A stretch of 64,000 nt of DNA from an uncultured Chthonomonas sp. GTDB taxonomy: Bacteria; Armatimonadota; Chthonomonadetes; Chthonomonadales; CAJBBX01. Made by a program: the position numbers and the translations under genes. The notes below the pieces were generated by a model. That model was not told where the DNA came from. It was given only the letters and a program-made list of their open reading frames with translations, and did no database searches. The stretch is taken from assembly GCA_903951425.1 (NCBI GenBank), contig CAJBBX010000157.1, positions 1-64,000 of the forward strand, written 5' to 3'. This document shows positions 1-64,000 of the stretch, in pieces. Each line of letters starts with the position of its first letter. Within the stretch, counting starts at the first letter, position 1.

Positions 1-7
1 CCCTGCT

Positions 8-41
8 GCGCGGCGCGCCACGGTCCCGAGGCGCGCCGCGC
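8..41 (-). terminator. GC-rich hairpin after the glycosyltransferase operon
   Basis: A perfect 12-bp stem (8-19 pairing with 30-41) with a 10-base loop lies just downstream of the minus-strand glycosyltransferase stop. No U-run follows it, so it is either a weak intrinsic terminator or an mRNA-stabilising 3' end. Confidence 0.45.
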
Positions 42-58
42 GGTCGTTAGTCGGTAGG

Positions 59-1189
59 CTACGCAGACCCGCCGGCTACCGCCTCGTAGAGCGATAGCGT
101 CGAGGCGCCGGTCTCGGACCACGTCAGTTCCGCTGCCCGGCTCAGGCCCGCAGCAGTGAGCTTGTCTCGTAGCTCCTGACTGGCCATGATCCCTGCTAGC
201 GCGTCCCCCCAGGCCGAGGCATCCATGGCGGGAAGCACCCAGGCCCCGTTGCCGACGACCTCGGGCATGGCCGGCGCTTCACTGACCAGCGTCGGCGTGC
301 CGCAGGCCATGGCCTCCAGCGGAGGAAGCCCGAAGCCCTCGTAGAGCGACGTGAACGCCATGGCGTCCGCGGCGCGGTAGAGGTCGGGCAACGCCTCGTC
401 GGGCACGTAGCCGGCCAGCACCACGGAGTCGTTCAGGTCCAGCCGCGAGATCAGGCGGTCCACACGCTCCGACTGCCATCCCTTCTTCCCGACGAGCAGG
501 AGCTGGTGCGTCTTGCCCGTCTGGCGTATGGCGCGAGCGAAGGCCTCCACCAGCAGCGGGACGTTCTTGCGCGGCTGCAGGACGCCCACCGAGATGATGT
601 AGGGCTTGGTGACGCCCAGCGCGACGGCAGCCGCCCGGGCCGCTTCACGGTCGCCTGGCTGGTACTCGGGGCCTGATGCCAGCGGGATGGCCACCACCTT
701 GTCCGTCGCAAATCCGAAGACCCGCAGGATGTCGCGCTGGGAACTCTCGGACACGGTGATGACGGCGTCGGCGTGGCGCATCGAAGGCGGGACCGTGAGG
801 TTCATAAGCATCCGGTGCTTGCGGGGGAACCACTCGGGGTAGAGCCTGAATGAGATGTCATGCACCGTGGTGATCATCTTGCACGGGCGCGACATGGGGA
901 TGGTGTACTGCGTGTGGGCGAGGTCGATGTTGTCCTGGCGCAATGCCCGTGGGAACGTGAGCATGGTCCAGAGCCGGTCGTTGCTGGCGGGCAGGCACCT
1001 TTGCGTCAGGCATGGAGCCTCCGGCAGTTCGCCGGCGGGGATCGGCAGGCGGGTGTAGACGACGAACTCGTGCTGCTCCGGCCACCCCTCGGCCATGGCC
1101 TCCACGAACGACCGCAACAGGTTGCGCCAGTAGGTTCGGTCGCCGGTGTAGCGGCCCGAGAGTACACGCCCGTCAATGCCAATCCGCAT
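59..1189 (-). CDS. Glycosyltransferase, GT4 family (third in operon)
   Basis: A 376-residue GT-B glycosyltransferase that probably moves a sugar from an activated donor onto a surface polysaccharide or glycolipid. The N-terminal half begins MRIGIDGRVL and contains the linker VHDIS. The C-terminal donor-binding half carries the GT4 pattern SLYEGFGLPPLEAMACGTP around residues 280-300, whose two glutamates form the E-x7-E motif, preceded by IISVGVLQPRKN. The ATG follows the TAG of the upstream glycosyltransferase with no gap, so the two are translationally coupled. Three GT4 genes in a row suggest a polysaccharide or O-antigen-like locus continuing to the left. The acceptor and donor cannot be read from the sequence. 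Confidence 0.93.
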   Translation of the reverse strand: MRIGIDGRVLSGRYTGDRTYWRNLLRSFVEAMAEGWPEQHEFVVYTRLPIPAGELPEAPCLTQRCLPASNDRLWTMLTFPRALRQDNIDLAHTQYTIPMSRPCKMITTVHDISFRLYPEWFPRKHRMLMNLTVPPSMRHADAVITVSESSQRDILRVFGFATDKVVAIPLASGPEYQPGDREAARAAAVALGVTKPYIISVGVLQPRKNVPLLVEAFARAIRQTGKTHQLLLVGKKGWQSERVDRLISRLDLNDSVVLAGYVPDEALPDLYRAADAMAFTSLYEGFGLPPLEAMACGTPTLVSEAPAMPEVVGNGAWVLPAMDASAWGDALAGIMASQELRDKLTAAGLSRAAELTWSETGASTLSLYEAVAGGSA

Positions 1190-2272
1190 CTATGCTTCTC
1201 CCAGCACGGACCGGTAGACGGCAGCCGTCCGGGCTGCCATCTCGTCGAACCCGTGCGTTTCGGCGTAGCGCCGGGACCCGGCCTCCAGCGCCTCCAGCTT
1301 GCTCCTGTCGGCCCTCAGGGCCATCAGGGTCTCGGCCATATGCCCTGCGTCGCCTGCCGCAGAGAGCGCCAGGGCGCCGGGGCATACCTCGTCGAACTCC
1401 CGGTTCACCGCGATATCGGACGCCACGACCGCCCGGCCGCAGGATACGGCCAGCGAGAGCGAACTGGACGCGCTGCACTCCAAGAACGGCGCCGCAGCCA
1501 CATCGCAGGCGGCCAGGGTATCCCGGTACGCATCATCGGTCAGCACGCCTGTAACCCGCACCCGACCGCCGGCGGCGGCCGCGGCACGCGCCACGGCTTC
1601 GGCATGGCCCGTGGCATCGGCCGGGTGCCTGCCCCCCGCGACCAGCAGCAGCGTCTCCTCCGGCATCCGGCTTACTGCATCGATCGCCACCAGATGGCCC
1701 TTCCGAGCGGAAAGGTACCCGAATAGCGCCACAACGAAGCGTCCCTCGACCGACAGCCTGGCTCGGGCCTCATCCCGCGGCGGCAACGGTGGGGCGGGCT
1801 GGATGCCGTGGCGAACGACATGCAGCTTGCCCGCCGGCAACCCCGAGGCGATCATCCGGTCGCGGTCGTGCCGCGTGTGGACAAGGATGGCCCGCGCCGC
1901 GCCGGCGCCGAAGTGCAACTGGTTGGTAAGGCGGATGGCCGTGCGCCAGGCCACCGAGCGGCCCTTCGGCTCCACGAACTCGTGGGCGGTCAGGACCATC
2001 GGCTCCTTGACGGCGCCGTAGAGGCGCCTCGCCCGGCATTTCCACGGCGCCACGCCGCCAAACAGGTGGTACTCATGCTGGACGTGGACAAGGTCGCCGG
2101 CGGGCGGCGCTGCTCGATACTGGGCGGGTTCCATCACCTCCGGCAATCTGGCGAACGGAGCCAGCGCATCCCGTAGCAACGCCGTGTATATCCCGACGCC
2201 GCACTGCCTGTCGGTCGGCCCAACCATCGTTACACGGAGCAATCGCGGACCTCGTCGGCCTGGCGCCGGCAT
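1190..2272 (-). CDS. Glycosyltransferase, GT4 family (second in operon)
   Basis: A GT-B fold glycosyltransferase of about 350-360 residues. The N-terminus carries RVTMVGPTDRQCGVGIYT, the acceptor-side Rossmann start. A VHVQHEYHLFGG stretch near residue 70 is shared with the next gene upstream, so these two are close paralogues. The C-terminal donor domain has VALFGYLSARKGHLVAIDA and a weakened E-x7-E region (FLECSASSSLSLAVSCGRAV). The ATG at 2272 has no clear ribosome site; a TTG at 2242 preceded by GAGGT is a good alternative that starts close to the conserved core. The last codon abuts the start of the following glycosyltransferase. Substrate unknown. Confidence 0.9.
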   Translation of the reverse strand: MPAPGRRGPRLLRVTMVGPTDRQCGVGIYTALLRDALAPFARLPEVMEPAQYRAAPPAGDLVHVQHEYHLFGGVAPWKCRARRLYGAVKEPMVLTAHEFVEPKGRSVAWRTAIRLTNQLHFGAGAARAILVHTRHDRDRMIASGLPAGKLHVVRHGIQPAPPLPPRDEARARLSVEGRFVVALFGYLSARKGHLVAIDAVSRMPEETLLLVAGGRHPADATGHAEAVARAAAAAGGRVRVTGVLTDDAYRDTLAACDVAAAPFLECSASSSLSLAVSCGRAVVASDIAVNREFDEVCPGALALSAAGDAGHMAETLMALRADRSKLEALEAGSRRYAETHGFDEMAARTAAVYRSVLGEA

Positions 2273-2296
2273 GCGCTCACACAGCCGCTGTTCTGG

Positions 2297-3457
2297 TTAT
2301 ACCCCGTGTCTGAGGCCGGCCGCATCGTCGAGCGCCTGCCGGTAGATGCCCAGGGTACCCTCGGCCACCGCTCGCCACGACCGGGCTCGGCCGTACGCAA
2401 GGGCGGCGGCAGCCATTCGGTCGCGCTCTGAGGCGTCGCCGAGGAGGCCCGTAACGGCCTCTGAGAGCCGCGCAGCATCGCCTGCCGGGAATACCAGGAT
2501 GCAGTGGCCGTCGCGGGCGATCTCGCTGAAGCACGCAAGGTCAGAGGCCACCATGGGGCGCCCATAGAAGATCGGCACCGTCACCGAGTAGGACCCTGTG
2601 GCCTGGGTGTGGGGGATGAGCACGAGGTCGGCCGCCGCCATGGCCTCAGCCACATCTTCGTCGCTGAGATACCCCGTGATCAGCGCGCGGCCCGCCATGC
2701 CACCAGTCGTCAGGCTCGCCTGCAGCTGGTCGACGTAGGGCTGCTCCTCCGGCGTGCGGGCTCCTCCCGCCAGCACCAGCGCCACGTCGGCCGGCCAGTC
2801 GCGGGCGGCCTGGAGGGCCACCTCATTGCCCTTGTATGGGTTCACAAAGCCGAAGATGACCACCAGGCGCTTGCTCCCCAGCCCGAACCTCCCGCGAAAG
2901 GCCGCGCCGCCGGTGCGGGCGGGCGGACCGGCGGGGATGCCCGCGGGCAGCACATGCAGCAGGCGTTGCGGCAGGCCGCGGGCCGCCAGCGCGTCGCGTC
3001 CCTCGTCTGTGTGGACGATCACGTGGCCGCCTGCGAACGGCACGCGTTCCACCTGGGCCCGGTACGGCGGCCAGAGCAGCAGGGCCTGCTTGGCGATCCT
3101 GTGCGGCGCTCTGGTCTCCTCGGCAACCCGCAGCATCTCGGCGGCTGTGTAGGTGGTATGCCCGGTGACCACGACGGGCTTGTGCAGCATGGCCCGTAAC
3201 GCTCCGAAGGCGTTCGCCCCGGGCATGACGGAGCCCCAGAAGCTATACTCATGCTGGACGTGTATCAGGTCGCAGCCGTTGAGCCGTTGCGCCATGGCCT
3301 CGTAGTGCGGGAGCGGCTGCTTGCCGGGCTGTATGGCCTCGAGCCGGACATCCGCCAGCGGGGCCATCTCGGCCATGAGTGCTGCGGTGTATGCCGCGAT
3401 GCCGCACCGGTTGCCGACGCTGGTAACCATGCCGACGCGGAGGGGGGAGCCGCTCAT
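2297..3457 (-). CDS. Glycosyltransferase, GT4 family (first in operon)
   Basis: A 386-residue GT4-like glycosyltransferase heading a three-gene operon. The ATG at 3457 was chosen over a longer reading because GGAGA sits just upstream and the protein then begins [20 protein letters not shown], matching its paralogue downstream. The centre contains [16 protein letters not shown], and the C-terminal donor-binding half has [19 protein letters not shown] and a late [19 protein letters not shown] segment where the E-x7-E motif is degenerate. The degenerate motif means catalysis should not be assumed. It is transcribed divergently from rpmE, and the intergenic segment holds the rpmE promoter. Confidence 0.9.
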
Positions 3458-3503
3458 CGTAGTCTCTCCAGTGGGGGTCTGCTTCTGGGCTCCGCGGCCA
3501 CGG

Positions 3504-3533
3504 TTGCGCGAATGGCCCACAGTGGGCTATACT
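3504..3533 (+). promoter_or_regulatory. Putative sigma-70 promoter of the rpmE operon
   Basis: TTGCGC (3504-3509) and TATACT (3528-3533) are separated by 18 bases, about 50 bases ahead of the rpmE start. A second TATACA at 3558-3563 lacks a good -35. Confidence 0.55.
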
Positions 3534-3583
3534 CCTTGGCCCAGAACGAGACCAGACTATACAGACCTCGAGGTAACCGTCGC

Positions 3584-3787
3584 ATGAAGGAAGCCATTCA
3601 TCCCAAGTACCAGGTGACCACGGTTACCTGCGCCTGTGGCAACACGTTCGAGACCCGGTCGACCAAGCCCGGCGTCCGTGTGGAAATCTGCTCAAACTGT
3701 CACCCGTTTTTCACTGGTCGGCAGAAGATTGTGGACACCGAAGGCCGCGTGGAGAAGTTCCTGCAGAAATACAAGATGGCAGGCTGA
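3584..3787 (+). CDS. rpmE: 50S ribosomal protein L31, zinc-binding (C+) form
   Basis: A 67-residue protein starting [16 protein letters not shown], the usual length and opening of bacterial L31. Four cysteines at positions 16, 18, 36 and 39 form the zinc site of the C+ class, and CHPFFTGRQ is the family signature. L31 sits on the large subunit near the intersubunit bridge. The ATG at 3584 is preceded by GAGGTAA; longer in-frame readings overlap the divergent glycosyltransferase and are unlikely. It opens the rpmE-DUF1385-prfA-prmC order that is conserved in many Gram-positive and related bacteria, which supports the identification. Confidence 0.97.
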
Positions 3788-3823
3788 TCCCAGGCCGGCC
3801 CACAGGGTCGGAGAAGCATAACG

Positions 3824-4780
3824 GTGTCAGAGTACCTCCAATACGGTGGGCAGGCGGTCATCGAAGGGGTGATGATGCGCGGCCCCCGTTTCTTTGCGGT
3901 CGCGTGCCGCCGACCCGACGGCTCCATCTGCGTCCGCGAGGAGCCCGTGCGGTCGGGGGCCCTTGCCCGTGCGCCATTCCTGAACAAGCCGTTCGTGCGC
4001 GGAGCTCTTGCCCTGTTCGACGCTATGGCGCTGGGCATGCGGGCCCTCAGCTTCTCCGCTCAGGTTCAGACCGAGGCGGAGCAGGGGTCGGAGCCGTCGA
4101 GCGAGGCGGGCCGCAAGGCTTCCATCAGCGATATCGCCATCGGCGTGACCATGGTCATCGCGTTCGCCTTCGGTATGGGGCTCTTCGTGGCATTGCCCAC
4201 GACCCTGACGCAACTGGTGCAAGGTGCGCTGCATATCAACTCGCCGTTCCTGCGCAACGTGACGGACGGGGTGTTGCGCATCGCCATCTTCATGGCCTAC
4301 ATCAGCCTGATATCGCTGATGCACAACGTGCGACGGGTCTTCCAGTACCACGGGGCCGAACACAAGGCCATCAACACGCTGGAGGAGCAGAGGGACGTCA
4401 CGCTGACGGAAGCGCTGACCTCGTCGCGCATCCACCCGCGCTGCGGAACCAGCTTCATCGTCGTCGTGCTTGTGGTATCGATCATTGTGCACTCGCTGCT
4501 GCCCCGGCCGGAGAACGCGCTGGTTCGGGTGGCGCTCCACCTGGGGCTACTGCCGGTCATCGCCGGGATCGCCTATGAGGCCATCCGGTTCGCCGGCCGC
4601 CGCCGCGGCGCCTCCGCCCTGACGGTGATGATGGCGCCCGGCCTCTGGACGCAGCAGATCACGACCCGCGAGCCCTCGCCCGATCAGGTCGAGGTGGCGC
4701 TGGCGGCACTGACGGCCGTCATGCGCATGGAGACCGGCGCGCCTTCTGCGGCGCCGGCAGAAGCAGCACCCGGAGGCTAG
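3824..4780 (+). CDS. DUF1385 multi-pass membrane protein (YqhQ-like)
   Basis: A 318-residue membrane protein of the DUF1385 family. It starts at GTG 3824 with GGAG upstream. The opening GGQAVIEGVMMRGP and the motif YHGAEHKAINTLE near residue 180 are the family hallmarks. Hydrophobic segments lie around residues 105-130, 148-168, 208-226 and 235-255. The biochemical role of the family is not established. Its place between rpmE and prfA is the commonly seen gene order and suggests co-expression with translation genes. The C-terminus ends in an alanine/proline-rich tail that is probably disordered. Confidence 0.92.
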   Translation: MSEYLQYGGQAVIEGVMMRGPRFFAVACRRPDGSICVREEPVRSGALARAPFLNKPFVRGALALFDAMALGMRALSFSAQVQTEAEQGSEPSSEAGRKASISDIAIGVTMVIAFAFGMGLFVALPTTLTQLVQGALHINSPFLRNVTDGVLRIAIFMAYISLISLMHNVRRVFQYHGAEHKAINTLEEQRDVTLTEALTSSRIHPRCGTSFIVVVLVVSIIVHSLLPRPENALVRVALHLGLLPVIAGIAYEAIRFAGRRRGASALTVMMAPGLWTQQITTREPSPDQVEVALAALTAVMRMETGAPSAAPAEAAPGG

Positions 4781-4832
4781 CGCCGGGGCGCCTGTGCGCT
4801 CGGCGAACGCACTCAGGGACAGGAGACTATGT

Positions 4833-5909
4833 ATGGCGTTGGAACTGCCGCGAAAGAAGCTTGATGAGCTAGCCTCCAGGTACGAGGAGCTCGGCCAGCA
4901 GCTGATGGACCCCGTCGTGAGCGGGGATCCTCGGCGGTACCGGCAGGTCAACCAGGCATGGAACGATCTCAAGCCCGTCACCGACGCCTACCGCAACCTC
5001 CTGGAGGCCGAGAAGCAGGCGGCCGACGCCGAGTCGCTCCTTGGCGACGCCGAGTTGGGCGATCTTGCCGCCATGGAACTGGCCGAGCTTCGGGAGAGCG
5101 TGGCTGCCCTGTCGGAGAAGATCAAGCTCCTCCTTCTGCCCTCCGACCCCAACGACTCGAAGGACATCCTGCTCGAGATCCGCCCGGCGGCCGGCGGCGA
5201 GGAGGCGGCCCTGTTTGCCGGCGACCTCATGCGCATGTACTCCCGCTATGCCGAGCGGCGTGGCTGGAAGGTGGAGCTGATGAGCGCGCAGGAGAGCGGC
5301 ATCGGCGGCTTCAGCGACGTGGTCCTCTCCATCCAGGCCCAGGGCGCCTACAGCCAGCTGAAGTTCGAAAGCGGCGTCCACCGTGTGCAGCGCGTGCCCG
5401 CCACCGAGAGCTCTGGGCGCATCCACACGAGCACGGCGACGGTGGCGGTGCTGCCCGAAGCCGAGGACGTCGAGATCGAGATCAACGCCGGCGATATCCA
5501 GATGGACGTCTACCACTCCTCCAGCGCGGGCGGCCAGAACGTCCAGAAGGTCGCTACGGCGATCCGCATCCTGCACAAGCCTACCGGCATCGTGGTCACC
5601 TGCCAGGACGAGCGGAGTCAGCTCCAGAACAAGGAGAAGGCGACCCGCATGCTACGCGCCCGCCTCTTCGAGCGCGAGACCGAACTCCGCCAGGGCGAAC
5701 GGACCGCGACGCGGCGCTCGCAGGTGGGCAGTGGCGACCGTTCGGAGAAGATCCGGACCTACAACTTCCCTGATGGCCGCGTGACGGACCACCGCATCGG
5801 CCTGACGGTACATAACATACCCAGCATCCTGGACGGCGATATCCAACGGTTCGTCGATGCGCTCGTCACCGCCGACCAGGCGGAGCGGCTACGCGCCGAA
5901 GCCGCCTAG
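4833..5909 (+). CDS. prfA: Peptide chain release factor 1
   Basis: A 358-residue RF1 that reads UAA and UAG and triggers peptidyl-tRNA hydrolysis. The tripeptide PAT (about residues 189-191), which recognises the stop codon and separates RF1 from RF2, lies inside HRVQRVPATESSGRIHTS. The GGQ catalytic motif is at about 233-235 (SSSAGGQNVQKV). The ATG at 4833 has AGGAG eight bases upstream (4821-4825); an upstream in-frame start would add 13 residues with no homology. The GGQ glutamine is normally methylated by PrmC, encoded immediately downstream, so the gene pair is functional as well as positional. Confidence 0.97.
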   Translation: MALELPRKKLDELASRYEELGQQLMDPVVSGDPRRYRQVNQAWNDLKPVTDAYRNLLEAEKQAADAESLLGDAELGDLAAMELAELRESVAALSEKIKLLLLPSDPNDSKDILLEIRPAAGGEEAALFAGDLMRMYSRYAERRGWKVELMSAQESGIGGFSDVVLSIQAQGAYSQLKFESGVHRVQRVPATESSGRIHTSTATVAVLPEAEDVEIEINAGDIQMDVYHSSSAGGQNVQKVATAIRILHKPTGIVVTCQDERSQLQNKEKATRMLRARLFERETELRQGERTATRRSQVGSGDRSEKIRTYNFPDGRVTDHRIGLTVHNIPSILDGDIQRFVDALVTADQAERLRAEAA

Positions 5910-5929
5910 CCGGTGCGGGACCTGCCGGC

Positions 5930-6793
5930 ATGACCGGTCCGCCGCGTGCGCCGTTGGTCGGAGCCAGGGTGGCGGCCGCGGCCGAGGGGCTCGCTCGAGC
6001 CGGTGTGGAGATGCCGCGGCTCGAGGCGCAGTTGCTGGTTGCGCATGTGTTGGGCTGGTCGCGGTTACAGGTGATGACGAGGCCGGAGGCCTGCATCGGC
6101 GAGCAGCAGGCGGCGGAGCTTGACCGCCTCGTGGCTGCTCGAAGGCGGAGGGCACCGCTGGCCTACCTTACCGGTCGGCGTGAGTTCCACGGGCTGGACC
6201 TCTCGGTTGGCCCGGGTGTGCTTGCGCCGAGGCCGGAGACGGAGCTACTGGTCGACCTCGCGCTGGACGAGGCCCACCGGCGCGGCGCCGTGCGGCTCGC
6301 CGATGTCTGCACCGGCTCCGGATGCGTGGCGGTGGCACTGGCCGCTGGCCTGCCCGAGGCCCGAATTCTGGCCACGGACATTTCGCACGTCGCCCTGGCG
6401 CGAGCTGCACGGAACGCGGCCGAGCAAGGCGTAGCCGATCGGGTCTGCTTGGTGCGCGGCCACCTCGCGCTACCGGTGCGGCCGGGCTGGGTTGAGATTC
6501 TGGTGGCGAATCCGCCGTATGTACCGTCGACGGCCGCAGCCGCGCTGCAGTCCGAGGTGGCCTGCTACGAGCCCTGGGTTGCGCTGGACGGAGGCGCGGT
6601 CGGCCTGGCGGTTCTGGAGGATCTGGCTCTCGGCGCCCGCCGCGCCCTGAAGCCGGGCGGCCTCTTTGCCTCGGAAATCGGGTTTGACCAGGGTGCGGCG
6701 GCTGTCAGCGCGCTACGCCATGCGGGGTTTACGAACCCCGATATCGTGCGCGACCTTGCCGGGCTGGACCGTGTCGTCACGGGGCGGGCATGA
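5930..6793 (+). CDS. prmC: Release factor glutamine methyltransferase
   Basis: A 287-residue SAM-dependent methyltransferase that N5-methylates the GGQ glutamine of release factors. The N-terminal helical domain (about 1-80) contains RRAPLAYLTGRREFHGL, the usual PrmC linker. The SAM-binding motif I is DVCTGSGCVAVALA near residues 125-138, and the catalytic NPPY is at about 194-197 followed by VPS. It begins 20 bases after prfA, its substrate gene, on the same strand. Length and motif spacing fit the family. Confidence 0.96.
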   Translation: MTGPPRAPLVGARVAAAAEGLARAGVEMPRLEAQLLVAHVLGWSRLQVMTRPEACIGEQQAAELDRLVAARRRRAPLAYLTGRREFHGLDLSVGPGVLAPRPETELLVDLALDEAHRRGAVRLADVCTGSGCVAVALAAGLPEARILATDISHVALARAARNAAEQGVADRVCLVRGHLALPVRPGWVEILVANPPYVPSTAAAALQSEVACYEPWVALDGGAVGLAVLEDLALGARRALKPGGLFASEIGFDQGAAAVSALRHAGFTNPDIVRDLAGLDRVVTGRA

Positions 6794-6827
6794 GGGCCGC
6801 AAGCCTTCGGTGCAGGGGGTGGGACCA

Positions 6828-7640
6828 ATGCGCATCCAACTAGCGGTCGTGACGGCTCTGGTCGTGGCCCTGGCGGGCTGCGCCGTGACGCCCACAGACA
6901 TCAGCGACATGAGCCGGGCCGCTGCCGAGTACAAACGGGGCTCCGATGGGGCCGCCCGTGTCATCGTGGCGCGGCTGATGGGCCAGAAGCGGAGCGATCC
7001 GGGGCGCGCGGCCCTGGTGCTCCAATCCGTATGCATGCCTGCGCACAAGTTCAAGGATGCGTCGGAGCTAGCATCTCGCGCCCTGTCGGTGGCCGACAAG
7101 TCGAAGTTAGAGGGAATGGCCGAGCTCTACACAGTGCTGGGCATGGCGAAGCACGAGATGGGCGACACCGACGGCGCCATCGCCGCGTACAAGGAAGCGC
7201 TCCGTAACCGGGGCGATGACCACACGGCGATGAACAACCTCGGTTACGCCTACGCGGAGGTGCCTCCCGCAGGCGCGAACCTCGCCGAAGCCCTGGAGCT
7301 GACTACCCGTGCCGTGAAGCTGGCGCGACGGCGCGGTGTGCCCGACGCCCAGGTGGGCGTCTTCATGGACAGCGTCGGCTGGGTGCAATACCGCATGGGC
7401 CGCTCGGACGAGGCGATTGTCACCCTCACCGAGGCCGTGGAGCTCTGTCCCACGCAGGCGGACGTGCCATACCATCTGGCCCGTGCCTACCTGGCGGTCG
7501 GACGCCGCGGCGACGCCGTGGTAATGCTCCGCCGTGCCCGCGCCATGAGCCCGGGTCTGGACGCGGCGAACCGGTTGCTTGACAGCCTGCTTGCGGACAC
7601 CGGGGCGCCGGCGGAAACTACCGCCCCGGGCAGACCGTAA
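6828..7640 (+). CDS. TPR-repeat lipoprotein
   Basis: A 270-residue predicted lipoprotein. Residues 1-18 form a signal peptide ending in the lipobox LAGC, with Cys18 the likely lipidated residue. The remainder is built of tetratricopeptide-like helical pairs, for example AELYTVLGMAKHEMGDTDGAIAAY and MDSVGWVQYRMGRSDEAIVT, and ends in a short proline-rich tail. TPR lipoproteins usually act as scaffolds in envelope assembly complexes; a specific partner is not visible. The ATG at 6828 follows a GGGGGTGGG run. It is the fifth gene of the rpmE run and probably co-transcribed. Confidence 0.85.
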   Translation: MRIQLAVVTALVVALAGCAVTPTDISDMSRAAAEYKRGSDGAARVIVARLMGQKRSDPGRAALVLQSVCMPAHKFKDASELASRALSVADKSKLEGMAELYTVLGMAKHEMGDTDGAIAAYKEALRNRGDDHTAMNNLGYAYAEVPPAGANLAEALELTTRAVKLARRRGVPDAQVGVFMDSVGWVQYRMGRSDEAIVTLTEAVELCPTQADVPYHLARAYLAVGRRGDAVVMLRRARAMSPGLDAANRLLDSLLADTGAPAETTAPGRP

Positions 7641-7711
7641 CACCATAGTGTGTGCGCCCTGGGCTTGACCCGGCGCAACGACCGGGAATGAGTTGGGCGA
7701 GGTATCTGACT

Positions 7712-8254
7712 GTGAGCCACGAATCCTGTTTGGGCGACATGTTGCGTGTAGCCGATCTCTTCTCGCATGTGATCTCGCGCACCCTCAACGAGAAGCTTGT
7801 CGCGGAGATTTCGGACGACCATGTCAGCGTGGCGCAGTTGGGCGCCGTCCGGTTCATCCGGCTCCACTGCCGGGTCCGGATGGGCGACCTGGCCAACGGC
7901 CTCATGATCTCGTATCCCTCGGCCACCAACATGGTGAACCGCTTGGAGCGGCAGGGGTTGGCTATGCGCGGTGTGAACCCCTCCGACCACCGCGAGGTCG
8001 AGGTGAGCCTCACGCCGGAGGGAATGGACCTTGCTGACCGGATCGACGAAGAGCGGACCGCGCGCCTCGAGACCATGGTCGCCTCAATGCCGCAGGAGGC
8101 GCGAGAATCACTCTGTCAGGGTCTCTACAGCTTCGTGGCCTCTGCGGTCGGCGGCAGCCTGGCCATGGCAGAGGACATCTGCCTCCGATGCGGCACCCGC
8201 GCTGGATCGGGTTGCCCGGTGGCCTCGCTGAACCCTGAGGCGCCCTGCCGCTGA
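7712..8254 (+). CDS. MarR-family regulator with a four-cysteine C-terminal tail
   Basis: A winged-helix regulator of about 180 residues. The recognition region GDLANGLMISYPSATNMVNRLERQGL and the wing VNPSDHREVEVSLTPEGMDLADRI are typical MarR. The C-terminus holds cysteines at 157, 160, 168 and 179 (CX2CX7CX10C), which is not part of the standard MarR fold and could bind a metal or Fe-S cluster or respond to oxidation. The GTG at 7712 has GAGG nine bases upstream; ATG 7688 and GTG 7652 are in frame and cannot be excluded. Only 17 bases separate it from a cysteine desulfurase gene, so the two are likely co-regulated. Confidence 0.85.
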   Translation: MSHESCLGDMLRVADLFSHVISRTLNEKLVAEISDDHVSVAQLGAVRFIRLHCRVRMGDLANGLMISYPSATNMVNRLERQGLAMRGVNPSDHREVEVSLTPEGMDLADRIDEERTARLETMVASMPQEARESLCQGLYSFVASAVGGSLAMAEDICLRCGTRAGSGCPVASLNPEAPCR

Positions 8255-8271
8255 GCGCCGATCAGGCGGCG

Positions 8272-9429
8272 TTGAGCCACATATACGTGGACCACGCGGC
8301 TGACACGCCGCTTTGCCCGGCCGCGCGCGAAGCCATGCTGCCGGCGCTCACGGAGCATTGGGGCAGCGCTTCATCCGTCCATGGCATGGGAGCGCAGGCG
8401 CGTGCGTGGATCGATCGGGCCCGCGAGCATGTCGCCTCCATGGCGGGTTGCGAGCCCGACGAGGTCTACTTCACGTCGGGAGCCACCGAGGCGCTGAATT
8501 GGGCCGTGAAGGTGGTTGGATTGGGTGAGGCCGGCGCGCCCCGCGGCATCGTCTCGTCGCTCATTGAGCATGAGGCGACGCTGGGTGCCTGTCGCTGGTG
8601 CGCGGAACGCGGCGCGCCGGTGACGTGGATGCCGGTCGGCGCAGACGGCCGCGCGCGGCCTGCGGAAGTGGATGTCCGCCTGTCTGGCGGCATTGGCCTC
8701 GTCGCCCTCATGGCCGCAAACAACGAGACGGGTTGTACTCAGCCTGTGGACGATGCGGTCAGGCTCGCTCGCGACGCAGGCGCCTTGCTCCTGGTTGATG
8801 CCGTCCAATCGGCTCCCTGGGGCCTGGCGCCGTTCCGAGGCTCCGGCATCGACCTGGTGGCGCTTTCGGCGCACAAGTTCAATGGGCCGCAAGGCGTTGG
8901 GGCGTTACTGATCCGCCGCGGGACAAAGTTTGCTTCCTGGATGCATGGAGGCGGACAGGAGCAGGGACTTCGGGCCGGCACGCCGAATACTGCATCCGTG
9001 ATGGGTATGGGCGCGGCGGCAGGGCAGGTCGTAGCCCGACGGGGGATGGCCGGCGCCGTCGCCTGCCTGCGAGACAGGCTGCAGGCGTCACTGCTGGCTC
9101 GGGTCGACGGCGTCTTGGTGACCGCCGGGGATGCGCCGCGCTTGCCAGGCCACCTGCATGTGCTGGTACGCGGCGTCGAGGGTGAGGCTGTCGTGATGGG
9201 GCTCTCGCAGCAGGGCGTCTGCGCGTCAGCCGGGGCGGCGTGCAGTTCCGGCACGGTAGAGGTGTCGCACGTCCTCAGGGCCATGGGGGTGCCTGACGAA
9301 CTGGGCAGGGGAGCGGTACGGTTCTCGTTGGGACCGGAGACGACCGCTGACGACGTAGACAGGACTGTGGGCGTGATGACCGACGTCGTCGCGGAACTCA
9401 GGGCGTTGGGCGGCCGCGTACCCGGTTGA
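8272..9429 (+). CDS. Cysteine desulfurase, NifS/IscS-like
   Basis: A 385-residue class V aminotransferase-fold enzyme that converts cysteine to alanine and a protein-bound persulfide, supplying sulfur for Fe-S clusters or tRNA thiolation. It opens [12 protein letters not shown] and shows [11 protein letters not shown] near residue 70. The PLP lysine lies in [16 protein letters not shown] (about residue 205), and the catalytic cysteine is in [18 protein letters not shown] (about 320). That CSSG loop points to the NifS/IscS group rather than SufS. The start is probably TTG 8272, which has only a weak ribosome site. The stop codon is embedded in the -35 box of the next gene's promoter. Confidence 0.93.
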
Positions 9430-9454
9430 CAGCCGGAAGAGAGTGTTATACAAT
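9426..9454 (+). promoter_or_regulatory. Near-consensus sigma-70 promoter of the sigma factor gene
   Basis: TTGACA (9426-9431), 17-base spacer, TACAAT (9449-9454). It overlaps the stop of the cysteine desulfurase gene and leaves a leader of roughly 115 bases before the sigma factor start. Confidence 0.85.
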
Positions 9455-9578
9455 ACGCAGGGGTCTTTTCGCTACGCTGGCGAGGATGCCCGGCAAGAAT
9501 CCAGTACAGGAGTGGGCGAGGGCACAGAGTGCGTCAGTGAGCAGTGGTCCGGTTCCTGGTCCTTGGGAGGTTAGTTTC

Positions 9579-10643
9579 ATGGAAGGCAGCTCGGCGACGG
9601 TCGATCGGCCGCGCGCGCCGAAGCGCGATACAAAGAAGAAGGTCGTTGACGCGGAAGCTGACTTCCCGCCGGCCGACGAACAGCACGAGGAGTTCGTGGA
9701 AGAGCCGGCAGATGGTCTGCTCTCGCTAACGAACGCCCTCGACGATGATGCCGCGCAGCCTGACCTCGAGGAGGCAGAGGAGACCGCAGAGGCTGAGTAC
9801 AGCGCCGCGCCTCCGCCCAGACCCGATGATGAGGAGATTCACATCTGGGTCAGCCGGGCAAGGGGTGCGCAGCTTCTCACGGCAGACGAAGAAGTGCGCC
9901 TCGCCAAGCGTGTGCAGCGGGGCGACAAGAGGGCCAAGGACGAGCTTACGGAGGCCAATCTGCGCCTCGTGGTGAGCATCGCCAAGAAGTACAGCGTGCG
10001 AGGCATCCCGTTGCCCGACCTCATCCAGGAGGGCAATATTGGGCTGATTCGCGCCGTGGAGAAGTTCGACCCAGACAAGGGCTTCCGGTTCAGCACCTAT
10101 GCGACCTGGTGGATTCGGCGCGCCATCGCCCGGGCCATCATCAACCAGGGGCGGACGATCCGGATTCCGGTCTACGTGGCCGAGATCATCCATAAGCTGG
10201 TCAAGGCGTCCAGCCGGCTACGGCAGCAGCTCCAGCGCGAGCCGACCGTGGACGAGCTGGCGCGTGAGCTCGAAGTGACCGTGGACCGCGTGAACGAGAT
10301 CATGCGGATCGCCATGGAGCCGCTCTCGCTGGAGACGCCCGTCGGAGAGAAGGACAACAGCCAGTTGTCCGACTTTATACAGTCCAGCACGGCGCCGTCG
10401 CCTTCCGAGGCCACGCTGAACCTGATCCGCCGGGAGCAGATTGAGGAGGTCCTCAATAAGCTCACCGGACGCGAGCGCGAGGTACTCCGCATGCGCTTCG
10501 GGCTGGACGACGGCTATGCTCGTACCTTGGAGGAGGTGGGAAGCCGCCTGCACGTCACCAGGGAGCGGGTCCGCCAGATCGAGCTGCGGGCGCTGAAGAA
10601 GCTGCGTCACTTTGGTCCTGCCGAGCTGATGCGCCACGCATAG
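9579..10643 (+). CDS. rpoD: RNA polymerase principal sigma factor (sigma-70/SigA)
   Basis: A 354-residue group 1-like sigma factor. After an acidic, lysine-rich N-terminal extension (1-90) come region 1.2 ([19 protein letters not shown]), region 2 from about residue 122 ([20 protein letters not shown], then [13 protein letters not shown] for -10 recognition), region 3 ([18 protein letters not shown]) and region 4 ([18 protein letters not shown] with the [21 protein letters not shown]). The ATG at 9579 is preceded by GGGAGG, so the longer upstream reading was not used. It has its own strong promoter and is followed by an intrinsic terminator. The exceptional match of that promoter to consensus suits autoregulation by the factor itself. 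Confidence 0.95.
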
Positions 10644-10671
10644 GCCAAACCAGATCGACAACGATGCGATA

Positions 10672-10693
10672 GGGGAGGGCCCACGCCCTCCCC
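10672..10693 (+). terminator. Intrinsic terminator after rpoD
   Basis: Perfect 9-bp stem GGGGAGGGC/GCCCTCCCC around a CCAC loop, 28 bases past the stop. It is followed only by TTGG, so the U-tract is poor. Confidence 0.6.
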
Positions 10694-10719
10694 TTGGCGC
10701 GTCGGGGAGCCAGGCCGCC

Positions 10720-12090
10720 ATGAGCATTCGGACCGCCGTCATCCTCGCCGCCGGCGCGGGCGCCCGCATGTGGCCCTTCGCAACGGTGCGCAACAAGGCC
10801 GCCATGCCGGTGGCCAACGTGCCCAATGTGCGCCGCCTGGCCGACAGCCTGGCGACGATCGGCATCGACCGTCTCGTCGTCGTGGTCGGTGCCCAGGCCG
10901 GCTCAGTCCGCCACGCCCTGCTGGGTTGCTCCCTGCCCGTCGCGTTCGTGGGCTCCGAGCCCGGCGGCACCGCGTCCGCCCTCCTGGCGGGCCTTGGGCA
11001 GGTGGAGGATGAGACCTTCCTGGTCGTGTATGGCGACACCGTGACCACCGAGGCCAACATGCGCGCCGTAGCCCAGGCGCCCGCCGCCACCGGCGCGGCA
11101 GGGGCCGTGCTGACCGATCCCATGCCCCACGGCGAGGGCTCCGATTGGTACCACGCGCACGTCGAGGATGGGCTGGTACGGGGCATCGTAGGCCACGAGT
11201 GCGACGGCGAGGTCCGTGTCTGCGGCGTGCTGGCGCTCCATCGCTCCATCATCCCCGTGCTGGAGGCCAATCCCGGCTTCATGCGGTCCGTACCGGTGGG
11301 CGGAATGCCGCCGGCCGAGGCCGACCTGATGCAGAGCCTCAACGACTGGGACGCCGACGTGGCCGCCGTGCCCGCCACGGACTTCGTCATCGACATGGAC
11401 AAGCCCTGGCAGGCGCTGGCGGCCAACCACGCCATGGCGCGGCGCCTCACGGACGGGCTTACGGAGAGCGTGATCCATCCCACGGCGCTCATCAGCGACG
11501 GCGCGGAGATATCCGGCTTCGTGCAGGTCGGGGCGGGCTCCGTCATCGGTAACCGGGCTATGCTCAGGGGGCCGGCCATCATCGGCGCGGGCGCGCGGCT
11601 CATCAACGGTCCCATCCTCGAGGGCGGCAATGTCATCGGCGACGGGACTCGGCTCAGCGACTACGGCCTGGTGGGACACTACTCCGTGGTGGGCCACAAC
11701 TGCGTGGTGGGCCATGGAGCCGAGATCGACGGGGCCATGCTCGACGGCTCGTACCTGTGGCACTACTGCGAGGTCTGCGGTTTGGTGGGCCACTCCGTGG
11801 ATATCGGCGCCGCGACGGTCTGCGGGACGCTTCGCTTTGACGACGGCAACGCGGAGCATCGCATCCGGGGCCGTCGCGAGCGCCCGGCCGTGCTGGCGAA
11901 CAGCACCTACTACGGCGACTTCTCGCGCACCGGCGTCAACGTCATCACCATGCCGGGCGCCAGGATCGGCTGCTACGCCTGCGTCGGCGCAGGGGTGGTC
12001 GTCACCGGCGACGTGCCCGACCGCACCCTCCGCCTCCTGAAGCAGGAGACGGTGGACCGCCCGTGGGGCCCGGAGCGCTACGGCTGGTAG
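10720..12090 (+). CDS. Sugar-phosphate nucleotidyltransferase with left-handed beta-helix tail
   Basis: A 456-residue two-domain protein of GlmU-like layout. The N-terminal Rossmann-like domain starts AVILAAGAGARMWPFATVRN, a variant of the LAAGxGTRxxPLT nucleotide-binding loop, with the lysine in NKAAMPVANVP. DTVTT near residue 108 is the metal/nucleotide acidic site. From about residue 250 there are hexapeptide repeats (VIHPTALISDGAEISGFV, VGAGSVIG, VGHNCVVGHGAEIDGA) forming a left-handed beta-helix. It may activate a hexose-1-phosphate or N-acetylhexosamine-1-phosphate for surface polysaccharide; the substrate and any acetyltransferase activity of the tail are unproven. Confidence 0.88.
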   Translation: MSIRTAVILAAGAGARMWPFATVRNKAAMPVANVPNVRRLADSLATIGIDRLVVVVGAQAGSVRHALLGCSLPVAFVGSEPGGTASALLAGLGQVEDETFLVVYGDTVTTEANMRAVAQAPAATGAAGAVLTDPMPHGEGSDWYHAHVEDGLVRGIVGHECDGEVRVCGVLALHRSIIPVLEANPGFMRSVPVGGMPPAEADLMQSLNDWDADVAAVPATDFVIDMDKPWQALAANHAMARRLTDGLTESVIHPTALISDGAEISGFVQVGAGSVIGNRAMLRGPAIIGAGARLINGPILEGGNVIGDGTRLSDYGLVGHYSVVGHNCVVGHGAEIDGAMLDGSYLWHYCEVCGLVGHSVDIGAATVCGTLRFDDGNAEHRIRGRRERPAVLANSTYYGDFSRTGVNVITMPGARIGCYACVGAGVVVTGDVPDRTLRLLKQETVDRPWGPERYGW

Positions 12091-12190
12091 CCGCTACGGG
12101 CGAGGGCTCGCGCTGAGCCCGCCGATTCGCGTCGGACCTGGCGGTTCGGGCTTCCGTGCCCGAGTCCGTCCGCGTTCTGCGCGAGCCCCG

Positions 12191-12240
12191 CACCACCACG
12201 GACCCACACGGACTTCCACGGAGATGCACGGACCGTGACG
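12191..12240. repeat. Decameric CACGGA repeat array, five units
   Basis: Five consecutive 10-base units share the pattern nnnnCACGGA, with the last unit degenerate. A related array occurs at 52314-52357. It lies in non-coding DNA between the nucleotidyltransferase and an RHS fragment. Confidence 0.6.
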
Positions 12241-12252
12241 GCCTGCCTCGAC

Positions 12253-12354
12253 GAACAGCGGCACCTCCGAACCACGGCGGAGCAGGCCGTTGCCCTGCGC
12301 GTACGCCTGGGTGTACTCGTCGCGCAATGCGTCAGTCCAGTTCCAGCAGCGCAC
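12253..12354 (-). pseudogene. RHS-family fragment
   Basis: A short minus-strand reading contains TQAYAQGNGLLRRGSEVPLF, closely matching YTQHT-MGNGLLRCGAEYPLF in the longer RHS remnant at 13669-14340. The reading then runs into the decameric repeat array, where it loses RHS character. It has no start, no core domain and no terminus of its own, so it is a broken relic of an RHS/YD-repeat gene. Its coordinates are approximate. Confidence 0.5.
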
Positions 12355-12519
12355 AAACCGCCGGCACGCGGTCAGCAGGCAATGATCGTACCCAGTCCTC
12401 CAGCGTGCGGTACCGCTTCATGGTGCAGATACCGCTCCAACCCACCTGTTGCTCCAGACCCAGGCCAAGAACGACCGCGCCGACCTTCAGGCCGGGAGGA
12501 TACGGCCGACCGCGCATAC

Positions 12520-13020
12520 CTAGTATGGGTCCTGGCCCGTGTTGCGACTCGCCCCGGCAGCTCGCAACGCACGGCCTGACAGCGCGCAGGGACCGCGCGA
12601 CCAATGCCGCGTATATGCACCAGCATAGGGTGACATTCCGTGCTCGCGCAGGATGTGCTGTGCTGCGCGAACATACAGCATCACGGTCACCCACGGCTCG
12701 CGAACCAGTCCCCTGGGACCGGCAAGCACGCGAAGGCACACTGTCGTCGCAACGTCCGCCTGATTCTTCTCCTTACCCGATAGGCTGGCTGCGACGATCA
12801 CGGTGTACTCGCGTTTGAACCGGTGTCGCATGAGCGCACGGTGCGGGCCGCGCATGATGTGGACTGGGCAAGCAGCATCTGTGGGCGGCCCGAACCACTC
12901 GACCAGACGACCGTACACCGCCGCGACCATCTCCTCGAGTTCGGCGTCCGGTGAGTCGTCCAACTCGTCACGCCATGCCTCGATATTGTGCCAGGCCTCC
13001 CGAACCCGTTCAAACGCCAT
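12520..13020 (-). CDS. Hypothetical protein, probably frameshifted near its 3' end
   Basis: A 166-residue reading starting MAFERVREAWHNIEAW, with AAAGGA eight bases ahead of the ATG, so initiation looks genuine. The first 120 residues look like an ordinary soluble helical/beta protein (ELEEMVAAVYGRLVEWFG; REYTVIVAASLSG). After about residue 140 the composition becomes arginine/serine-rich, while another frame of the same strand gains protein-like sequence ending at 12332 (TMKRYRTLEDWVRSLPADRV). The simplest reading is one gene of about 13020-12332 with a frameshift. No family was recognised. Confidence 0.45.
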   Translation of the reverse strand: MAFERVREAWHNIEAWRDELDDSPDAELEEMVAAVYGRLVEWFGPPTDAACPVHIMRGPHRALMRHRFKREYTVIVAASLSGKEKNQADVATTVCLRVLAGPRGLVREPWVTVMLYVRAAQHILREHGMSPYAGAYTRHWSRGPCALSGRALRAAGASRNTGQDPY

Positions 13021-13078
13021 GGAGACTGTCCTTTGAGCTATCGCGCGGCTGGTTTGCTGCGCGGCTGCCGCCGGGTAT

Positions 13079-13124
13079 GGCCGCCCGGCTCTCCTCCGGC
13101 TAGGGAATGAGGAGCCGGGCGGCC
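13079..13124 (-). terminator. Strong hairpin terminator in the island
   Basis: A 13-bp perfect stem (13079-13091 with 13112-13124) closes a 20-base loop. It lies eight bases past the minus-strand stop at 13132, supporting a transcribed gene upstream of it. On the plus strand it is followed by CTTGTTGTT, so it may work both ways. Confidence 0.55.
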
Positions 13125-13131
13125 CTTGTTG

Positions 13132-13357
13132 TTAGTGCTGCTTCGGAGCCTCCCGCTGGAGCAGGATGCCGCTGGAACGCCGGGGCAGCTCGTCAGTCGG
13201 GACCGACACCTCGCGGTCCCGGTTCGGGTCACGGACGGTGTCCGACGGGCATCCATCGGGGCCGTTGACCGTCGTGCTGGGCAGGCGCAGGGGCGATGCC
13301 TTGCGCTTCGCGCCGGGGCGCATGGGTGCGGCGCAGGTCGTCTGAGACGCTGTTCAT
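13132..13357 (-). pseudogene. Small hypothetical gene with an apparent frameshift
   Basis: The ATG at 13357 overlaps the TGA of the preceding small membrane-protein gene as ATGA, a coupled start. The frame begins MNSVSDDLRRTHAP but then degrades, while the next frame from about 13323 carries strongly GC3-biased codons (KASPLRLPSTTVNGPDGCPS and SVPTDELPRRSSGILLQRE) down to the stop at 13132, just before a hairpin. Joined across a one-base shift near 13315-13323 it would encode about 74 residues. No family was recognised; the prolines and charge suggest a mostly disordered protein. Confidence 0.4.
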
Positions 13358-13647
13358 CGGCGCACCGGAGCCGCCGTGCCGCCGTGCCGGTCTTGGCCTC
13401 CCCTGGTTGCGCCAACGCGGCGCCAACCGACCTCGCACTGCACGTCTGTTGTGAACCCTAGTACGAGGCCCAAAACGCCAAGTGGATCGCGGAGGAACCA
13501 GACGCCCACCGCCGACAGAGCCACCACCATCGCGCCGACACAGGCAGCAACCGCCGAGCCCTTGAGGCGGCTGCGGCCAAGCAGGAGTGACGATGGGGCG
13601 CCCAGGAGCCAGCCGGCACAAAACATCAGCAGGATAATAAGAAGCAA
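13354..13647 (-). CDS. Small two-helix membrane protein next to RHS remnant
   Basis: A 97-residue protein starting at TTG 13647 with GGGAGG eight bases upstream. Two hydrophobic segments at about residues 1-22 (LLIILLMFCAGWLLGAPSSL) and 32-66 (AVAACVGAMVVALSAVGVWF and LGVLGLVLGF) are followed by a basic soluble tail. It begins 22 bases after the RHS core remnant on the same strand, the position where RHS systems keep an immunity or accessory gene. That role is only inference from position. Its TGA is overlapped by the next small gene. Confidence 0.5.
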   Translation of the reverse strand: MLLIILLMFCAGWLLGAPSSLLLGRSRLKGSAVAACVGAMVVALSAVGVWFLRDPLGVLGLVLGFTTDVQCEVGWRRVGATRGGQDRHGGTAAPVRR

Positions 13648-13668
13648 CTCACGACCCTCCCGAGGTGG

Positions 13669-14340
13669 TCAGCCATTCCTGCATGCGCCGACGCACCCGA
13701 AGCCGCCGTCACTCGCACAGATCCGCCCCGCCTGCGCGTCGTAGTACCGCGCGCCCACATGCATCAGCCCCGCGTCGCCGTAGTTGCGGTAGACCCAGTC
13801 GCCGGCGTACATGTAGGGGCTTGACCTGCTGCCGGTGGACCCGGCAACCTGCCCGAAGGCCTCGAAGTTCACCGTGCCCGTGACGCTCTGGCTCGAGTCG
13901 GTCACTATGCGCTCCGAGCCATGGCCGTCGAACAGGGGGTACTCGGCGCCGCAGCGCAGGAGGCCGTTGCCCATCGTGTATGTTGGGTGTAGCTTCCGCC
14001 CTGCTGCTCCAGCGCCATGCCGCCCGCGCCGTAGGCGAACTCGGTGGTGGTCCCGCCCGCCGTGCGGCTGAACCTCCGCCCGAGCGCATCGTAGGCGAAC
14101 TCGGTGCTGGTCTGCCCCTAAGTGATCTGCGTGAGTTGGCCGGCGTGGTCGTAGTTCAACGAGTAGGAGGTGCCGCCCAGCGTTCGCCCGGGCTGCTCTC
14201 CGTTGGCTTTGACCATCGGTGGGCTCACGGGGTGCGCGTCCTCGGCCTACCAGCGCTCATCGGGCTCACCGACAGCCGGCGCACCAACCAACGACCGACG
14301 CATCGTAACCTGCGAACAGAACGGCGCACGCGCTTTCTCC
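13669..14340 (-). pseudogene. RHS/YD-repeat protein remnant (core domain and C-terminal end)
   Basis: Reading the minus strand gives YD-type repeats (TEFAYDALGRRFSRTAGGTT, YSLNYDHAGQLTQIT) and then the RHS-associated core: YMYAGDWVYRNYGDAGLMHV, GARYYDAQAGRICASDGG. The frame is broken by TAG at 14118-14120 and 14247-14249 and by a one-base shift near 13975-13990. Both TAGs fall where a tyrosine codon would fit. Only a short CVGACRNG tail follows the core, so there is no toxin domain. The 5' limit is uncertain. RHS proteins are large, often secreted, polymorphic-toxin or surface proteins; this one is non-functional as read. Confidence 0.75.
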
Positions 14341-14561
14341 TACAGGGCGGTCGGCCTCGGAACGGAGACGACCCAGAGGCAACTATAACTCTATCAAATC
14401 ATGAGGCATAACGCATCAACCTAATTGGGTATAACCAGCGTGAGTGCCAACCTGTATGATACCGCTCCATCATGGCTAGTTATGTTCACTTTGTCAAATG
14501 GTATTTGTGGGTGGGGTCGTGCCTCTACCGCAAACGGAACCATGGTGCGCCGCGACGCACA
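14341..14561. other. Gene-free, locally AT-rich segment
   Basis: From about 14380 to 14515 base composition drops sharply in GC compared with everything around it. A 60-codon plus-strand reading from 14472 (MASYVHFVKWYLWVG) has no ribosome site and ends in simple repeats. I see no recognisable gene here; it may be foreign DNA at the edge of the RHS island. Confidence 0.5.
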
Positions 14562-14596
14562 TCGTCCCTCGTCCCTCGTCCCTCGTCCCTCGTCCC
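14562..14596. repeat. Tandem heptamer repeat, five copies of TCGTCCC
   Basis: Five perfect head-to-tail TCGTCCC units lie immediately upstream of the groES promoter. This is a slippage-prone simple repeat with no evident coding role. Confidence 0.9.
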
Positions 14597-14604
14597 GACT
14601 GCCC

Positions 14605-14634
14605 TTGACTCTCCACGGCCCGCCGAAGTATCAT
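14605..14634 (+). promoter_or_regulatory. groES-groEL promoter
   Basis: TTGACT (14605-14610) and TATCAT (14629-14634) with an 18-base spacer. The CIRCE operator starts three bases after the -10 box, so repressor binding would block initiation. Confidence 0.8.
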
Positions 14635-14636
14635 GG

Positions 14637-14663
14637 TTAGCACTCAGGCGGTGAGAGTGCTAA
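14637..14663 (+). promoter_or_regulatory. CIRCE operator (HrcA-binding site)
   Basis: A perfect TTAGCACTC-N9-GAGTGCTAA inverted repeat, the canonical HrcA operator, directly after the -10 of the groES promoter. It predicts heat-shock control by an HrcA repressor encoded elsewhere. Confidence 0.97.
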
Positions 14664-14709
14664 CCACCGCCGGTCACTCAGCGTATGGAACTCGGGAGGT
14701 TGAACGACT

Positions 14710-14997
14710 ATGGCATTGCGACCGCTTGGCACAAAGATCGTCGTCGAGCCTGCGGCGGAAGAAGAGAAGACCGCAGGCGGCATCGTTCTTCCCGACACGG
14801 CGAAGAAGAAGTCCCAGGAAGGCACCGTCATCGCAGTCGGTACCGGCCGGACGCTTGATGACGGCACGAAGGTGCCCGTCGCCGTTGCAGTCGGACAGAC
14901 GGTGATCTACTCGAAGTACGGCGGCACCGAGATCGCGCTCCAGGGCAAAGACTACATCGTCCTGGACGAGGATCAGGTCTACGCGATCAAGGAGTAG
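14710..14997 (+). CDS. groES: Co-chaperonin GroES
   Basis: A 95-residue Hsp10 that caps the GroEL ring. Family features are the opening [20 protein letters not shown], the mobile-loop region [16 protein letters not shown] (about residues 23-38) and the strand [20 protein letters not shown]. The length is standard. The CIRCE/promoter pair lies about 50 bases upstream and groEL follows after 65 bases, so the two form the usual heat-shock operon. Confidence 0.98.
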
Positions 14998-15053
14998 CGC
15001 TCCTGGAGCTTGAGCGGCCCCTGACGCAGGGCGCCGCATCTGATACGGAGTAG

Positions 15054-16681
<1,628 letters not shown>

Positions 16682-16702
16682 TCCCACGCCTGACCGCTGA
16701 AC

Positions 16703-16744
16703 CGCACCGAGCCCCCGGCGCCGCTTGGCCGGGGGCTCGGTGCG
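16703..16744. terminator. Bidirectional terminator between groEL and the FGE-like gene
   Basis: A perfect 17-bp stem (16703-16719 with 16728-16744) and an 8-base loop sit between two convergent genes, ending next to the minus-strand stop at 16745. There is no U-run. Confidence 0.7.
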
Positions 16745-18667
16745 TCAGCGGGCGCAGCGGAAGCCGACCGGCAAGTAGTAGTAGAGCTGCGGGCCGGTGC
16801 TGGGCCGCCGGTCCATGCTGTCCAGCGGAACCACATGGCCCATCTCCGGTCTCATGCGCCTCGGCCGCCCGCGCCAGACGGAGTATCCATCCGGCAGGGC
16901 CGCCTGGAAGCCCGGGCGGCTGGTGGGCAACGTGACCGCGTCGGCTTCGTAGTCCCAGCCCACGGTCAGCTTCAGCCGTGAGACCGGAGCCACGTTGGCA
17001 AGCAGGTCACTGAGGTTGGACCACATCATGAGGTCGTCCGACGTGGGCCCGAACATGGCGCGCCGGTAGAGGCGGGAGAGCGGCGGCAATAGGCCCCCGA
17101 TCGACGAGCCTACGTCGAGAGGCCGTGGCCCGAACGTCTGGGAGCGTGCGGCCTCGAACCCGAACTGCATGGTGATCGCCCGTCGGTTCAGGGGCCGCCA
17201 CGACGGTGGCGCGACCAGTTCCGCCGCGTTGAGGATCATGTCCTCGGCGCCCTCGGGCGACTTGTCGAACCCTCGGCTCCCAACCGGCAGCGCCAGCAAC
17301 GGGTCTCGCCATGCCTGTGCAAGGGCCTCGGAGGCTCGGACGGCCTCGTCATGCGACCATTGTGCGGCCTCTCGGGTTGCCGGCGTCCGTGAGATCCACG
17401 GAAGAGCATAGGGCGAGGGATGCAAGCCCCGATCGACCCCTGGGTTGGTGCGAAGGAATGCCTCGTGCGAGCGGCAGAGCTTCTGCCACGCTGCGTCTCG
17501 ATCGCGGAGGTAGGCTCGCACCCAGTCGGGCGGTTGCGCCGGGCCATTCGGACCCATGCCCGCCCTGCACCACTCATAGGGGGTGGGGAGCCGCTTGCCG
17601 TGGGCGTGGGCATAGCCCTGGGCTCCGGAGAGCGGGACGCCAAGGACGGGTAGGTCGGCGATCTCGTCGGCGAAGGGCTCCGCGTCTGATCCCCAGGTAA
17701 TGGGGCGGTGGCGGGTGCGGAAGGAGAGCGACCGGCGGCTCTCGGCAGGCAGGCTGAGCCAGTGGCGCAGGTACTCGCGGTTGGTCACTTCGTGTGTGTC
17801 GATGCGGTAGGGCGCCAGACAGGCCGTCACCGCGCCCTGCAGGTCGGGTTGCTGCGCTACGACCTCGGAAGGGATGGCTGTTGGGCCACCCTCGATGGCC
17901 ACCATGGGCCCGTCGGCCTCCGCGGGCTCAGCTACAGGCGCCGCAGTCACGCAGTTCGTGGCGTCGCCCAGTTCCTCGAAGTCCCGCACATCGGCTGACC
18001 GGGCGCGGGCATCGACGGCGCATATGAGGCCCGCAACGCGTCCATCGCTGGTCTGCACGGCGTCGCCGAGGAGAGGGGGCGCGCCGGCCTCATCCCACGT
18101 CGCGGTCCAGCGTGGCGCGCCGGGCTCGTCGCGAACGGTGGCCGCCTTCAGGCTCAGGGCCGTGGGTCTCGGGTCGGGTCCGTCGGCGTGGACGGCCTCA
18201 CAGGCCGACGGCACGCTGCCTGCCGGAACCAGCATCGGCCGGGTGGCGGGCCAGTGCGCGCCCACGCACCTAAGGATGCTCCAACCGGTGCGCACGGGGC
18301 CGCCGGGGACGATGCGGGCCGCCACCTTGCGCCCGGCGGGTGTGCCGGGCCCGAAGCGGACCTCGATGGCCTGCTTGCCGCCCTCTTCAGTGCGGCCGGC
18401 CACTGTGATGGCCCGGGAGAGAAGCTCTGACGGTGTGAGGATGAAGCCGTCGCAGCGGATCACGAGGCCGGATCCGGTACGTGTGGCGCTGACGGAGCCG
18501 TCATCGGCTGTCGTCACCACGCGGACCGCGGCCACGGCTAGCTGTGGGGAGCCCTGATGCTGAGTGGGCCAGGCGTCGGGCGTGCTAGCCTGCCGGCGCA
18601 CACCTGTGGCCAAGCCTGCCGCAGCCAACCCGAGCCAGACGTGCCACAGTGCTGGTCGAATGCCCAT
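16745..18667 (-). CDS. Degenerate trypsin-like domain fused to a formylglycine-generating-enzyme-type domain
   Basis: A 640-residue protein with an N-terminal hydrophobic helix (ALWHVWLGLAAAGLATGV), so anchored or exported. Residues about 45-240 resemble a trypsin/HtrA fold (GSGLVIRCDGFILTPSELLS), but where the catalytic histidine normally follows the ILT strand there is SELL, and no GNSGGP serine motif is visible, so it looks like a pseudo-protease. From about residue 280 the SUMF1/FGE-sulfatase domain appears: YRIDTHEVTNREY, GVPLSGAQGYAHAHGKRLPT, EWCRAG, ending LPVGFRCAR. FGE-type domains oxidise sulfatase cysteines or serve as binding modules; which applies is unclear. It converges on groEL and has a promoter far upstream at 18999-19027. 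Confidence 0.75.
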   Translation of the reverse strand: MGIRPALWHVWLGLAAAGLATGVRRQASTPDAWPTQHQGSPQLAVAAVRVVTTADDGSVSATRTGSGLVIRCDGFILTPSELLSRAITVAGRTEEGGKQAIEVRFGPGTPAGRKVAARIVPGGPVRTGWSILRCVGAHWPATRPMLVPAGSVPSACEAVHADGPDPRPTALSLKAATVRDEPGAPRWTATWDEAGAPPLLGDAVQTSDGRVAGLICAVDARARSADVRDFEELGDATNCVTAAPVAEPAEADGPMVAIEGGPTAIPSEVVAQQPDLQGAVTACLAPYRIDTHEVTNREYLRHWLSLPAESRRSLSFRTRHRPITWGSDAEPFADEIADLPVLGVPLSGAQGYAHAHGKRLPTPYEWCRAGMGPNGPAQPPDWVRAYLRDRDAAWQKLCRSHEAFLRTNPGVDRGLHPSPYALPWISRTPATREAAQWSHDEAVRASEALAQAWRDPLLALPVGSRGFDKSPEGAEDMILNAAELVAPPSWRPLNRRAITMQFGFEAARSQTFGPRPLDVGSSIGGLLPPLSRLYRRAMFGPTSDDLMMWSNLSDLLANVAPVSRLKLTVGWDYEADAVTLPTSRPGFQAALPDGYSVWRGRPRRMRPEMGHVVPLDSMDRRPSTGPQLYYYLPVGFRCAR

Positions 18668-18998
18668 CAGTGCCCTCCACCAGTCGGACGCGGTGAGGGG
18701 TTGGTTCGGTTACACGGCGGCCATGCCACCCATGTCAGGCGGCGCCGGGGCGGCGGGAGCCAGGGCGCGCCAGGCTTCCCATCTGCCGCGACTATGCCAC
18801 TGCGCCTTGAACCTCTTCGGGCACGAGAACCAGACAGAGCTCCACATTCGGACCCTCAGGCGCGAGCCGCGCGACTTGAGGGCCATTCGCCGCCTAAGCA
18901 CTGCTGCACACTGGTGTGCGGCCCATCGGCATCCTCCAGAGTTAACAGGAACCATCGGAATCGGCCCGTGATCTGTCAGGACCGCTGCTCAATGGCAA
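18668..18998. other. Long leader with no supported gene
   Basis: About 330 bases separate the FGE-like gene from its predicted promoter. Readings of 81-135 codons occur on both strands but are arginine/alanine-rich, lack ribosome sites and resemble no protein. A GGAGG-led peptide of ten codons on the minus strand near 18930 is the only initiation-like feature. Confidence 0.4.
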
Positions 18999-19027
18999 AG
19001 GGTATCACACCGAAAGGCGGTTGTCAA
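18999..19027 (-). promoter_or_regulatory. Putative sigma-70 promoter for the FGE-like gene
   Basis: On the minus strand TTGACA (19027-19022), a 17-base spacer and TACCCT (19004-18999). It would give a leader of about 325 bases. Confidence 0.5.
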
Positions 19028-19148
19028 CAGGCATGCGTGCCACGCCATGGTGAACGACGGCGCGTATGCGCCCTGTCGCCGGCAGGGGGTACGCTATGTA
19101 GCGGACGCCTGCGTGGCGGTCCTCCCAACCATCCTCCAGGAGCCTGCC

Positions 19149-19775
19149 TTGCGTGTGCATTCGTTCACCGTCGGACCCATGGACAACAACACCTATGTCG
19201 TGGAGGATGAAGCTACCGGCGCAGCCGCAGTCATTGACCCCGCCTTCGGCAGTGAGCGCGTGCTCGCCTTCATCCAGTCGCGCGGACTGCGGCTCGAGTG
19301 GGTACTGAACACGCATGCGCACCTCGACCACGTGGTCCTCAACGGCGCCTTCGTGGAGGCTACCGGCGCGACGCTCGCCATTCACCCCAACGAATTGCCC
19401 ATGCTACGTGCGACGCGGGAGCAGGCGTCATGGTTCGGCGTAGAGCCGCCCGAGTTTGTCGAACCGGGGCGGCTGCTGGCTGACGGTGACACGGTCCGCG
19501 TGGGCGACGCCGTCCTGGATGTGGCGCACACGCCCGGGCATTCTGCGGGGAGCGTCTGCTTCGTGGCGCCAGGCCTGGCTATCGTGGGCGATGTGCTGTT
19601 CGCGGGCTCGATCGGCCGCACGGACCTGCCGGGCGGGGACATGGATACGCTCTTGGCAAGCATCCGGACGCAGCTTTTCACGCTTGATCCGGCCACGCGC
19701 GTGCTCGCCGGTCACGGCCCCGAGACCACCGTGCTGGAGGAGAGACTGCACAACCCGTTCGTTGGCGAGGCTTGA
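19149..19775 (+). CDS. Metallo-beta-lactamase fold hydrolase (glyoxalase II-like)
   Basis: A 208-residue MBL-fold hydrolase. Metal ligands are visible in THAHLDH (the HxHxDH motif, about residues 54-60), in the histidine of HTPGHSAGS and in the aspartate of GDVLFAGSIGRTDLPGGD; a final histidine is in VLAGHGPETT. The pattern fits the glyoxalase II/persulfide dioxygenase-like branch acting on thioesters or similar small substrates. The start was set at TTG 19149 because AGGAG lies six bases upstream and the protein then begins LRVHSFTVGPMDNNTYV, the family norm. It is followed after 11 bases by a GlcG/HbpS gene, likely co-transcribed. Confidence 0.92.
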   Translation: MRVHSFTVGPMDNNTYVVEDEATGAAAVIDPAFGSERVLAFIQSRGLRLEWVLNTHAHLDHVVLNGAFVEATGATLAIHPNELPMLRATREQASWFGVEPPEFVEPGRLLADGDTVRVGDAVLDVAHTPGHSAGSVCFVAPGLAIVGDVLFAGSIGRTDLPGGDMDTLLASIRTQLFTLDPATRVLAGHGPETTVLEERLHNPFVGEA

Positions 19776-19786
19776 GGAGAGAGACC

Positions 19787-20233
19787 ATGGCGCTCGTGGA
19801 GACGGGACTGGTTCGGCTGACGCTGGAGGGTGCCCAATTGGCGCTGTCCGCCGCCATGGACCGCGCCCGAGCCATCGGCGTGGACATGGACGTGGCGGTG
19901 GCGGACTCTGCGGGCATCCTCCTGGCGTTCGCGCGTATGGACGGCGCCAAGCTGACGAGCGTTGAGATCGCCATCAACAAGGCCTTCACCGCCGCGTGCA
20001 CCCGCAAGGGGACGCACGAGTACGCCGGTGTCGCCGGTTGCGGCGGCGGTGCGTTCGGCATCCATGCCAGCCACGGCGGACGCTTCAGCATCTTCGGCGG
20101 AGGCGTGCCCATACTCGTGGACGGGCAGTGTATCGGCGCTGTGGGCTGCAGCAGCGGCTCGGCCGAGCAGGATCGCGACGTGGCCGATGCCGGCGTTCGC
20201 GCCCTGCTGGAGGCTATGGGCGGGGCCGCCTGA
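19787..20233 (+). CDS. GlcG/HbpS-family protein
   Basis: A 148-residue protein of the GlcG/HbpS (DUF336) family, starting at ATG 19787 behind GAGGAGAGAG. The pattern DVAVADSAGILLAFARMDGA, then AINKAFTAA and the glycine-rich FGGGVPILVDGQCIGAVGCS is characteristic. Members bind haem or cobalamin or act as small oligomeric accessory proteins; some are encoded with corrinoid enzymes. The exact ligand is not shown here. It ends one base before the convergent membrane-protein gene, with no terminator between them. Confidence 0.88.
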   Translation: MALVETGLVRLTLEGAQLALSAAMDRARAIGVDMDVAVADSAGILLAFARMDGAKLTSVEIAINKAFTAACTRKGTHEYAGVAGCGGGAFGIHASHGGRFSIFGGGVPILVDGQCIGAVGCSSGSAEQDRDVADAGVRALLEAMGGAA

Positions 20234-20234
20234 C

Positions 20235-22184
20235 CTACAGGCCTCCGATACCCGACTCCGGTGGCAGGTGCCAGCCGAAGATCATGTCCAGCACCGTTCG
20301 CGCGAACCCCGTGGCGAACTCGCCCAGCACCAGGCCGATGAAGAAGGGCAGGGCGCGCTGGTAGGTCTTCAGGCCACCGTACCGCAGGATCAGCACCTTG
20401 GCAAGCCAGCTCACGAAGATAGGGAGCCAGAGCCTGAACAGGCCGAAGCTCCCGGCAACAAGGTAGCCCGCCGGATGGAAGGGCCACCAGACGAACCGCG
20501 TGCGCATGCCGGCCAGGAACACCGTGAAGAGCGTTCCGAAGGCGTAGGCCATGATGGAGCCCGTGTCGGCCTGCTGCGGCGACGTGAGCCAGCCATCCAG
20601 CTTCGACCAGGGCTCGTTGCCGAACGCCCACATGGCGGGCCCGCGGAACTTGGCGCTCTCCAGCCCGACCACGTAGGTGCTGTGCAGGTAGGCCCAGAAA
20701 GCCGCCACGGCCCCTGCTCCCGTCGCAAGCACAATGGCGAGCGTCAGCGCCGGCAGGTGCGTGTTGGTCTTCTTCCCCAGGCGCAGGGCGTCCACGTGCG
20801 TCTGCATTGGGAACTGGCGATGCGTCCGCGACAGGAAGAAGAAGAGGGTCATCACGGTCAAGTCGCCTCGAGTCCATGCAGCGGTCCCCGAGACCCGCTG
20901 AAGCACCTGGTCGGCGCCCACCTGGTAGAGCTCGAATGTCGGCAGGCCAAGCTCGGCCCGCATGCGAGCCACCACGATCACGATAATGAAGAGGATGCCG
21001 AGGTAGAGCGCCGCCGTGGCCGGGCGCATACCTGCCGTCACGGCGAAGACCAGCATGCCCACCGTTCCCGCCAGCGCGCCGAAGACGGCCATTCGGTAGC
21101 TCATGGCCTCGGGCTCATCTGCAGGGCGCGGCTTCGGCGGGTGGAGCGCCTCGCGCCAGGCAACCGCCAAGTGGCTTCGGGCTGCCCAGAGGATGGCCAG
21201 AAAGACGCCGAGGATGGCTCCGACGCCCTGCTGCTGCACGTAGGGGAATTTGCCCCAATCGGTGTAGCCCATCAAGGCCGCGCCGATCATCTCGACCCGG
21301 CTGAGGAGCATGAAGAACCAGCACGAGAAGCCCAGTTGTGTGGGCAGCAGGAAGGCCAGTCCGTACGCGAACGGGAAGCTGGAGATCGGCAACGGGCCGG
21401 CCGCGTTCCACGGATAGGTCTGGGCCGTGTAGATCTGCACCCCGATCGGCAAACCGGGGACGGACGGGACCATCGCGTGGATCAGGTTGACGATCTGCCC
21501 GGTGGCCCCGATGCCCGCACCGATCCAGAAGACCGGCGAGCCCGTCAGGCTACCCGGCTGCGTGATGATCTGGATCGGAATCTCGGCGATGGGGTAGTTC
21601 AGCCGCTCGGCGTCCCACTGCTTGCGTAGCAGCGAGGAGAGGCAGAGCATGGTCCACGCCACCATCATCACGAAGAGCGTCCACCATCCCAGCGGGGCCA
21701 GCCAGGGCCGGATGTGGTCCCAGGTGTAGAGCGTGTTGCTTCCCTGATAGAGGGCGTCGATTACGGCCTTGTCCGACACGACCAAATGCGGGGCTATATG
21801 CGGCACGATCTTGTCCGCCCAACCCGTCTCCGGAGTGCTGTGCCGGAAGACGTAGGTCAGCGTAGTGAAGAGGATCTGGAGCTGGTCATGTCCGGCCAGG
21901 TTGCTGGCCACGGCGGCGATGATGTAGGCGCCGGCCAGTTCGGCCTGGCTGAACACCCATGCGGGGCGTAGCCGGCGGAGCAGGGCGTTGATGCCCATCA
22001 GGACCAGCAGCAGCGTGACGCAGTTGAAGAAGATGGCCTGGGTGGTGGCGTTGTCCGAGTAGCGGACGTACTCGATCTCGGTGATCCACCATGCGTTGGC
22101 AGGGATAAGGAGCGCGCACAGAAGCGCCACCCGGAGCGTGAGCGGGGATCGGCGGTCGCCGTCAGGTCCTGCGGGAGGCGCCAT
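20235..22184 (-). CDS. Large multi-pass membrane protein, DUF6785/OPT-transporter-like
   Basis: A 649-residue integral membrane protein with about 14-16 hydrophobic segments, for example VALLCALLIPANAWWITEIE at the start, LLLVLMGINALLRRL, and WWTLFVMMVAWTMLCLSSLL. Motifs such as ERLNYPIAEIPIQI and the long soluble loop after the fifth or sixth helix recall the OPT-like family now catalogued as DUF6784/DUF6785; that attribution is from memory and was not searched. It probably moves a small peptide or nutrient, but the substrate is unknown. The gene starts five bases after a lamin-tail-domain protein on the same strand, so the pair forms an operon. Confidence 0.75.
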   Translation of the reverse strand: MAPPAGPDGDRRSPLTLRVALLCALLIPANAWWITEIEYVRYSDNATTQAIFFNCVTLLLVLMGINALLRRLRPAWVFSQAELAGAYIIAAVASNLAGHDQLQILFTTLTYVFRHSTPETGWADKIVPHIAPHLVVSDKAVIDALYQGSNTLYTWDHIRPWLAPLGWWTLFVMMVAWTMLCLSSLLRKQWDAERLNYPIAEIPIQIITQPGSLTGSPVFWIGAGIGATGQIVNLIHAMVPSVPGLPIGVQIYTAQTYPWNAAGPLPISSFPFAYGLAFLLPTQLGFSCWFFMLLSRVEMIGAALMGYTDWGKFPYVQQQGVGAILGVFLAILWAARSHLAVAWREALHPPKPRPADEPEAMSYRMAVFGALAGTVGMLVFAVTAGMRPATAALYLGILFIIVIVVARMRAELGLPTFELYQVGADQVLQRVSGTAAWTRGDLTVMTLFFFLSRTHRQFPMQTHVDALRLGKKTNTHLPALTLAIVLATGAGAVAAFWAYLHSTYVVGLESAKFRGPAMWAFGNEPWSKLDGWLTSPQQADTGSIMAYAFGTLFTVFLAGMRTRFVWWPFHPAGYLVAGSFGLFRLWLPIFVSWLAKVLILRYGGLKTYQRALPFFIGLVLGEFATGFARTVLDMIFGWHLPPESGIGGL

Positions 22185-22189
22185 GCCTG

Positions 22190-22588
22190 CTACATTCGCG
22201 CCGCGACTGCCCGCTCACGTGGCGCCGGAGTGAGCCTCCGCACGGAGACCGGCTGCAGGAGGTAGACGCGATCCGCACCGCGCCAGGCCGCGCGTTCCTT
22301 GCCCCAGAAGACGAGATAGGCGAACTTGCCGTCGGTGGTGGGCCGCCATTCGTTGACGCCCTGGCCCGTGAACAGCACGATGCGCACGTACGGTTTCACC
22401 GCGACATCATTGGTGAAGACGTACATGGTGTGCAGGTCGGGATCGGCATCTTCGTCCATGTACGAGCCGTCGCAGATCGCCCAGCCACGCAGCGAGATGG
22501 TGTTGAGCCCGTGGTTCTGCAGCACCACGTACTCGCCGGCGGGGTCGGCGCAGAGATGGACATCCTCGATCCTCAGCATGCCTAGCAC
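22190..22588 (-). CDS. Small lamin-tail-domain (LTD) protein
   Basis: A 132-residue protein with no signal peptide. IEDVHLCADPAGEYVVLQNH followed by LNTISLRGWAICDGSYMDED matches the lamin tail domain, an immunoglobulin-like beta-sandwich in which the conserved E-Y-V-x-L-x-N-x-G and GW strands pack. VRIVLFTGQGVNEW and KFAYLVFWG continue the fold, and a short basic tail closes it. In bacteria LTDs usually decorate exported nucleases or surface proteins; a free-standing cytoplasmic one is less common. Start could be ATG 22588 or 22579. It is encoded just ahead of the membrane protein. Confidence 0.7.
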   Translation of the reverse strand: MLGMLRIEDVHLCADPAGEYVVLQNHGLNTISLRGWAICDGSYMDEDADPDLHTMYVFTNDVAVKPYVRIVLFTGQGVNEWRPTTDGKFAYLVFWGKERAAWRGADRVYLLQPVSVRRLTPAPRERAVAARM

Positions 22589-22600
22589 TCCCCATGGTGG

Positions 22601-22632
22601 CCGCGCCGGGTTTGGACAACGACCCGGCGCGG
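22601..22632 (-). terminator. Hairpin after nrdJ
   Basis: An 11-bp perfect stem (22601-22611 with 22622-22632) with a 10-base loop begins 17 bases past the nrdJ stop, separating it from the lamin-tail gene. It has no U-run. Confidence 0.5.
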
Positions 22633-22648
22633 CAGGATTAGTAGGGCG

Positions 22649-25438
22649 TTAGGAGCAGCCGAACACGGAGCCGCAGTTCAGGCACTTGTAGCAGGCCCCG
22701 TTGCGAACCATCAGCGCGCCGCACTCCGCACAGGCCGGTGCATCGGCTTGCAGTTGGAAGATCTCTCGTTCACGCGCGGTGTAGGCCGACGCCCCGCCAT
22801 CTGACCGTCCGGCTGCTACGGCGTCGGCAACCGGCTCGGGCACCGGCTCTGTGCCGTTGAGCGACCGGGTGTTCGTAGGCGGTTGTGCGTCCCTGGGAAG
22901 GTACTTCTGGCCCAGCCAACGGAAGATGTAGTCAGGGATCGACTTCGCGAAGCGGATATCGGGATTCGGCGTCATGCCGGAGGGCTCGAAGCGCATATGG
23001 GCGAACTTGCCGACGAGCGTCTCCAGCGGGACCCCGTACTGCAGCGCCAGGGAGGCCATAGTGGCGATCGTGTCCATGAGGCCGGAGATGGTGGAGCCCT
23101 CCTTGCTCATGGTTAGGAATATCTCGCCGGGCGAGCCGTCCTCGTACATACCGACCGTGATGTAACCCTCGTGGCCGGCGATGCTGAACTTGTGCGTGAT
23201 CGCTTTGCGCTCGTCCGGCAGCTTCAGGCGCACCGGGCGCATCTCGGCGGCAACTGGCGCGGCCTCGTCGGCCTTGCCCTTGTCTTGCTCCTGAAGCTTC
23301 GTGTTCAGCGGCTGGGTGCGTTTGGAGCCGTCGCGGTAGATGGCGATGGCCTTGAGGCCCAGGCGCCAACCTTCCACGTAGACCTCCATGATGTCCTCGG
23401 CCGTGGCGCTGTTGGGCATGTTGACGGTCTTGGATATCGCGCCGCTGATGAAGGGCTGCACGGCGGCCATCATGCGGACGTGGCCCATGTAGTGGATCGA
23501 TCGCTGCCCGTTGGCCGGCGTGAACGCGCAGTCGAAGACTGAAAGGTGCTCGTCCTTCAGGAAGGGCGCGCCCTCGATCGTGTCGTTGGCGTCGATGTAG
23601 GCGATGATGTCCTTCACCTGCTTGGCTGTGTAGCCCAGCCGGTGCAGCGCCTCGGGCACGGTGTTGTTGACGATCTTTATGACGCCGCCGCCCACGAGGC
23701 TCTTGTACTTCACGATGGCGATATCCGGCTCGACGCCGGTGGTATCGCAGTCCATCATGAAGCCGATGGTGCCAGTCGGCGCCAGGACCGTCGCCTGGGC
23801 GTTCCGGTAGCCGTAGGCGGAGCCCATCTCGATGGCTGCGTCCCACGAGGCCCGGGCTCCGGCGACGATCTCGGCGGGGGCCAGCCGCGCATCGATGGTC
23901 TCGATGGCCTGCCGGTGCATCCGCATGACGTCGAGGAACGGCTCGCGGTTCGGCGCGTAGCCCTCGAAGGGCCCGCCGTGGTCGCGGGCGAGGATGGCGC
24001 TCTGGTGGTAGGCCTCGCCGGTCATGACGGCGGTGATGGCGGCCGCGATGGCCCGGCCCTCGTCGCTGTCGTACGCCACGCCGCGGGACATGAGCAGGGC
24101 GCCGAGGTTGGCGTAGCCCAGGCCCAGCGGACGGTACTTCAGGCTGTTGGCCCAGATCGCCGGCGTGGGGTAGCTGGCGCACCCGACGATGATCTCCTGC
24201 GCGGTCAGCATCACGCGGCACGCGTGCTTGAGAGCCTCCACGTCCACGTCGCCGCCCTCGCGTCGGAACTTCATAAGGTTGAGCGAGGCCAGGTTGCAGG
24301 CGCTGTCGTTGAGGAACATGTACTCGGAGCAGGGATTGCTGGCGTGGATTCGGTCCGAGACCTTGCAGGTGTGCCACTTGTTGATCGTGGTGTCGTACTG
24401 CATGCCGGGGTCGCCACAGACCCAGGCGCTATCGGCGATGAGGCGCATGACCGACTCGGCGGAGCAGGTCTCGGCGGGCTGACGGTCGAGCACGGTGCGC
24501 GTCGTCCAGTCCTTGCCGTCGAGGTAGGCGGTCATGAAGTCGTCGGTGACGCGCACGGAGTGGTTCGCGTTCTGGTAGTTCACCGAGTCGTAGGCGCCGC
24601 CGGCGGCGTTGAAGTTGCCGTCGTAGCCCGCGTCGATGAGCGCCCAGGCCTTGCGCTCCTCATCGGCCTTGCAGGTGATGAACTGCCGAATGTCCGGGTG
24701 GTCCACGTTCAGGATCACCATCTTGGCCGCGCGCCGCGTCTTGCCGCCGGACTTGATGACGCCGGCGAAGGCGTCGTAGCCGCGCATGAAGGAGACCGGT
24801 CCCGAGGCCGTGCCGCCGCCCTGCAGCCTCTCGTGTGATGAGCGGAGCGTGGAGAAGTTGGTGCCGGTGCCGGAGCCGAACTTAAAGAGCATTCCCTCGG
24901 TCCGCGCCAGGGTGAGGATGCTGTCCATGGTGTCGTCGACCGAGTTGATGAAGCAGGCCGAGCACTGCGGTTGCGGCTGGTCGGGCAGGCCCACATTGAA
25001 CCAGACCGGCGAGTTGAATGCGGCCTTCTGGTGCAACAGCAGGTGCGTCAGCTCGTCGCGGAAGGCGGCTGCATCGTCCGCCGTGGCGAAGTAGCCGTTC
25101 TTGTCTCCCCATTCCGCGATAGTGTATGAGACGCGGCGGATGAGCTGGCGCACCGAGGTCTCGCGCTCGGGCGTGTCCACGTGTCCGCGGAAGTACTTGG
25201 AGGCGACCACGTTGATGGCGAGCTGGGTCCAGCCGGCGGGCGCCTCGATATCCGTCTGCTTGAAGACGACCTGGCCGCGGTCGCCGTTGATCACGGCGCT
25301 ACGCAGGGCCCACTCAACGCTGTCCCAGACATCCTCTGTGGCTCGGGTGAAGTAGCGCGGAACCTCCAGACCCCGTACGTCGCTGGTCTGGATCTGCGTG
25401 CCGCCGTCCGTGCTTGCCTTGCCTTTGGGTCCCGGCAT
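22649..25438 (-). CDS. nrdJ: Vitamin B12-dependent ribonucleotide reductase (class II)
   Basis: A 929-residue adenosylcobalamin-dependent reductase that makes deoxyribonucleotides without oxygen. The N-terminal region has FNSPVWFNVGLPDQPQPQCS with a catalytic cysteine, then FKFGSGTGTNFSTLRSS; NPCSEYMFLNDSACNLASLN near residue 365 supplies the NxCxE active-site loop, and PTGTIGFMMDCDTTGVEPD is the phosphate-binding region. The C-terminus ends in a zinc-ribbon (CAECGALMVRNGACYKCLNC) typical of long NrdJ. It follows nrdR after 60 bases, and both are expected to be driven by the promoter at 26012-26040 and repressed by NrdR. Confidence 0.96.
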   Translation of the reverse strand: MPGPKGKASTDGGTQIQTSDVRGLEVPRYFTRATEDVWDSVEWALRSAVINGDRGQVVFKQTDIEAPAGWTQLAINVVASKYFRGHVDTPERETSVRQLIRRVSYTIAEWGDKNGYFATADDAAAFRDELTHLLLHQKAAFNSPVWFNVGLPDQPQPQCSACFINSVDDTMDSILTLARTEGMLFKFGSGTGTNFSTLRSSHERLQGGGTASGPVSFMRGYDAFAGVIKSGGKTRRAAKMVILNVDHPDIRQFITCKADEERKAWALIDAGYDGNFNAAGGAYDSVNYQNANHSVRVTDDFMTAYLDGKDWTTRTVLDRQPAETCSAESVMRLIADSAWVCGDPGMQYDTTINKWHTCKVSDRIHASNPCSEYMFLNDSACNLASLNLMKFRREGGDVDVEALKHACRVMLTAQEIIVGCASYPTPAIWANSLKYRPLGLGYANLGALLMSRGVAYDSDEGRAIAAAITAVMTGEAYHQSAILARDHGGPFEGYAPNREPFLDVMRMHRQAIETIDARLAPAEIVAGARASWDAAIEMGSAYGYRNAQATVLAPTGTIGFMMDCDTTGVEPDIAIVKYKSLVGGGVIKIVNNTVPEALHRLGYTAKQVKDIIAYIDANDTIEGAPFLKDEHLSVFDCAFTPANGQRSIHYMGHVRMMAAVQPFISGAISKTVNMPNSATAEDIMEVYVEGWRLGLKAIAIYRDGSKRTQPLNTKLQEQDKGKADEAAPVAAEMRPVRLKLPDERKAITHKFSIAGHEGYITVGMYEDGSPGEIFLTMSKEGSTISGLMDTIATMASLALQYGVPLETLVGKFAHMRFEPSGMTPNPDIRFAKSIPDYIFRWLGQKYLPRDAQPPTNTRSLNGTEPVPEPVADAVAAGRSDGGASAYTAREREIFQLQADAPACAECGALMVRNGACYKCLNCGSVFGCS

Positions 25439-25498
25439 CTAGTCTCGATCCTCTCTATTCGTTGGCGGCGCCGCGAGCGCACGCGGCTGCCGAATGGT

Positions 25499-25966
25499 TC
25501 AGGTCTCTGTGCGGGTCTTCCGCCGCAACATGTTGACGATTTCCCGAAATTGCGTGGCGTCCTCGAACTGCCGGTAGACGGACGCGAAGCGCACGTAAGC
25601 CACCTGATCGATCTGCCGAAGGCGGGCCATGACGAGGTCGCCCACGTCGTGCGACGTCACCTCACGCTCCAGCCTGTTGTAGAGCATCCGCTCGATGTCG
25701 TCTGCCGTAGACTCCATCTGCTCGGCGGTTACCTGGCGCCCGGTGCACGCGATGCGCAGGCCCTTGAGGATCTTGTCCCGGCTGAAGGGCTCGCGCCGGC
25801 CATCCCGCTTGACGACCAGAAGCGACTGCTCCTCGATCTGCTCGAAGGTCGTGAACCGTCTGCCGCATTGCTTGCACTCCCGCCTGCGCCGGACGGTCAC
25901 GCCGTCAGGCGCCTCGCGTGAGTCGAGTACACGGTCCTCTTTGTCACCGCAGAAGGGGCATCGCAT
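25499..25966 (-). CDS. nrdR: Transcriptional repressor NrdR
   Basis: A 155-residue zinc-finger/ATP-cone repressor of ribonucleotide reductase genes. Cysteines 3, 6, 31 and 34 (MRCPFC...ECKQCGRRF) form the zinc ribbon. The ATP-cone follows from about residue 50 (LLVVKRDGRREPFSRDKILKG), which senses ATP versus dATP. The ending YVRFASVYRQFEDATQF is the family signature. The length is standard. It is the first gene of an operon with nrdJ, its regulatory target, so autoregulation through the boxes at 25988-26035 is expected. Confidence 0.97.
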   Translation of the reverse strand: MRCPFCGDKEDRVLDSREAPDGVTVRRRRECKQCGRRFTTFEQIEEQSLLVVKRDGRREPFSRDKILKGLRIACTGRQVTAEQMESTADDIERMLYNRLEREVTSHDVGDLVMARLRQIDQVAYVRFASVYRQFEDATQFREIVNMLRRKTRTET

Positions 25967-25987
25967 GGCTTGTCTCGGGGAGCCAGT

Positions 25988-26035
25988 CTACCATATGTTG
26001 GGGCTGCGATCATGATATCACCCTACATGTGGCGT
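25988..26035 (-). promoter_or_regulatory. Two candidate NrdR boxes
   Basis: On the minus strand ACGCCACATGTAGGGT (26035-26020) and CCCCAACATATGGTAG (26003-25988) match the consensus ACACwATATaTwGTGT at 11 and 10 of 16 positions by my hand count. Their starts are 32 bases apart, about three helical turns, and they overlap or flank the promoter. The matches are moderate. Confidence 0.45.
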
Positions 26036-26040
26036 GTCAA
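26012..26040 (-). promoter_or_regulatory. Promoter of nrdR-nrdJ
   Basis: TTGACA (26040-26035), a 17-base spacer and TATCAT (26017-26012) on the minus strand, about 45 bases ahead of nrdR. From here to 26284 no other feature was recognised. Confidence 0.8.
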
Positions 26041-26284
26041 GGGTACCTTGGCGCTGTTGGCCCAGAGCGTCGCGGGCCATAGCCGGGACGTGGCCGTTCC
26101 GGCCCACCCCATACCGACCGGCTTGCAGGCGTTAGCGCTCGGGCTGTGTCCGGCGTAGTGCGCGTATCAGTTCGGTCGCTCGTGGATCGCCCGACTGCAC
26201 TGGCTGCATAGGTGGAGCCGGCAGGCGCGAGCGCTGACTTGGCGCGGGCGCTGGGCCTGCGGCACTGGGCGATGTACCTCCGGT

Positions 26285-26944
26285 TCAACGCCGGGCGAGC
26301 CCCGCCGCCGGGGTGGTGGCTTCGAAGCGGGTCCGATCCCTACAGGTTAGGCGCGCCTGTGCCCAGACGTCCAGGCGCGCCGGATACGCCGGTTGTTCCG
26401 ATGGCCCTCGAGACCGTACCGAAGACGGCTCCCTGCCGGCGACCATGAGCTTGCGCCCCCTGGACTGCTCCAAGATGGTGACTGCGCCCTCACGCACTGC
26501 GGCCTCGTCGCCAAGGAGCAGTACGTCCAGCCCGCGATGGACTCGAGTGCAGATCGATGGGTCCATGTCAGCCATCGCATCGCGGCGGGGCCGTTGGTTC
26601 AGTCCACGGCACCCCGAGCGTGCGCCGTGAAGGGCGACACGTCGGCGCCCGGTATCTGGTAGGGAGGTGTCCCAGCTTGTTGGGTTGGCCGCCAGGCTGC
26701 AGCAAGGCCTGTGCCTCCGCCGATCTGAGGCGAGCAGTTTGGGCGGCCCACCCTCGGAGACGCGGCCATTGAACTGATCGCGGTGGTCATGGCGCTTCTT
26801 CAACTCCGACGCCGCGGTAGCCTCCAGCATGCAACAGGCCATGTCGCCCCGAACTGCACTGAGGTCGCCGTACATCCCGTCCTCAGGGTCGCCGATCCGC
26901 GATGCCATTTGACCGAACACCGACCGCAAAGATACACTGACCAT
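26285..26944 (-). CDS. Hypothetical protein with hairpin-controlled start
   Basis: A 220-residue reading starting at ATG 26944, directly behind GAGGAGAGGAG. The start MVSVSLRSVFGQMASRIGDP and a middle part (RGDMACCMLEATAASELKKR) look protein-like, as does TRVHRGLDVLLLGDEAAVRE later on. The stretch between them and the last 45 residues are arginine-rich and may come from a damaged or frameshifted gene. No family was recognised. The ribosome site lies inside the left arm of a 61-base hairpin, so translation may be controlled. Coding status is uncertain. Confidence 0.4.
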   Translation of the reverse strand: MVSVSLRSVFGQMASRIGDPEDGMYGDLSAVRGDMACCMLEATAASELKKRHDHRDQFNGRVSEGGPPKLLASDRRRHRPCCSLAANPTSWDTSLPDTGRRRVALHGARSGCRGLNQRPRRDAMADMDPSICTRVHRGLDVLLLGDEAAVREGAVTILEQSRGRKLMVAGREPSSVRSRGPSEQPAYPARLDVWAQARLTCRDRTRFEATTPAAGLARR

Positions 26945-27005
26945 CAGAGTGCTCCTCTCCTCGTGGATTGTCCCCACAACCCCTACGAAGAGCAGGAGCA
27001 CTCTG
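26945..27005. repeat. Long near-perfect hairpin masking a ribosome site
   Basis: Outer arms CAGAGTGCTCCT (26945-26956) and AGGAGCACTCTG (26994-27005) are perfect inverted repeats. Inner pairs CTC-TCGT-GG-TTGT with ACAA-CC-ACGA-GAG continue the stem to a CCCC loop. On the minus strand the arm adjoining the ATG at 26944 includes the AGGAG ribosome site. Confidence 0.75.
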
Positions 27006-27167
27006 GTCTGTAACGCACTCCCACCATGTACTACCCGGTCGGCGGCGGCTCCCGGCGCACCACGGGCTGCCGGGAGGGCTCCCGGATGGCGCCGATGCAG
27101 GACTTCGGCGTCGGTGCGTGCAATCATCAGGACGATCGACAGCCCTCCTCACACTGGAGCAACTGCT

Positions 27168-30100
27168 ATGCGCCTCGTTTCGACCCTTGCCCTGCTTGTC
27201 GCGCTCTGCCCCATCCCTGCCGGCGCCGGCCCCACGGCCGCAGGCTTGGCACGCGGCTTCCAGTCCCCGCCTGCGTCGGCGCGGCCGTGGGTCTACTGGT
27301 TCTGGTTGAACGGGAACATCACTCGCGAGGGCATCACCGCCGATCTGGAGGCCATGAAGCGCGTCGGGATCGGCGGGGTACTCATCATGGAGGTGGATCA
27401 GGGCACGCCGCTGGGCCCGGTCGCGTTTGCCGGCGAGCAGTGGCGGTCGATCTTCCGGCATGTGGTCTCCGAGGCCGCTCGCCTGGGCCTAAAGGTCAAC
27501 ATGAACAACGACGCGGGCTGGTGCGGTAGCGGGGGCCCGTGGATCACGCCGGAACTGGCCATGCAGCGCCTCGTCTGGATCGAGACGTCCGTGGACGGGC
27601 CGGGGCAGCTCGACCGCCAGCTTCCGCGGCCGGTAGCCGTGGCAGGCTACTACCGGGACGTGGCCGTCCTGGCCTACCCGACGCCGGCCGATCCGGGCCG
27701 GATCGCGGGTGTTAATGCTCGGGCTGTGGCCGACATCGTAGGCGTGTCGCTTCCGACTCCCGTGGACGTCCCGACCGCGCCAGCTGCACGGGTAGTGCCG
27801 GAGGGCGCGATCGTGGACTTGACCCAGAGGATGGACCGCGGCGGGCGCCTGCAGTGGGACGTCCCGCCGGGACGGTGGACCATCCTGCGACTGGGCCATA
27901 CGCCCACAGGCGCCAACAACGCCCCCTCGCCTGAGTCGGGCAGGGGGCTGGAGTGCGACAAGCTGAGCAAGGCCGCCTCCCGTGCCATGTTTGAGGGCCT
28001 GATGGGCAAGCTGGTGGCCGATGTGGGACCTCTGGCCGGCAAGGCGCTGGTATCGACCCACATTGACAGCTGGGAGGTGGGCGTCCAGAACTGGACCCCG
28101 AAGATGCGGGAGGAGTTCCGGTCCCGTCGCGGCTACGACCCGCTGGCATGGCTGCCGGTCATCACCGGTCGCACAGTGGGCGGGGCGGAGCAGTCCGAGC
28201 GGTTCCTGTGGGACTGGCGGCAGACGATCTCCGAACTGGTGCTCGACAACTACGCCGGGGCGTTCCGCGCGCTGGCACACGAGCACGGCATCGGCCTCAG
28301 CATCGAAGCCTACAACACCTGCCCGACGGACGAAATGGCCTACGCCGGCCGCGCCGATGAGCCTATGGGTGAGTTCTGGTCATGGGGGAAGTACGGCGCG
28401 GCCTACAGCGTGCGCGAGATGGCCTCTGCGGGGCACGTTTACGGCAAGCCCATCATCGGCGCGGAGGCCTTCACCGCGGCCGACGGCGAGGCGTGGCAGG
28501 GGTATCCGGGCAATATCAAGGACCTTGGCGACTGGGCCTTCTGCGAGGGGATCAACCGGTTTGTGTTCCACCGGTATGCATTGCAGCCGTGGCGCGACGT
28601 TCGCCCCGGCATGTCCATGGGGCCGTGGGGGCTCCACTACGAGCGGACCCAGACCTGGTGGGAGCAGTCGTCGGCGTGGCATCGCTACCTCTCCCGATGC
28701 CAGTATCTCCTGCAGCAGGGGCTCTTCGTGGCTGATACCTGCTTGCTCGGACCCGAGGGCTCCCCGCAGTCGGTCAACGGCCAGGCGTCCCTGGCATCGC
28801 TGGAGCGCCCGCCGTACAACTTCGACGTCTGCCCGCCCGACGCAGCGCTCACGCGGATGTCGGTGCGGGCTGGCCGGCTGGTCATGCCTGACGGCATGAG
28901 CTACCGGCTACTGGCCTTGCCGCGGGTGGAAGCCATGACGCCCAGGCTGCTCCGCAAGGTGCGCGACCTCGTGCGGGCAGGCGCCACCGTGGCCGGGCCA
29001 AGGCCGCGGAAGTCGCCCGGCCTGAGCGGCTTCCCCGGATGCGACGCGGAAGTGCGCCGGATGGCGGCAGAGCTATGGGGCTCAGGCCCGACGCCGGCAG
29101 GCATCGCTGAGCGGCGCGTTGGCAAGGGGCGTGTGATCTGGGGATCGGCGTTCCTGCCGTCGCAACCTGCCGGCGTCGAGCCACGGCTTGCCGGCGCGGA
29201 GTGGGTCTGGTACCCCGAGGGGCGTCCGGATGTCTTTGCGCCGCCCGCCCGCCGGTACTTCGTGCGTGGGTTCGACGTGCCGGACCGATCTGCGGTGCGC
29301 ACGGCGAAGCTGGCGATCACGGCAGACAACGAGTTCCAGGTCTGGCTGAACGGGCGGCTGGCCGGCGAGGGCAACGCCTTCAACCGTGTGTTCGTGTTCG
29401 ACGTGGCAGGCCTCCTGCTGACCGGCGCCAACACGCTGGCCGTTGTGGCGGTGAACGCCACCGATCTGCCGAACCCGGCGGGGTTGATTGCATCGCTGGA
29501 GATCCGCCTTCGTTCCGGTCAGGTCCAGGCCATCCGGTCCGGACGTTCCTGGCGGGCGGCATCGGCGGTCCCGGCCGGCTGGCCCATCCCTGCGACTCAG
29601 GGCACAAGCTGGGCGGATGCACTGGAGTTGGGGCCGCTGGGTATGGCGCCGTGGGGCGATGTTGAGGCGGGTTCCACGGCGTCGAACCTGTACCCCGATC
29701 TGGACCTTATCACCCGGCTGCACCGGCGCATGGGCCTGCCGCCCGACTTCGGGAGCCGGACAGCGAACGGGCTGGCGGGCTTCCGGTACATCCACAAGGT
29801 GATCGCCGGGAACGACGTCTACTTCCTCTCCAACAAGGAGCCCCGCGCCGTCGAGGCGGTCTGCTCGTTCCGGCCGTCGGGGAAGCGGCCCGAGCTGTGG
29901 TGGCCCGACACCGGCCGCACCGAGCGGCCGGCGATATACGACACTGCAGCCAACGGGACCATCCGCATGCCGGTGCGCTTGGGGCCCAGTGGCTCGGTCT
30001 TTGTGGTCTTTCCCGCTGGCGAGATGGCCGAGCCCAATCGGATCGTGCGCGTGGAGCGGGCCGGCGCGCCAGTGACTTCCGCTGTGCTGCCTCCGGCCGT

Positions 30101-31328
30101 TTCTGCGTCCGCGGCCACCAGTTCGGCTCCTTCGCGGAGCTTCACGCTTGCGGTCTGGGTCAGGCCCGGTGCGCCGACGACGCTGGTCCGCGAGACCAAC
30201 CGCGGCATCAGCGGCCAGGACGAGCCGCGCAACGATGCGCTCTACCCCGCGCCTGGTCATGAGGCGTTCGGCGATTGGGGCAGCGCCGGCGTCGGCCTGG
30301 CCGTCGGCAGCAACGGCGTCTGCGTGTTCGAGCATGGAGCCGACCACTTCGCGCCGGTGCTGGTATGGCCGGCCCGCCTCAACACCTGGACCCACGTAGC
30401 GGTGGTCTACCGTGACGGCGTGCCGGCGCTCTACCTGAATGGACGCAAGGCGCATGTCGGGCTGTCTGGTCCACTTGTGGCACGCTCCGGCTTGGGTGTG
30501 GCGCATGGCAGGCCCATCCCACCGTTCGCCGGCGAGCTCGGTCTATTCCGCCAGGTGGGCAGGGCTTTGTCGGATGCCGAGGTTGCGCTGTGGGCCCGGT
30601 CCATGCCGCGTCCCAAGGACAGGGCGCCCGATGCGGCAGTCGCCGTCACCCGCGATGCGACGGGCAGGCTGGTGGTTGATTCGAGCACGCCCGGCGCCTA
30701 CACGTTGCACGCCGCCGACGGCAGCGTGCAGCGCCTGGTCGTGCCCGGCCTACCGTCCGCTCTGACGCTCCATGGGCCGTGGGAGGTGAAGTTCGCCAAG
30801 GGCTGGGGTGCGCCTGATCGGATTGATGTCCCGGCGCTGGCCTCGCTGAACCAACATGCCGACGCGGGCGTGCGGCACTACTCGGGCGTGGCGTCCTACA
30901 CCACCAGCCTCGCCGTGCCTGCCGGCTTGCTCGCCGGCGGACGGCGCATCGAACTCGACCTGGGCGTCGTGGCCGTCATGGCCGATGTGACGCTGAATGG
31001 CCGCAAGCTCGGGACCCTCTGGCACGCTCCCTTCCGGCTGGATGTCACGAGTGCGCTCAGGTCGGGCCCCAACGTGCTCAAGGTCGACGTGGCCAACCTC
31101 TGGGTGAACAGGCAGATTGGTGACGAGTCGCTCCCTGAGGACAGCGATCGAACCCCCAGCGGCACCCTTCGCTCCTGGCCCGAGTGGCTGCAGCAGGGCC
31201 AGCCCAGCCCCACGGGCCGCTTCACGTTCACGAGCTGGCGCCTCTGGCATGGGAACTCGCCGCTCGTGGAGTCGGGGCTGGTCGGGCCGGTGAAGCTGGA
31301 GGTGGTGCAGAGGGTGGTCGGACGCTAA
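27168..31328 (+). CDS. Secreted GH106-type alpha-L-rhamnosidase, multidomain
   Basis: A 1386-residue exported glycoside hydrolase with signal peptide MRLVSTLALLVALCPIPAGA. The mature start RPWVYWFWLNGNITREGITA and VGIGGVLIMEVDQGTPLGPV match the GH106 rhamnosidase barrel, which extends to about residue 640. A jelly-roll segment (FQVWLNGRLAGEGNAF, about 700-780) is followed near 985-1150 by a laminin-G/concanavalin-like module (TLAVWVRPGAPTT; NTWTHVAVVYRDGVPALYLN) and a final beta-sandwich (ELDLGVVAVMADVTLNGRKL). It should remove rhamnose from plant or bacterial polysaccharides. ATG 27168 has GGAG eight bases upstream; the reading further upstream is not coding. It heads a run with a GH78-like gene and a URO-D-family gene. 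Confidence 0.88.
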   Translation: MRLVSTLALLVALCPIPAGAGPTAAGLARGFQSPPASARPWVYWFWLNGNITREGITADLEAMKRVGIGGVLIMEVDQGTPLGPVAFAGEQWRSIFRHVVSEAARLGLKVNMNNDAGWCGSGGPWITPELAMQRLVWIETSVDGPGQLDRQLPRPVAVAGYYRDVAVLAYPTPADPGRIAGVNARAVADIVGVSLPTPVDVPTAPAARVVPEGAIVDLTQRMDRGGRLQWDVPPGRWTILRLGHTPTGANNAPSPESGRGLECDKLSKAASRAMFEGLMGKLVADVGPLAGKALVSTHIDSWEVGVQNWTPKMREEFRSRRGYDPLAWLPVITGRTVGGAEQSERFLWDWRQTISELVLDNYAGAFRALAHEHGIGLSIEAYNTCPTDEMAYAGRADEPMGEFWSWGKYGAAYSVREMASAGHVYGKPIIGAEAFTAADGEAWQGYPGNIKDLGDWAFCEGINRFVFHRYALQPWRDVRPGMSMGPWGLHYERTQTWWEQSSAWHRYLSRCQYLLQQGLFVADTCLLGPEGSPQSVNGQASLASLERPPYNFDVCPPDAALTRMSVRAGRLVMPDGMSYRLLALPRVEAMTPRLLRKVRDLVRAGATVAGPRPRKSPGLSGFPGCDAEVRRMAAELWGSGPTPAGIAERRVGKGRVIWGSAFLPSQPAGVEPRLAGAEWVWYPEGRPDVFAPPARRYFVRGFDVPDRSAVRTAKLAITADNEFQVWLNGRLAGEGNAFNRVFVFDVAGLLLTGANTLAVVAVNATDLPNPAGLIASLEIRLRSGQVQAIRSGRSWRAASAVPAGWPIPATQGTSWADALELGPLGMAPWGDVEAGSTASNLYPDLDLITRLHRRMGLPPDFGSRTANGLAGFRYIHKVIAGNDVYFLSNKEPRAVEAVCSFRPSGKRPELWWPDTGRTERPAIYDTAANGTIRMPVRLGPSGSVFVVFPAGEMAEPNRIVRVERAGAPVTSAVLPPAVSASAATSSAPSRSFTLAVWVRPGAPTTLVRETNRGISGQDEPRNDALYPAPGHEAFGDWGSAGVGLAVGSNGVCVFEHGADHFAPVLVWPARLNTWTHVAVVYRDGVPALYLNGRKAHVGLSGPLVARSGLGVAHGRPIPPFAGELGLFRQVGRALSDAEVALWARSMPRPKDRAPDAAVAVTRDATGRLVVDSSTPGAYTLHAADGSVQRLVVPGLPSALTLHGPWEVKFAKGWGAPDRIDVPALASLNQHADAGVRHYSGVASYTTSLAVPAGLLAGGRRIELDLGVVAVMADVTLNGRKLGTLWHAPFRLDVTSALRSGPNVLKVDVANLWVNRQIGDESLPEDSDRTPSGTLRSWPEWLQQGQPSPTGRFTFTSWRLWHGNSPLVESGLVGPVKLEVVQRVVGR

Positions 31329-31349
31329 GCGCCGGCCGCCCGGCGCTTA
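31326..31349 (+). terminator. Hairpin overlapping the rhamnosidase stop codon
   Basis: A perfect 10-bp stem TAAGCGCCGG/CCGGCGCTTA with a CCGC loop includes the TAA itself. A second 7-bp hairpin follows at 31354-31373. Without a U-run these may attenuate rather than end transcription into the next gene. Confidence 0.5.
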
Positions 31350-31425
31350 CACCCGGCAGGAATGCGCCTGCCGTCGGGCGAACCTATACGGCCGATCAGG
31401 CACACTCAGGATGGAGGCCCAGCCC

Positions 31426-33084
31426 ATGGTTCCACGCGCCGGCGAGACCGACCCGCGTATCCGCTCGTTCGTTCAGCCCGCCCGCGTCGTCTGGGCGTCG
31501 GGCGCAGGCGTGGCCGACCCCGAGGCGCTCCTCACCGGCGGCTCTGTCGGTACGGTTGAAGGGCCTTGTGCCCCACCGCGCGTCTGCACGCTGACCCCTG
31601 CCGCCGGCTGCGGCGCTCCGGCGCTGTTGCTCGACTTCGGCTGTGAGCTCCACGGCGGCATCCGGATCGACGCGCCCGGCGGACCCACCCAGCGGCCCCT
31701 GCGGGTGCGGGTACGCTTCGGCGAGTCCGCTTCCGAGGCCATGGGCGGACCGAACCAGGACCACACCCTCCACGACCTGGAGCTGGGCGTGCCCTGGATG
31801 GGTCATCAGGAGATCGGCAACACGGGCTTCCGATTCGTGCGGATCGACCTGCTGGAGGCCGAGGAGTCCCTGCGCCTCAGCGGCGTCCGGGCCGTCTTCC
31901 TGCGGCGCGACCTGCCCTACCTGGGCTCCTTCGAGTGCAACGACGAACTGCTGAACCGCGTCTGGCAGACCGGGGCCTACACCGTCCACCTCAACATGCA
32001 GGACTACCTCTGGGACGGCATCAAGCGCGACCGCCTGGTCTGGATGGGGGACATGCACCCGGAGACCCGCGTCGTCTCCACGGTCTTCGGTAACATCGAT
32101 GTCGTGCCTCGCAGCATGGAGTACGTGCGCGATCGGACGCCCCTGCCCGGCTGGATGAACGGCATCTCCTCCTACTCGCTCTGGTGGCTCATCTGCCACC
32201 TCGACTGGTACCGCTACACCGGCGACCTGGAGACCGTGAAGAGGCAGGCCTCCTACCTGCCGCAGTTGGTCGACCTGGTGGCCCAGCTCGTGGCCGAGGA
32301 CGGCCAGGAGGCCATCACCGGCGTTCGCTTCCTCGAGTGGCCTACCAGCAGGGACTCGACCGCCATCGACGCGGGCCTGCAGGCGCTCGTGGCGTTGGCG
32401 CTGGAGGCCGGCGCCTCGCTGTGCCGGTTGGTGGGGGCCATGGAGACCGCAGGGCGGGCCGATGAGGCCGCACGCAGGGCCCTTGCCGTGCGTCGTCCTG
32501 CCACGCGCAGCAAGCAGGCGAATGCCCTGCTGGCCATGGCGGGCATGGCCGACCCCACCGAGGTTAACCGCACGATCCTGGCAATCGACCCCGATCGCGG
32601 CGTGTCGACGTTCTACGGATACTACATCCTGGAGGCCCGCGCCATGGCCGGCGACTTTGAGGGTTGCCTGGACCTGATCCGCAGCTTCTGGGGCGGGATG
32701 CTGGCCATGGGGGCGACGACCTTCTGGGAGGACTTCAACCTCGACTGGACGCTCGGCGCCGCTGGAATCGATGACCTGGTTCCGCCGGGCATGAAGGACA
32801 TCCACGCCGACTTCGGCGACTTCTGCTACCAGGGCCTGCGCCACAGCCTCTGCCACGGTTGGGCCGCCGGTCCCACGGCCTGGCTCACCGAGTACGTGCT
32901 GGGCCTGGCGCCCGCCGAGCCCGGCTTCACCACGCTCAGCGTGCGGCCCAACCTGGGCGGGCTGCAGTGGGCCCGCGGGTCATTGCCGACTCCCATGGGC
33001 GTCGTTCGCGTCGAGCACCGGATCGACGCCGACGGCGAACTGCGCACCGACCTGGATCTGCCGCCCGGCATGCGGGTGGCGTGA
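31426..33084 (+). CDS. GH78-like alpha-L-rhamnosidase (short form)
   Basis: A 552-residue protein of the bacterial rhamnosidase type, with no signal peptide. A beta-sandwich N-terminal part (LLLDFGCELHGGIRIDAPGG; FRFVRIDLLEAEESLRLSGV) precedes an (alpha/alpha)6 barrel beginning YLGSFECNDELLNRVWQTGA. YLWDGIKRDRLVWMGDMHPE is the GH78 substrate-site signature, and TTFWEDFNLDW and SLCHGWAAGPTAWLTEYVLG close the barrel. It lacks the extra N-terminal domains of longer GH78 enzymes. The start at 31426 has GGAGG eight bases upstream. It probably acts in the cytoplasm on rhamnosides imported after the secreted enzyme; the URO-D-family gene follows within 10 bases. Confidence 0.85.
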   Translation: MVPRAGETDPRIRSFVQPARVVWASGAGVADPEALLTGGSVGTVEGPCAPPRVCTLTPAAGCGAPALLLDFGCELHGGIRIDAPGGPTQRPLRVRVRFGESASEAMGGPNQDHTLHDLELGVPWMGHQEIGNTGFRFVRIDLLEAEESLRLSGVRAVFLRRDLPYLGSFECNDELLNRVWQTGAYTVHLNMQDYLWDGIKRDRLVWMGDMHPETRVVSTVFGNIDVVPRSMEYVRDRTPLPGWMNGISSYSLWWLICHLDWYRYTGDLETVKRQASYLPQLVDLVAQLVAEDGQEAITGVRFLEWPTSRDSTAIDAGLQALVALALEAGASLCRLVGAMETAGRADEAARRALAVRRPATRSKQANALLAMAGMADPTEVNRTILAIDPDRGVSTFYGYYILEARAMAGDFEGCLDLIRSFWGGMLAMGATTFWEDFNLDWTLGAAGIDDLVPPGMKDIHADFGDFCYQGLRHSLCHGWAAGPTAWLTEYVLGLAPAEPGFTTLSVRPNLGGLQWARGSLPTPMGVVRVEHRIDADGELRTDLDLPPGMRVA

Positions 33085-33094
33085 GGAGCAGACC

Positions 33095-34192
33095 ATGACT
33101 GAACGAGAGCGGTTCCACGCGTGTATGCGCTACGAGGCCATGGACAAGGCTCCCCACTGGACCTGGGGCGGCTGGCCTGAGACCATGGAGCGGTGGCACC
33201 GCGAGGGCTTCGACGGGGCCTCCATGGACGTGCGGCAGGGCGCCGACCGGGTCAACTGGGTTGGGCACTGGTTCTTCCCCAATCCTCCCTTCGAGCACCA
33301 GGTGCTGGAGGAGGACGAGACGCACATCCTCTACGTCAACCACGAGGGCATCCTCATGCGGGAGATGAAGGGGAACCCCTACAGCTCCATGCCCCAGTTC
33401 GTGAAGTTCCCCGCCGAGACGCGCGAGGAGTTTCGCCGCTTCTGGTCGGAGCGGATGAAGCCCGACCTCGCCGCGCGCCTGGGCCCGGACTGGCGCAGCG
33501 TCCTGCATGGCTTGCAGTCCGATGCGGCGCCGCTGGTGGTGATCTCGGACCGATGGGGAGGCTTCTTCGGCCCGCTACGCAATCTCGTGGGCGTCGAGCG
33601 GCTCTGCATGCTCTTCTACGACGATCCGGCCTTCATCGAGGAGATGATGGACGCCAACGCGGACTTCATCATCGCCGTCATGGGCCAGGCCCTCGACGAG
33701 ATCCGTGTGGATGCCTTCGCCTTCTGGGAGGATATGGCCTACAAGACCGGCCCGCTACTCACGCCCAAGCTGGCGCGCCGGTTCATGCTGCCCAGGTACC
33801 GGCGCGTGGTGGAGTTCCTGCGTGGCAGGGGGGTGGAGTGGATCGGCCTCGACAGCGATGGCCGCATCGACTCGCTCATTCCGGTCTGGATCGATGCGGG
33901 GCTCAACTTCCTCTACCCATTCGAGGTGCAGTCGGGCATGGACGTGCTGCAGGTGCGCCGCGAGTATGGCCGCGACCTGCGCCTCTGGGGCGGGGTGGAC
34001 AAGCGCGCCATGGCCGAGGGGCCGGCGGCCATCGACGCCGAGTTGGAGCGCGTGCGGCCGCTGATCGAGGAGGGCGGTTATATCCCCATGGCCGACCATT
34101 CGTGCCCGCCGGACATCAGTTGGCCCTGCTACGTCTACCACATGGCGCGGCTGCGGCAGGTCTGCTTCGAGGCCGCGCGCGCCGGAGGTTAA
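33095..34192 (+). CDS. Uroporphyrinogen decarboxylase-family protein, SDG subtype
   Basis: A 365-residue TIM-barrel protein of the URO-D superfamily. MTERERFHACMRYEAMDKAP is the typical opening. Where methyltransferase members have an H-x-C zinc site this one has IGLDSDGRIDSLIPVWIDAG, and later LRLWGGVDKRAMAEGPAAID and ADHSCPPDISW. It is therefore unlikely to be a true haem-pathway HemE or a classical zinc methyltransferase. Such genes are frequent beside sugar genes in this kind of organism, but their reaction is unknown. It begins 10 bases after the GH78-like gene with GAGGAG as ribosome site, so it is co-expressed with rhamnoside breakdown. Confidence 0.85.
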   Translation: MTERERFHACMRYEAMDKAPHWTWGGWPETMERWHREGFDGASMDVRQGADRVNWVGHWFFPNPPFEHQVLEEDETHILYVNHEGILMREMKGNPYSSMPQFVKFPAETREEFRRFWSERMKPDLAARLGPDWRSVLHGLQSDAAPLVVISDRWGGFFGPLRNLVGVERLCMLFYDDPAFIEEMMDANADFIIAVMGQALDEIRVDAFAFWEDMAYKTGPLLTPKLARRFMLPRYRRVVEFLRGRGVEWIGLDSDGRIDSLIPVWIDAGLNFLYPFEVQSGMDVLQVRREYGRDLRLWGGVDKRAMAEGPAAIDAELERVRPLIEEGGYIPMADHSCPPDISWPCYVYHMARLRQVCFEAARAGG

Positions 34193-34196
34193 GGCG

Positions 34197-34225
34197 TCGG
34201 CCCCGTGCGTTGGGCACGGGGCCGA
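34197..34225. terminator. Bidirectional terminator
   Basis: A perfect 12-bp stem (34197-34208 with 34214-34225) and a GTTGG loop between the convergent URO-D-family and NYN genes. Confidence 0.7.
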
Positions 34226-34240
34226 TAGGCATGCGACCGG

Positions 34241-35572
34241 TTAGTAGTTGCCCCAGGTCTCGGCTTGCAGGATGTAGCTTGCCGCCAGGTCGACCTGCGC
34301 CTCAGTAGGGGTGTCGAACAGGAGCAGGGCGGAGGCCTCCGGCGTGAACCGCGTGCCCGGTGCGTCGATGCGTATGCCCCGCAGGTAGGTCACGTGCATG
34401 CGGTCCAGCGCCTCGTCGGCATCGCAGGCGACGCCGGCCTGGTCGGTGGTGATGTCCTCGATGAAGGACTGGATGCCAGCCCGCTTGAAGCAGCGGCCGA
34501 TGTTCAGGGTGTAGGTGATCTTCTGCAGGGCTGGGCGCGAGACCTGGATGCCGTTCATGTCGGCGTAGAGGGCCATGGCGTCGGTCATCTGCATCACGGT
34601 GAGGCCTGCGTCGTCCCGGCCCTCGATCTCGGCCCAGAGAGCGCGCACCAGCCGCTCCCGGTCGACCCAGGGGACCATGGGCACGCGCTTGTTCTGCAGC
34701 ACGCCGCGATAGTACTGGGCCAGCGTGGCTGCCGAAGCCGCCGGAGCTGCCTGCTTGCGCTGGTCTGCCGGTGTGGCGGCACCGGAGTTGCTGGGAACCG
34801 GGGCCAGAGCCTCGATGACGACGTCCATCCCCTGCATTCCCGCGATGCGGACGATCCCATGCTCCTCGGCGGCTTCGACGAAGCCCTTGAAGGTACGGAA
34901 CCCCAGGTTCTTCGCCTCAAAGGTGGGCTGGATGCGGCGCATCATCTGGGCGGTGTTGGCGCCCGTGCACGTGAGGCCCTGGTTGGCCACGCTCTCCAGC
35001 GCCCGGAGGAGTGTCTCGCGGGCGCGGTCCATCTCGTCCATCACGGCCGGGGCCTCGGGCTCCGAGCTCTCCGCCGCATCGCTGGCTTCGTCGGCCCTCG
35101 GAAGCAGGTCGTCGTAGTACCAGTAGGCGTCGCACAAACGGGCCAGGGAGCCGCTGATGCTACCCTTCAGTCCGATGCCGATCAGTTGCTTCGTATATCG
35201 CTTGAGTTTTTGGACCAGTGGCACGTAATCTCGGTCGCCGGAGCCGACGATCACCACGTCCGGTCCGGCCGGCAGGAGGGCCATCTCCATGGCGTCCAGG
35301 GCGAGTTGCATATCTGCGGTGTTCTTGCCCTTTGCATCGGTGGAAAGGAGCGCCATTTCGACGCCCGCCTTCATCAGGTCGCGCTTGGTACTCTGAAGGT
35401 AGGGCCGCGTAAAGTCGCCGTACGCTCGGGCGACGACCATGCGCCCCTCGGTTCGGGCTCTGGCAATAATAAGATTAACATCAAAATCCAGTCCTTGCTG
35501 CATGGCATGAATACACAGGTTTTCGACGTCCAGGTAAACAGCCACGCGTCCATCGCCAAGTTCCACGGGCAT
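34241..35572 (-). CDS. NYN-domain RNase-like protein with OST-HTH/LOTUS domain
   Basis: A 443-residue protein. Residues 1-165 form a PIN-like NYN domain: VAVYLDVENL with the first acidic residue, KNTADMQLALDAMEMAL, and VVIVGSGDRDYVPLVQKLKR with the aspartate pair that binds metal in this nuclease family. About residues 195-280 match an OST-HTH/LOTUS RNA-binding module (NTAQMMRRIQPTFEAKNLGF, FKGFVEAAEEHGIVRI). The last 150 residues are a further conserved-looking domain that I do not recognise (YRGVLQNKRVPMVPWVDRER). Such proteins are thought to process or silence RNA. Start ATG 35572 has AGGAGA five bases upstream. Confidence 0.85.
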   Translation of the reverse strand: MPVELGDGRVAVYLDVENLCIHAMQQGLDFDVNLIIARARTEGRMVVARAYGDFTRPYLQSTKRDLMKAGVEMALLSTDAKGKNTADMQLALDAMEMALLPAGPDVVIVGSGDRDYVPLVQKLKRYTKQLIGIGLKGSISGSLARLCDAYWYYDDLLPRADEASDAAESSEPEAPAVMDEMDRARETLLRALESVANQGLTCTGANTAQMMRRIQPTFEAKNLGFRTFKGFVEAAEEHGIVRIAGMQGMDVVIEALAPVPSNSGAATPADQRKQAAPAASAATLAQYYRGVLQNKRVPMVPWVDRERLVRALWAEIEGRDDAGLTVMQMTDAMALYADMNGIQVSRPALQKITYTLNIGRCFKRAGIQSFIEDITTDQAGVACDADEALDRMHVTYLRGIRIDAPGTRFTPEASALLLFDTPTEAQVDLAASYILQAETWGNY

Positions 35573-35701
35573 AGGGTCTCCTTCGGCGGCCAGGGAGCCG
35601 CTCGGTTGGCGGCTACCTTCGCAAGCGCGGAGGAATACAGCCGGTCCCTGTAGAATGGCATAACCACGGCCGAAGGATGGCCGAACGCGACTGGAGGCAG
35701 C

Positions 35702-36973
35702 ATGCCGGAGCCAACGGTACTGGTGATCGGTGGCGGACCGGCTGGCCTGCTTGCGGCGGGCCGGTCGGCCCAATGCGGCGCCCGTACGCTACTGCTGGAG
35801 AAGGGCCCCAAGACCGGCCGCAAGCTGCGGATGACCGGCAAGGGACGCTGCAACATCACAAACACGACGACCCCGCGGGGCTTCGTCGATGCCTTCGGGC
35901 CCAAGGGGCGCTTCCTCTACGGACCGCTGAGCCGCTTCTTTCGCGACGACATCCTGGGAATCCTGGCGTCGCGCGGCGTCGAGGTGAAGGCCGAGCGCGG
36001 CGGGCGTATCTTCCCGGCGTCGGATAGCGCGCTTGATGTAGCCGCCGCCCTGGAGGAGTGGGCCGCCGACGCCGGTTCGCAGTTGCGGCGCCTGGCGTGT
36101 GTCGACCGCGTCGTGGTAGACGAGCAGGGCGTCGTGGGCGTGGGTCTGGGCGACCAGGTGATCCCCGGCCGTGCGGTCATCGTCTGCACGGGCGGGGCGT
36201 CCTATCCCGGAACAGGCTCCGCGGGCGACGGCTACCGGTTCGCGGGCGCATTGGGCCACACCATCGTGGCGCCCACGCCGGCGCTCTCGGCTGTCATCAC
36301 GATGGAACCCTGGGTTGGGCGCCTCTCCGGCTTGGCGCTACGCAACGTGGAGGTCTCCATCGGCTCTCCGCCTATCGACGGCGTCTTCCGGCCTGTGGCG
36401 TCGCGCTTCGGCGAGATGCTCTTCACGCACGAGGGGCTCTCGGGACCCGTGGTTCTCACCTTGAGCCGCGAGGCACCCGCGCTGCTCCGCAAGGGCGGCG
36501 CCCAGATGCGCGTCGACCTGAAGCCCGCGCTGACGCCGGAGCAACTCCACACCCGCTTCATACGCGACTGGCGCAAGCCGCAGCACTTCAAGAACTATCT
36601 TAAAGAGCTGCTGCCGCTCTCCATGCTGGAAATCTTCCCGGACCTGGCGGGCATCCCGCCGTCGCTGCCCGTACACCAGATCACCGCCGAGATGCGCAAC
36701 CGGCTGGTGGCCACCCTGAAGGGGCTGCCCGTCACCATCCGGCGCATGGCCGCGCTGGAGCACGCCATCGTCACCGCCGGCGGCGTGGCCCTGGGCGAGG
36801 TGGATTCGAAGACCATGATGTCCCGCAAGGTGGCCGGCCTCTATTTCGCGGGTGAGGTTCTGGACCTGGATGCCGAGACCGGCGGGTACAACCTGCAGGC
36901 GGCCTTCTCAACGGGTTGGGTTGCCGGCTCCTGCGCCGCCGAGCGTGTGCTGTCGCTGGGATCCGAGGGGTGA
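35702..36973 (+). CDS. BaiN/HI0933-type flavoprotein
   Basis: A 423-residue NAD(P)/FAD-dependent oxidoreductase of the HI0933/BaiN family. The N-terminal dinucleotide site is VLVIGGGPAGLLAAGRSAQC, followed by KTGRKLRMTGKGRCNITN, a signature of this family. GEVLDLDAETGGYNLQAAFS at the C-terminus closes the FAD site. Members reduce steroid-type or other unsaturated compounds, or are of unknown physiological role. It is divergent from the NYN gene and its stop is six bases before the next URO-D-family gene, implying one transcript. Confidence 0.93.
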   Translation: MPEPTVLVIGGGPAGLLAAGRSAQCGARTLLLEKGPKTGRKLRMTGKGRCNITNTTTPRGFVDAFGPKGRFLYGPLSRFFRDDILGILASRGVEVKAERGGRIFPASDSALDVAAALEEWAADAGSQLRRLACVDRVVVDEQGVVGVGLGDQVIPGRAVIVCTGGASYPGTGSAGDGYRFAGALGHTIVAPTPALSAVITMEPWVGRLSGLALRNVEVSIGSPPIDGVFRPVASRFGEMLFTHEGLSGPVVLTLSREAPALLRKGGAQMRVDLKPALTPEQLHTRFIRDWRKPQHFKNYLKELLPLSMLEIFPDLAGIPPSLPVHQITAEMRNRLVATLKGLPVTIRRMAALEHAIVTAGGVALGEVDSKTMMSRKVAGLYFAGEVLDLDAETGGYNLQAAFSTGWVAGSCAAERVLSLGSEG

Positions 36974-36978
36974 TAGAT

Positions 36979-37929
36979 ATGGAGAGCCGCGAGATCGTGC
37001 TGCGGGCCATCGAGTTCCGCGACCCGCCGCGCCTGCCGATCAACTACTGCAACCGCGACTTCGAGTACTCCGACGTGCTGGCCAGCGGCGCCGGTGCCGG
37101 TGCCTCGTTCCGTCCAACTGAGCCGGGTATGACTGAGTGGGGCTACGTCTGGGGTAGCCTGGACCAGACCATGGGCCAGCCGCATGACCACCCGCTGGCC
37201 GATGCGGCGCGCATCGCGGACTACCGCCGGCCAGTCGGCGCCGACCCATCGCGCTATGCCCACCTTCCGGGCTGGATCGCCGAGAACCGCAGCAAGTTCC
37301 TGCGCGCCTCGGTGGGGATCAGCGGCTTCAACCAGGCGACCTTCCTGCGCGGCTTCGAGACCTTCCTGGAGGACCTCTACACCGATCCAGAGCGCGCCGA
37401 GGCCATCCTCGACATGGTCTTTGACTTCGAGAACGAGGTGATCGAGCGGTACTGCGAACTGGATGTCGACTGCGTCGTCTTCGGCGACGACTGGGGAACG
37501 CAGAACGGCCTGATCATCTCGCCGGCCAAGTGGCGGAAGGTCTTCAAGCCTCGCTACGCCGCGCAGTTCGCCACCATCCGTGCGGCCGGCAAGAAGGTGT
37601 GGTTCCACTGCTGCGGCAACATCCGCGACATCATCGGCGACTTCATCGACATTGGCGTGGACGTGCTGGAACTGCTGCAGCCGGATGTCTTCGGTGTCGA
37701 GTGGCTGGCCCGGGAGTTCGGCGGCAAAGTCTGTTTTTGCTGCTCCGTGGACCACCAGCGGCGAGCCGTGCAGGGCACTGAGCAAGAGGTCAAGGAGTAC
37801 GCCCGCATGCTCAGGGATGAGCTGGGACGGTTCGGCGGCGGCCTCATCGGCTACGTAGAGGACTACAGCTCACTGGGCATGACGGAGCAAAACTACCAGT
37901 GGATACGCCAGGCGTTCCACAGCCTGTAG
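36979..37929 (+). CDS. Uroporphyrinogen decarboxylase-family protein, HxC subtype
   Basis: A 316-residue URO-D-superfamily protein, starting at ATG 36979 behind GAGGGG. Unlike the paralogue at 33095 it keeps a cysteine/histidine site, KVWFHCCGNIRDIIGDFIDI, with further cysteines in VCFCCSVDHQRRAVQG. An H-x-C plus downstream cysteine binds the catalytic zinc in corrinoid-dependent methyltransferases of this superfamily (MtaA/MtbA type), so methyl transfer is possible. A corrinoid protein partner is not encoded nearby. It sits between a flavoprotein and a Gfo/Idh/MocA oxidoreductase, suggesting sugar-derivative metabolism. Confidence 0.85.
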   Translation: MESREIVLRAIEFRDPPRLPINYCNRDFEYSDVLASGAGAGASFRPTEPGMTEWGYVWGSLDQTMGQPHDHPLADAARIADYRRPVGADPSRYAHLPGWIAENRSKFLRASVGISGFNQATFLRGFETFLEDLYTDPERAEAILDMVFDFENEVIERYCELDVDCVVFGDDWGTQNGLIISPAKWRKVFKPRYAAQFATIRAAGKKVWFHCCGNIRDIIGDFIDIGVDVLELLQPDVFGVEWLAREFGGKVCFCCSVDHQRRAVQGTEQEVKEYARMLRDELGRFGGGLIGYVEDYSSLGMTEQNYQWIRQAFHSL

Positions 37930-37966
37930 GGGGCGCTTGGCCCCGGTGCAACCGAAAGGACGAACC

Positions 37967-39295
37967 ATGATCGACCCAGGAAACCCAGAGCCGTCCGACG
38001 GCCTGTCGCGACGCGGCCTCTTCCAGGCGGCGGCCGCCGGAGCCGCGGCAGTCTTCATGCCCACGGTGGTGCCGGCCTCTGCCTTGGGCCGGGGCGGCGC
38101 CGTCGCGCCCAGCAACCGGATCGTCATGGGGCATATCGGCGTCGGCGGCCAGGGAATGCAGCACGTCGTGGGCGGCGTCTGGACCCAGACGGGCGGCATG
38201 ACGGGCCGTGACGATGTCCATGTGGTGGCGGTTTGCGATGTGAACCGCCAACGGTTGGAGAACGCCCGCGACCAGGTCAACCAGCGCTACGGCGATAAGG
38301 GCTGCTCCTCCTACCGCGACTTCCGTTCGCTACTGGCGCGGCCAGACATCGATGCGGTCCTGATCGCCACCGGTGAGCGCTGGCACCCGTTGATCTCGAT
38401 GTACGCCGCACGGGCGGGCAAGGACATCTACTGCGAGAAGCCGCTCTCGGTCACCATCGAGGAGGCGCTGGCCGTCCGGCGCGTGGTCGACCGGCATGGC
38501 GTCATCTTCCAGATGGGGACCCAGCAGCGCTCGAGCCACGCCTTCCGGCACGCCTGCGAACTAGTGCGCAACGGACACATCGGCACGCTGCGCGAGGTTG
38601 TCATCGGCGTCGGCGGACCGGCGGGCTACAAGGACTGCCACCTGCCGGAGGAGCCCGTGCCGGAGTACCTGGACTACGATATGTGGCTGGGGCCCGCGCC
38701 GTGGCACCCCTACCACTCGAGCCTCGTGAACGGCTGGATGGCCTGGCGCGACTTCAGCGGCGGCGAGATGACCAACTGGGGCGCCCACCACTTCGATATC
38801 GGCCAGTGGGGCATCGGTATGGACAACAGCGGGCCCGTTGAGGTCCGCCCGCCCAACGGCAAGGACATCAAGGTGCTGACCTACCGCTATGCCAACGGCG
38901 TCCTGATGACCCGCGACACCGACCGCACCTACCGCGAGTCGCCCGACGGCAACGGCGTGATCTTCGTGGGCAGCAAGGGGAAGGTCGCCGTCTGGCGTTA
39001 CGACCTGAAGACCTGGCCCGAGAACCTGAAGAAGCACGTCACGGGGCCCGGCGAAGTGCGGCTCCACTCATCCGACAACCATCATTCGGACTTTCTCGAC
39101 TCGGTGCGGACCCGCCAGCAGCCCAACTGCCCGGCGTCCGTGGGCGCCCGCTCCATCACCGTGGGGCACCTGGGCAACATCGCCTACGAGCTGAACAGGC
39201 CGATTCAGTGGGACCCGCAGTCGGAGCGGTTCGTCAACGATCCCGAGGCCACCCGGCTGATGTCGCGGCCCATGCGCGCGCCCTGGCGCCTGTAG
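37967..39295 (+). CDS. Gfo/Idh/MocA-family oxidoreductase with Tat signal
   Basis: A 442-residue NAD(P)-dependent oxidoreductase. The N-terminus shows a twin-arginine signal (LSRRGLFQAAAAGAAAVFMP), so the folded, cofactor-loaded enzyme is likely exported. The Rossmann start is MGHIGVGGQGMQHVVGG. The family signature DIYCEKPLSVTIEEALAVRR contains the lysine of the EKP motif, and NWGAHHFDIGQWGIGMDNSG carries the catalytic histidine region. It should oxidise or reduce a sugar or cyclitol in the periplasm. ATG 37967 has AAAGGA upstream. The HEAT-repeat gene follows after nine bases. Confidence 0.92.
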   Translation: MIDPGNPEPSDGLSRRGLFQAAAAGAAAVFMPTVVPASALGRGGAVAPSNRIVMGHIGVGGQGMQHVVGGVWTQTGGMTGRDDVHVVAVCDVNRQRLENARDQVNQRYGDKGCSSYRDFRSLLARPDIDAVLIATGERWHPLISMYAARAGKDIYCEKPLSVTIEEALAVRRVVDRHGVIFQMGTQQRSSHAFRHACELVRNGHIGTLREVVIGVGGPAGYKDCHLPEEPVPEYLDYDMWLGPAPWHPYHSSLVNGWMAWRDFSGGEMTNWGAHHFDIGQWGIGMDNSGPVEVRPPNGKDIKVLTYRYANGVLMTRDTDRTYRESPDGNGVIFVGSKGKVAVWRYDLKTWPENLKKHVTGPGEVRLHSSDNHHSDFLDSVRTRQQPNCPASVGARSITVGHLGNIAYELNRPIQWDPQSERFVNDPEATRLMSRPMRAPWRL

Positions 39296-39304
39296 GAGGC
39301 AACC

Positions 39305-41851
39305 ATGAGACCCTATGCGCTGATCGCAACCGCGGCCTGCCTCGCTTGTGGGCTAGCCTCCCTCTCCCAGACCAATGAACCTGCGCCACCGCCTCCGCCG
39401 CTGCCCGAAGCCGTAGCGCAGTTGAAGGAGTGGCGCTTCCGTGCGGACCGCTCCCTGCTAGACGGCATTGCGACCCGCGTCACCGAGTCGCGCGCCACGG
39501 CGGCGTCGCGCCGAGAGGCTGCCGCCCTGCTGGCCTCGGTGCTTCGGTCGCCTGCCGCCTTCGACGCCAAGCAGTTCGCCTGCCGTCAGCTTGTCCTCGT
39601 GGGCGGCGCCGCCGAGGTGCCGTCGCTGGTTCCGCTGCTCTCCGATAGCCGGCTGGCCGAGTACGCCCTGCAGGTGCTGCTGCACATACCGGGCGACGCC
39701 TCCACCTCGGCCCTGAACCGCGCCGCGCAGGTGGCGGGTCCGGCTCGGTTGGGCGCCATCGCGGTGCTGGGCCAGCGGCGAGACCGGCGTGCCTTGCCGA
39801 CGCTGACGGCCCTCATGTCCGGCGGCGACGCGCAGGCCGTCTGGAGCGCCGCCGCGTCGTTGGCCGCCATCGGCGGGTCGGATGCCTGCTCGGCCGTGCA
39901 GAATGCCTATCGCCTGGCTCCGCCCGCCTGGCGCCGTGTCATGGCCGAGCGTCTGCTCACGTGCGCCGAGGATTGCCTCAAGCAGGGCGATATGGGCCTC
40001 TGCAAAGCCATCTTGTCGCGGCTCGAGGCCGACCCGGCCGCCGCGGCCCTGCGCCCTGCACTGCTGCTGTTCGCCGTGCGGGCCATGCCCGAGACTGCCG
40101 GTCCGAGGCTGGTGGCCGCCATGCGCCAGGAGGGTTCCCGGACCCAGCGCGCGGCGGCGCAGGCCCTGCGTTTGCTGCCCGGCGCCACGGCCGGTGCGCT
40201 CCTGTCGGCGGAGCTGCCCAAACTGGGACCGAACGGCCGCGCACTGGCGCTCTACGCCCTGGCCGAGGTCAACGGTTCCGCTGCCACGTCGGCGGTGGCG
40301 AGCCTTTTGCGCGACCCCGTGCCCTCAGTTCGGCAGGCCGCGGCAAGGGCGCTGGGCGCCATCGGCGGCGCCAAGGCCGTGGCGCCCCTGCTCGACGTAG
40401 CGGCGGCCGGCGGCGCGGAGGCAGGCGCAGCGCGGACGGCCCTTGGTTCCATGCGTAGTAGCGACGTGGAGCCGGGCCTGCTCACGGCCATGCAGGCCGG
40501 TGCGCCTGCTCGCCGCGCGGCCGCGCTGACCGTCCTGGGTGACCGGCGGTCGTCGGCCGTCAAGCCGCGGCTGCTTGCCGCGGCCGCGTCGAACGACGTT
40601 CCTGTGCGCCAAGCAGCCCTACGCATAATGCGCCAGATCGGCGAGCCCTCGCTGGCCCCGAATCTGGTGAGCCTGATGCGAGCCAGCCCGGTAGGCTCGC
40701 GGGATGAGATCGCCGCCACGCTGGCCGACGTGGCCCGTCGGGGCCAGACCGAGGCCGAGCGCACCGGCACGCTGGAGGCCGCCGCCGCAGTATTCAAGGG
40801 GCAGGATTTGGTCGACATCCTGGGTGTGCTGGCCGACGTGGGTGGGCCGGGCGCCCTGAAGGTCCTCCGAGCCGGTCTGAAGGACGCTGCGCCCGAGGTG
40901 CGGCGCGTTGCGCTGACCCGGCTGGCCGATTGGCCCTCGGATGACCCAATGTCAGAGCTGCTGGCCGCGGCTACCGGGGCCGAAGCCCAGCGCGATCGCA
41001 CCGTGGCCCTGCGCGGCTACATCCGGATGATCGGCATGGATCTCAGCCGCAAGCCCGAGGCCACGGTGCAGCTCTACCGCAACGCGGCGAACCTGGCGCG
41101 TACCCCGGCCGACCGGCGCATGGTGCTATCCGGGCTGGGTGGCCTGCCGAGCCCCATCGCGCTGGGGATGGCCTCCGAGATGGTGTCGGACCCCGAGCTT
41201 CGCGGCGAGGCCGAGTTGGCGCTGGTCTCTATCGGCCGCGCGACGGCAGGCGCGTGGCGATCGGAGACGCGGGCCAGCATGGCCTCATTGGCGACATCGG
41301 CCGGCGACGAAGCCGTCAAGGCCAAGGCCGCCGCCATCGTTGAGCTAGTCGACCGGTTCGGCGACTTCGTCACGGCGTGGAAGGTCTCGCCTGCCTACAC
41401 GAAGGAGGGCGTCACCTTCCCGGCCATCTTTGATGAGCCCTTCGCGCCAGAACTGCCGGGCGCCGCGGACCGTGTGCCGTGGCGTGTGATGCCTGCCGGA
41501 GGCGCCGCCGACCAGCCGTGGCTGATGGACCTCCTGGCTGTGCTGGGCGGCGAGCAGCGCGTGGCCTACGTGGTGACCCGCGTGCAGAGCGACCGGGAGC
41601 AGCCACTCTTGCTTCAGGTCGGCAGCGACGACGGGCCCAAGGTCTGGTGGAACGGCGAAGTCGTCCTGTCGCACAACCAGCCCCGCGCCTGCGCCCCGGA
41701 TCAGGACCGCGCTACGGTGACCGCCCGGCAGGGCTGGAACACGCTCATGGTGAAGGTCCCGCAGAACGTCATGGGCTGGGGCGTCTGCGTCCGGGTCGCC
41801 AAGCCCGACGGCACGGCTGTCGAGGGACTGACGTTTGCAGTTCCCGAATAG
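39305..41851 (+). CDS. Secreted HEAT-repeat protein with C-terminal carbohydrate-binding-like domain
   Basis: An 848-residue exported protein with signal sequence MRPYALIATAACLACGLASL. From about residue 60 to 660 it is a series of HEAT/PBS-type helical repeats of roughly 30 residues, for example VPSLVPLLSDSRLAEYALQV and ASLLRDPVPSVRQAAARALG. The last 150 residues form a beta-sandwich like those on glycoside hydrolases (LLQVGSDDGPKVWWNGEVVL; QGWNTLMVKVPQNV). The design suggests a scaffold that binds sugars or partner enzymes outside the cell. It ends the BaiN/URO-D/Gfo-Idh run and is followed by a terminator. Confidence 0.82.
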   Translation: MRPYALIATAACLACGLASLSQTNEPAPPPPPLPEAVAQLKEWRFRADRSLLDGIATRVTESRATAASRREAAALLASVLRSPAAFDAKQFACRQLVLVGGAAEVPSLVPLLSDSRLAEYALQVLLHIPGDASTSALNRAAQVAGPARLGAIAVLGQRRDRRALPTLTALMSGGDAQAVWSAAASLAAIGGSDACSAVQNAYRLAPPAWRRVMAERLLTCAEDCLKQGDMGLCKAILSRLEADPAAAALRPALLLFAVRAMPETAGPRLVAAMRQEGSRTQRAAAQALRLLPGATAGALLSAELPKLGPNGRALALYALAEVNGSAATSAVASLLRDPVPSVRQAAARALGAIGGAKAVAPLLDVAAAGGAEAGAARTALGSMRSSDVEPGLLTAMQAGAPARRAAALTVLGDRRSSAVKPRLLAAAASNDVPVRQAALRIMRQIGEPSLAPNLVSLMRASPVGSRDEIAATLADVARRGQTEAERTGTLEAAAAVFKGQDLVDILGVLADVGGPGALKVLRAGLKDAAPEVRRVALTRLADWPSDDPMSELLAAATGAEAQRDRTVALRGYIRMIGMDLSRKPEATVQLYRNAANLARTPADRRMVLSGLGGLPSPIALGMASEMVSDPELRGEAELALVSIGRATAGAWRSETRASMASLATSAGDEAVKAKAAAIVELVDRFGDFVTAWKVSPAYTKEGVTFPAIFDEPFAPELPGAADRVPWRVMPAGGAADQPWLMDLLAVLGGEQRVAYVVTRVQSDREQPLLLQVGSDDGPKVWWNGEVVLSHNQPRACAPDQDRATVTARQGWNTLMVKVPQNVMGWGVCVRVAKPDGTAVEGLTFAVPE

Positions 41852-41894
41852 AGTCATTACAAAGTCTAAAGATGAAAATTTAATGTAATACGGC

Positions 41895-41933
41895 AAGAGC
41901 GACGGCGCGGCCTGGGGTTGCGCCGTCGCTCTT
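41895..41933. terminator. Bidirectional terminator
   Basis: A perfect 14-bp stem AAGAGCGACGGCGC/GCGCCGTCGCTCTT (41895-41908 with 41920-41933) between the HEAT-repeat gene and the convergent HD gene. Its right arm ends in CTCTTGTT. Confidence 0.8.
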
Positions 41934-41934
41934 G

Positions 41935-42570
41935 TTAGGTGGCCCTGACCCAGCCCTTCTGCCGGGCATCGGATACGAGCCACTGCGCAAAGGCCCAGAG
42001 GTCCGTTGAGCCGTCTTCGATGACGCAGTTGCGGGCCAAGACGCGCTCGGCGGTGATGCCGTGGGTGCGCCAGCTGTGGCCCTCAGTGCAATGGTTCAGT
42101 ATCATCGGCTGCAGGCGGTCGAGGGCGTTGGCGTAGCGCGACTCCGGCGTGGCCCGGGCCTCAAACTCGTCCCACAGACCCCGCAGTTCGGCGCCCGTCT
42201 CAGCCGGCAGGAGCCCGAAGAGGCGCGTAGCGGCCGCCTGCTCCTTCTCCTCCTTCAAGGCCATGCCTGCGTCGTCGTAGCAGAACGTGTCGCCGCAGTC
42301 GGCTTCGACGATGTCGTGGCAGAGGAGCATCTTCACGCTGCGGAGGATATCCGTGCCCGGGTCGGCGGCGTGGGGAGCCAGTACGAGCGCCATGAGCGCA
42401 ACGTGCCAGGAGTGCTCTGCGGAGTTTTCGTGCCGCGAGGCGTCGGCGATCAGCGTTCGGCGCAGGACCGTCTTGAGCCGGTCGACCTCGATGAGGAAGG
42501 CGAGGGCCTGGCGGAGGTCGGGAGGTATGGGCGCTTCGGCGAGGTCGGAGGTCTGGTTCGTGTTGGTCAC
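41935..42570 (-). CDS. HD-domain hydrolase, YfbR-like
   Basis: A 211-residue HD-fold metal phosphohydrolase. The ligands appear in SRHENSAEHSWHVALMALVL (H and H of the H...HD...D set) and LLCHDIVEADCGDTFCYDD (the HD pair). This arrangement resembles YfbR-type 5'-deoxynucleotidases and the HD_3 family, so it may dephosphorylate a deoxynucleoside monophosphate. GTG 42570 was chosen over ATG 42630 because AAAGG lies seven bases upstream and the extra residues are proline/arginine-rich. It is divergent from the clan-A hydrolase. Confidence 0.85.
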   Translation of the reverse strand: MTNTNQTSDLAEAPIPPDLRQALAFLIEVDRLKTVLRRTLIADASRHENSAEHSWHVALMALVLAPHAADPGTDILRSVKMLLCHDIVEADCGDTFCYDDAGMALKEEKEQAAATRLFGLLPAETGAELRGLWDEFEARATPESRYANALDRLQPMILNHCTEGHSWRTHGITAERVLARNCVIEDGSTDLWAFAQWLVSDARQKGWVRAT

Positions 42571-42666
42571 GGGCGGGCCTTTCACGCGTCGGTTCGGAGG
42601 AGTCGGAGGTCCATCCGCAGAATACCGCACTGGCGGCGGCCATGGCGGGCCGCACGGGAGGTGTTG

Positions 42667-45420
42667 ATGAGGAGCATGATAGCCCTGGCGGCGCTTGTGG
42701 CCGCCTTGCCGGTGCAGTCCGGCGGCCAGCAGCCGGAGCCCTGGACGGCCACGCTGGCCCAGAATGGCGCAGTGACGCTGTCACGGCCGGGGCGGACGCT
42801 GGGCGCTCTGGAGCCGGGGCTGTTCGAGGCCGTCTGGCGCGGCGCCTCGCTCGGTGGCGGCCGTCCGGGCGATGAGGTCCGAGGGCCGCGGCGCAACGGG
42901 ACGATCACGGCGCCGGGCGGTGGCGTGGTGGATGTGGCCGTGACCATCGCCGAGGCGACTGAGCACGGCCTGGCCCTGCGCTACCGGATGACGCCCCGTT
43001 CGGGCCTCAAGCTCAACAGCCTCCACGTCACGCTCGGATTGCCCGTTGCCTGGGCGCGCGGTGGCTCCTGGGTGGCGGACGGCAAGGCAGGCGCGTTCCC
43101 TGCCGAGCTTCGCGATGTGCAGTTCCGCTCCGGTCCCGTGACTCGGCTGGCCCTGAAGGGCCCCGATGGAGCGGCGCTCACGTTCGCCTTCGCCGAGCCG
43201 ACGCCGGCGCTGTTGCAGGACGACCGCCAGTGGGGCGGCGCCTTCAGCTTGCGCATCGGGCCGCAGATCTCCGGTGACGACGTCTGGCCCGCGGGCAAGG
43301 CTCTGGAAATCGCCTTCCGCATCGAGGCCGAGAGGGGGTTCCGCATGGAAGAGGACGCACCCGTCACACTGCAGCCCGGCAAGGAGTGGGCTCCGCTGGA
43401 GGCTTCGCTGGACATCGAGGCGGGCTCCGCGCTGGACTTCTCGGCCATCGTCCCGTGGCATGTGCCGGCGGGGAAGCTGGGCCGCGTGGTGACCGGCCCC
43501 GGTGGCTCTTTCGCCTTCGCTTCCGAGCCGAAGAAGCCCGTGCGCTTCTACGGTGTCAACCTCTGCTTTTCGGCGCACTACCTGAGCCGCGAGGAGACCG
43601 ACCGACTTGCGGTGCGATTGCGGCGCCTGGGCTACAACGCGCTGCGCATCCACCACTATGAGTCGATGCTCGTGGACCGGAGCGGCGGCAACAGCGTCAC
43701 GCTCACCCCGGCTGTACTGGACCAGCTCGACTACCTCTTCGCCGCGCTGAAGAAGCAGGGCATATACGTCACCACCGACCTCTATGTTTCGCGGCCCGTC
43801 TTTGCGGCCGAGGTATGGCCCGGCGAGGCCGGCGACGTGGGCATGGACGAGTTCAAGATGGCCGTGCCGGTGAACGAGCGGGCCTACGCCAACTACATGG
43901 CCTTCGCTCGCGCCCTGCTGACCCATGTGAACCCCTACACCGGCATGAAGTGGGGCGATGACCCGACGCTGGCCTGGCTCAGCCTGATCAACGAGGGCAA
44001 CCCCGGCAACTTCATCAGCGGCCTGAGTGAGCGATGCCTCAACGACTACAAGGCCGCCTACCGGACCTCGCTCGCCGCCAACGGCTTGGCCGGCGGGCCC
44101 GACCTACCGAATGAGGGGGCGCACGTGAACCGCTTCCTGGCAGACAATCAGCGGGCCTTCTATCGCCGCGCCAAGGCCGACCTACGCGACACGCTGGGCT
44201 GCAAGGCGCTGCTGACCAACATGAACGCCTGGACCAACCCGCAGGCGATCCAGTCCGTCCGCTCCGAGTTTGACTACGTGGACGACCACTTCTACGTAGA
44301 CCATCCCGAGTTCATCGAGCGGCCCTGGTCGCTCCCGTCCAAGTGCCCGAATACCAGCCCGGTGGCTGCAGGCGTGCCGGGCGGCCGCGGTTGCGCTTTT
44401 GTGCGCGTGCTGGGGAAGCCCTTTACCTGCAGCGAGTTCAACTACTCCGGGCCGGGCAAGTACCGCGGTGTGGGCGGCATCCTCACCGGCGCCCTGGGAG
44501 CCGTGCAGGACTGGTCCATCATCTGGCGCTTCGCCTACGCCCACAATCGCGAGGCGGTGACGGCGCCGAGGCCCGCGGGTTACTTCGACCTGGCCTCCGA
44601 TCCGCTGAACCAGGCCGCCGACCGCGCGTCGGTCTGCCTCTTCCGCCGCGGCGACATCCGCGCTTCCAGTCCGGCCGTGGCGGTGCAGACGGCGGCTCGC
44701 CCGCAGTCGACCCGCGGAACCACGCCGCCGTGGGACGCGCTGGCGTGGGTGGTTCGCGTGGGCGCCGCGTTCTCATCCGTAGCCGGCAACACGATGGCCC
44801 TGGCCGCGGAGGGCGCCGACGGCGCTGACGGCCCGGCCTTCGCCGCTGGAGCTTCGGAGCGCATCCTGCGCGACCTGCGGAGCCAGGGGCGCCTGTCCGC
44901 AGCCAACCGCACCGACCTGGGGCGCACTCTGCTGCAGTCGGAGAGCGGCGAACTGACGATCGACGGCCAGCGCGATGTCCTGACCATCGACACGCCACGC
45001 ACGGCGGGCGGCTTCGCCAACCCCGGTGAGACGGTAACGGGGGCGGACATGAAGGCCAAGGTGATGGACGCCCCGGCCACCGTCTGGGTCTCCAGCGTCG
45101 ACGGCCAGCCCATCCGCCGAAGTCGCCGGCTGTTGGTCACGCACCTGACCGACCTTCAGAACCAGGGCGTGCGCTACGCCGACTCGGCCCGGCGTGTGTT
45201 GCTGGAGTGGGGCGGCCTGCCGCATCTGGTCCGCGCGGGACGCGCTGAGCTGAGCGTGCGCGTGGCGGACCCGTCCAAAGCGCGCGTCTGGGAGCTGGCC
45301 CAGAGCGGGAAGCGGCTGGCCGTCGTTCCCCATACCGTTCGTGGCGAGTACGTCGTGGTGGCCCTCAACACGGTCGCCGGCGGCAAGGGGCGTATGCTCT
45401 ACGAGATCGCTGAGAAGTAG
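42667..45420 (+). CDS. Secreted clan-A glycoside hydrolase (GH5-like barrel)
   Basis: A 917-residue exported enzyme with signal peptide MRSMIALAALVAALPVQSGG. A beta-rich N-terminal part (to about residue 285) is followed by a TIM barrel: VRFYGVNLCFSAHYLSREET, RLGYNALRIHHYESM, then LSLINEGNPGNF, whose glutamate at about 443 fits the acid/base, and FTCSEFNYSGP, whose glutamate at about 590 fits the nucleophile of clan GH-A enzymes. The C-terminal 250 residues are beta-sandwich. It probably cleaves beta-linked glycans; the family number cannot be fixed without a search. The ribosome site GGAGG is five bases before ATG 42667. Confidence 0.8.
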   Translation: MRSMIALAALVAALPVQSGGQQPEPWTATLAQNGAVTLSRPGRTLGALEPGLFEAVWRGASLGGGRPGDEVRGPRRNGTITAPGGGVVDVAVTIAEATEHGLALRYRMTPRSGLKLNSLHVTLGLPVAWARGGSWVADGKAGAFPAELRDVQFRSGPVTRLALKGPDGAALTFAFAEPTPALLQDDRQWGGAFSLRIGPQISGDDVWPAGKALEIAFRIEAERGFRMEEDAPVTLQPGKEWAPLEASLDIEAGSALDFSAIVPWHVPAGKLGRVVTGPGGSFAFASEPKKPVRFYGVNLCFSAHYLSREETDRLAVRLRRLGYNALRIHHYESMLVDRSGGNSVTLTPAVLDQLDYLFAALKKQGIYVTTDLYVSRPVFAAEVWPGEAGDVGMDEFKMAVPVNERAYANYMAFARALLTHVNPYTGMKWGDDPTLAWLSLINEGNPGNFISGLSERCLNDYKAAYRTSLAANGLAGGPDLPNEGAHVNRFLADNQRAFYRRAKADLRDTLGCKALLTNMNAWTNPQAIQSVRSEFDYVDDHFYVDHPEFIERPWSLPSKCPNTSPVAAGVPGGRGCAFVRVLGKPFTCSEFNYSGPGKYRGVGGILTGALGAVQDWSIIWRFAYAHNREAVTAPRPAGYFDLASDPLNQAADRASVCLFRRGDIRASSPAVAVQTAARPQSTRGTTPPWDALAWVVRVGAAFSSVAGNTMALAAEGADGADGPAFAAGASERILRDLRSQGRLSAANRTDLGRTLLQSESGELTIDGQRDVLTIDTPRTAGGFANPGETVTGADMKAKVMDAPATVWVSSVDGQPIRRSRRLLVTHLTDLQNQGVRYADSARRVLLEWGGLPHLVRAGRAELSVRVADPSKARVWELAQSGKRLAVVPHTVRGEYVVVALNTVAGGKGRMLYEIAEK

Positions 45421-45429
45421 GCCGCGCGA

Positions 45430-45453
45430 GGGGGGCGGAGCGGTCCGCCCCCC
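45430..45453. terminator. Bidirectional terminator
   Basis: A 10-bp stem GGGGGGCGGA/TCCGCCCCCC with a GCGG loop between the convergent glycoside hydrolase and esterase genes. Confidence 0.7.
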
Positions 45454-45470
45454 CTCCGATGGTCCCGAGC

Positions 45471-46430
45471 CTACAGGCCGCCCATGAACTGGTAGATGGT
45501 GTCGTTGATGCCCGGCAGGCCCTCGTGGCCGAAGTCCGGGTAGACCACCAGCGACTTCTTCGCCGTGATCTTGTTGTATGCGGCGAACTGCGAGGAGGGC
45601 GGGCAGACGGTGTCCATGAGCCCGATGCCCAGCAGCACTTCGGCCCGGATACGCGGCGCCAGGTGCTGATTGTCAATGTAGCCCAGCCGCGTGAAGATGG
45701 CCGCCTCGCGCTCGTGCCTCGGGTCGAACCGGCGGAAGTAGTCCTTCAGCTCTTGGTAGGCCGCCACGGCCAGGTCGATCTCCCAGACCCTCTGGTAGTC
45801 GCAGAGGAAGGGGAAGACCGGCGCGGCGAGCTTGATCCGCGGCTCCAGCGCGGCGCAGGCCAGCGTGAGGCCGCCGCCCTGCGAGCCGCCCGTGACGCCC
45901 ACGCGCGCGCCGTCGACCTCCGGCATTTCCATGACAAGGCCGGTGAGTTGGGCGCAATCGAGGAATATCTGCCGGAAGAGCAGGTCGTCGGGCTTGCCGT
46001 CGAGGCCGCGGATAATGTGCCCGTTCAGGGTGTTGCCCGGTACGCCGCCCACATCCTCGGAGAGGCCGCCCTGCCCCCGGCAGTCCAGCGCTGCCACGGT
46101 GTAGCCGCGCGCCACGTAGGCCAGCTTGTCGGACCAGTCGCCGCTGTCGCCCGAGTAGCCGTGGAACATGACCACGGCCGGGTGCGGTTCCGTGCCGCCC
46201 GTGGGGTGGAGGAGCTTGGCGTGGATGCGGGCCCCGCGCACACCAGTGAAGGTCATGTCGAAGCAGTCGGCGCAAGGGGCCGAGAAGGCGCTGGGCGTGA
46301 GCGTGACGCAAGGGTCCGTTGCGCGCATTTCGGCCAGCGCGGCGTCCCAGTAGGTGTCAAAGTCTTCGGGCCGCGGATTGACGCCGCCGTACCGGTGGAG
46401 GTCGGCAAGCGGCATATCGAACAGGGGCAT
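45471..46430 (-). CDS. Acetyl xylan esterase / cephalosporin-C deacetylase-like hydrolase
   Basis: A 319-residue alpha/beta hydrolase of the AXE1 (carbohydrate esterase 7-like) family. It starts MPLFDMPLADLHRYGGVNPR, typical of the group, with VVMFHGYSGDSGDWSDKLAY (oxyanion region). The nucleophile serine lies in VTGGSQGGGLTLA, the aspartate in GIGLMDTVCPPS, and the histidine in YPDFGHEGLPG. It should remove acetyl groups from xylo-oligosaccharides or similar sugars. There is no signal peptide, so it acts in the cytoplasm on imported material. ATG 46430 has GGAG seven bases upstream. Confidence 0.92.
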   Translation of the reverse strand: MPLFDMPLADLHRYGGVNPRPEDFDTYWDAALAEMRATDPCVTLTPSAFSAPCADCFDMTFTGVRGARIHAKLLHPTGGTEPHPAVVMFHGYSGDSGDWSDKLAYVARGYTVAALDCRGQGGLSEDVGGVPGNTLNGHIIRGLDGKPDDLLFRQIFLDCAQLTGLVMEMPEVDGARVGVTGGSQGGGLTLACAALEPRIKLAAPVFPFLCDYQRVWEIDLAVAAYQELKDYFRRFDPRHEREAAIFTRLGYIDNQHLAPRIRAEVLLGIGLMDTVCPPSSQFAAYNKITAKKSLVVYPDFGHEGLPGINDTIYQFMGGL

Positions 46431-46453
46431 TGGGCGCTCCAGGAGGCAAGATG

Positions 46454-46473
46454 CCCGCCGGCGCTGCGGCGGG
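46454..46473 (-). terminator. Small hairpin after the 66-residue gene
   Basis: A 7-bp perfect stem CCCGCCG/CGGCGGG with a 6-base loop, between the 66-codon gene and the esterase gene; weak U-tract. Confidence 0.4.
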
Positions 46474-46532
46474 TACCTCACTATTCCACACGGCGCCCCT
46501 CGCCTCCTGCCGAAATCGGCCGTTGGGGGCGG

Positions 46533-46733
46533 CTACGCTATCTCTTGCAGGATGCCGTCAGGGCCTACGAGCCACTTGCCGGTAGTGTAGACCTCACGGG
46601 CGCTACGCAGGATGCCGGCGTAGCGCTCGCACTGCTCGCAGAGCTTTGCCGCGTCGCCCTGGTGGTCGCAGACGCCGCCCTGCCCGCAGGGCCGCGTACT
46701 CCTCAGTTCTTCCAGCCAGATGATGTCGTCCAT
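46533..46733 (-). CDS. Small four-cysteine hypothetical protein
   Basis: A 66-residue protein beginning MDDIIWLEELRSTRPCGQGG. Cysteines at 16, 22, 32 and 35 (CX5CX9CX2C) could bind zinc. The C-terminal half (SAREVYTTGKWLVGPDGILQ) looks like a small beta-hairpin. GGAGGAGGTGA lies just before the ATG, a near-ideal ribosome site, which is the main reason to call this short reading a gene. No family was recognised. It precedes the acetyl esterase gene on the same strand. Confidence 0.7.
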   Translation of the reverse strand: MDDIIWLEELRSTRPCGQGGVCDHQGDAAKLCEQCERYAGILRSAREVYTTGKWLVGPDGILQEIA

Positions 46734-46901
46734 GGTTCACCTCCTCCGGCCCGCAGGCCGGCCGACGTCGTCGTCGAAATATGTAGTCAGGCTAACATAC
46801 TCCCCGGCGGCGCTGGGCGTTCCTCGAGGCCCTGCTGAACACTAAAGCTAATGGAGCGTCTATGGGCCTGTAGCCGTATGGCAACTGCCAGGGAGGAACC
46901 C

Positions 46902-47513
46902 ATGAAGAACGTCACACGATGCATCGCTGCGCTTGCCCTCGCGTTGGTCCCCGCGGTCGGCGTGGCGCAGGCGCCGAAGGCCGAACGGAAGGCAGACGTG
47001 CCGCCGGTGCGCGGGAAGGTCCAGCAGAAGCTGCAGCAAACGCCGGTTCGCGGACGCTTGCTGGCCGGGTTCGCGGCTCTGAAACTGACCCCGGAGCAGA
47101 AGGAGCGCCTGCAGGATATCAGGGCCAAGGCCAGGGAGAAGGTCGAGGCCATTCGCGGCGAGAAGGAGTTGACACCGCCGCAGCAACGTACACGCGCGTC
47201 TGTGGCCAGGGCCGACGCTCTCGCAGAGGCCCAGAAGGTGCTGACGCCGGAGCAGCAGAAGAAGGTGCGCGCCGCCATCGAACGACGGCGCGGCGCCTCG
47301 GCGCAGGCACGCCCGGGGCTTAAGGGACGGCCCGGCGGGCCGGTCGGCGCCCGTCGCTGGATGCATGCACCGCCGGCAGGTCGTCCGTGGATGCAGGCGC
47401 CTCAGGCAGGCCGCCCGTGGATGCAGGGCCGGCCAGGCATGCAGGGACCGCCTCCCCAAGGCCAACGACCTTGGTTCCGCGGACGGATGCAACAGGGCGG
47501 CGGCTGGTTCTGA
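46902..47513 (+). CDS. Spy/LTxxQ-like periplasmic protein with C-terminal RPWMQ repeats
   Basis: A 203-residue exported protein. The signal peptide is MKNVTRCIAALALALVPAVG followed by VAQA. A helical core has two LTPEQ-type turns (LKLTPEQKERLQDIRAKARE and VLTPEQQKKVRAAIERRR), the hallmark of Spy/CpxP-like envelope-stress and metal-sensing proteins. The last 70 residues are low-complexity with repeated AGRPWMQ units (about residues 151-175) and a glycine/glutamine-rich end. Likely a periplasmic chaperone or metal-binding protein. ATG 46902 follows GGGAGG. A strong terminator lies just after it. Confidence 0.75.
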   Translation: MKNVTRCIAALALALVPAVGVAQAPKAERKADVPPVRGKVQQKLQQTPVRGRLLAGFAALKLTPEQKERLQDIRAKAREKVEAIRGEKELTPPQQRTRASVARADALAEAQKVLTPEQQKKVRAAIERRRGASAQARPGLKGRPGGPVGARRWMHAPPAGRPWMQAPQAGRPWMQGRPGMQGPPPQGQRPWFRGRMQQGGGWF

Positions 47514-47525
47514 TCGGCCGTGATC

Positions 47526-47560
47526 GGGCCGGAGGCGCCGCGTAGTTTGGCCTCCGGCCC
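47526..47560 (+). terminator. Intrinsic terminator with U-tract
   Basis: An 11-bp stem GGGCCGGAGGC/GCCTCCGGCCC with a 13-base loop, followed by TGCTTTTG. It lies 12 bases after the Spy-like stop and may serve the convergent FAD gene too. Confidence 0.75.
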
Positions 47561-47570
47561 TGCTTTTGCC

Positions 47571-49181
47571 TTACCGCTTCGGCTGTGGCTTCCAGGCCAG
47601 CACCTGGCCCGTTGCCTCCAGTTTCGCGCGCAGGGCCGCGTAGGGCACGTCCTGTACGGTACAGGCGCGCTCCAGAGCCTCGGTCGCCGCCAGCGCGGCG
47701 CTCTGGGCCATGATCATAAAGACCGGCTCCATGCGGATCGAGCCGTACGCGATGTGGCTGGCCGAGAGGCAGACCGGCACGAGCAGGTTACCGCACTCGC
47801 CGCGCCGTGGCGTGATGGACCGATACGAGACCGGGTACGGCGTGGAGACGCCCACCTGGACGTCGCCCTCGTTCCGCACGGCGCCGTCCACCACCGTGCG
47901 TCGGCAGTTGTGCGAATCCATGCCGTAGGCGCCCAGCCCCACGCTGTCCTCAGGCGCCCGCTTCAGCGTGCAGTCGGCCTCGGTGGCGACATAGTCCGAC
48001 ACCATGCGTCTCGCCTCGCGCACGTAGAGTTGGTGCGGCCACCCGCCGGTGCTCTGGAACTCATCTCTGCAGAGCCCCCAGAGCGACATCCGCGCACGGG
48101 CCTCATCGGGCACGGCCGGGTCGTTGCATAGGAACCAGAACCAGCCCATCTGGTAGCGCACATGTGCCTGGAAGATGCGTTCCCGCTCGGCGTAACCCGT
48201 CTCGGGGTAGCGGTGGTTCATGCCGATCCAGTCGGTGGAGACCGATCCGTGGTTGTTCTTGTCCACCTTGTCGCCGCGGATCGGGTCGAACTTACCGAAT
48301 AGGTACTTCCAGTCGATCTTCAGGGCTCGGGCCAGCAGCTCGTATTCGCCGCGCCGGTAGCCGCCGGGTCTGGGGAAGGGGATGCGGTTGGCGGGGTGCT
48401 GGGTGAGGCACATCCGGAAGTTGTAGGCCTGCACGCGCCTATCGCCGGTTCCCGCCGGCTCCAGCGGCGTCGGGTCGATGCCCGGCAGAAGGCCCGATGC
48501 GGGGTTGCCGGGGCGCACGTAGGGGTCCACGTCGCCGTCGAACTGGTGCTTGTCGCGTAGCTGGACGCCGTTGAGGGTCTCGCCGTAGGTGGTGTTGGCC
48601 TCGCGGCCCACGGTGTAGCTGACGCCGGCCCGGGCCATCAGGTCGCCCTCGTAGCTGCAGTCGATGTAGACGCCCGCCCGTACGGTGAGGCCCGAGGTTG
48701 TGGTCAGCGAGGCGATGCGACCTTCCTTCATCCGCACGGACCGGACGTACTGGCCGTTCCGCACCTCGACGCCCGCATCCGAGGCCAGCTTCGAGAGAAC
48801 CTCGCCGGCCACGTGCGGCTCGAAGTTCCACTCCTCCGCCACGCCGTAGCGGGCGCCGCAGGCGCGGTAGAACTCGCGTGAGATGCCGCCGATGCCCGCC
48901 TTGTTGCCGAAGTCGGTGCAGCTGAGCCCGCCCGTGGTGAGGCCGCCGATCTGCTGCGCGGGGTTCAGGACGACGACGCGCTTGCCGGAGCGCGAGGCCT
49001 GCACGGCCGCTGCGATGCCCGCCGCGTTACCGCCGTAGACGCAGATCTCCGTCGTGAGCGTCTGCACGACCCGCGGCGCGGGCGCGTAGTAGGTGGGCTT
49101 GCCGTCGGCGCTGGCGGTCATGGCGGCTCCTCCAAGGGCCAGGGCGGCCGGCATGACGCCGGCCGACCATAGCTTGCGCAT
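47571..49181 (-). CDS. Secreted FAD-dependent oxidoreductase
   Basis: A 536-residue protein of the FAD_oxidored type. It starts with an export signal (MRKLWSAGVMPAALALGGAA) and then the dinucleotide fold EICVYGGNAAGIAAAVQASR. LNPAQQIGGLTTGGLSCTDF is the FAD-binding extension typical of this group, and YIDCSYEGDLMARAGVSYTV is a second family block. The substrate is unknown; in this type of organism such proteins often sit with glycan genes and may oxidise sugars. The ATG shares its A with the TGA of the alpha-mannosidase (TGATG), so translation is coupled. Confidence 0.88.
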   Translation of the reverse strand: MRKLWSAGVMPAALALGGAAMTASADGKPTYYAPAPRVVQTLTTEICVYGGNAAGIAAAVQASRSGKRVVVLNPAQQIGGLTTGGLSCTDFGNKAGIGGISREFYRACGARYGVAEEWNFEPHVAGEVLSKLASDAGVEVRNGQYVRSVRMKEGRIASLTTTSGLTVRAGVYIDCSYEGDLMARAGVSYTVGREANTTYGETLNGVQLRDKHQFDGDVDPYVRPGNPASGLLPGIDPTPLEPAGTGDRRVQAYNFRMCLTQHPANRIPFPRPGGYRRGEYELLARALKIDWKYLFGKFDPIRGDKVDKNNHGSVSTDWIGMNHRYPETGYAERERIFQAHVRYQMGWFWFLCNDPAVPDEARARMSLWGLCRDEFQSTGGWPHQLYVREARRMVSDYVATEADCTLKRAPEDSVGLGAYGMDSHNCRRTVVDGAVRNEGDVQVGVSTPYPVSYRSITPRRGECGNLLVPVCLSASHIAYGSIRMEPVFMIMAQSAALAATEALERACTVQDVPYAALRAKLEATGQVLAWKPQPKR

Positions 49182-52180
49182 CACGGGACGATCCTCAGGG
49201 TCTCCACGGCGAAGGGACCCAAGGGCAGGCGGATGATGCCGCCCGGGGCGTCCAGCATCTCCTGGTCATCCTCCACGAGGCTGGTGCGCCGGGCGTCGGC
49301 GGGTACGGCGGCAAGTTCCACTTCGGCGGTGCAGCTCGCGCCGTCGGCCTCGTGGAGCCGGATGATAAGGCCTCGGCCGTCCTCCGCCCGCTTCACCGAG
49401 TCGACGATGACGCTGTCGGGCGTCACGCGAAGCAGTGGCGCTGCCGGGGCGCCCGCCTGACCGGCCGGCATGGGTACGGCAACGGGCGCCATGTTGAAGG
49501 CGGCCGCCACGTGGCCCACGCGGGCCTCCACGACGTCGCCCGTGTGCGGGTAGAGGCCGTAGCGGAAGCAGTGCTCGGCGCGGTCGGCCGTGGGGTCGGG
49601 ATAGCCAGGGCTCCGCAGCAGGTTCAGGTCCAGCGTGGAGCCGTCCAGCCGGTGGCCGTACTTGCAGTTGTTGAGCAGGGCCAGGCCTGCGCCACGGTCG
49701 CTCAGGTCCACCCAGCGCTGGGCGCAGACCTCGAAGCGGGCCGCGTCCCAGGTGGTGTTCGTGTGCGTGGGCCGCTTGATGGAGCCGAACTGGATCTCGC
49801 AGGTCGCCTCCGGTGTCACCACCGTGGTGGGGAACTGCGCCCGGAGCATCTTGCCGGTCTCGCGCCAGTCGACCCAGGTGTCGAACTCCAGCACGGGTGA
49901 GCCCTGCGTGAGGAACGCCTTCTGCACCATGCGCGAGGCTCCGTAGGCCAGCTCCATGCGGAGGCCCGCCGCGGGGCCGTCGGCGAAGGGCTCGCAGCTC
50001 ACCAGCTCGAAGGCGCCGGCGGGCTGGGCTTGGTAGTCGAACGGCATGTCCCACGCGTCGCCCTGGTCGTGGTAGAGCGCCAGCCTGTTGGCGACCTGGC
50101 CGGGCTGCACCATTTCGCGGTCGGTTTCCAGGTCCACGAGGCTCTCCAGGCGACCCTGGGTGTCGAACCGTGCGTGGACGAGGCCGTTATCGAGGCAGTT
50201 GTCCGCCACCGTGGGCGGGGTGGGCTGCGGCGCGGCGTCCAGATCGACGACCGTGCAGGCCAGCGCCGGCAGGTCGGCGCAGACCCAGCCGCCGTCCGCC
50301 AGGCGGCTCCAGCCGGTGCGCGGGGTTGCGCCCGCGTTCATCACCAGGGCCGGGCGGGCGGCTGCCCCTGCGTCGATCGTGGCCGTGAGCGCGGTTAGGG
50401 CCGATGCGGTGAGCGCCTGCGTCCGGGCCAGTAGGTCGGCGTAGCGCTCCAGCGACTCGGCGTAGACCCGACCGATGGACGAGCCCGGCAGGATGTCGTG
50501 GAACTGGTAGAGCAGCGTCTCCTTCCAGATCTCCTCGATCTCGGCGGCGGGATAGGCGGTGCCGGATGCCTGGGCCAGCACGCAGGCGAACTCGGCCTCC
50601 TGCAGGGACTGCTCCATGCGCCGGTTGTACTGCTTGTTCCTGGCCTGGGTGGTGTAGGTGCCCTGGTGGCGCTCCAGGTAGAGTTCGCCGGCCCAGCCGC
50701 GCAGGCGGTCGTTGTGCCTCAGTATCCGCTCGAAGAAGGCCTGCGACGGCTCCTGCACCACGGGCGAGAGGCCCGCCAGGTCCTTCTCGCGGAGCAGCCG
50801 TTCCAGATGCTCCTCGCCGGGCCCGCCGCCGCCGTCGCCGATGCCGAAGAGAACGAGGCACTCGTCCGAGACGGCCTTGTCGTGGAACTCGCGCTCGGCC
50901 TTGGCGATGGCCCGCGGCGCGGCAGACGAGTTGTAGGTATCCTCCGGCGGCATATGCGCGAGGACCTCGGAGCCGTCGATGCCCTTCCAGCGGAACGTGT
51001 GGTGCGGCATCCGGTTCACGGTGTTCCAGGAGAGCTTCTGGGTCATGAACCAGTCGCAGCCCGCCTTGCGGAGCAACTGCGGCAGCGCGCCGGAGTAGCC
51101 GAAGACGTCGGGGAGCCAGAGGCCCTTCACGTCGATGCCGAACTCCTCGCGGTAGAAGCGCTTGCCGTAGAGGATCTGCCGGGCCAGCGACTCGCCGCTC
51201 GGCACGTTGGCGTCGGCCTCCACCCACATGCAGCCCTGCACCTCCCAGCGCCCCTCTGCCACGCGCTGCTTGATCCGCTCGTAGAGGCGCGGGTGCATCC
51301 GCTTCATCCAGCCATAGAGCTGTGGCTGGCTGGCGCCGAAGACGAAGTCCGGGTACCGGTCCATCAGCTCCAGCACGGTGGCGAAGGTGCGGGCGCCTTT
51401 TCGGTAGGTCTCGCGGAGGGGCCATAGCCAGGCCAGGTCGATGTGCGCGTGGCCGATGGCCGAGACGGTGAGGGATGCATCGCCGCCCCGCTTGGCCAGC
51501 TCGGGCGCCAGGATGGCCCGTGCTTCGGCCGCGTTGGCCTCGGTGAGTTCGAGCATCACGCCGGCCGCTCGGTCCAGGGCGTCCCAGATGCGGTGGCGCC
51601 GGGCCGAACCTTCGGGTAGCTGCAGCATCAACTCGCCTAGCACCTCGCAGTCATAACTGAGGGCGCGGAGGTTCGGGTTGACGGTGACGATGCGCGCTTC
51701 GCGTACCGTGCCGTTGTCGCGTAGCTCACCGAAGAGGTCGTTGCAGCCCGCGTCTACCCAGAGGTCGATGGCCTCGCCGCCCGCGGCGCAGTCGGTAACC
51801 GGCACAACGCGCTTGCCGGGGTTGCCCAGGCTGTGGTCATAGCCGGAGCTCACGTTGGTCAGGCCCAGCCGAGGCTCGCCCTGGGCATCGACCACGAGGC
51901 CTTCCCCGCTCAGGTCGACGAGCAGCGCCACGGGCTTGCCGGCGCACTCGGCGGGCACGGCGCCGGTGAAGTGGAACCAGGCGCAGTCGAAGAGGCCGCC
52001 CCACTTGTCGCCGGGCTTCGGCGTGATCCGGGCGCCTGAGGTGCGCTCGGCGAAGGGGACCGGCTCGGCGGTCTGCCACGCCTCGATGTCGAGTTGCGCG
52101 GCGGTGATGTAGACGACATCGGCGATGCGGCGACCCAGATGCTCAAGGTCGCGGCGTCGCTGGTCGCGGATATAGGGCAT
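49181..52180 (-). CDS. Alpha-mannosidase, GH38
   Basis: A 999-residue GH38 enzyme that releases alpha-linked mannose. The zinc-binding start of the catalytic domain is ISAIGHAHIDLAWLWPLRET-like (VSAIGHAHIDLAWLWPLRET, about residues 250-270). MWVEADANVPSGESLARQIL contains the nucleophile aspartate. QLLRKAGCDWFMTQKLSWN and FRWKGIDGSEVLAHMPPEDT are further family blocks. The C-terminal half is the large beta-domain. No signal peptide, so it acts on imported glycans. ATG 52180 was preferred to 52234 because GGAG lies nine bases upstream and the extra residues are unrelated. It is transcribed with the downstream FAD oxidoreductase. Confidence 0.95.
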   Translation of the reverse strand: MPYIRDQRRRDLEHLGRRIADVVYITAAQLDIEAWQTAEPVPFAERTSGARITPKPGDKWGGLFDCAWFHFTGAVPAECAGKPVALLVDLSGEGLVVDAQGEPRLGLTNVSSGYDHSLGNPGKRVVPVTDCAAGGEAIDLWVDAGCNDLFGELRDNGTVREARIVTVNPNLRALSYDCEVLGELMLQLPEGSARRHRIWDALDRAAGVMLELTEANAAEARAILAPELAKRGGDASLTVSAIGHAHIDLAWLWPLRETYRKGARTFATVLELMDRYPDFVFGASQPQLYGWMKRMHPRLYERIKQRVAEGRWEVQGCMWVEADANVPSGESLARQILYGKRFYREEFGIDVKGLWLPDVFGYSGALPQLLRKAGCDWFMTQKLSWNTVNRMPHHTFRWKGIDGSEVLAHMPPEDTYNSSAAPRAIAKAEREFHDKAVSDECLVLFGIGDGGGGPGEEHLERLLREKDLAGLSPVVQEPSQAFFERILRHNDRLRGWAGELYLERHQGTYTTQARNKQYNRRMEQSLQEAEFACVLAQASGTAYPAAEIEEIWKETLLYQFHDILPGSSIGRVYAESLERYADLLARTQALTASALTALTATIDAGAAARPALVMNAGATPRTGWSRLADGGWVCADLPALACTVVDLDAAPQPTPPTVADNCLDNGLVHARFDTQGRLESLVDLETDREMVQPGQVANRLALYHDQGDAWDMPFDYQAQPAGAFELVSCEPFADGPAAGLRMELAYGASRMVQKAFLTQGSPVLEFDTWVDWRETGKMLRAQFPTTVVTPEATCEIQFGSIKRPTHTNTTWDAARFEVCAQRWVDLSDRGAGLALLNNCKYGHRLDGSTLDLNLLRSPGYPDPTADRAEHCFRYGLYPHTGDVVEARVGHVAAAFNMAPVAVPMPAGQAGAPAAPLLRVTPDSVIVDSVKRAEDGRGLIIRLHEADGASCTAEVELAAVPADARRTSLVEDDQEMLDAPGGIIRLPLGPFAVETLRIVP

Positions 52181-52313
52181 AGCGAGGAGCTCCCGTTGCG
52201 GCGGCGTTGCGGGTGGCGGACAGGACCGCCGCACCAGCCCCTAAGTTGGCCGCGCGGGGCCGGAACTCCTGCCGGGCTACCGTTGCCGGTGCAGGTCCGT
52301 GCGGGCCTTAGGG

Positions 52314-52357
52314 CTACACGGGACCCACACAGGCGGCCACGGACGGCTACGGACGAG
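52314..52357. repeat. Decameric CACGGA-type repeat, second site
   Basis: About four imperfect 10-base units (CCCACACAGG, CGGCCACGGA, CGGCTACGGA) resemble the array at 12191-12240, sharing GACCCACACRG. They lie in the 230-base gap between the mannosidase and ileS genes, in which nothing else was recognised. Confidence 0.5.
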
Positions 52358-52410
52358 GGCCAACGGCGACAGGCGGGGGCCTTGGCTGCTCGGGCCCCAC
52401 TCCGGCGATG

Positions 52411-55400
52411 CTACTCCCGCAGGCCGATCCGCAGGGCCAGGCTGGCCTGGCCGATCTCCGCAACTGTGTCGCCGTCGGCAGCGTCGCCGAATGCCAAGGC
52501 ATCGGCCAGCGTCTCGCCCGCCACGTAGCCCGCCCAGGCTTCCAGGGCCGCCCGCAGCTCCGGCGCTTCGGTCGCGACCGTCAGCGTGATCCGGTCTGTG
52601 ATGCTGAGGCCGCGATCCTTGCGGAGCTGCTGGATGTGCCGCACAGCATCCCGGGCCCAGCCCTCGGCCAGCAGTTCGGGCGTCAGCTCAGTATCGAGGA
52701 GGAGCTTGATGCCCGCCTCATCGGTCGCCGCCAGGCTGGCGGGGATCTCGGGCTTGATCTGCAGCAGGTCGAGGCCCACCTCGTGCTCCTCGCCCGCCAC
52801 GGTGATGCGCGCCGGTTCGCCGGCATCGCGGAGCCGCACCAGTTGCTCGTGCGAGATGCCGCGGATGGCCTCGGCGGCGGCGTTGGCGTTGGCCCGGAAG
52901 CGGGGGCCCAGGGCCCGGAACTCCGGCGCGGCCTTCAGCGTCTCGATGCCCTCCAGCGTGGGCTGGATATCGATGCGCTTAACGTTCAGTTCGCGCAGCA
53001 GTTCGCCCTCGAAACGTCGCAACGCCTGCGCCCAGGTCTCGTCGTCTGTGACCGCCACGACCCTCGCCAGCGGCTGCCGGACCCGCATCTGCCGCTCGTT
53101 GCGCAGGGCCAGTACCGCCGAGATGGCCGAGGCCGTGACGTGCATCTGCTGCGAGAGCGCCTCGTCGATCAGCGCCTCATCGGCCTCGGGATAGGACGCC
53201 AGGTGGATGCTCTGCGGCGCCGCCGGGTCCTGTGCGGAGACGATGGAGCGCCAGACGTGGTCGGTGACGAACGGGATGACCGGCGCCAGTGCGCGGCAGA
53301 AGACCGTCAGGCACTCGTAGAGCGTCTGGTACGCGGCCAGCTTGTCCTGGTCACTGCCGGCTTTTGCGCGCCAGAAGCGGCGCCGGTTGAAGCGCACGTA
53401 GGTATTGGAGAGGTCCTCCACGAAGGCCTCCGCCTGGCGCACCAAGGCCGCCACGTCGTACTCGGGCAGCCGCTCGTTGGCCGTGCGCACCATGCGGTGG
53501 AGTTCGCCCAGTATCCAGCGATCGACCTCGGGCCGGTCGGTGTAAGGAACCTGCGCCGCGGAGGAATCGAAGCCGTCGGCGCGGGCGTAGTTGCTGAAAA
53601 AGGCATAGGTGTTCCAGAGCGTGCTCAGCACCTTGCGCTGCACATGCTCACCGGGCGTGTAGCCGAAGTTAAGGTTGTTGGCCGGCGCCTGGCGGCAGTA
53701 CATCCACCGCATCGTGTCGCAGCCCATCTTCTCGGCGGCTTCCTCGAACCAGATGGCGTTGCCCGCCGATTTGTGCATCTCGGCGCCGTGCTCGTCCTTC
53801 ACCAGCGCGTGGCCGAGGAGCGTGCGGAAGGGCGGGATGCCCTCCATCATCGTGCTCATGGCCAGCAGTGCGTAGAACCAGTTGCGGAACTGGCCGGGGA
53901 AGCACTCGGTCACCAAGTCGGCGGGGATCCACTCGGCCCAGTACTCGCGGTCGGTGTTGTACTTCGCGGTGGAGTAGGGGACGATGCCTGCGTCGAGCCA
54001 CGGGTTGCCCACGTCCTTAACGCGGCGCATGGTCCCGCCGCAGGCGCACATCAGCGTCACCTCGTCGATCCATGGGCGGTGCGGGCTGTGGCCCTCGAAG
54101 GCCTCCCAGCCCTCGGCGGCGCGCTGTTGTAGCTCATCCTTGCTGCCCATCACGTCGAAGGCGCGGCACTCGGAGCAGACCCAGAACGGGAGTGCGAGGC
54201 CCCAGTAGCGCTTCTTGGAAATCATCCAGTCGCGCATGTTGTCCAGCCAGTCGAGCTCCTGGGACATGCCCCAGTCGGGGATCCACTTGATCTGCCGCAC
54301 GACGTCCTTGATGCGGTCGCGCCATTTCATGTCGATGAACCACTCCTCCACGTTGCGGAAGAGGAGGGCCGTCTTGCAGCGCCAGCAGTGCGGGTAGTTG
54401 TGCGTGTACGGGAAGACGCGGAAGAGGAGCCCCTTGCCCGTGAGCGACTCGAACACCGCGGACACCACCTCGCGTGCAGCGCGGCCGGCGAGCTGGCCGT
54501 AGCCGGCGATGTAGACGCCCGACTCGTCGATGGGCGCCAGCACGGTGAGGCCCAGTTCACGCGATAGCTCGAAGTCCTCGCGGCCGCAGCCCGGCGCGAT
54601 GTGGACGATGCCGGTGCCCTCGGCGTCAGAGACCATCTCCCACGCGATAACGCGGTGCTGCAGGCGGGTTTCGGACTGGGCGTCCAGCTCGTCGAAGGGG
54701 CCGTCATACGTCAGGCCCACCAGGTCGGCGCCCTTCAGCCGCTTGCCATCGACCACCTGCGAGGCCAGCTTCAGCGGCCCGACGCTGCCCGCCGACAGCC
54801 AGCAGAGGTCGCCGTCGCGCTTGACCGCCACATACTCCAGCTCGGGATGCACGGCGCAGGCGACGTTGGCCGGGAGGGTCCAGGGCGTGGTGGTCCAGAC
54901 CAGCAGCCGCTCGCCGGGCCGCTCGCGCAGGGGTAGCGCCACGATGACCGAGTCCTCGGTCACCTCCTTGTAGCTCTCATGCATCTCGTGCTGGGAGATG
55001 CCTGTGCCGCAGCGGGGGCACCAGGGCATGCTGTCGCGCCCGCGGTAGATGAGCCCCTCGTTGTGGCACTTCTTCAGGAAGGCCCAGATGGTGTAGTTGT
55101 TCTCATCCGACATGGTGTAGTAGCTGTCGGACCAGTCCATCCAGTAGCCCAGCCGCACGGACTGCTCACTCTGGATCGCCGCAAACCGCGACGCGCGCTG
55201 CTTGCAGCGCTCCACGAAGTTGCCGATGCCGAAGGTCTCGATGTCTCGCTTCGTCTCGAAGCCCAGTTCCTTCTCGACCTCGACCTCGACCCAGAGGCCC
55301 TGGCAATCGAAGCCGTTCTGGTAGCGGAGCCGGTGGCCCTTCATGGCGTGGAAGCGCTGGTAGCAGTCCTTGTAGGTTCGGCCCCAGGCGTGGTGGACGC

Positions 55401-55563
55401 CCATGGGGTTGTTGGCGGTGATCGGCCCGTCAAGGAAGGACCAGATCGGCCCAGAGGCGTTCTGCGCGCGCAACCTGCCGAACGTACCGTCCTCCTCCCA
55501 GAACCGGAGGACGTCATGCTCGAGCTCTACGAACGATACCTGGGGGTCGACTTCCCTGAACAC
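52411..55563 (-). CDS. ileS: Isoleucyl-tRNA synthetase
   Basis: A 1050-residue class I aminoacyl-tRNA synthetase charging tRNA-Ile. The HIGH-type site appears as NNPMGVHHAWGRTYKDCY at about residues 48-62 and the KMSKS-type site as AEMHKSAGNAIWFEEAA near 600; both deviate from the textbook motifs. The editing domain lies between them (TTPWTLPANVACAVHPELEY). Zinc-type cysteine pairs occur at WCPRCG, CWRCK, CSEC and CACGG. The anticodon-binding region follows RPEVDRWILGELHRMVRTAN. GTG 55563 was chosen because AGGAG is nine bases upstream and the protein then starts FREVDPQVSFVELEHDVLRF. No T-box leader is visible. Confidence 0.95.
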   Translation of the reverse strand: MFREVDPQVSFVELEHDVLRFWEEDGTFGRLRAQNASGPIWSFLDGPITANNPMGVHHAWGRTYKDCYQRFHAMKGHRLRYQNGFDCQGLWVEVEVEKELGFETKRDIETFGIGNFVERCKQRASRFAAIQSEQSVRLGYWMDWSDSYYTMSDENNYTIWAFLKKCHNEGLIYRGRDSMPWCPRCGTGISQHEMHESYKEVTEDSVIVALPLRERPGERLLVWTTTPWTLPANVACAVHPELEYVAVKRDGDLCWLSAGSVGPLKLASQVVDGKRLKGADLVGLTYDGPFDELDAQSETRLQHRVIAWEMVSDAEGTGIVHIAPGCGREDFELSRELGLTVLAPIDESGVYIAGYGQLAGRAAREVVSAVFESLTGKGLLFRVFPYTHNYPHCWRCKTALLFRNVEEWFIDMKWRDRIKDVVRQIKWIPDWGMSQELDWLDNMRDWMISKKRYWGLALPFWVCSECRAFDVMGSKDELQQRAAEGWEAFEGHSPHRPWIDEVTLMCACGGTMRRVKDVGNPWLDAGIVPYSTAKYNTDREYWAEWIPADLVTECFPGQFRNWFYALLAMSTMMEGIPPFRTLLGHALVKDEHGAEMHKSAGNAIWFEEAAEKMGCDTMRWMYCRQAPANNLNFGYTPGEHVQRKVLSTLWNTYAFFSNYARADGFDSSAAQVPYTDRPEVDRWILGELHRMVRTANERLPEYDVAALVRQAEAFVEDLSNTYVRFNRRRFWRAKAGSDQDKLAAYQTLYECLTVFCRALAPVIPFVTDHVWRSIVSAQDPAAPQSIHLASYPEADEALIDEALSQQMHVTASAISAVLALRNERQMRVRQPLARVVAVTDDETWAQALRRFEGELLRELNVKRIDIQPTLEGIETLKAAPEFRALGPRFRANANAAAEAIRGISHEQLVRLRDAGEPARITVAGEEHEVGLDLLQIKPEIPASLAATDEAGIKLLLDTELTPELLAEGWARDAVRHIQQLRKDRGLSITDRITLTVATEAPELRAALEAWAGYVAGETLADALAFGDAADGDTVAEIGQASLALRIGLRE

Positions 55564-55680
55564 GGGCGACGCTCCTGACGCAACAAAACGAGCCGCGCAC
55601 ACAGGCGCGCGCGGGCTCAATCAGTGTACCAGCCGCCGGGAGGCGGGTCCGAGGGTGTCGCCGGCCGCCTACAGGCCCCG

Positions 55681-55929
55681 CTAGGCCTCGGAGTCGTTGC
55701 GCTTGCCGATGCCCAGCACGTAGACGGTGGCGTCGTCAGCCCGGTAGACGATTCGGTACTCGCCGATGTCGGTGCGGAGGAGGTCGTCAGCTCCCCGGAG
55801 CCTGCTCGAATCGCGCGGCTCAGGGTCGTTGAGTAGCGCTAGGAGCTTGCGCCCGATTTGTCGGTACTGCTTGCTGTCTAGGGCGCCCCAGAAGTCGGCC
55901 GCGTCCTTCGTAATGTCGAGGCGGAGCAA
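55681..55929 (-). CDS. RelE/ParE-family toxin
   Basis: A toxin of about 82 residues in the RelE/ParE fold. The end GADDLLRTDIGEYRIVYRAD followed by VYVLGIGKRND is the characteristic C-terminal beta-sheet, and the middle DSKQYRQIGRKLLALLNDP is the helical part. RelE members cut mRNA on the ribosome and ParE members poison gyrase; the branch is not resolvable here. TTG 55929 begins five bases after the antitoxin stop; a longer reading into the antitoxin is less likely. Together they form a type II toxin-antitoxin operon. Confidence 0.85.
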   Translation of the reverse strand: MLRLDITKDAADFWGALDSKQYRQIGRKLLALLNDPEPRDSSRLRGADDLLRTDIGEYRIVYRADDATVYVLGIGKRNDSEA

Positions 55930-55934
55930 TGCGC

Positions 55935-56186
55935 TCAGTCCGGCATGGCAGCGGTGCGCAGCATGGCTACGGCCGCATTGGTCCCGATGAAGCCGCTGCG
56001 CTCGGCTTCGCACGCCAGGGCAGCCCAATGGGCGTCTTCCATGGCCCGCAGCCGGTCGTACTCGTCGGCGTTCACGATGACGACGTACCGCCGGTGTGTC
56101 TTCTCAACCACCACCGGCTCGTGCCGGGCCTTCTCCATGAACGCGCCGAACCGCGCCTTCACCTCTGTCGCCGTTGCGCTCGTCAT
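55935..56186 (-). CDS. Phd/YefM-family antitoxin
   Basis: An 83-residue antitoxin. MTSATATEVKARFGAFMEKA and PVVVEKTHRRYVVIVNADEY are the DNA-binding Phd/YefM fold; the C-terminal third (ERSGFIGTNAAVAMLRTAAM) would wrap the toxin. ATG 56186 follows GGAGG at seven bases; the in-frame ATG 56204 has no ribosome site. The perfect palindrome at 56233-56248 just upstream is the likely autorepressor operator. The toxin gene follows on the same transcript. Confidence 0.88.
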   Translation of the reverse strand: MTSATATEVKARFGAFMEKARHEPVVVEKTHRRYVVIVNADEYDRLRAMEDAHWAALACEAERSGFIGTNAAVAMLRTAAMPD

Positions 56187-56224
56187 CCCTCGGCCTCCGA
56201 TCACCCAATCTGTGCGTATCGCTT

Positions 56225-56248
56225 AGTATACGCGAATCGCGCGATTCG
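56225..56248 (-). promoter_or_regulatory. Toxin-antitoxin promoter with palindromic operator
   Basis: A TATACT -10 box on the minus strand (56230-56225) abuts a perfect 16-base palindrome CGAATCGCGCGATTCG (56233-56248) filling the -10/-35 spacer. The -35 is poor. This fits repression by the antitoxin or toxin-antitoxin complex. Confidence 0.65.
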
Positions 56249-56281
56249 AACGACTCCGGATGCATGGATCCGTCCGCCGCC

Positions 56282-57109
56282 CTACGGGAAGAGCCAACCC
56301 ATCAACGTGTCGAGGTCGCTGAAGTCGGGGATGATGGCGTCGGCGCCGGCGCCGGCCAGGCGGTTGCGCTTCCACTCGTCACGGGAGCCGGGGTTCGTCT
56401 CGTCGCTGGCGACGCCCACCGCCAGGCCGCCCACGCGCTTGCTCTCCTCGATCTCCACGAAGCCGTCGCCGAAGGCCACCAACTCCGGGCCCTGCAGGCC
56501 GTTCTCGCTCAGGAGGCGGTCGATGATGGCGGCCTTGGAGCAGTTCACGTCGGCGTCGATGGCCCCGTAGATGTGCGGGGCGAAATAGTGGTCCAGCCGC
56601 ACGGCGCCGGCTTCCTCGAGGACGTTGGGCAGGTCCGTGCCGCTGGCCACGAGGAGGCTGATGCCCCTGGCCTTCAGCGCGTCGAGGAAGGGGCGCGAGC
56701 CCCGGAGCAACATGCTGTCAGGCTCGATGGCCCCTGCTTTGAGGCCCGCCACGCGGTGCTCGATCCGCAGCCAGAGGCGCCGCAGGTACTCTTGCTTGTA
56801 TGCCAGAGGCTCGATGGGCGACCCGCCGCGCTCGGCGATGGCCTCGGCCAGCGCGATGCACTGGAAGATGGTTTGCTTGCCGGTGAGGCGGTCTACGAAG
56901 TCGCGGACGACCGATTCGGCCTCTGCCGGAGCCTCCGCTTGGGGCGCCTTCAGGAACTCCTCGACGAAGTAGGGGATCATTACGCCCTGCCACCCCTCGC
57001 GGACCAAGGAAAGAGTGCCGTCGAAGTCGAATAATGCGAAGCGGACGCGGCCGCGCTTCGCATCAGGGTTCAGGACTTCGAGCGTGGGGGTCGTCTGGGC
57101 GTCGGACAT
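56282..57109 (-). CDS. HAD-superfamily phosphatase
   Basis: A 275-residue HAD hydrolase. Motif I is RFALFDFDGTLSLVREGWQG (nucleophile aspartate in DFDGT, about residue 28), with a helical cap following. Motif II is LLVASGTDLPN and motif III/IV is AIIDRLLSENGLQGPELVAF then GDGFVEIEESKRVGGLAVGV. The layout is that of phosphoglycolate phosphatase/beta-phosphoglucomutase-type enzymes acting on small phosphorylated metabolites; the substrate is not determined. It is transcribed towards the toxin-antitoxin genes, but the 77-base gap contains the separate operator/promoter. Confidence 0.88.
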   Translation of the reverse strand: MSDAQTTPTLEVLNPDAKRGRVRFALFDFDGTLSLVREGWQGVMIPYFVEEFLKAPQAEAPAEAESVVRDFVDRLTGKQTIFQCIALAEAIAERGGSPIEPLAYKQEYLRRLWLRIEHRVAGLKAGAIEPDSMLLRGSRPFLDALKARGISLLVASGTDLPNVLEEAGAVRLDHYFAPHIYGAIDADVNCSKAAIIDRLLSENGLQGPELVAFGDGFVEIEESKRVGGLAVGVASDETNPGSRDEWKRNRLAGAGADAIIPDFSDLDTLMGWLFP

Positions 57110-57424
57110 GGTTGTTGGTCAGCTCCTGTCGTGTGGCTCGGCGTAGGCCGGTCGGTACTATGGTACCCCGCGCCTCCTGGGCCGCTCGGGACCAGCTAAT
57201 TCGCGGGTGGCTTTACATGTCGGCCCGCAGAGCTTGACCAGAGTCGCCACAACAGGCTAGACTTGTGGAGTCGCGAGTCTCTTGGCGTCTTGGGTCCGAC
57301 GGTCGGACTGCCGTCGATCCCGCTGCATGGATCAACCTCCGTCCCGCTGGTTCCGGGCGGCGCCCCAAGTGTGTCCTGGAACCCGCTGCGGATGGACCAG
57401 TCTGTGATAGGAGGTGAATCGCGA
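57110..57424. other. Intergenic region with a promoter and a long leader
   Basis: No gene is present between the divergent HAD and small-TM genes. It holds the promoter at 57234-57263, the TGGCTTTACATGT site at 57208-57220 and a leader of about 155 bases with a small hairpin (GTCCGA-CGG-TCGGAC). No known riboswitch was recognised. Confidence 0.5.
57234..57263 (+). promoter_or_regulatory. Promoter of the small-TM/prepilin module 1
   Basis: TTGACC (57234-57239), an 18-base spacer and TAGACT (57258-57263), about 155 bases before the GTG start at 57425. Confidence 0.6.
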
Positions 57425-57685
57425 GTGAAGCAGAATGTGAACCCGGTCGTAGCCGTCATCGCGGCCATCGTTGTGTTCGCCATCGTTGGCTTCTTCATGT
57501 GGCAGCGATCGACGAGCACCGGCCTCTCCAAGGACCAGGAGGAGAAGTTCCTCAAGCCGCTGGTTCTCGGTGGACCGGGGCAGCAGCAGAAGAGCGTGGT
57601 GCCCCCGCCGCCTCCGAGCGGCGCCGGCGGCCCGCTCCTGTTGGGCCCGGGCGGCATGACCGCCCCGCCGTCTCCCGGACGTTAG
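57425..57685 (+). CDS. Small single-TM proline-rich protein, module 1
   Basis: An 86-residue protein starting at GTG 57425 with a near-perfect AGGAGGTGA about eight bases upstream. It opens MKQNVNPVVAVIAAIVVFAI, continuing through one membrane helix (about residues 8-27) to a short basic segment, a charged helix (LSKDQEEKFLKPLVL) and a proline/glycine-rich tail. Its relative at 63591 has the same start (MKQxVxP), helix and tail, and both genes sit directly before a prepilin-type gene. That pairing suggests an accessory or partner of the pilin-like protein. No named family was recognised. Confidence 0.75.
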   Translation: MKQNVNPVVAVIAAIVVFAIVGFFMWQRSTSTGLSKDQEEKFLKPLVLGGPGQQQKSVVPPPPPSGAGGPLLLGPGGMTAPPSPGR

Positions 57686-57689
57686 AAAG

Positions 57690-57713
57690 TCCCAGCGCAG
57701 TGAGGCGCTGGGA
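57690..57713 (+). other. Intercistronic hairpin, module 1
   Basis: A 9-bp stem TCCCAGCGC/GCGCTGGGA with loop AGTGAG lies between the small-TM and prepilin genes. It may set their relative expression by processing or partial termination. GTACCAACTC at 57731-57740 follows and recurs in module 2. Confidence 0.6.
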
Positions 57714-57757
57714 TGTCGTGCTGGACAGCCGTACCAACTCGTAAGGAGAAACCAGAC

Positions 57758-58477
57758 ATGACGCGACGTGGCTTCACCCTGATCGAACTGCTAGTCGTGA
57801 TCGCAATCATCGCGATCTTGGCAGCGATCCTGTTCCCGGTCTTTGCCCGCGCCCGCGAGCAGGCCCGTGCGACCAGCTGTCTCTCGAACACCAAGCAGAT
57901 CGCCCTGGCGTTCAACATGTACCAGACCGACCATGACGGCGCCTACCCCTCCGTCTACGATGACAGCCTGGGCTATCCCGCCGGCCGCATCATCAGGGCC
58001 GACAAGATCAGCCCCTACGTTAAGAACCGCCAGATCTTCGCCTGCACGGGCGGTCCGACCACCGTCGACGTCAGCGAGGCCAGCGTCCCTGCCAACACAT
58101 GGCCGAAGAACCTGCAGGGCACCCGCTACTCCATGAACATGGTTCATGGCTGGCACTGGCCCGAGGGCAACGTCAAGAACGGCTCCGCCCTTGACTACCC
58201 GGTCCGCGACTCCCAGTTCCGCCATCCCGCCGAGACCTCTCTGATCCAGGAGAGCTCCAACGCGTGGTGGTGCCACTGGCTCTGGCATCCGGGCTGGAAC
58301 GCCTACCAGACCACCTCCTCCGGCGAGACCATCCTGGTCGGCGTCCTGGGCGAGACCATCTACCCGCGCCACTTCAACAACACCAACATGGCGTTTGTTG
58401 ACGGCCACGCGAAGGCCCGCAACACCTCCTCCCTGCTGAAGGACCACCGCTGGTGCACCACCGACTACGAGGACTAG
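57758..58477 (+). CDS. Prepilin-type protein with H-x(n)-DG tail
   Basis: A 239-residue type IV pilin/pseudopilin-like protein. [20 protein letters not shown] is a type III signal: the G of RRG|FTLIE is the peptidase site, and the next 20 residues are the hydrophobic assembly helix, followed by [20 protein letters not shown] as in pilin-like proteins of Armatimonadota and Planctomycetes. The end [20 protein letters not shown] contains the H-x9-DG-type motif. Such proteins are abundant surface or secretion-system components of mostly unknown function. ATG 57758 follows AAGGAGAA; the upstream reading is out of family. A UUCG-loop terminator follows. Confidence 0.9.
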
Positions 58478-58507
58478 TCCTCTAGTCGGTCTGGTCTGAA
58501 CAACACG

Positions 58508-58535
58508 GACGGGGGCGCCTTCGGGCGTCCCCGTC
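58508..58535 (+). terminator. UUCG-tetraloop terminator
   Basis: A 12-bp stem GACGGGGGCGCC/GGCGTCCCCGTC with one G-U pair and a TTCG loop, 30 bases after the prepilin stop and just before the convergent peptidase gene. Confidence 0.75.
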
Positions 58536-58543
58536 GTGCGTTG

Positions 58544-59509
58544 TCAGGCCAGTGCCCCGGTCCTCCACGTCTCGGCCGCCGCGCAGACCAGGTCCACGCA
58601 GCGGGCGGCGCCGGTGAGGCTCATGCGGTACGATGCCTCGTGGATGCCCTCCGACGGCAGGGCGACGGAGAGCGCTCGGGCGATGGGGGTGAAGAGGATC
58701 GTCTGGCTGCCCGACTTGGCTCCTGTCAGGTGGTGCGGCACGCCCAGCGAAGCTAGCGTGCTGGACATTCGGATGCCGAACGAGGGGTCGATGAGGTTGC
58801 GCCCCTCGTAGACGCGGATGGCCGGCATATCCAGCCTCGCCTCGCCCAGGTTCTTAGAACCCGGCACGTCCGCGTTGATCACCAACTCAAGCTGCGGCGC
58901 CTCCCGCTGGAGCAGTGTGACCGCCTTCCGCGCTACGTCGAGGGCGCACTCCTCCGCCAGGACGAAGAGCACGGCCACATCGGTCCGGTTCAGGCGTATG
59001 GCGGCCTCGGCCATGCAGGCGTCCGTGATGCGCGGGTCGAGCGCCTTGCCGACGATGGCGTCGCCCGTGACGGTGGTGGCCGTTCGGAAGGTCAAGCCGG
59101 TGCGGTAGGGCCGTACGCGGGCGCCCTCCACGCGGATGCGCACGTCGTCGTCCTCTGCATCGAGGTAGGCCGAGACCGGAAAGGCCTCCTCGGCCGACTG
59201 GGCCAGCCAGTCGAATCCCTGCATCTGTGCCTGGGCGTAGGTCGCCGCCGCCGCGCCCCAGATGCGTGTGTGGTAGCCGCCCTCGGCATGCGGGCCATAG
59301 GCGCAGCCGCCGATCTCATCGACATGGGCGACCAGCAGCATCTTGACGCCCTTCAGCCCTGTGAGCCCCAGCGTGAACAGGCTGTAGCCGTCCGGCTCGT
59401 GCCTCTCGTCCCAGCCGTCCAGCCGCCGCCGCAGGACGCTCAGCACGGGTCCGCAGGCCGTGGCGACCGACGGCGCCTCCGTAAGCTCCTTCAGGAAATC
59501 GTGATCCAT
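58544..59509 (-). CDS. M42-family metallopeptidase
   Basis: A 321-residue M42 (glutamyl/leucyl aminopeptidase, formerly endoglucanase-like) peptidase. Metal and catalytic residues appear in LLVAHVDEIG (H and D), IVGKALDPRITDACMAEAAI (the GKALD aspartate), LAEECALDVAR (the EE pair) and VINADVPGSKN. It is shorter than typical members but the core is complete. It likely trims peptides in the cytoplasm. ATG 59509 follows GAGGAGAGG. It is downstream of an SDR and a pectate-lyase-like gene on the same strand. Confidence 0.88.
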   Translation of the reverse strand: MDHDFLKELTEAPSVATACGPVLSVLRRRLDGWDERHEPDGYSLFTLGLTGLKGVKMLLVAHVDEIGGCAYGPHAEGGYHTRIWGAAAATYAQAQMQGFDWLAQSAEEAFPVSAYLDAEDDDVRIRVEGARVRPYRTGLTFRTATTVTGDAIVGKALDPRITDACMAEAAIRLNRTDVAVLFVLAEECALDVARKAVTLLQREAPQLELVINADVPGSKNLGEARLDMPAIRVYEGRNLIDPSFGIRMSSTLASLGVPHHLTGAKSGSQTILFTPIARALSVALPSEGIHEASYRMSLTGAARCVDLVCAAAETWRTGALA

Positions 59510-59524
59510 GCCTCTCCTCAGCGC

Positions 59525-60319
59525 CTACGCGGGCGGGTTGGCCGGCACGCCGCAGGCCAGGAAGCCGCCGTCAACTGCCAGTGTCTCACCCGTAACATAG
59601 CTCGCCGCCGACGAGGCAAGGTAGATGGCCGCGCCGACCAGCTCCTCGGCATGGCCGAACCGCGCCATGGGCGTGTGGTTGCGGAACCACTCCCCGCGCG
59701 GGGTTCCCTCGATGAGCGCCCGGTTCAACGGCGTGGGGAAGACGCCCGGCGCGATGGCGTTGACGCGGATGCCGTACTCCGCCCACTCTACAGCCAGCAC
59801 ACGAGTGAGCTCCATCACGCCGGCCTTGCTCGCGCAGTAGCCCGCCACCCAGGCCAGGCCCACGGTGGAAGCCAGGCTAGCGATGTTCACGATGGCCCCG
59901 CCGCCCTCCTGGTCCTTCATGACCCGTGCGGCCGCCTGGCAGGCGAGGAAGGTCCCGGTCAGGTTCACGCGGACGACGCGGTCCCAGTCGTCGACGCCCA
60001 TCTCCATTGCCGGCGCTCTATGGGTGATGCCTGCAGCGCAGACCAGGATATCCAGCCGGCCGGCACGCTCCTGCACGCGAGCCGCCGCCGCCTGCACGGA
60101 TGCCGGGTCGGCCACATCGAGCGCGAAGGCGTCGCTTCCCGGCGAGAGGGCCTGTAGCTCGGCGCAGGTGTCCGCGACCTTGTCGGGGTCACGCGACCCG
60201 GCGAAGACCGTGGCCCCCGCGCGGGCCATGCCCACGGCGATGGCCCTGCCCAGCCCACTGGTGCCGCCGGTGATGAGCGCAGTGCGGCCGGAGATGTCAA
60301 ATCCCTGATGAATGGTCAT
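59525..60319 (-). CDS. Short-chain dehydrogenase/reductase
   Basis: A 264-residue classical SDR. The NAD(P) site is TALITGGTSGLGRAIAVGMA, a cofactor-discriminating region FAGSRDPDKVADT follows, NIASLASTVGLAWVAGYCAS contains the catalytic serine and tyrosine, and the lysine is in YCASKAGVMEL. The ending GETLAVDGGFLACGVPANPP is normal. Members of this branch often act on uronates or keto-sugars, which would suit the adjacent pectate-lyase-like gene, but the substrate is not shown. Its ATG overlaps the previous stop as ATGA, so translation is coupled. Confidence 0.93.
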   Translation of the reverse strand: MTIHQGFDISGRTALITGGTSGLGRAIAVGMARAGATVFAGSRDPDKVADTCAELQALSPGSDAFALDVADPASVQAAAARVQERAGRLDILVCAAGITHRAPAMEMGVDDWDRVVRVNLTGTFLACQAAARVMKDQEGGGAIVNIASLASTVGLAWVAGYCASKAGVMELTRVLAVEWAEYGIRVNAIAPGVFPTPLNRALIEGTPRGEWFRNHTPMARFGHAEELVGAAIYLASSAASYVTGETLAVDGGFLACGVPANPPA

Positions 60320-62130
60320 AGTCTGGCCCCCTTTGCTGCCGGCTTCCAGTGCCCTGTGTTGGCGTCAAACGTCCGTGCGCCTGCCTTCGCGGTGGCACGC
60401 ACCTGCACTCCGTAGACGGCGATCCCGAGGACCCGAGGATCGTTGGATCCCTTGATCACCTTGCGCGGCTCCCAGCTGTTGCAGCGCAGTTCCATCACGG
60501 CGACCGCGCCGGAAGGAGTGAACGTCGCGCTCCAGAGCCGTGCGCCCGGCTTGTCGAAGGGGATTAGCTTCTGCTTGCCGAGGTAGAGGCCTGAACCGGC
60601 GCCGGCGGCGTGGGCGGGCACATCGGCATGGATGCGCAGTTCCACGGCAGCCCCTGCCGTCACGGGCAGCTTCAGGACGCTGCGGGCCATGGACCAGCGC
60701 TGCGTCAGCGATCTGCCGTTGATGGTCAGCGCCTCGCGCCCATGCCAGAACTTGGTATATCGGCCGTCGCCGGGCGCGCCGATGGCCACGTCGTAGTTTC
60801 GCAGCGCCTCGGGCGTCCAGCGAAGGGTGTCGGCGCTGTTGGCGGACATCACGGTGCGGAAGCCGGCGTGGTTCTCCACCTTGAGGCCTTCCGGCGCCTG
60901 GTTGCCTGTGATGATGACCGACTGCGCCGCCGCACCCACGCGCATGTTGAGCCCCGCCTGCAGGAAGGTGCATCCCTGCACAATCGCAGAGCCCTGCGGC
61001 AGATCGATGGCCGGTACACCGTGCTGGTTCACATCCCAGTTCACGAAGTTGCAGGAGGCGGCGGTGAACTGCGCGTCCTTGCTCCGCAGCAGAACGCACC
61101 GGTCGATGGGCCCCCAGAAGGAGCAGTTCACCAGGCTCACCTTGCCCCGGGTCTTGGGGCCGATCTCGAGGCAGACCGAGTCGGTGCTGCTCCAGCGGCC
61201 CACGAACTCGCCGTTGGTGATGAGCAGGCCCGGGTCCTGCGTCGACTCTACGTAGACTGCCCGGCGGCAGCTGTCGGCGCCGAGGCCCAGGAAGTTGCCG
61301 TTGGTGGGCCCGTGCTTGTACTCGCTGAACTTGTAGCCGACCCCGTATCCGAAGCAGAAGGTGTTGTGGATGTAGTGCCAGTCGGTCCGGCCCAGCTCGA
61401 AGGCGACGCCCTTCGTGTTCACCCACTTGCAGTAGGCGTCGTCCGGGTTGTAGAGCACGCCGAACGGCCAGAAGTGGATGTTCTCGATGTGTCCGATGTC
61501 GTAGCACTGGTCCACGAAGATGCCCCGCGCGATGGGGTAGCCCGTGACGTTTCGCACGATGTGGCGGTGGGCCAGCACCAGCCGGATGCCCTCGTAGGGG
61601 TTCACCAGGCAGCAGTCGCGGATGCCCACGTTCTCGGTGCCCTCCGAGGCGATGCAGGGCGGGTAGGGCACGGGGGGCACGTCCTGCTGCTTCCACTCGG
61701 GGTAGAAGACCACGAAGCCCGCCACCGACGAGCAGTTGCCCGCCAGGCGGATGAAAGGGGCGCTGTCGGGCTTGCCGCGTCCGGCGTAGGCCAGCAGCAC
61801 CGACCCCGTAAGCGTCTGCACGTCGGCCTTGGAGACCGTGGGCGGCACGCGGAAAACGCCCTGTAGCGTCACGTTGGCGGGCACGCTGAGGGTGCCGCGG
61901 AGGGCGTACTTGCCGGCCGGAGCCTCAACGATGCCCCCGCCCTGCTTGCCCATGCCGTCGAGCGCCTGCTGGAAGGCGTCGGTGCAGTCGGTCTTGCCGT
62001 CGCCCACGGCGCCGTACTGCAGGACCGATACCGTCGACGCGGGCGTCGAGCCGGTCTGCGACGCCGTCCGCGCAGGGGCCAGCGCGCCAAGGAGCAGGAG
62101 GGCGGCAGCCGCCCGGAGCCGTCGATGCAT
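60316..62130 (-). CDS. Secreted pectate-lyase-3-type parallel beta-helix protein
   Basis: A 604-residue exported protein. The signal peptide is MHRRLRAAAALLLLGALAPA. The mature N-terminus has VSVLQYGAVGDGKTDCTDAF, the classic start of pectate-lyase-3/GH28-like right-handed beta-helices, where D-G-x-T-D-x-T binds. Repeated strands such as NVGIRDCCLVNPYEGIRLVL and NVTGYPIARGIFVDQC build the helix. The C-terminal 150 residues form a carbohydrate-binding-like sandwich (LYLGKQKLIPFDKPGARLWS). Probably degrades or binds a uronic-acid polysaccharide. It is divergent from the GntR/LacI-type regulator, its likely controller. Confidence 0.85.
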   Translation of the reverse strand: MHRRLRAAAALLLLGALAPARTASQTGSTPASTVSVLQYGAVGDGKTDCTDAFQQALDGMGKQGGGIVEAPAGKYALRGTLSVPANVTLQGVFRVPPTVSKADVQTLTGSVLLAYAGRGKPDSAPFIRLAGNCSSVAGFVVFYPEWKQQDVPPVPYPPCIASEGTENVGIRDCCLVNPYEGIRLVLAHRHIVRNVTGYPIARGIFVDQCYDIGHIENIHFWPFGVLYNPDDAYCKWVNTKGVAFELGRTDWHYIHNTFCFGYGVGYKFSEYKHGPTNGNFLGLGADSCRRAVYVESTQDPGLLITNGEFVGRWSSTDSVCLEIGPKTRGKVSLVNCSFWGPIDRCVLLRSKDAQFTAASCNFVNWDVNQHGVPAIDLPQGSAIVQGCTFLQAGLNMRVGAAAQSVIITGNQAPEGLKVENHAGFRTVMSANSADTLRWTPEALRNYDVAIGAPGDGRYTKFWHGREALTINGRSLTQRWSMARSVLKLPVTAGAAVELRIHADVPAHAAGAGSGLYLGKQKLIPFDKPGARLWSATFTPSGAVAVMELRCNSWEPRKVIKGSNDPRVLGIAVYGVQVRATAKAGARTFDANTGHWKPAAKGARL

Positions 62131-62208
62131 GGGTGAGACCCCCTACACTCGTGATGGTCCATTTTAGCCCCTCGCAGCGGCTGTTGCGGCAGGGGTGGCC
62201 GGAACACA

Positions 62209-62221
62209 ACATGTAAAGCCA
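62209..62221. promoter_or_regulatory. Candidate operator between the beta-helix and regulator genes
   Basis: ACATGTAAAGCCA is an exact reverse complement of TGGCTTTACATGT at 57208-57220, upstream of module 1. Both are in AT-richer intergenic DNA near divergent promoters. It could be a site for the regulator at 62287, but a 13-base match can arise by chance in 64 kb. Confidence 0.3.
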
Positions 62222-62236
62222 ATTTGCGTCTGGGTG

Positions 62237-62265
62237 TTGACAGCCGAGCTCGATCTTGATAGAAT
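62237..62265 (+). promoter_or_regulatory. Promoter of the GntR/LacI hybrid regulator
   Basis: TTGACA (62237-62242), a 17-base spacer and TAGAAT (62260-62265), close to consensus. The leader to the GTG at 62287 is only about 15 bases. Confidence 0.8.
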
Positions 62266-62286
62266 GAGTGCAGTCCGGAGGGCGCA

Positions 62287-63480
62287 GTGCGGCTCTCCCG
62301 ACGCAGACAACCGATCCCAATGGCACCAGTACCGCTGTATGAGCGCATTCGCGACCGCATCAGGTCGGACTTCCTTAACGGCCAGTCCGGCGATGGTGTA
62401 CGCCTTCCCGCGGAGCGGGAGCTTCAGGCGCTCTACGGCGCGAGCCGCCCCACTATAGCAAAGGCCCTGGCTGCACTCTCTGCCGAGGGCCTGGTTGCCA
62501 AGAGCCAGGGGCGTGGCTCGTTTGCCATTAACCGGGAAGGCCCCGAGCCCGCCCAGGGCCCAACTCGGCGCATCGGCTACGTGGCCTCCATCGCCGGCGC
62601 CGACCTCGTCCAGCGCACCTTCGCCGGCATCTGCCGCGCCGCATGGCGTCGCGGCTTCCGCGCCCAGCTCGGTGCAGCCCAGAACACCGTGCGCGGCGAA
62701 CGCGAGGCTGCGCTCGACCTGATCGATTCCGGCGCCCGCGGGCTCATCATCGGCCCGTGCTTCCGCTCGGTGGGCGAGGTCGAGACCGACTACCTTGCCA
62801 AGGGCGACCTCGGCGTGCCCGTTGTACTCGTGGACACCGGCCTGCCGACGCATGGCGGCGCGCAGGTTGTGTTCGACAACCGACGGCTGGGCCGCTCGGT
62901 CTACGCATCGCTCCTGGCCCGGGGACACAAGCGCATCGGCATCTTTACCTGTGGTTCCGACTGGCTGCATTGGCCGCTGCTGGAGCGCATGCGCGGATAC
63001 CGCGACGCCGCCGCCGAGCATGGCGCCGAGATCGATCCCGACCTGGTCTTCGGCGTCCCCCTGGGCGCGGATCGGGAGATCATCCCTGCCGCCCTGGATC
63101 GCTGGCTCGCGATTACCGAGCCGCCCACCGCCATCATCGCCATGGAGGATCGGGCCGCCCTCGATGTCGTCGACGGCCTCCAGCATCGCGGGGTCCATGT
63201 CCCGGACGACGTGCGCGTCGTCGGGTACGACAATCTGGACGCCGCACGCAGGTTCCGCCCCGCCATCGCTACGACGAACCCGGATTTCGTCTGGATGGGC
63301 GAGACGGCCTGTGACATCTTGCTTGACGGGCTGCAGGAGGGCGACCTCCCGCAGCGAACCCATGTGCTGGATGTGCCGCTGCTCTCTCGCAGGGCATCGG
63401 ACCATCCCACTGCCCAGCGAGGCGCTGCACGAGCGCACGTAGCGGGCGACGGCGAACCGGCAGGCGCCACTACGACCTGA
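62287..63480 (+). CDS. GntR-type DNA-binding domain fused to a LacI-type sensor
   Basis: A 397-residue regulator with AraR-like architecture. Residues about 12-80 form a GntR winged helix (VPLYERIRDRIRSDFLNGQS, PAERELQALYGASRPTIAKA). From about 95 on it is a LacI/periplasmic-binding-like sensor (RIGYVASIAGADLVQRTFAG, SLLARGHKRIGIF, GYDNLDAARRFRPAIATTNP). It should sense a sugar and control nearby genes, most likely the divergent beta-helix/SDR/peptidase operon. GTG 62287 was preferred because GGAGG lies five bases upstream; ATG 62320 would remove 11 residues. The minus-strand reading of 587 codons opposite it is not coding. Confidence 0.9.
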   Translation: MRLSRRRQPIPMAPVPLYERIRDRIRSDFLNGQSGDGVRLPAERELQALYGASRPTIAKALAALSAEGLVAKSQGRGSFAINREGPEPAQGPTRRIGYVASIAGADLVQRTFAGICRAAWRRGFRAQLGAAQNTVRGEREAALDLIDSGARGLIIGPCFRSVGEVETDYLAKGDLGVPVVLVDTGLPTHGGAQVVFDNRRLGRSVYASLLARGHKRIGIFTCGSDWLHWPLLERMRGYRDAAAEHGAEIDPDLVFGVPLGADREIIPAALDRWLAITEPPTAIIAMEDRAALDVVDGLQHRGVHVPDDVRVVGYDNLDAARRFRPAIATTNPDFVWMGETACDILLDGLQEGDLPQRTHVLDVPLLSRRASDHPTAQRGAARAHVAGDGEPAGATTT

Positions 63481-63590
63481 CCTGCCGGAGTTCGGCCGTC
63501 GTCTCGGCGGCCCGTGCGGCGGCTCTGTCGTCGCGCCTATCAGTACCAGTGCGCTCGCCGGGTGAGCGCCTGACCAGGAGGGAGCGCAAC

Positions 63591-63857
63591 ATGAAGCAGC
63601 AGGTCTCACCTGTTGCGGCGGCCATCGTGATCGTGGTGGTGCTAGTGATCGCGGGGGCTGCCTATCTGAAGTTCGGCAACACTGGCCCAGGCTCCAAGGC
63701 CGGCGAGCAGCCGCCTGGCATGCCTGCCAGTGTCCAAGAGGAGTTCGCGCGCCGCGGCGCCGCCATGACCGGCGGCAAGCCCACCGGCGGCGGCGGACCG
63801 CAGCTGAACCCGGGCGGCGGGAACCTGATCCCCCCGCCTCCACCGGGTGGCGGCTAG
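63591..63857 (+). CDS. Small single-TM proline-rich protein, module 2
   Basis: An 88-residue protein starting MKQQVSPVAAAIVIVVVLVI, the counterpart of the protein at 57425. One membrane helix (about 8-27) is followed by a charged helix-like segment (PASVQEEFARRGAAM) and a glycine/proline-rich tail ending in five prolines and GGG. AGGAGGG lies about ten bases before the ATG at 63591. It precedes the prepilin-type gene at 63945 with the same spacing logic as module 1. No family was recognised. Confidence 0.75.
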   Translation: MKQQVSPVAAAIVIVVVLVIAGAAYLKFGNTGPGSKAGEQPPGMPASVQEEFARRGAAMTGGKPTGGGGPQLNPGGGNLIPPPPPGGG

Positions 63858-63899
63858 CGGCGTGACCCAAGTCGGGGTAGTACCAACTCCACCGAGGAC

Positions 63900-63916
63900 G
63901 CGGCGTACCTCGCCGC
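63900..63916 (+). other. Intercistronic hairpin, module 2
   Basis: A 6-bp stem GCGGCG/CGCCGC with loop TACCT between the small-TM and prepilin genes. GTACCAACTC lies just upstream at 63880-63889, as in module 1. Confidence 0.45.
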
Positions 63917-63944
63917 ATCTCGACCATCTGAAAGGGGTTTCCGA

Positions 63945-64000
63945 ATGAGGCGTAACGGCTTTACTCTGATCGAGCTGTTGGTCGTCATTGCGATCATCGC
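63945..64000 (+). CDS. Prepilin-type protein, module 2 (5' part only)
   Basis: The first 18 codons, [18 protein letters not shown], are a type III prepilin signal almost identical to the one in module 1, and the gene runs off the right edge. ATG 63945 has AAAGGGG upstream. The rest of the protein, including any H-x(n)-DG tail, is not in this window. Confidence 0.9.
   Translation, partial: MRRNGFTLIELLVVIAII

Follow-up and report, generated by a model that had tools for sequence, protein, structure and literature searches.

A start-codon palindrome and a predicted antisense promoter at the left end of IS256-family insertion sequences, from a remnant in an uncultured Chthonomonas

The window analysed here is the whole stretch of 64,000 nucleotides from the first part of a contig of an uncultured Chthonomonas sp. 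It contains, on the minus strand, the left end of a decayed insertion sequence, in which a 61-base palindrome separates a terminal repeat from the start codon of a truncated transposase (tnp) frame. The features of this locus are listed below, where G000 is the source genome and G002 a genome of the same genus.

26798..27035, minus: remnant of an IS256-family insertion sequence, comprising the left end, the leader and the first ~49-51 transposase codons (blastn and tblastn against the intact copy)
27006..27035, minus: left terminal inverted repeat with its tip at 27035; 9 of 30 bases differ from the intact copy (ends compared with the copies of G000:C53 and G002)
26945..27005, minus: 61-nt palindrome, leader hairpin of the tnp mRNA; its plus strand is the body of the predicted antisense RNA; identical in G000:C53
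26952..26956, minus: AGGAG ribosome-binding site lying 7 nt 5' of the ATG, within the paired outer helix (sequence and predicted pairing)
26909..26938, plus: predicted antisense sigma-70-like promoter TTGACC-18-TACACT in the first tnp codons, pointing into the hairpin; score 11.8, z 4.5
26786..26944, minus: truncated transposase frame with ATG at 26944-26942; the first 53 residues are 81% identical to the intact transposase

When the minus strand is folded, a near-perfect stem-loop occupies exactly positions 26945-27005. Twelve perfect outer pairs (CAGAGUGCUCCU/AGGAGCACUCUG) are followed by inner helices, giving 27 pairs in total, and the four-base loop is GGGG in the mRNA, corresponding to CCCC on the plus strand. 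The stem directly abuts the ATG at 26944-26942, and the AGGAG at 26956-26952, 7 bases 5' of this ATG, is paired within it, with a predicted unpaired probability of 0.002 at 37 C. The MFE of the segment 26935-27015 (minus) is -47.2 kcal/mol, against a mean of -25.3 (sd 3.4) in shuffled sequences (z -6.5), and none of 200 shuffles was as stable. The arms, the inner pairing, the loop, the position of the stem against the ATG and the buried ribosome site had all been pointed out in a preliminary description made from the letters, together with the remark that translation from this ATG would need the stem to open. The in-silico fold bears out each of these points, and confirms that the 61-base hairpin is real and that AGGAG is buried in it. 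The plus strand also folds: the segment 26945-27035 has a predicted energy of -36.3 kcal/mol, with the whole 61-nt stem included. What the preliminary description overlooked is that the ATG opens a transposase truncated after about 51 codons and that an antisense promoter points into the hairpin.

The nature of the locus became clear from a second site with the same 61 bases. It was found by searching the source genome for further copies, a check named in the preliminary description, and lies at G000:C53:44096-44156, where the sequence is identical over the hairpin. There, the ATG after the hairpin opens an intact 409-aa transposase, which matches the Pfam profile Transposase_mut (E 3.4e-65) and the NCBIfam IS256 equivalog (249.8 bits for a cutoff of 150). 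This intact copy is 1463 bp long (L005 1725-3187, or G000:C53:42724-44186), has terminal inverted repeats with a subterminal TGTAA motif (ends GGTAGTTCATGATCGGAGTGTGTAAG and GGTCGTGTCAACTGGAGTGTGTAAC), and is flanked on both sides by a 9-bp target duplication, CGGCACCCG. The duplication is that of the intact copy, the window copy being devoid of a right end, and in the window remnant the TGTAA motif is degraded. Read from the sequence only, the intact copy has an outward TTGACA at bp 6-11 of its right end and CATGAT at bp 8-13 of its left end. These are the positions that the available text of PMC7780238 gives for the -35 (bp 6-11, right end) and the -10 (bp 8-13, left end) of ISCth4.

Compared with the window, the 1463-bp copy aligns by blastn over 238 bp with 89.9% identity (26798-27035) and its transposase by tblastn over residues 1-51 with 84% identity; beyond this block the remainder of the insertion sequence is unrecognisable in the window. 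Transposase, terminal repeats and target duplication place the intact copy in the IS256 family; the window keeps only the first 51-53 transposase residues, and its hairpin is the leader found at the left end of this insertion sequence. Six copies of the left end are present in the genome G002, of which four lie at the end of a contig, and the outer boundary agrees to within a base in all five copies whose tip was read. The right end of the same element is also present at L065 (G000:C108) and L069 (G000:C23), where neither left end nor transposase was found, and these are further remnants. With 92% identity, an Armatimonadetes genome is the closest named relative.

Two observations concern the surroundings of the remnant. 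The segments 26083-26241 and 27653-27821 of the window are 69% identical over 169 bp and, judging from this similarity, the stretch downstream of the remnant is a decayed duplication that repeats part of a large plus-strand gene. On the same strand, the mechanically called start of a 1459-codon frame (26949-31328) is a GTG that falls in the hairpin; the more plausible start of this frame is at 27168, where it would begin like a signal peptide (MRLVSTLALLVAL).

We compared the leader with those of further IS256-family elements, found in the same phylum or carried by plasmids of Pseudomonadota, Bacillota, Actinomycetota, and one cyanobacterium. The collection comprised 47 leaders, i.e., the 46 of the leader-pairing test and the IS256 archetype (L111), and was reduced to 42 by dropping five near-duplicates (own_C53, G002_C207, G002_C109, L084, and L079). 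L103 was never counted and L020, L085, and L089 were without a usable start. For L087, L102, and L104 the start codon was reassigned manually from the sequence, and for the G073, G009, L038, and L039 elements it was set by comparison with the intact copy. The controls were 144 annotated genes of three plasmids, or 139 once those labelled IS or Tn were removed.

The sequences of the arms are unrelated between elements. What is repeated is their order, which runs from the terminal repeat through the 5' arm and the loop to a 3' arm containing the ribosome site, and then to the start codon. Of the 42 elements, 30 have their ribosome/start zone covered by the strongest stem found up to 110 bases from the start, compared with 22 of the 139 controls (p 3e-11); most of the stems in the elements end at -1/-2 or between +3 and +6 relative to the start codon. 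These numbers are from a strict scan, used instead of an earlier lenient one that produced long low-quality alignments (28/42 versus 45/139); the spread of stem ends inside a fixed search window is biased by that window and was not used. The upstream leader pairs with the start region better than shuffled sequences do (p<0.01) in 28 of the 46 leaders tested (21 of 41 without the five near-duplicates) versus 1 of 144 controls. For the IS256 archetype this pairing has a p of 0.015, and the stem engulfs the ATG. No good stem was found in L017, L098, and L099, the latter being the cyanobacterial element. The anatomy, its statistics, and its recurrence with differing sequences are established by this comparison.

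The masking can also be expressed as the cost of opening positions -15 to +5, which has a median of 15.0 kcal/mol in the elements and 8.1 in the controls (p 3e-12). For a transcript starting inside the stem, at -33, the cost drops to 5.9 in the elements, versus 6.9 in the controls. Hence, it is because the stem forms that the family median for opening the ribosome site goes from about 6 to 15 kcal/mol. In the window remnant, the cost is 25.3 kcal/mol and falls to 11.5 when the transcript starts inside the stem.

A few cases depart from this picture or extend beyond the family. The single positive among the 144 controls is an IS30 transposase of a Lactiplantibacillus plantarum plasmid (L106 10758), which has a start-covering hairpin with a z of about -6. 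Among 18 transposase genes of other families, two have p<0.01, and a Bradyrhizobium transposase (L110 28883) shows leader pairing with p 0.003. The start-covering hairpin may, given the IS30 and Bradyrhizobium cases, not be restricted to IS256. L007 and L102 have a second strong palindrome between the terminal repeat and the leader hairpin, with 17-bp perfect arms in L007, which recalls the two stem-loops of IS200. L124, from an Arcobacter cloacae plasmid, has a perfect hairpin of 16 bp immediately upstream of its ribosome site, with a T-run after it on the sense strand; this resembles a terminator that stops incoming transcripts more than a mask of the ribosome site.

The second component of the left end is the antisense promoter. 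Scanned blindly for promoters, the intact left end gave one match only, for 0.1 expected; this match is antisense, and the window has the same letters. Its predicted start is at about 26945, the first base of the hairpin. Across the family, an antisense promoter of score at least 5 with its -10 at coding positions +0 to +25 is found in 32 of 42 elements versus 19 of 139 controls. The same elements have few such promoters further in (5/42 at +26 to +51 and 3/42 at +52 to +77), and a sense-strand promoter of score at least 5 is found in 2 of 42. The antisense promoter scores below 5 in 10 of the 42 elements. In the 31 elements that have both a promoter of score at least 5 and a stem, the median offset between the stem base and the predicted antisense start is 1 nt, and it is at most 2 nt in 18 of them (permutation p 0.0008). 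A system of the RNA-OUT type has an antisense promoter overlapping the 5' end of tnp, and one is present here, by prediction only. A tnp promoter within the stem would restrict the block to read-through transcripts. This option was considered and rejected: the scan of the intact left end has no sense promoter, its sole match being the antisense one.

Past the stem, the antisense strand is T-rich (3.2 T in 9 positions versus 2.3 expected, p 0.0007). The tail in the window has 3 T in 9 and no U-run, and a U-run is likewise lacking in most GC-rich elements. The sequences of L094, L095, L097, L104, and IS256 look like those of a terminated stem-loop RNA on the antisense side; the archetype has the antisense promoter TTGAAT-17-TAAAAT and a U-tail.

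With the criteria fixed beforehand, we scored 12 fresh elements; L116 was excluded as too short, and L119-L121 as copies of L023, L017, and L081. The stem criterion selected 7 of the 12 (control 22/139, p 0.002) and the promoter criterion 5 of the 12 (control 19/139, p 0.02). These rates are below those of the discovery set, partly because some start codons that were picked blindly, those of L115, L117, and L122, look wrong; they were left unchanged.

The reading that we regard as best, and as probably correct, is that the locus encodes an antisense RNA of the RNA-OUT type and that the mirror image of this gene, in the mRNA, hides the start site. The palindrome would then, quite likely, be a control module at the left end of the IS256-family insertion sequence, with two jobs. 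In the first, the tnp mRNA would fold into the stem and sequester the ribosome site in the 3' arm, and transcripts including the 5' arm would therefore be translated poorly. The transcripts masked in this way would be those reading through from a neighbour and, by their position, those of the promoter formed when the ends of the element join in a circle. By analogy with ISCth4, the circle-junction promoter would start near bp 20, before the 5' arm, and thus the positions suggest that junction and read-through transcripts both carry the stem. In the second job, the promoter in the first transposase codons would initiate, at the stem base, an antisense RNA made of the same stem-loop and then, in several elements, of a U-run. 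As RNA-OUT does, it would pair with the mRNA leader, via loops and arms, and silence the transposase. A palindrome would be needed because one stretch must fold on both strands. The antisense RNA would presumably be exactly the stem-loop, and it may be produced in the Chthonomonas source organism and, still, by the remnant in the window.

The most serious rival, which we nevertheless find rather unlikely, keeps only the hairpin: a cis-acting block, as in IS200, of the translation of read-through and junction transcripts, with the antisense promoter as a by-product of conserved codons. It would account for the masking of the ribosome site only when the 5' arm is present and for the anchoring of the stems to the start codon, and in ISPpu9 mutations that weaken a similar leader structure raised translation 26-fold (PMC8450116, available text). 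However, the antisense promoter is confined to +0 to +25 although protein identity with the query is only ~25-50% for most elements, and the position of the stem base follows the predicted antisense start rather than a fixed codon position. Furthermore, the available text of PMC10266640 reports an antisense RNA measured at the same place in IS256. From the same text comes an observation that goes against our preferred reading of a mask combined with an antisense RNA: when the IS256 antisense promoter was deleted, circle formation fell as well, an effect not expected from simple repression.

The palindrome could instead act as DNA, as a site bound by the transposase or a host protein (operator or end recognition), with the RNA pairing as a side effect. 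The right end of the window element's intact copy does carry the 5' arm motif, GTGCTCCTGC, and the arms have no excess of wobble pairs: in arm alignments treating both kinds alike we counted 47 G-U versus 70 A-C (p 0.04), in the direction opposite to selection at the RNA level. Since G-U pairs are not in excess, sequence comparison by itself is no proof that selection acts on RNA and not on DNA. The advantage of the sense strand over its complement in folding is small (p 0.04). Compensatory changes in related genomes, mentioned in the preliminary description as a check, do exist as two pair changes in the stem of G002_C71, but 34 of 500 shuffles reach the same level of covariation in this close set of 4 sequences, which makes it weak alone. 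Against a DNA site, the mapped contacts of the ISCth4 transposase end at base pair 25, before the hairpin (PMC7780238, in the text available), the similarity between left and right ends stops well before the 5' arm in L014, L091, L092, L094, L097, and L105, among others, and the stem ends are anchored to the start codon. These three observations favour RNA over DNA, and we consider a DNA-level site improbable.

Two further proposals of the preliminary description can be set aside. A thermosensor or ligand-controlled leader, suggested by the ribosome site inside the stem, is very improbable: the predicted unpaired probability of AGGAG rises to only 0.012 at 65 C and 0.037 at 85 C, i.e., the site is more than 95% paired up to 85 C in the folding model and does not open in the growth temperature range, Rfam has no match to a riboswitch or other known RNA at E<=1 in positions 26000-28000 of the window, nor in the IS256 left end, and the downstream gene is a transposase, truncated in the window. 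A stand-alone, REP/MITE-like mobile palindrome is hardly credible: the hairpin is part of a mobile element and has copies at several places in two genomes, which could have passed for the many unrelated sites expected to refute a regulatory leader, but all copies read (two in the source genome, and C207, C109, C114, C90, C58, and C71 of G002) are joined to the same transposase start at one side and to the same terminal repeat at the other, each being the end of the same insertion sequence, where the hairpin is the transposase leader and not mobile by itself.

The mask and antisense RNA that we favour have a possible consequence for remnants. Between the window and the live copy, there are 0 differences in the 100 positions of the hairpin and antisense promoter versus 24 in the 138 positions of the rest of the 238-bp block (p 1e-6). 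In another remnant, G002_C71, the start codon has changed from ATG to ATC and the hairpin and the antisense promoter hexamers are kept. Because the hairpin and antisense promoter are unchanged though the transposase is lost, the window remnant may still make the silencer. One might then speculate, as a doubtful possibility at this stage, that dead copies are kept as antisense-RNA genes protecting the genome from the live copy in trans, a form of RNA-based immunity derived from an insertion sequence remnant. Gene conversion, a recent insertion with uneven decay, or assembly effects could also account for the unchanged module. If remnants do still make the silencer, genomes would have, in their decayed insertion sequences, a store of natural antisense genes that guard them against their own mobile elements.

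Elements of the IS256 family are widespread and of clinical importance, and to our knowledge the self-limitation of their transposase has been little studied. If one compact left-end module of promoter, palindrome, and start codon works family-wide, the same test becomes possible in many bacteria, and start-codon hairpins could be used to find element ends and transposase starts.

Antisense control and control by leader structure are of a known kind, and we did not find their present arrangement described for the IS256 family; among the open-access papers that the searches listed, we found no description of a family-wide leader palindrome in these elements. IS10 and IS50 have a cis-acting translation block specific to read-through transcripts. 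The transposase of IS10 is of an unrelated family, and its mRNA leader is not known to be a mirror-image stem with the ribosome site inside. The likeness lies in RNA-OUT/RNA-IN, where an antisense RNA overlapping the 5' end of tnp blocks ribosome binding (PMC7968456, available text). In ISPpu9, as far as the text of PMC8450116 was available, a structured leader hides the ribosome site and the antisense RNA Asr9 is complementary to this leader. However, this is a different insertion sequence with a long 5'-UTR, and Asr9 is proposed to activate by opening the leader. The tnpA leader of IS200 has a stem-loop that occludes the ribosome site (PMC3196728, partial text), and an antisense RNA exists (PMC8450116, likewise), whereas the transposase differs and there is an extra, transcription-terminating stem-loop.

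Two systems belong to the same family. ISCth4 has its right-end -35 and its left-end -10 at positions matching the candidate promoter halves of the window element's intact copy, a TGTAAA subterminal motif, and duplications of 8 bp, versus 9 for that copy; leader structure and translation are not discussed in the available text of PMC7780238, where the words "translation" and "ribosome" are absent. In IS256 of E. faecalis, according to the available text of PMC10266640, an antisense RNA at the first tnp start site (site 1) has a canonical sigma-70 promoter, and its loss raised Tnp-GFP. The resemblance is close: the same transposase family, a sigma-70 antisense promoter over the 5' end of tnp, and a lowering of the transposase. 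That text, in the part available, mentions no hairpin, stem, or terminator, whereas our proposal is that the leader palindrome itself forms the RNA and that this holds family-wide.
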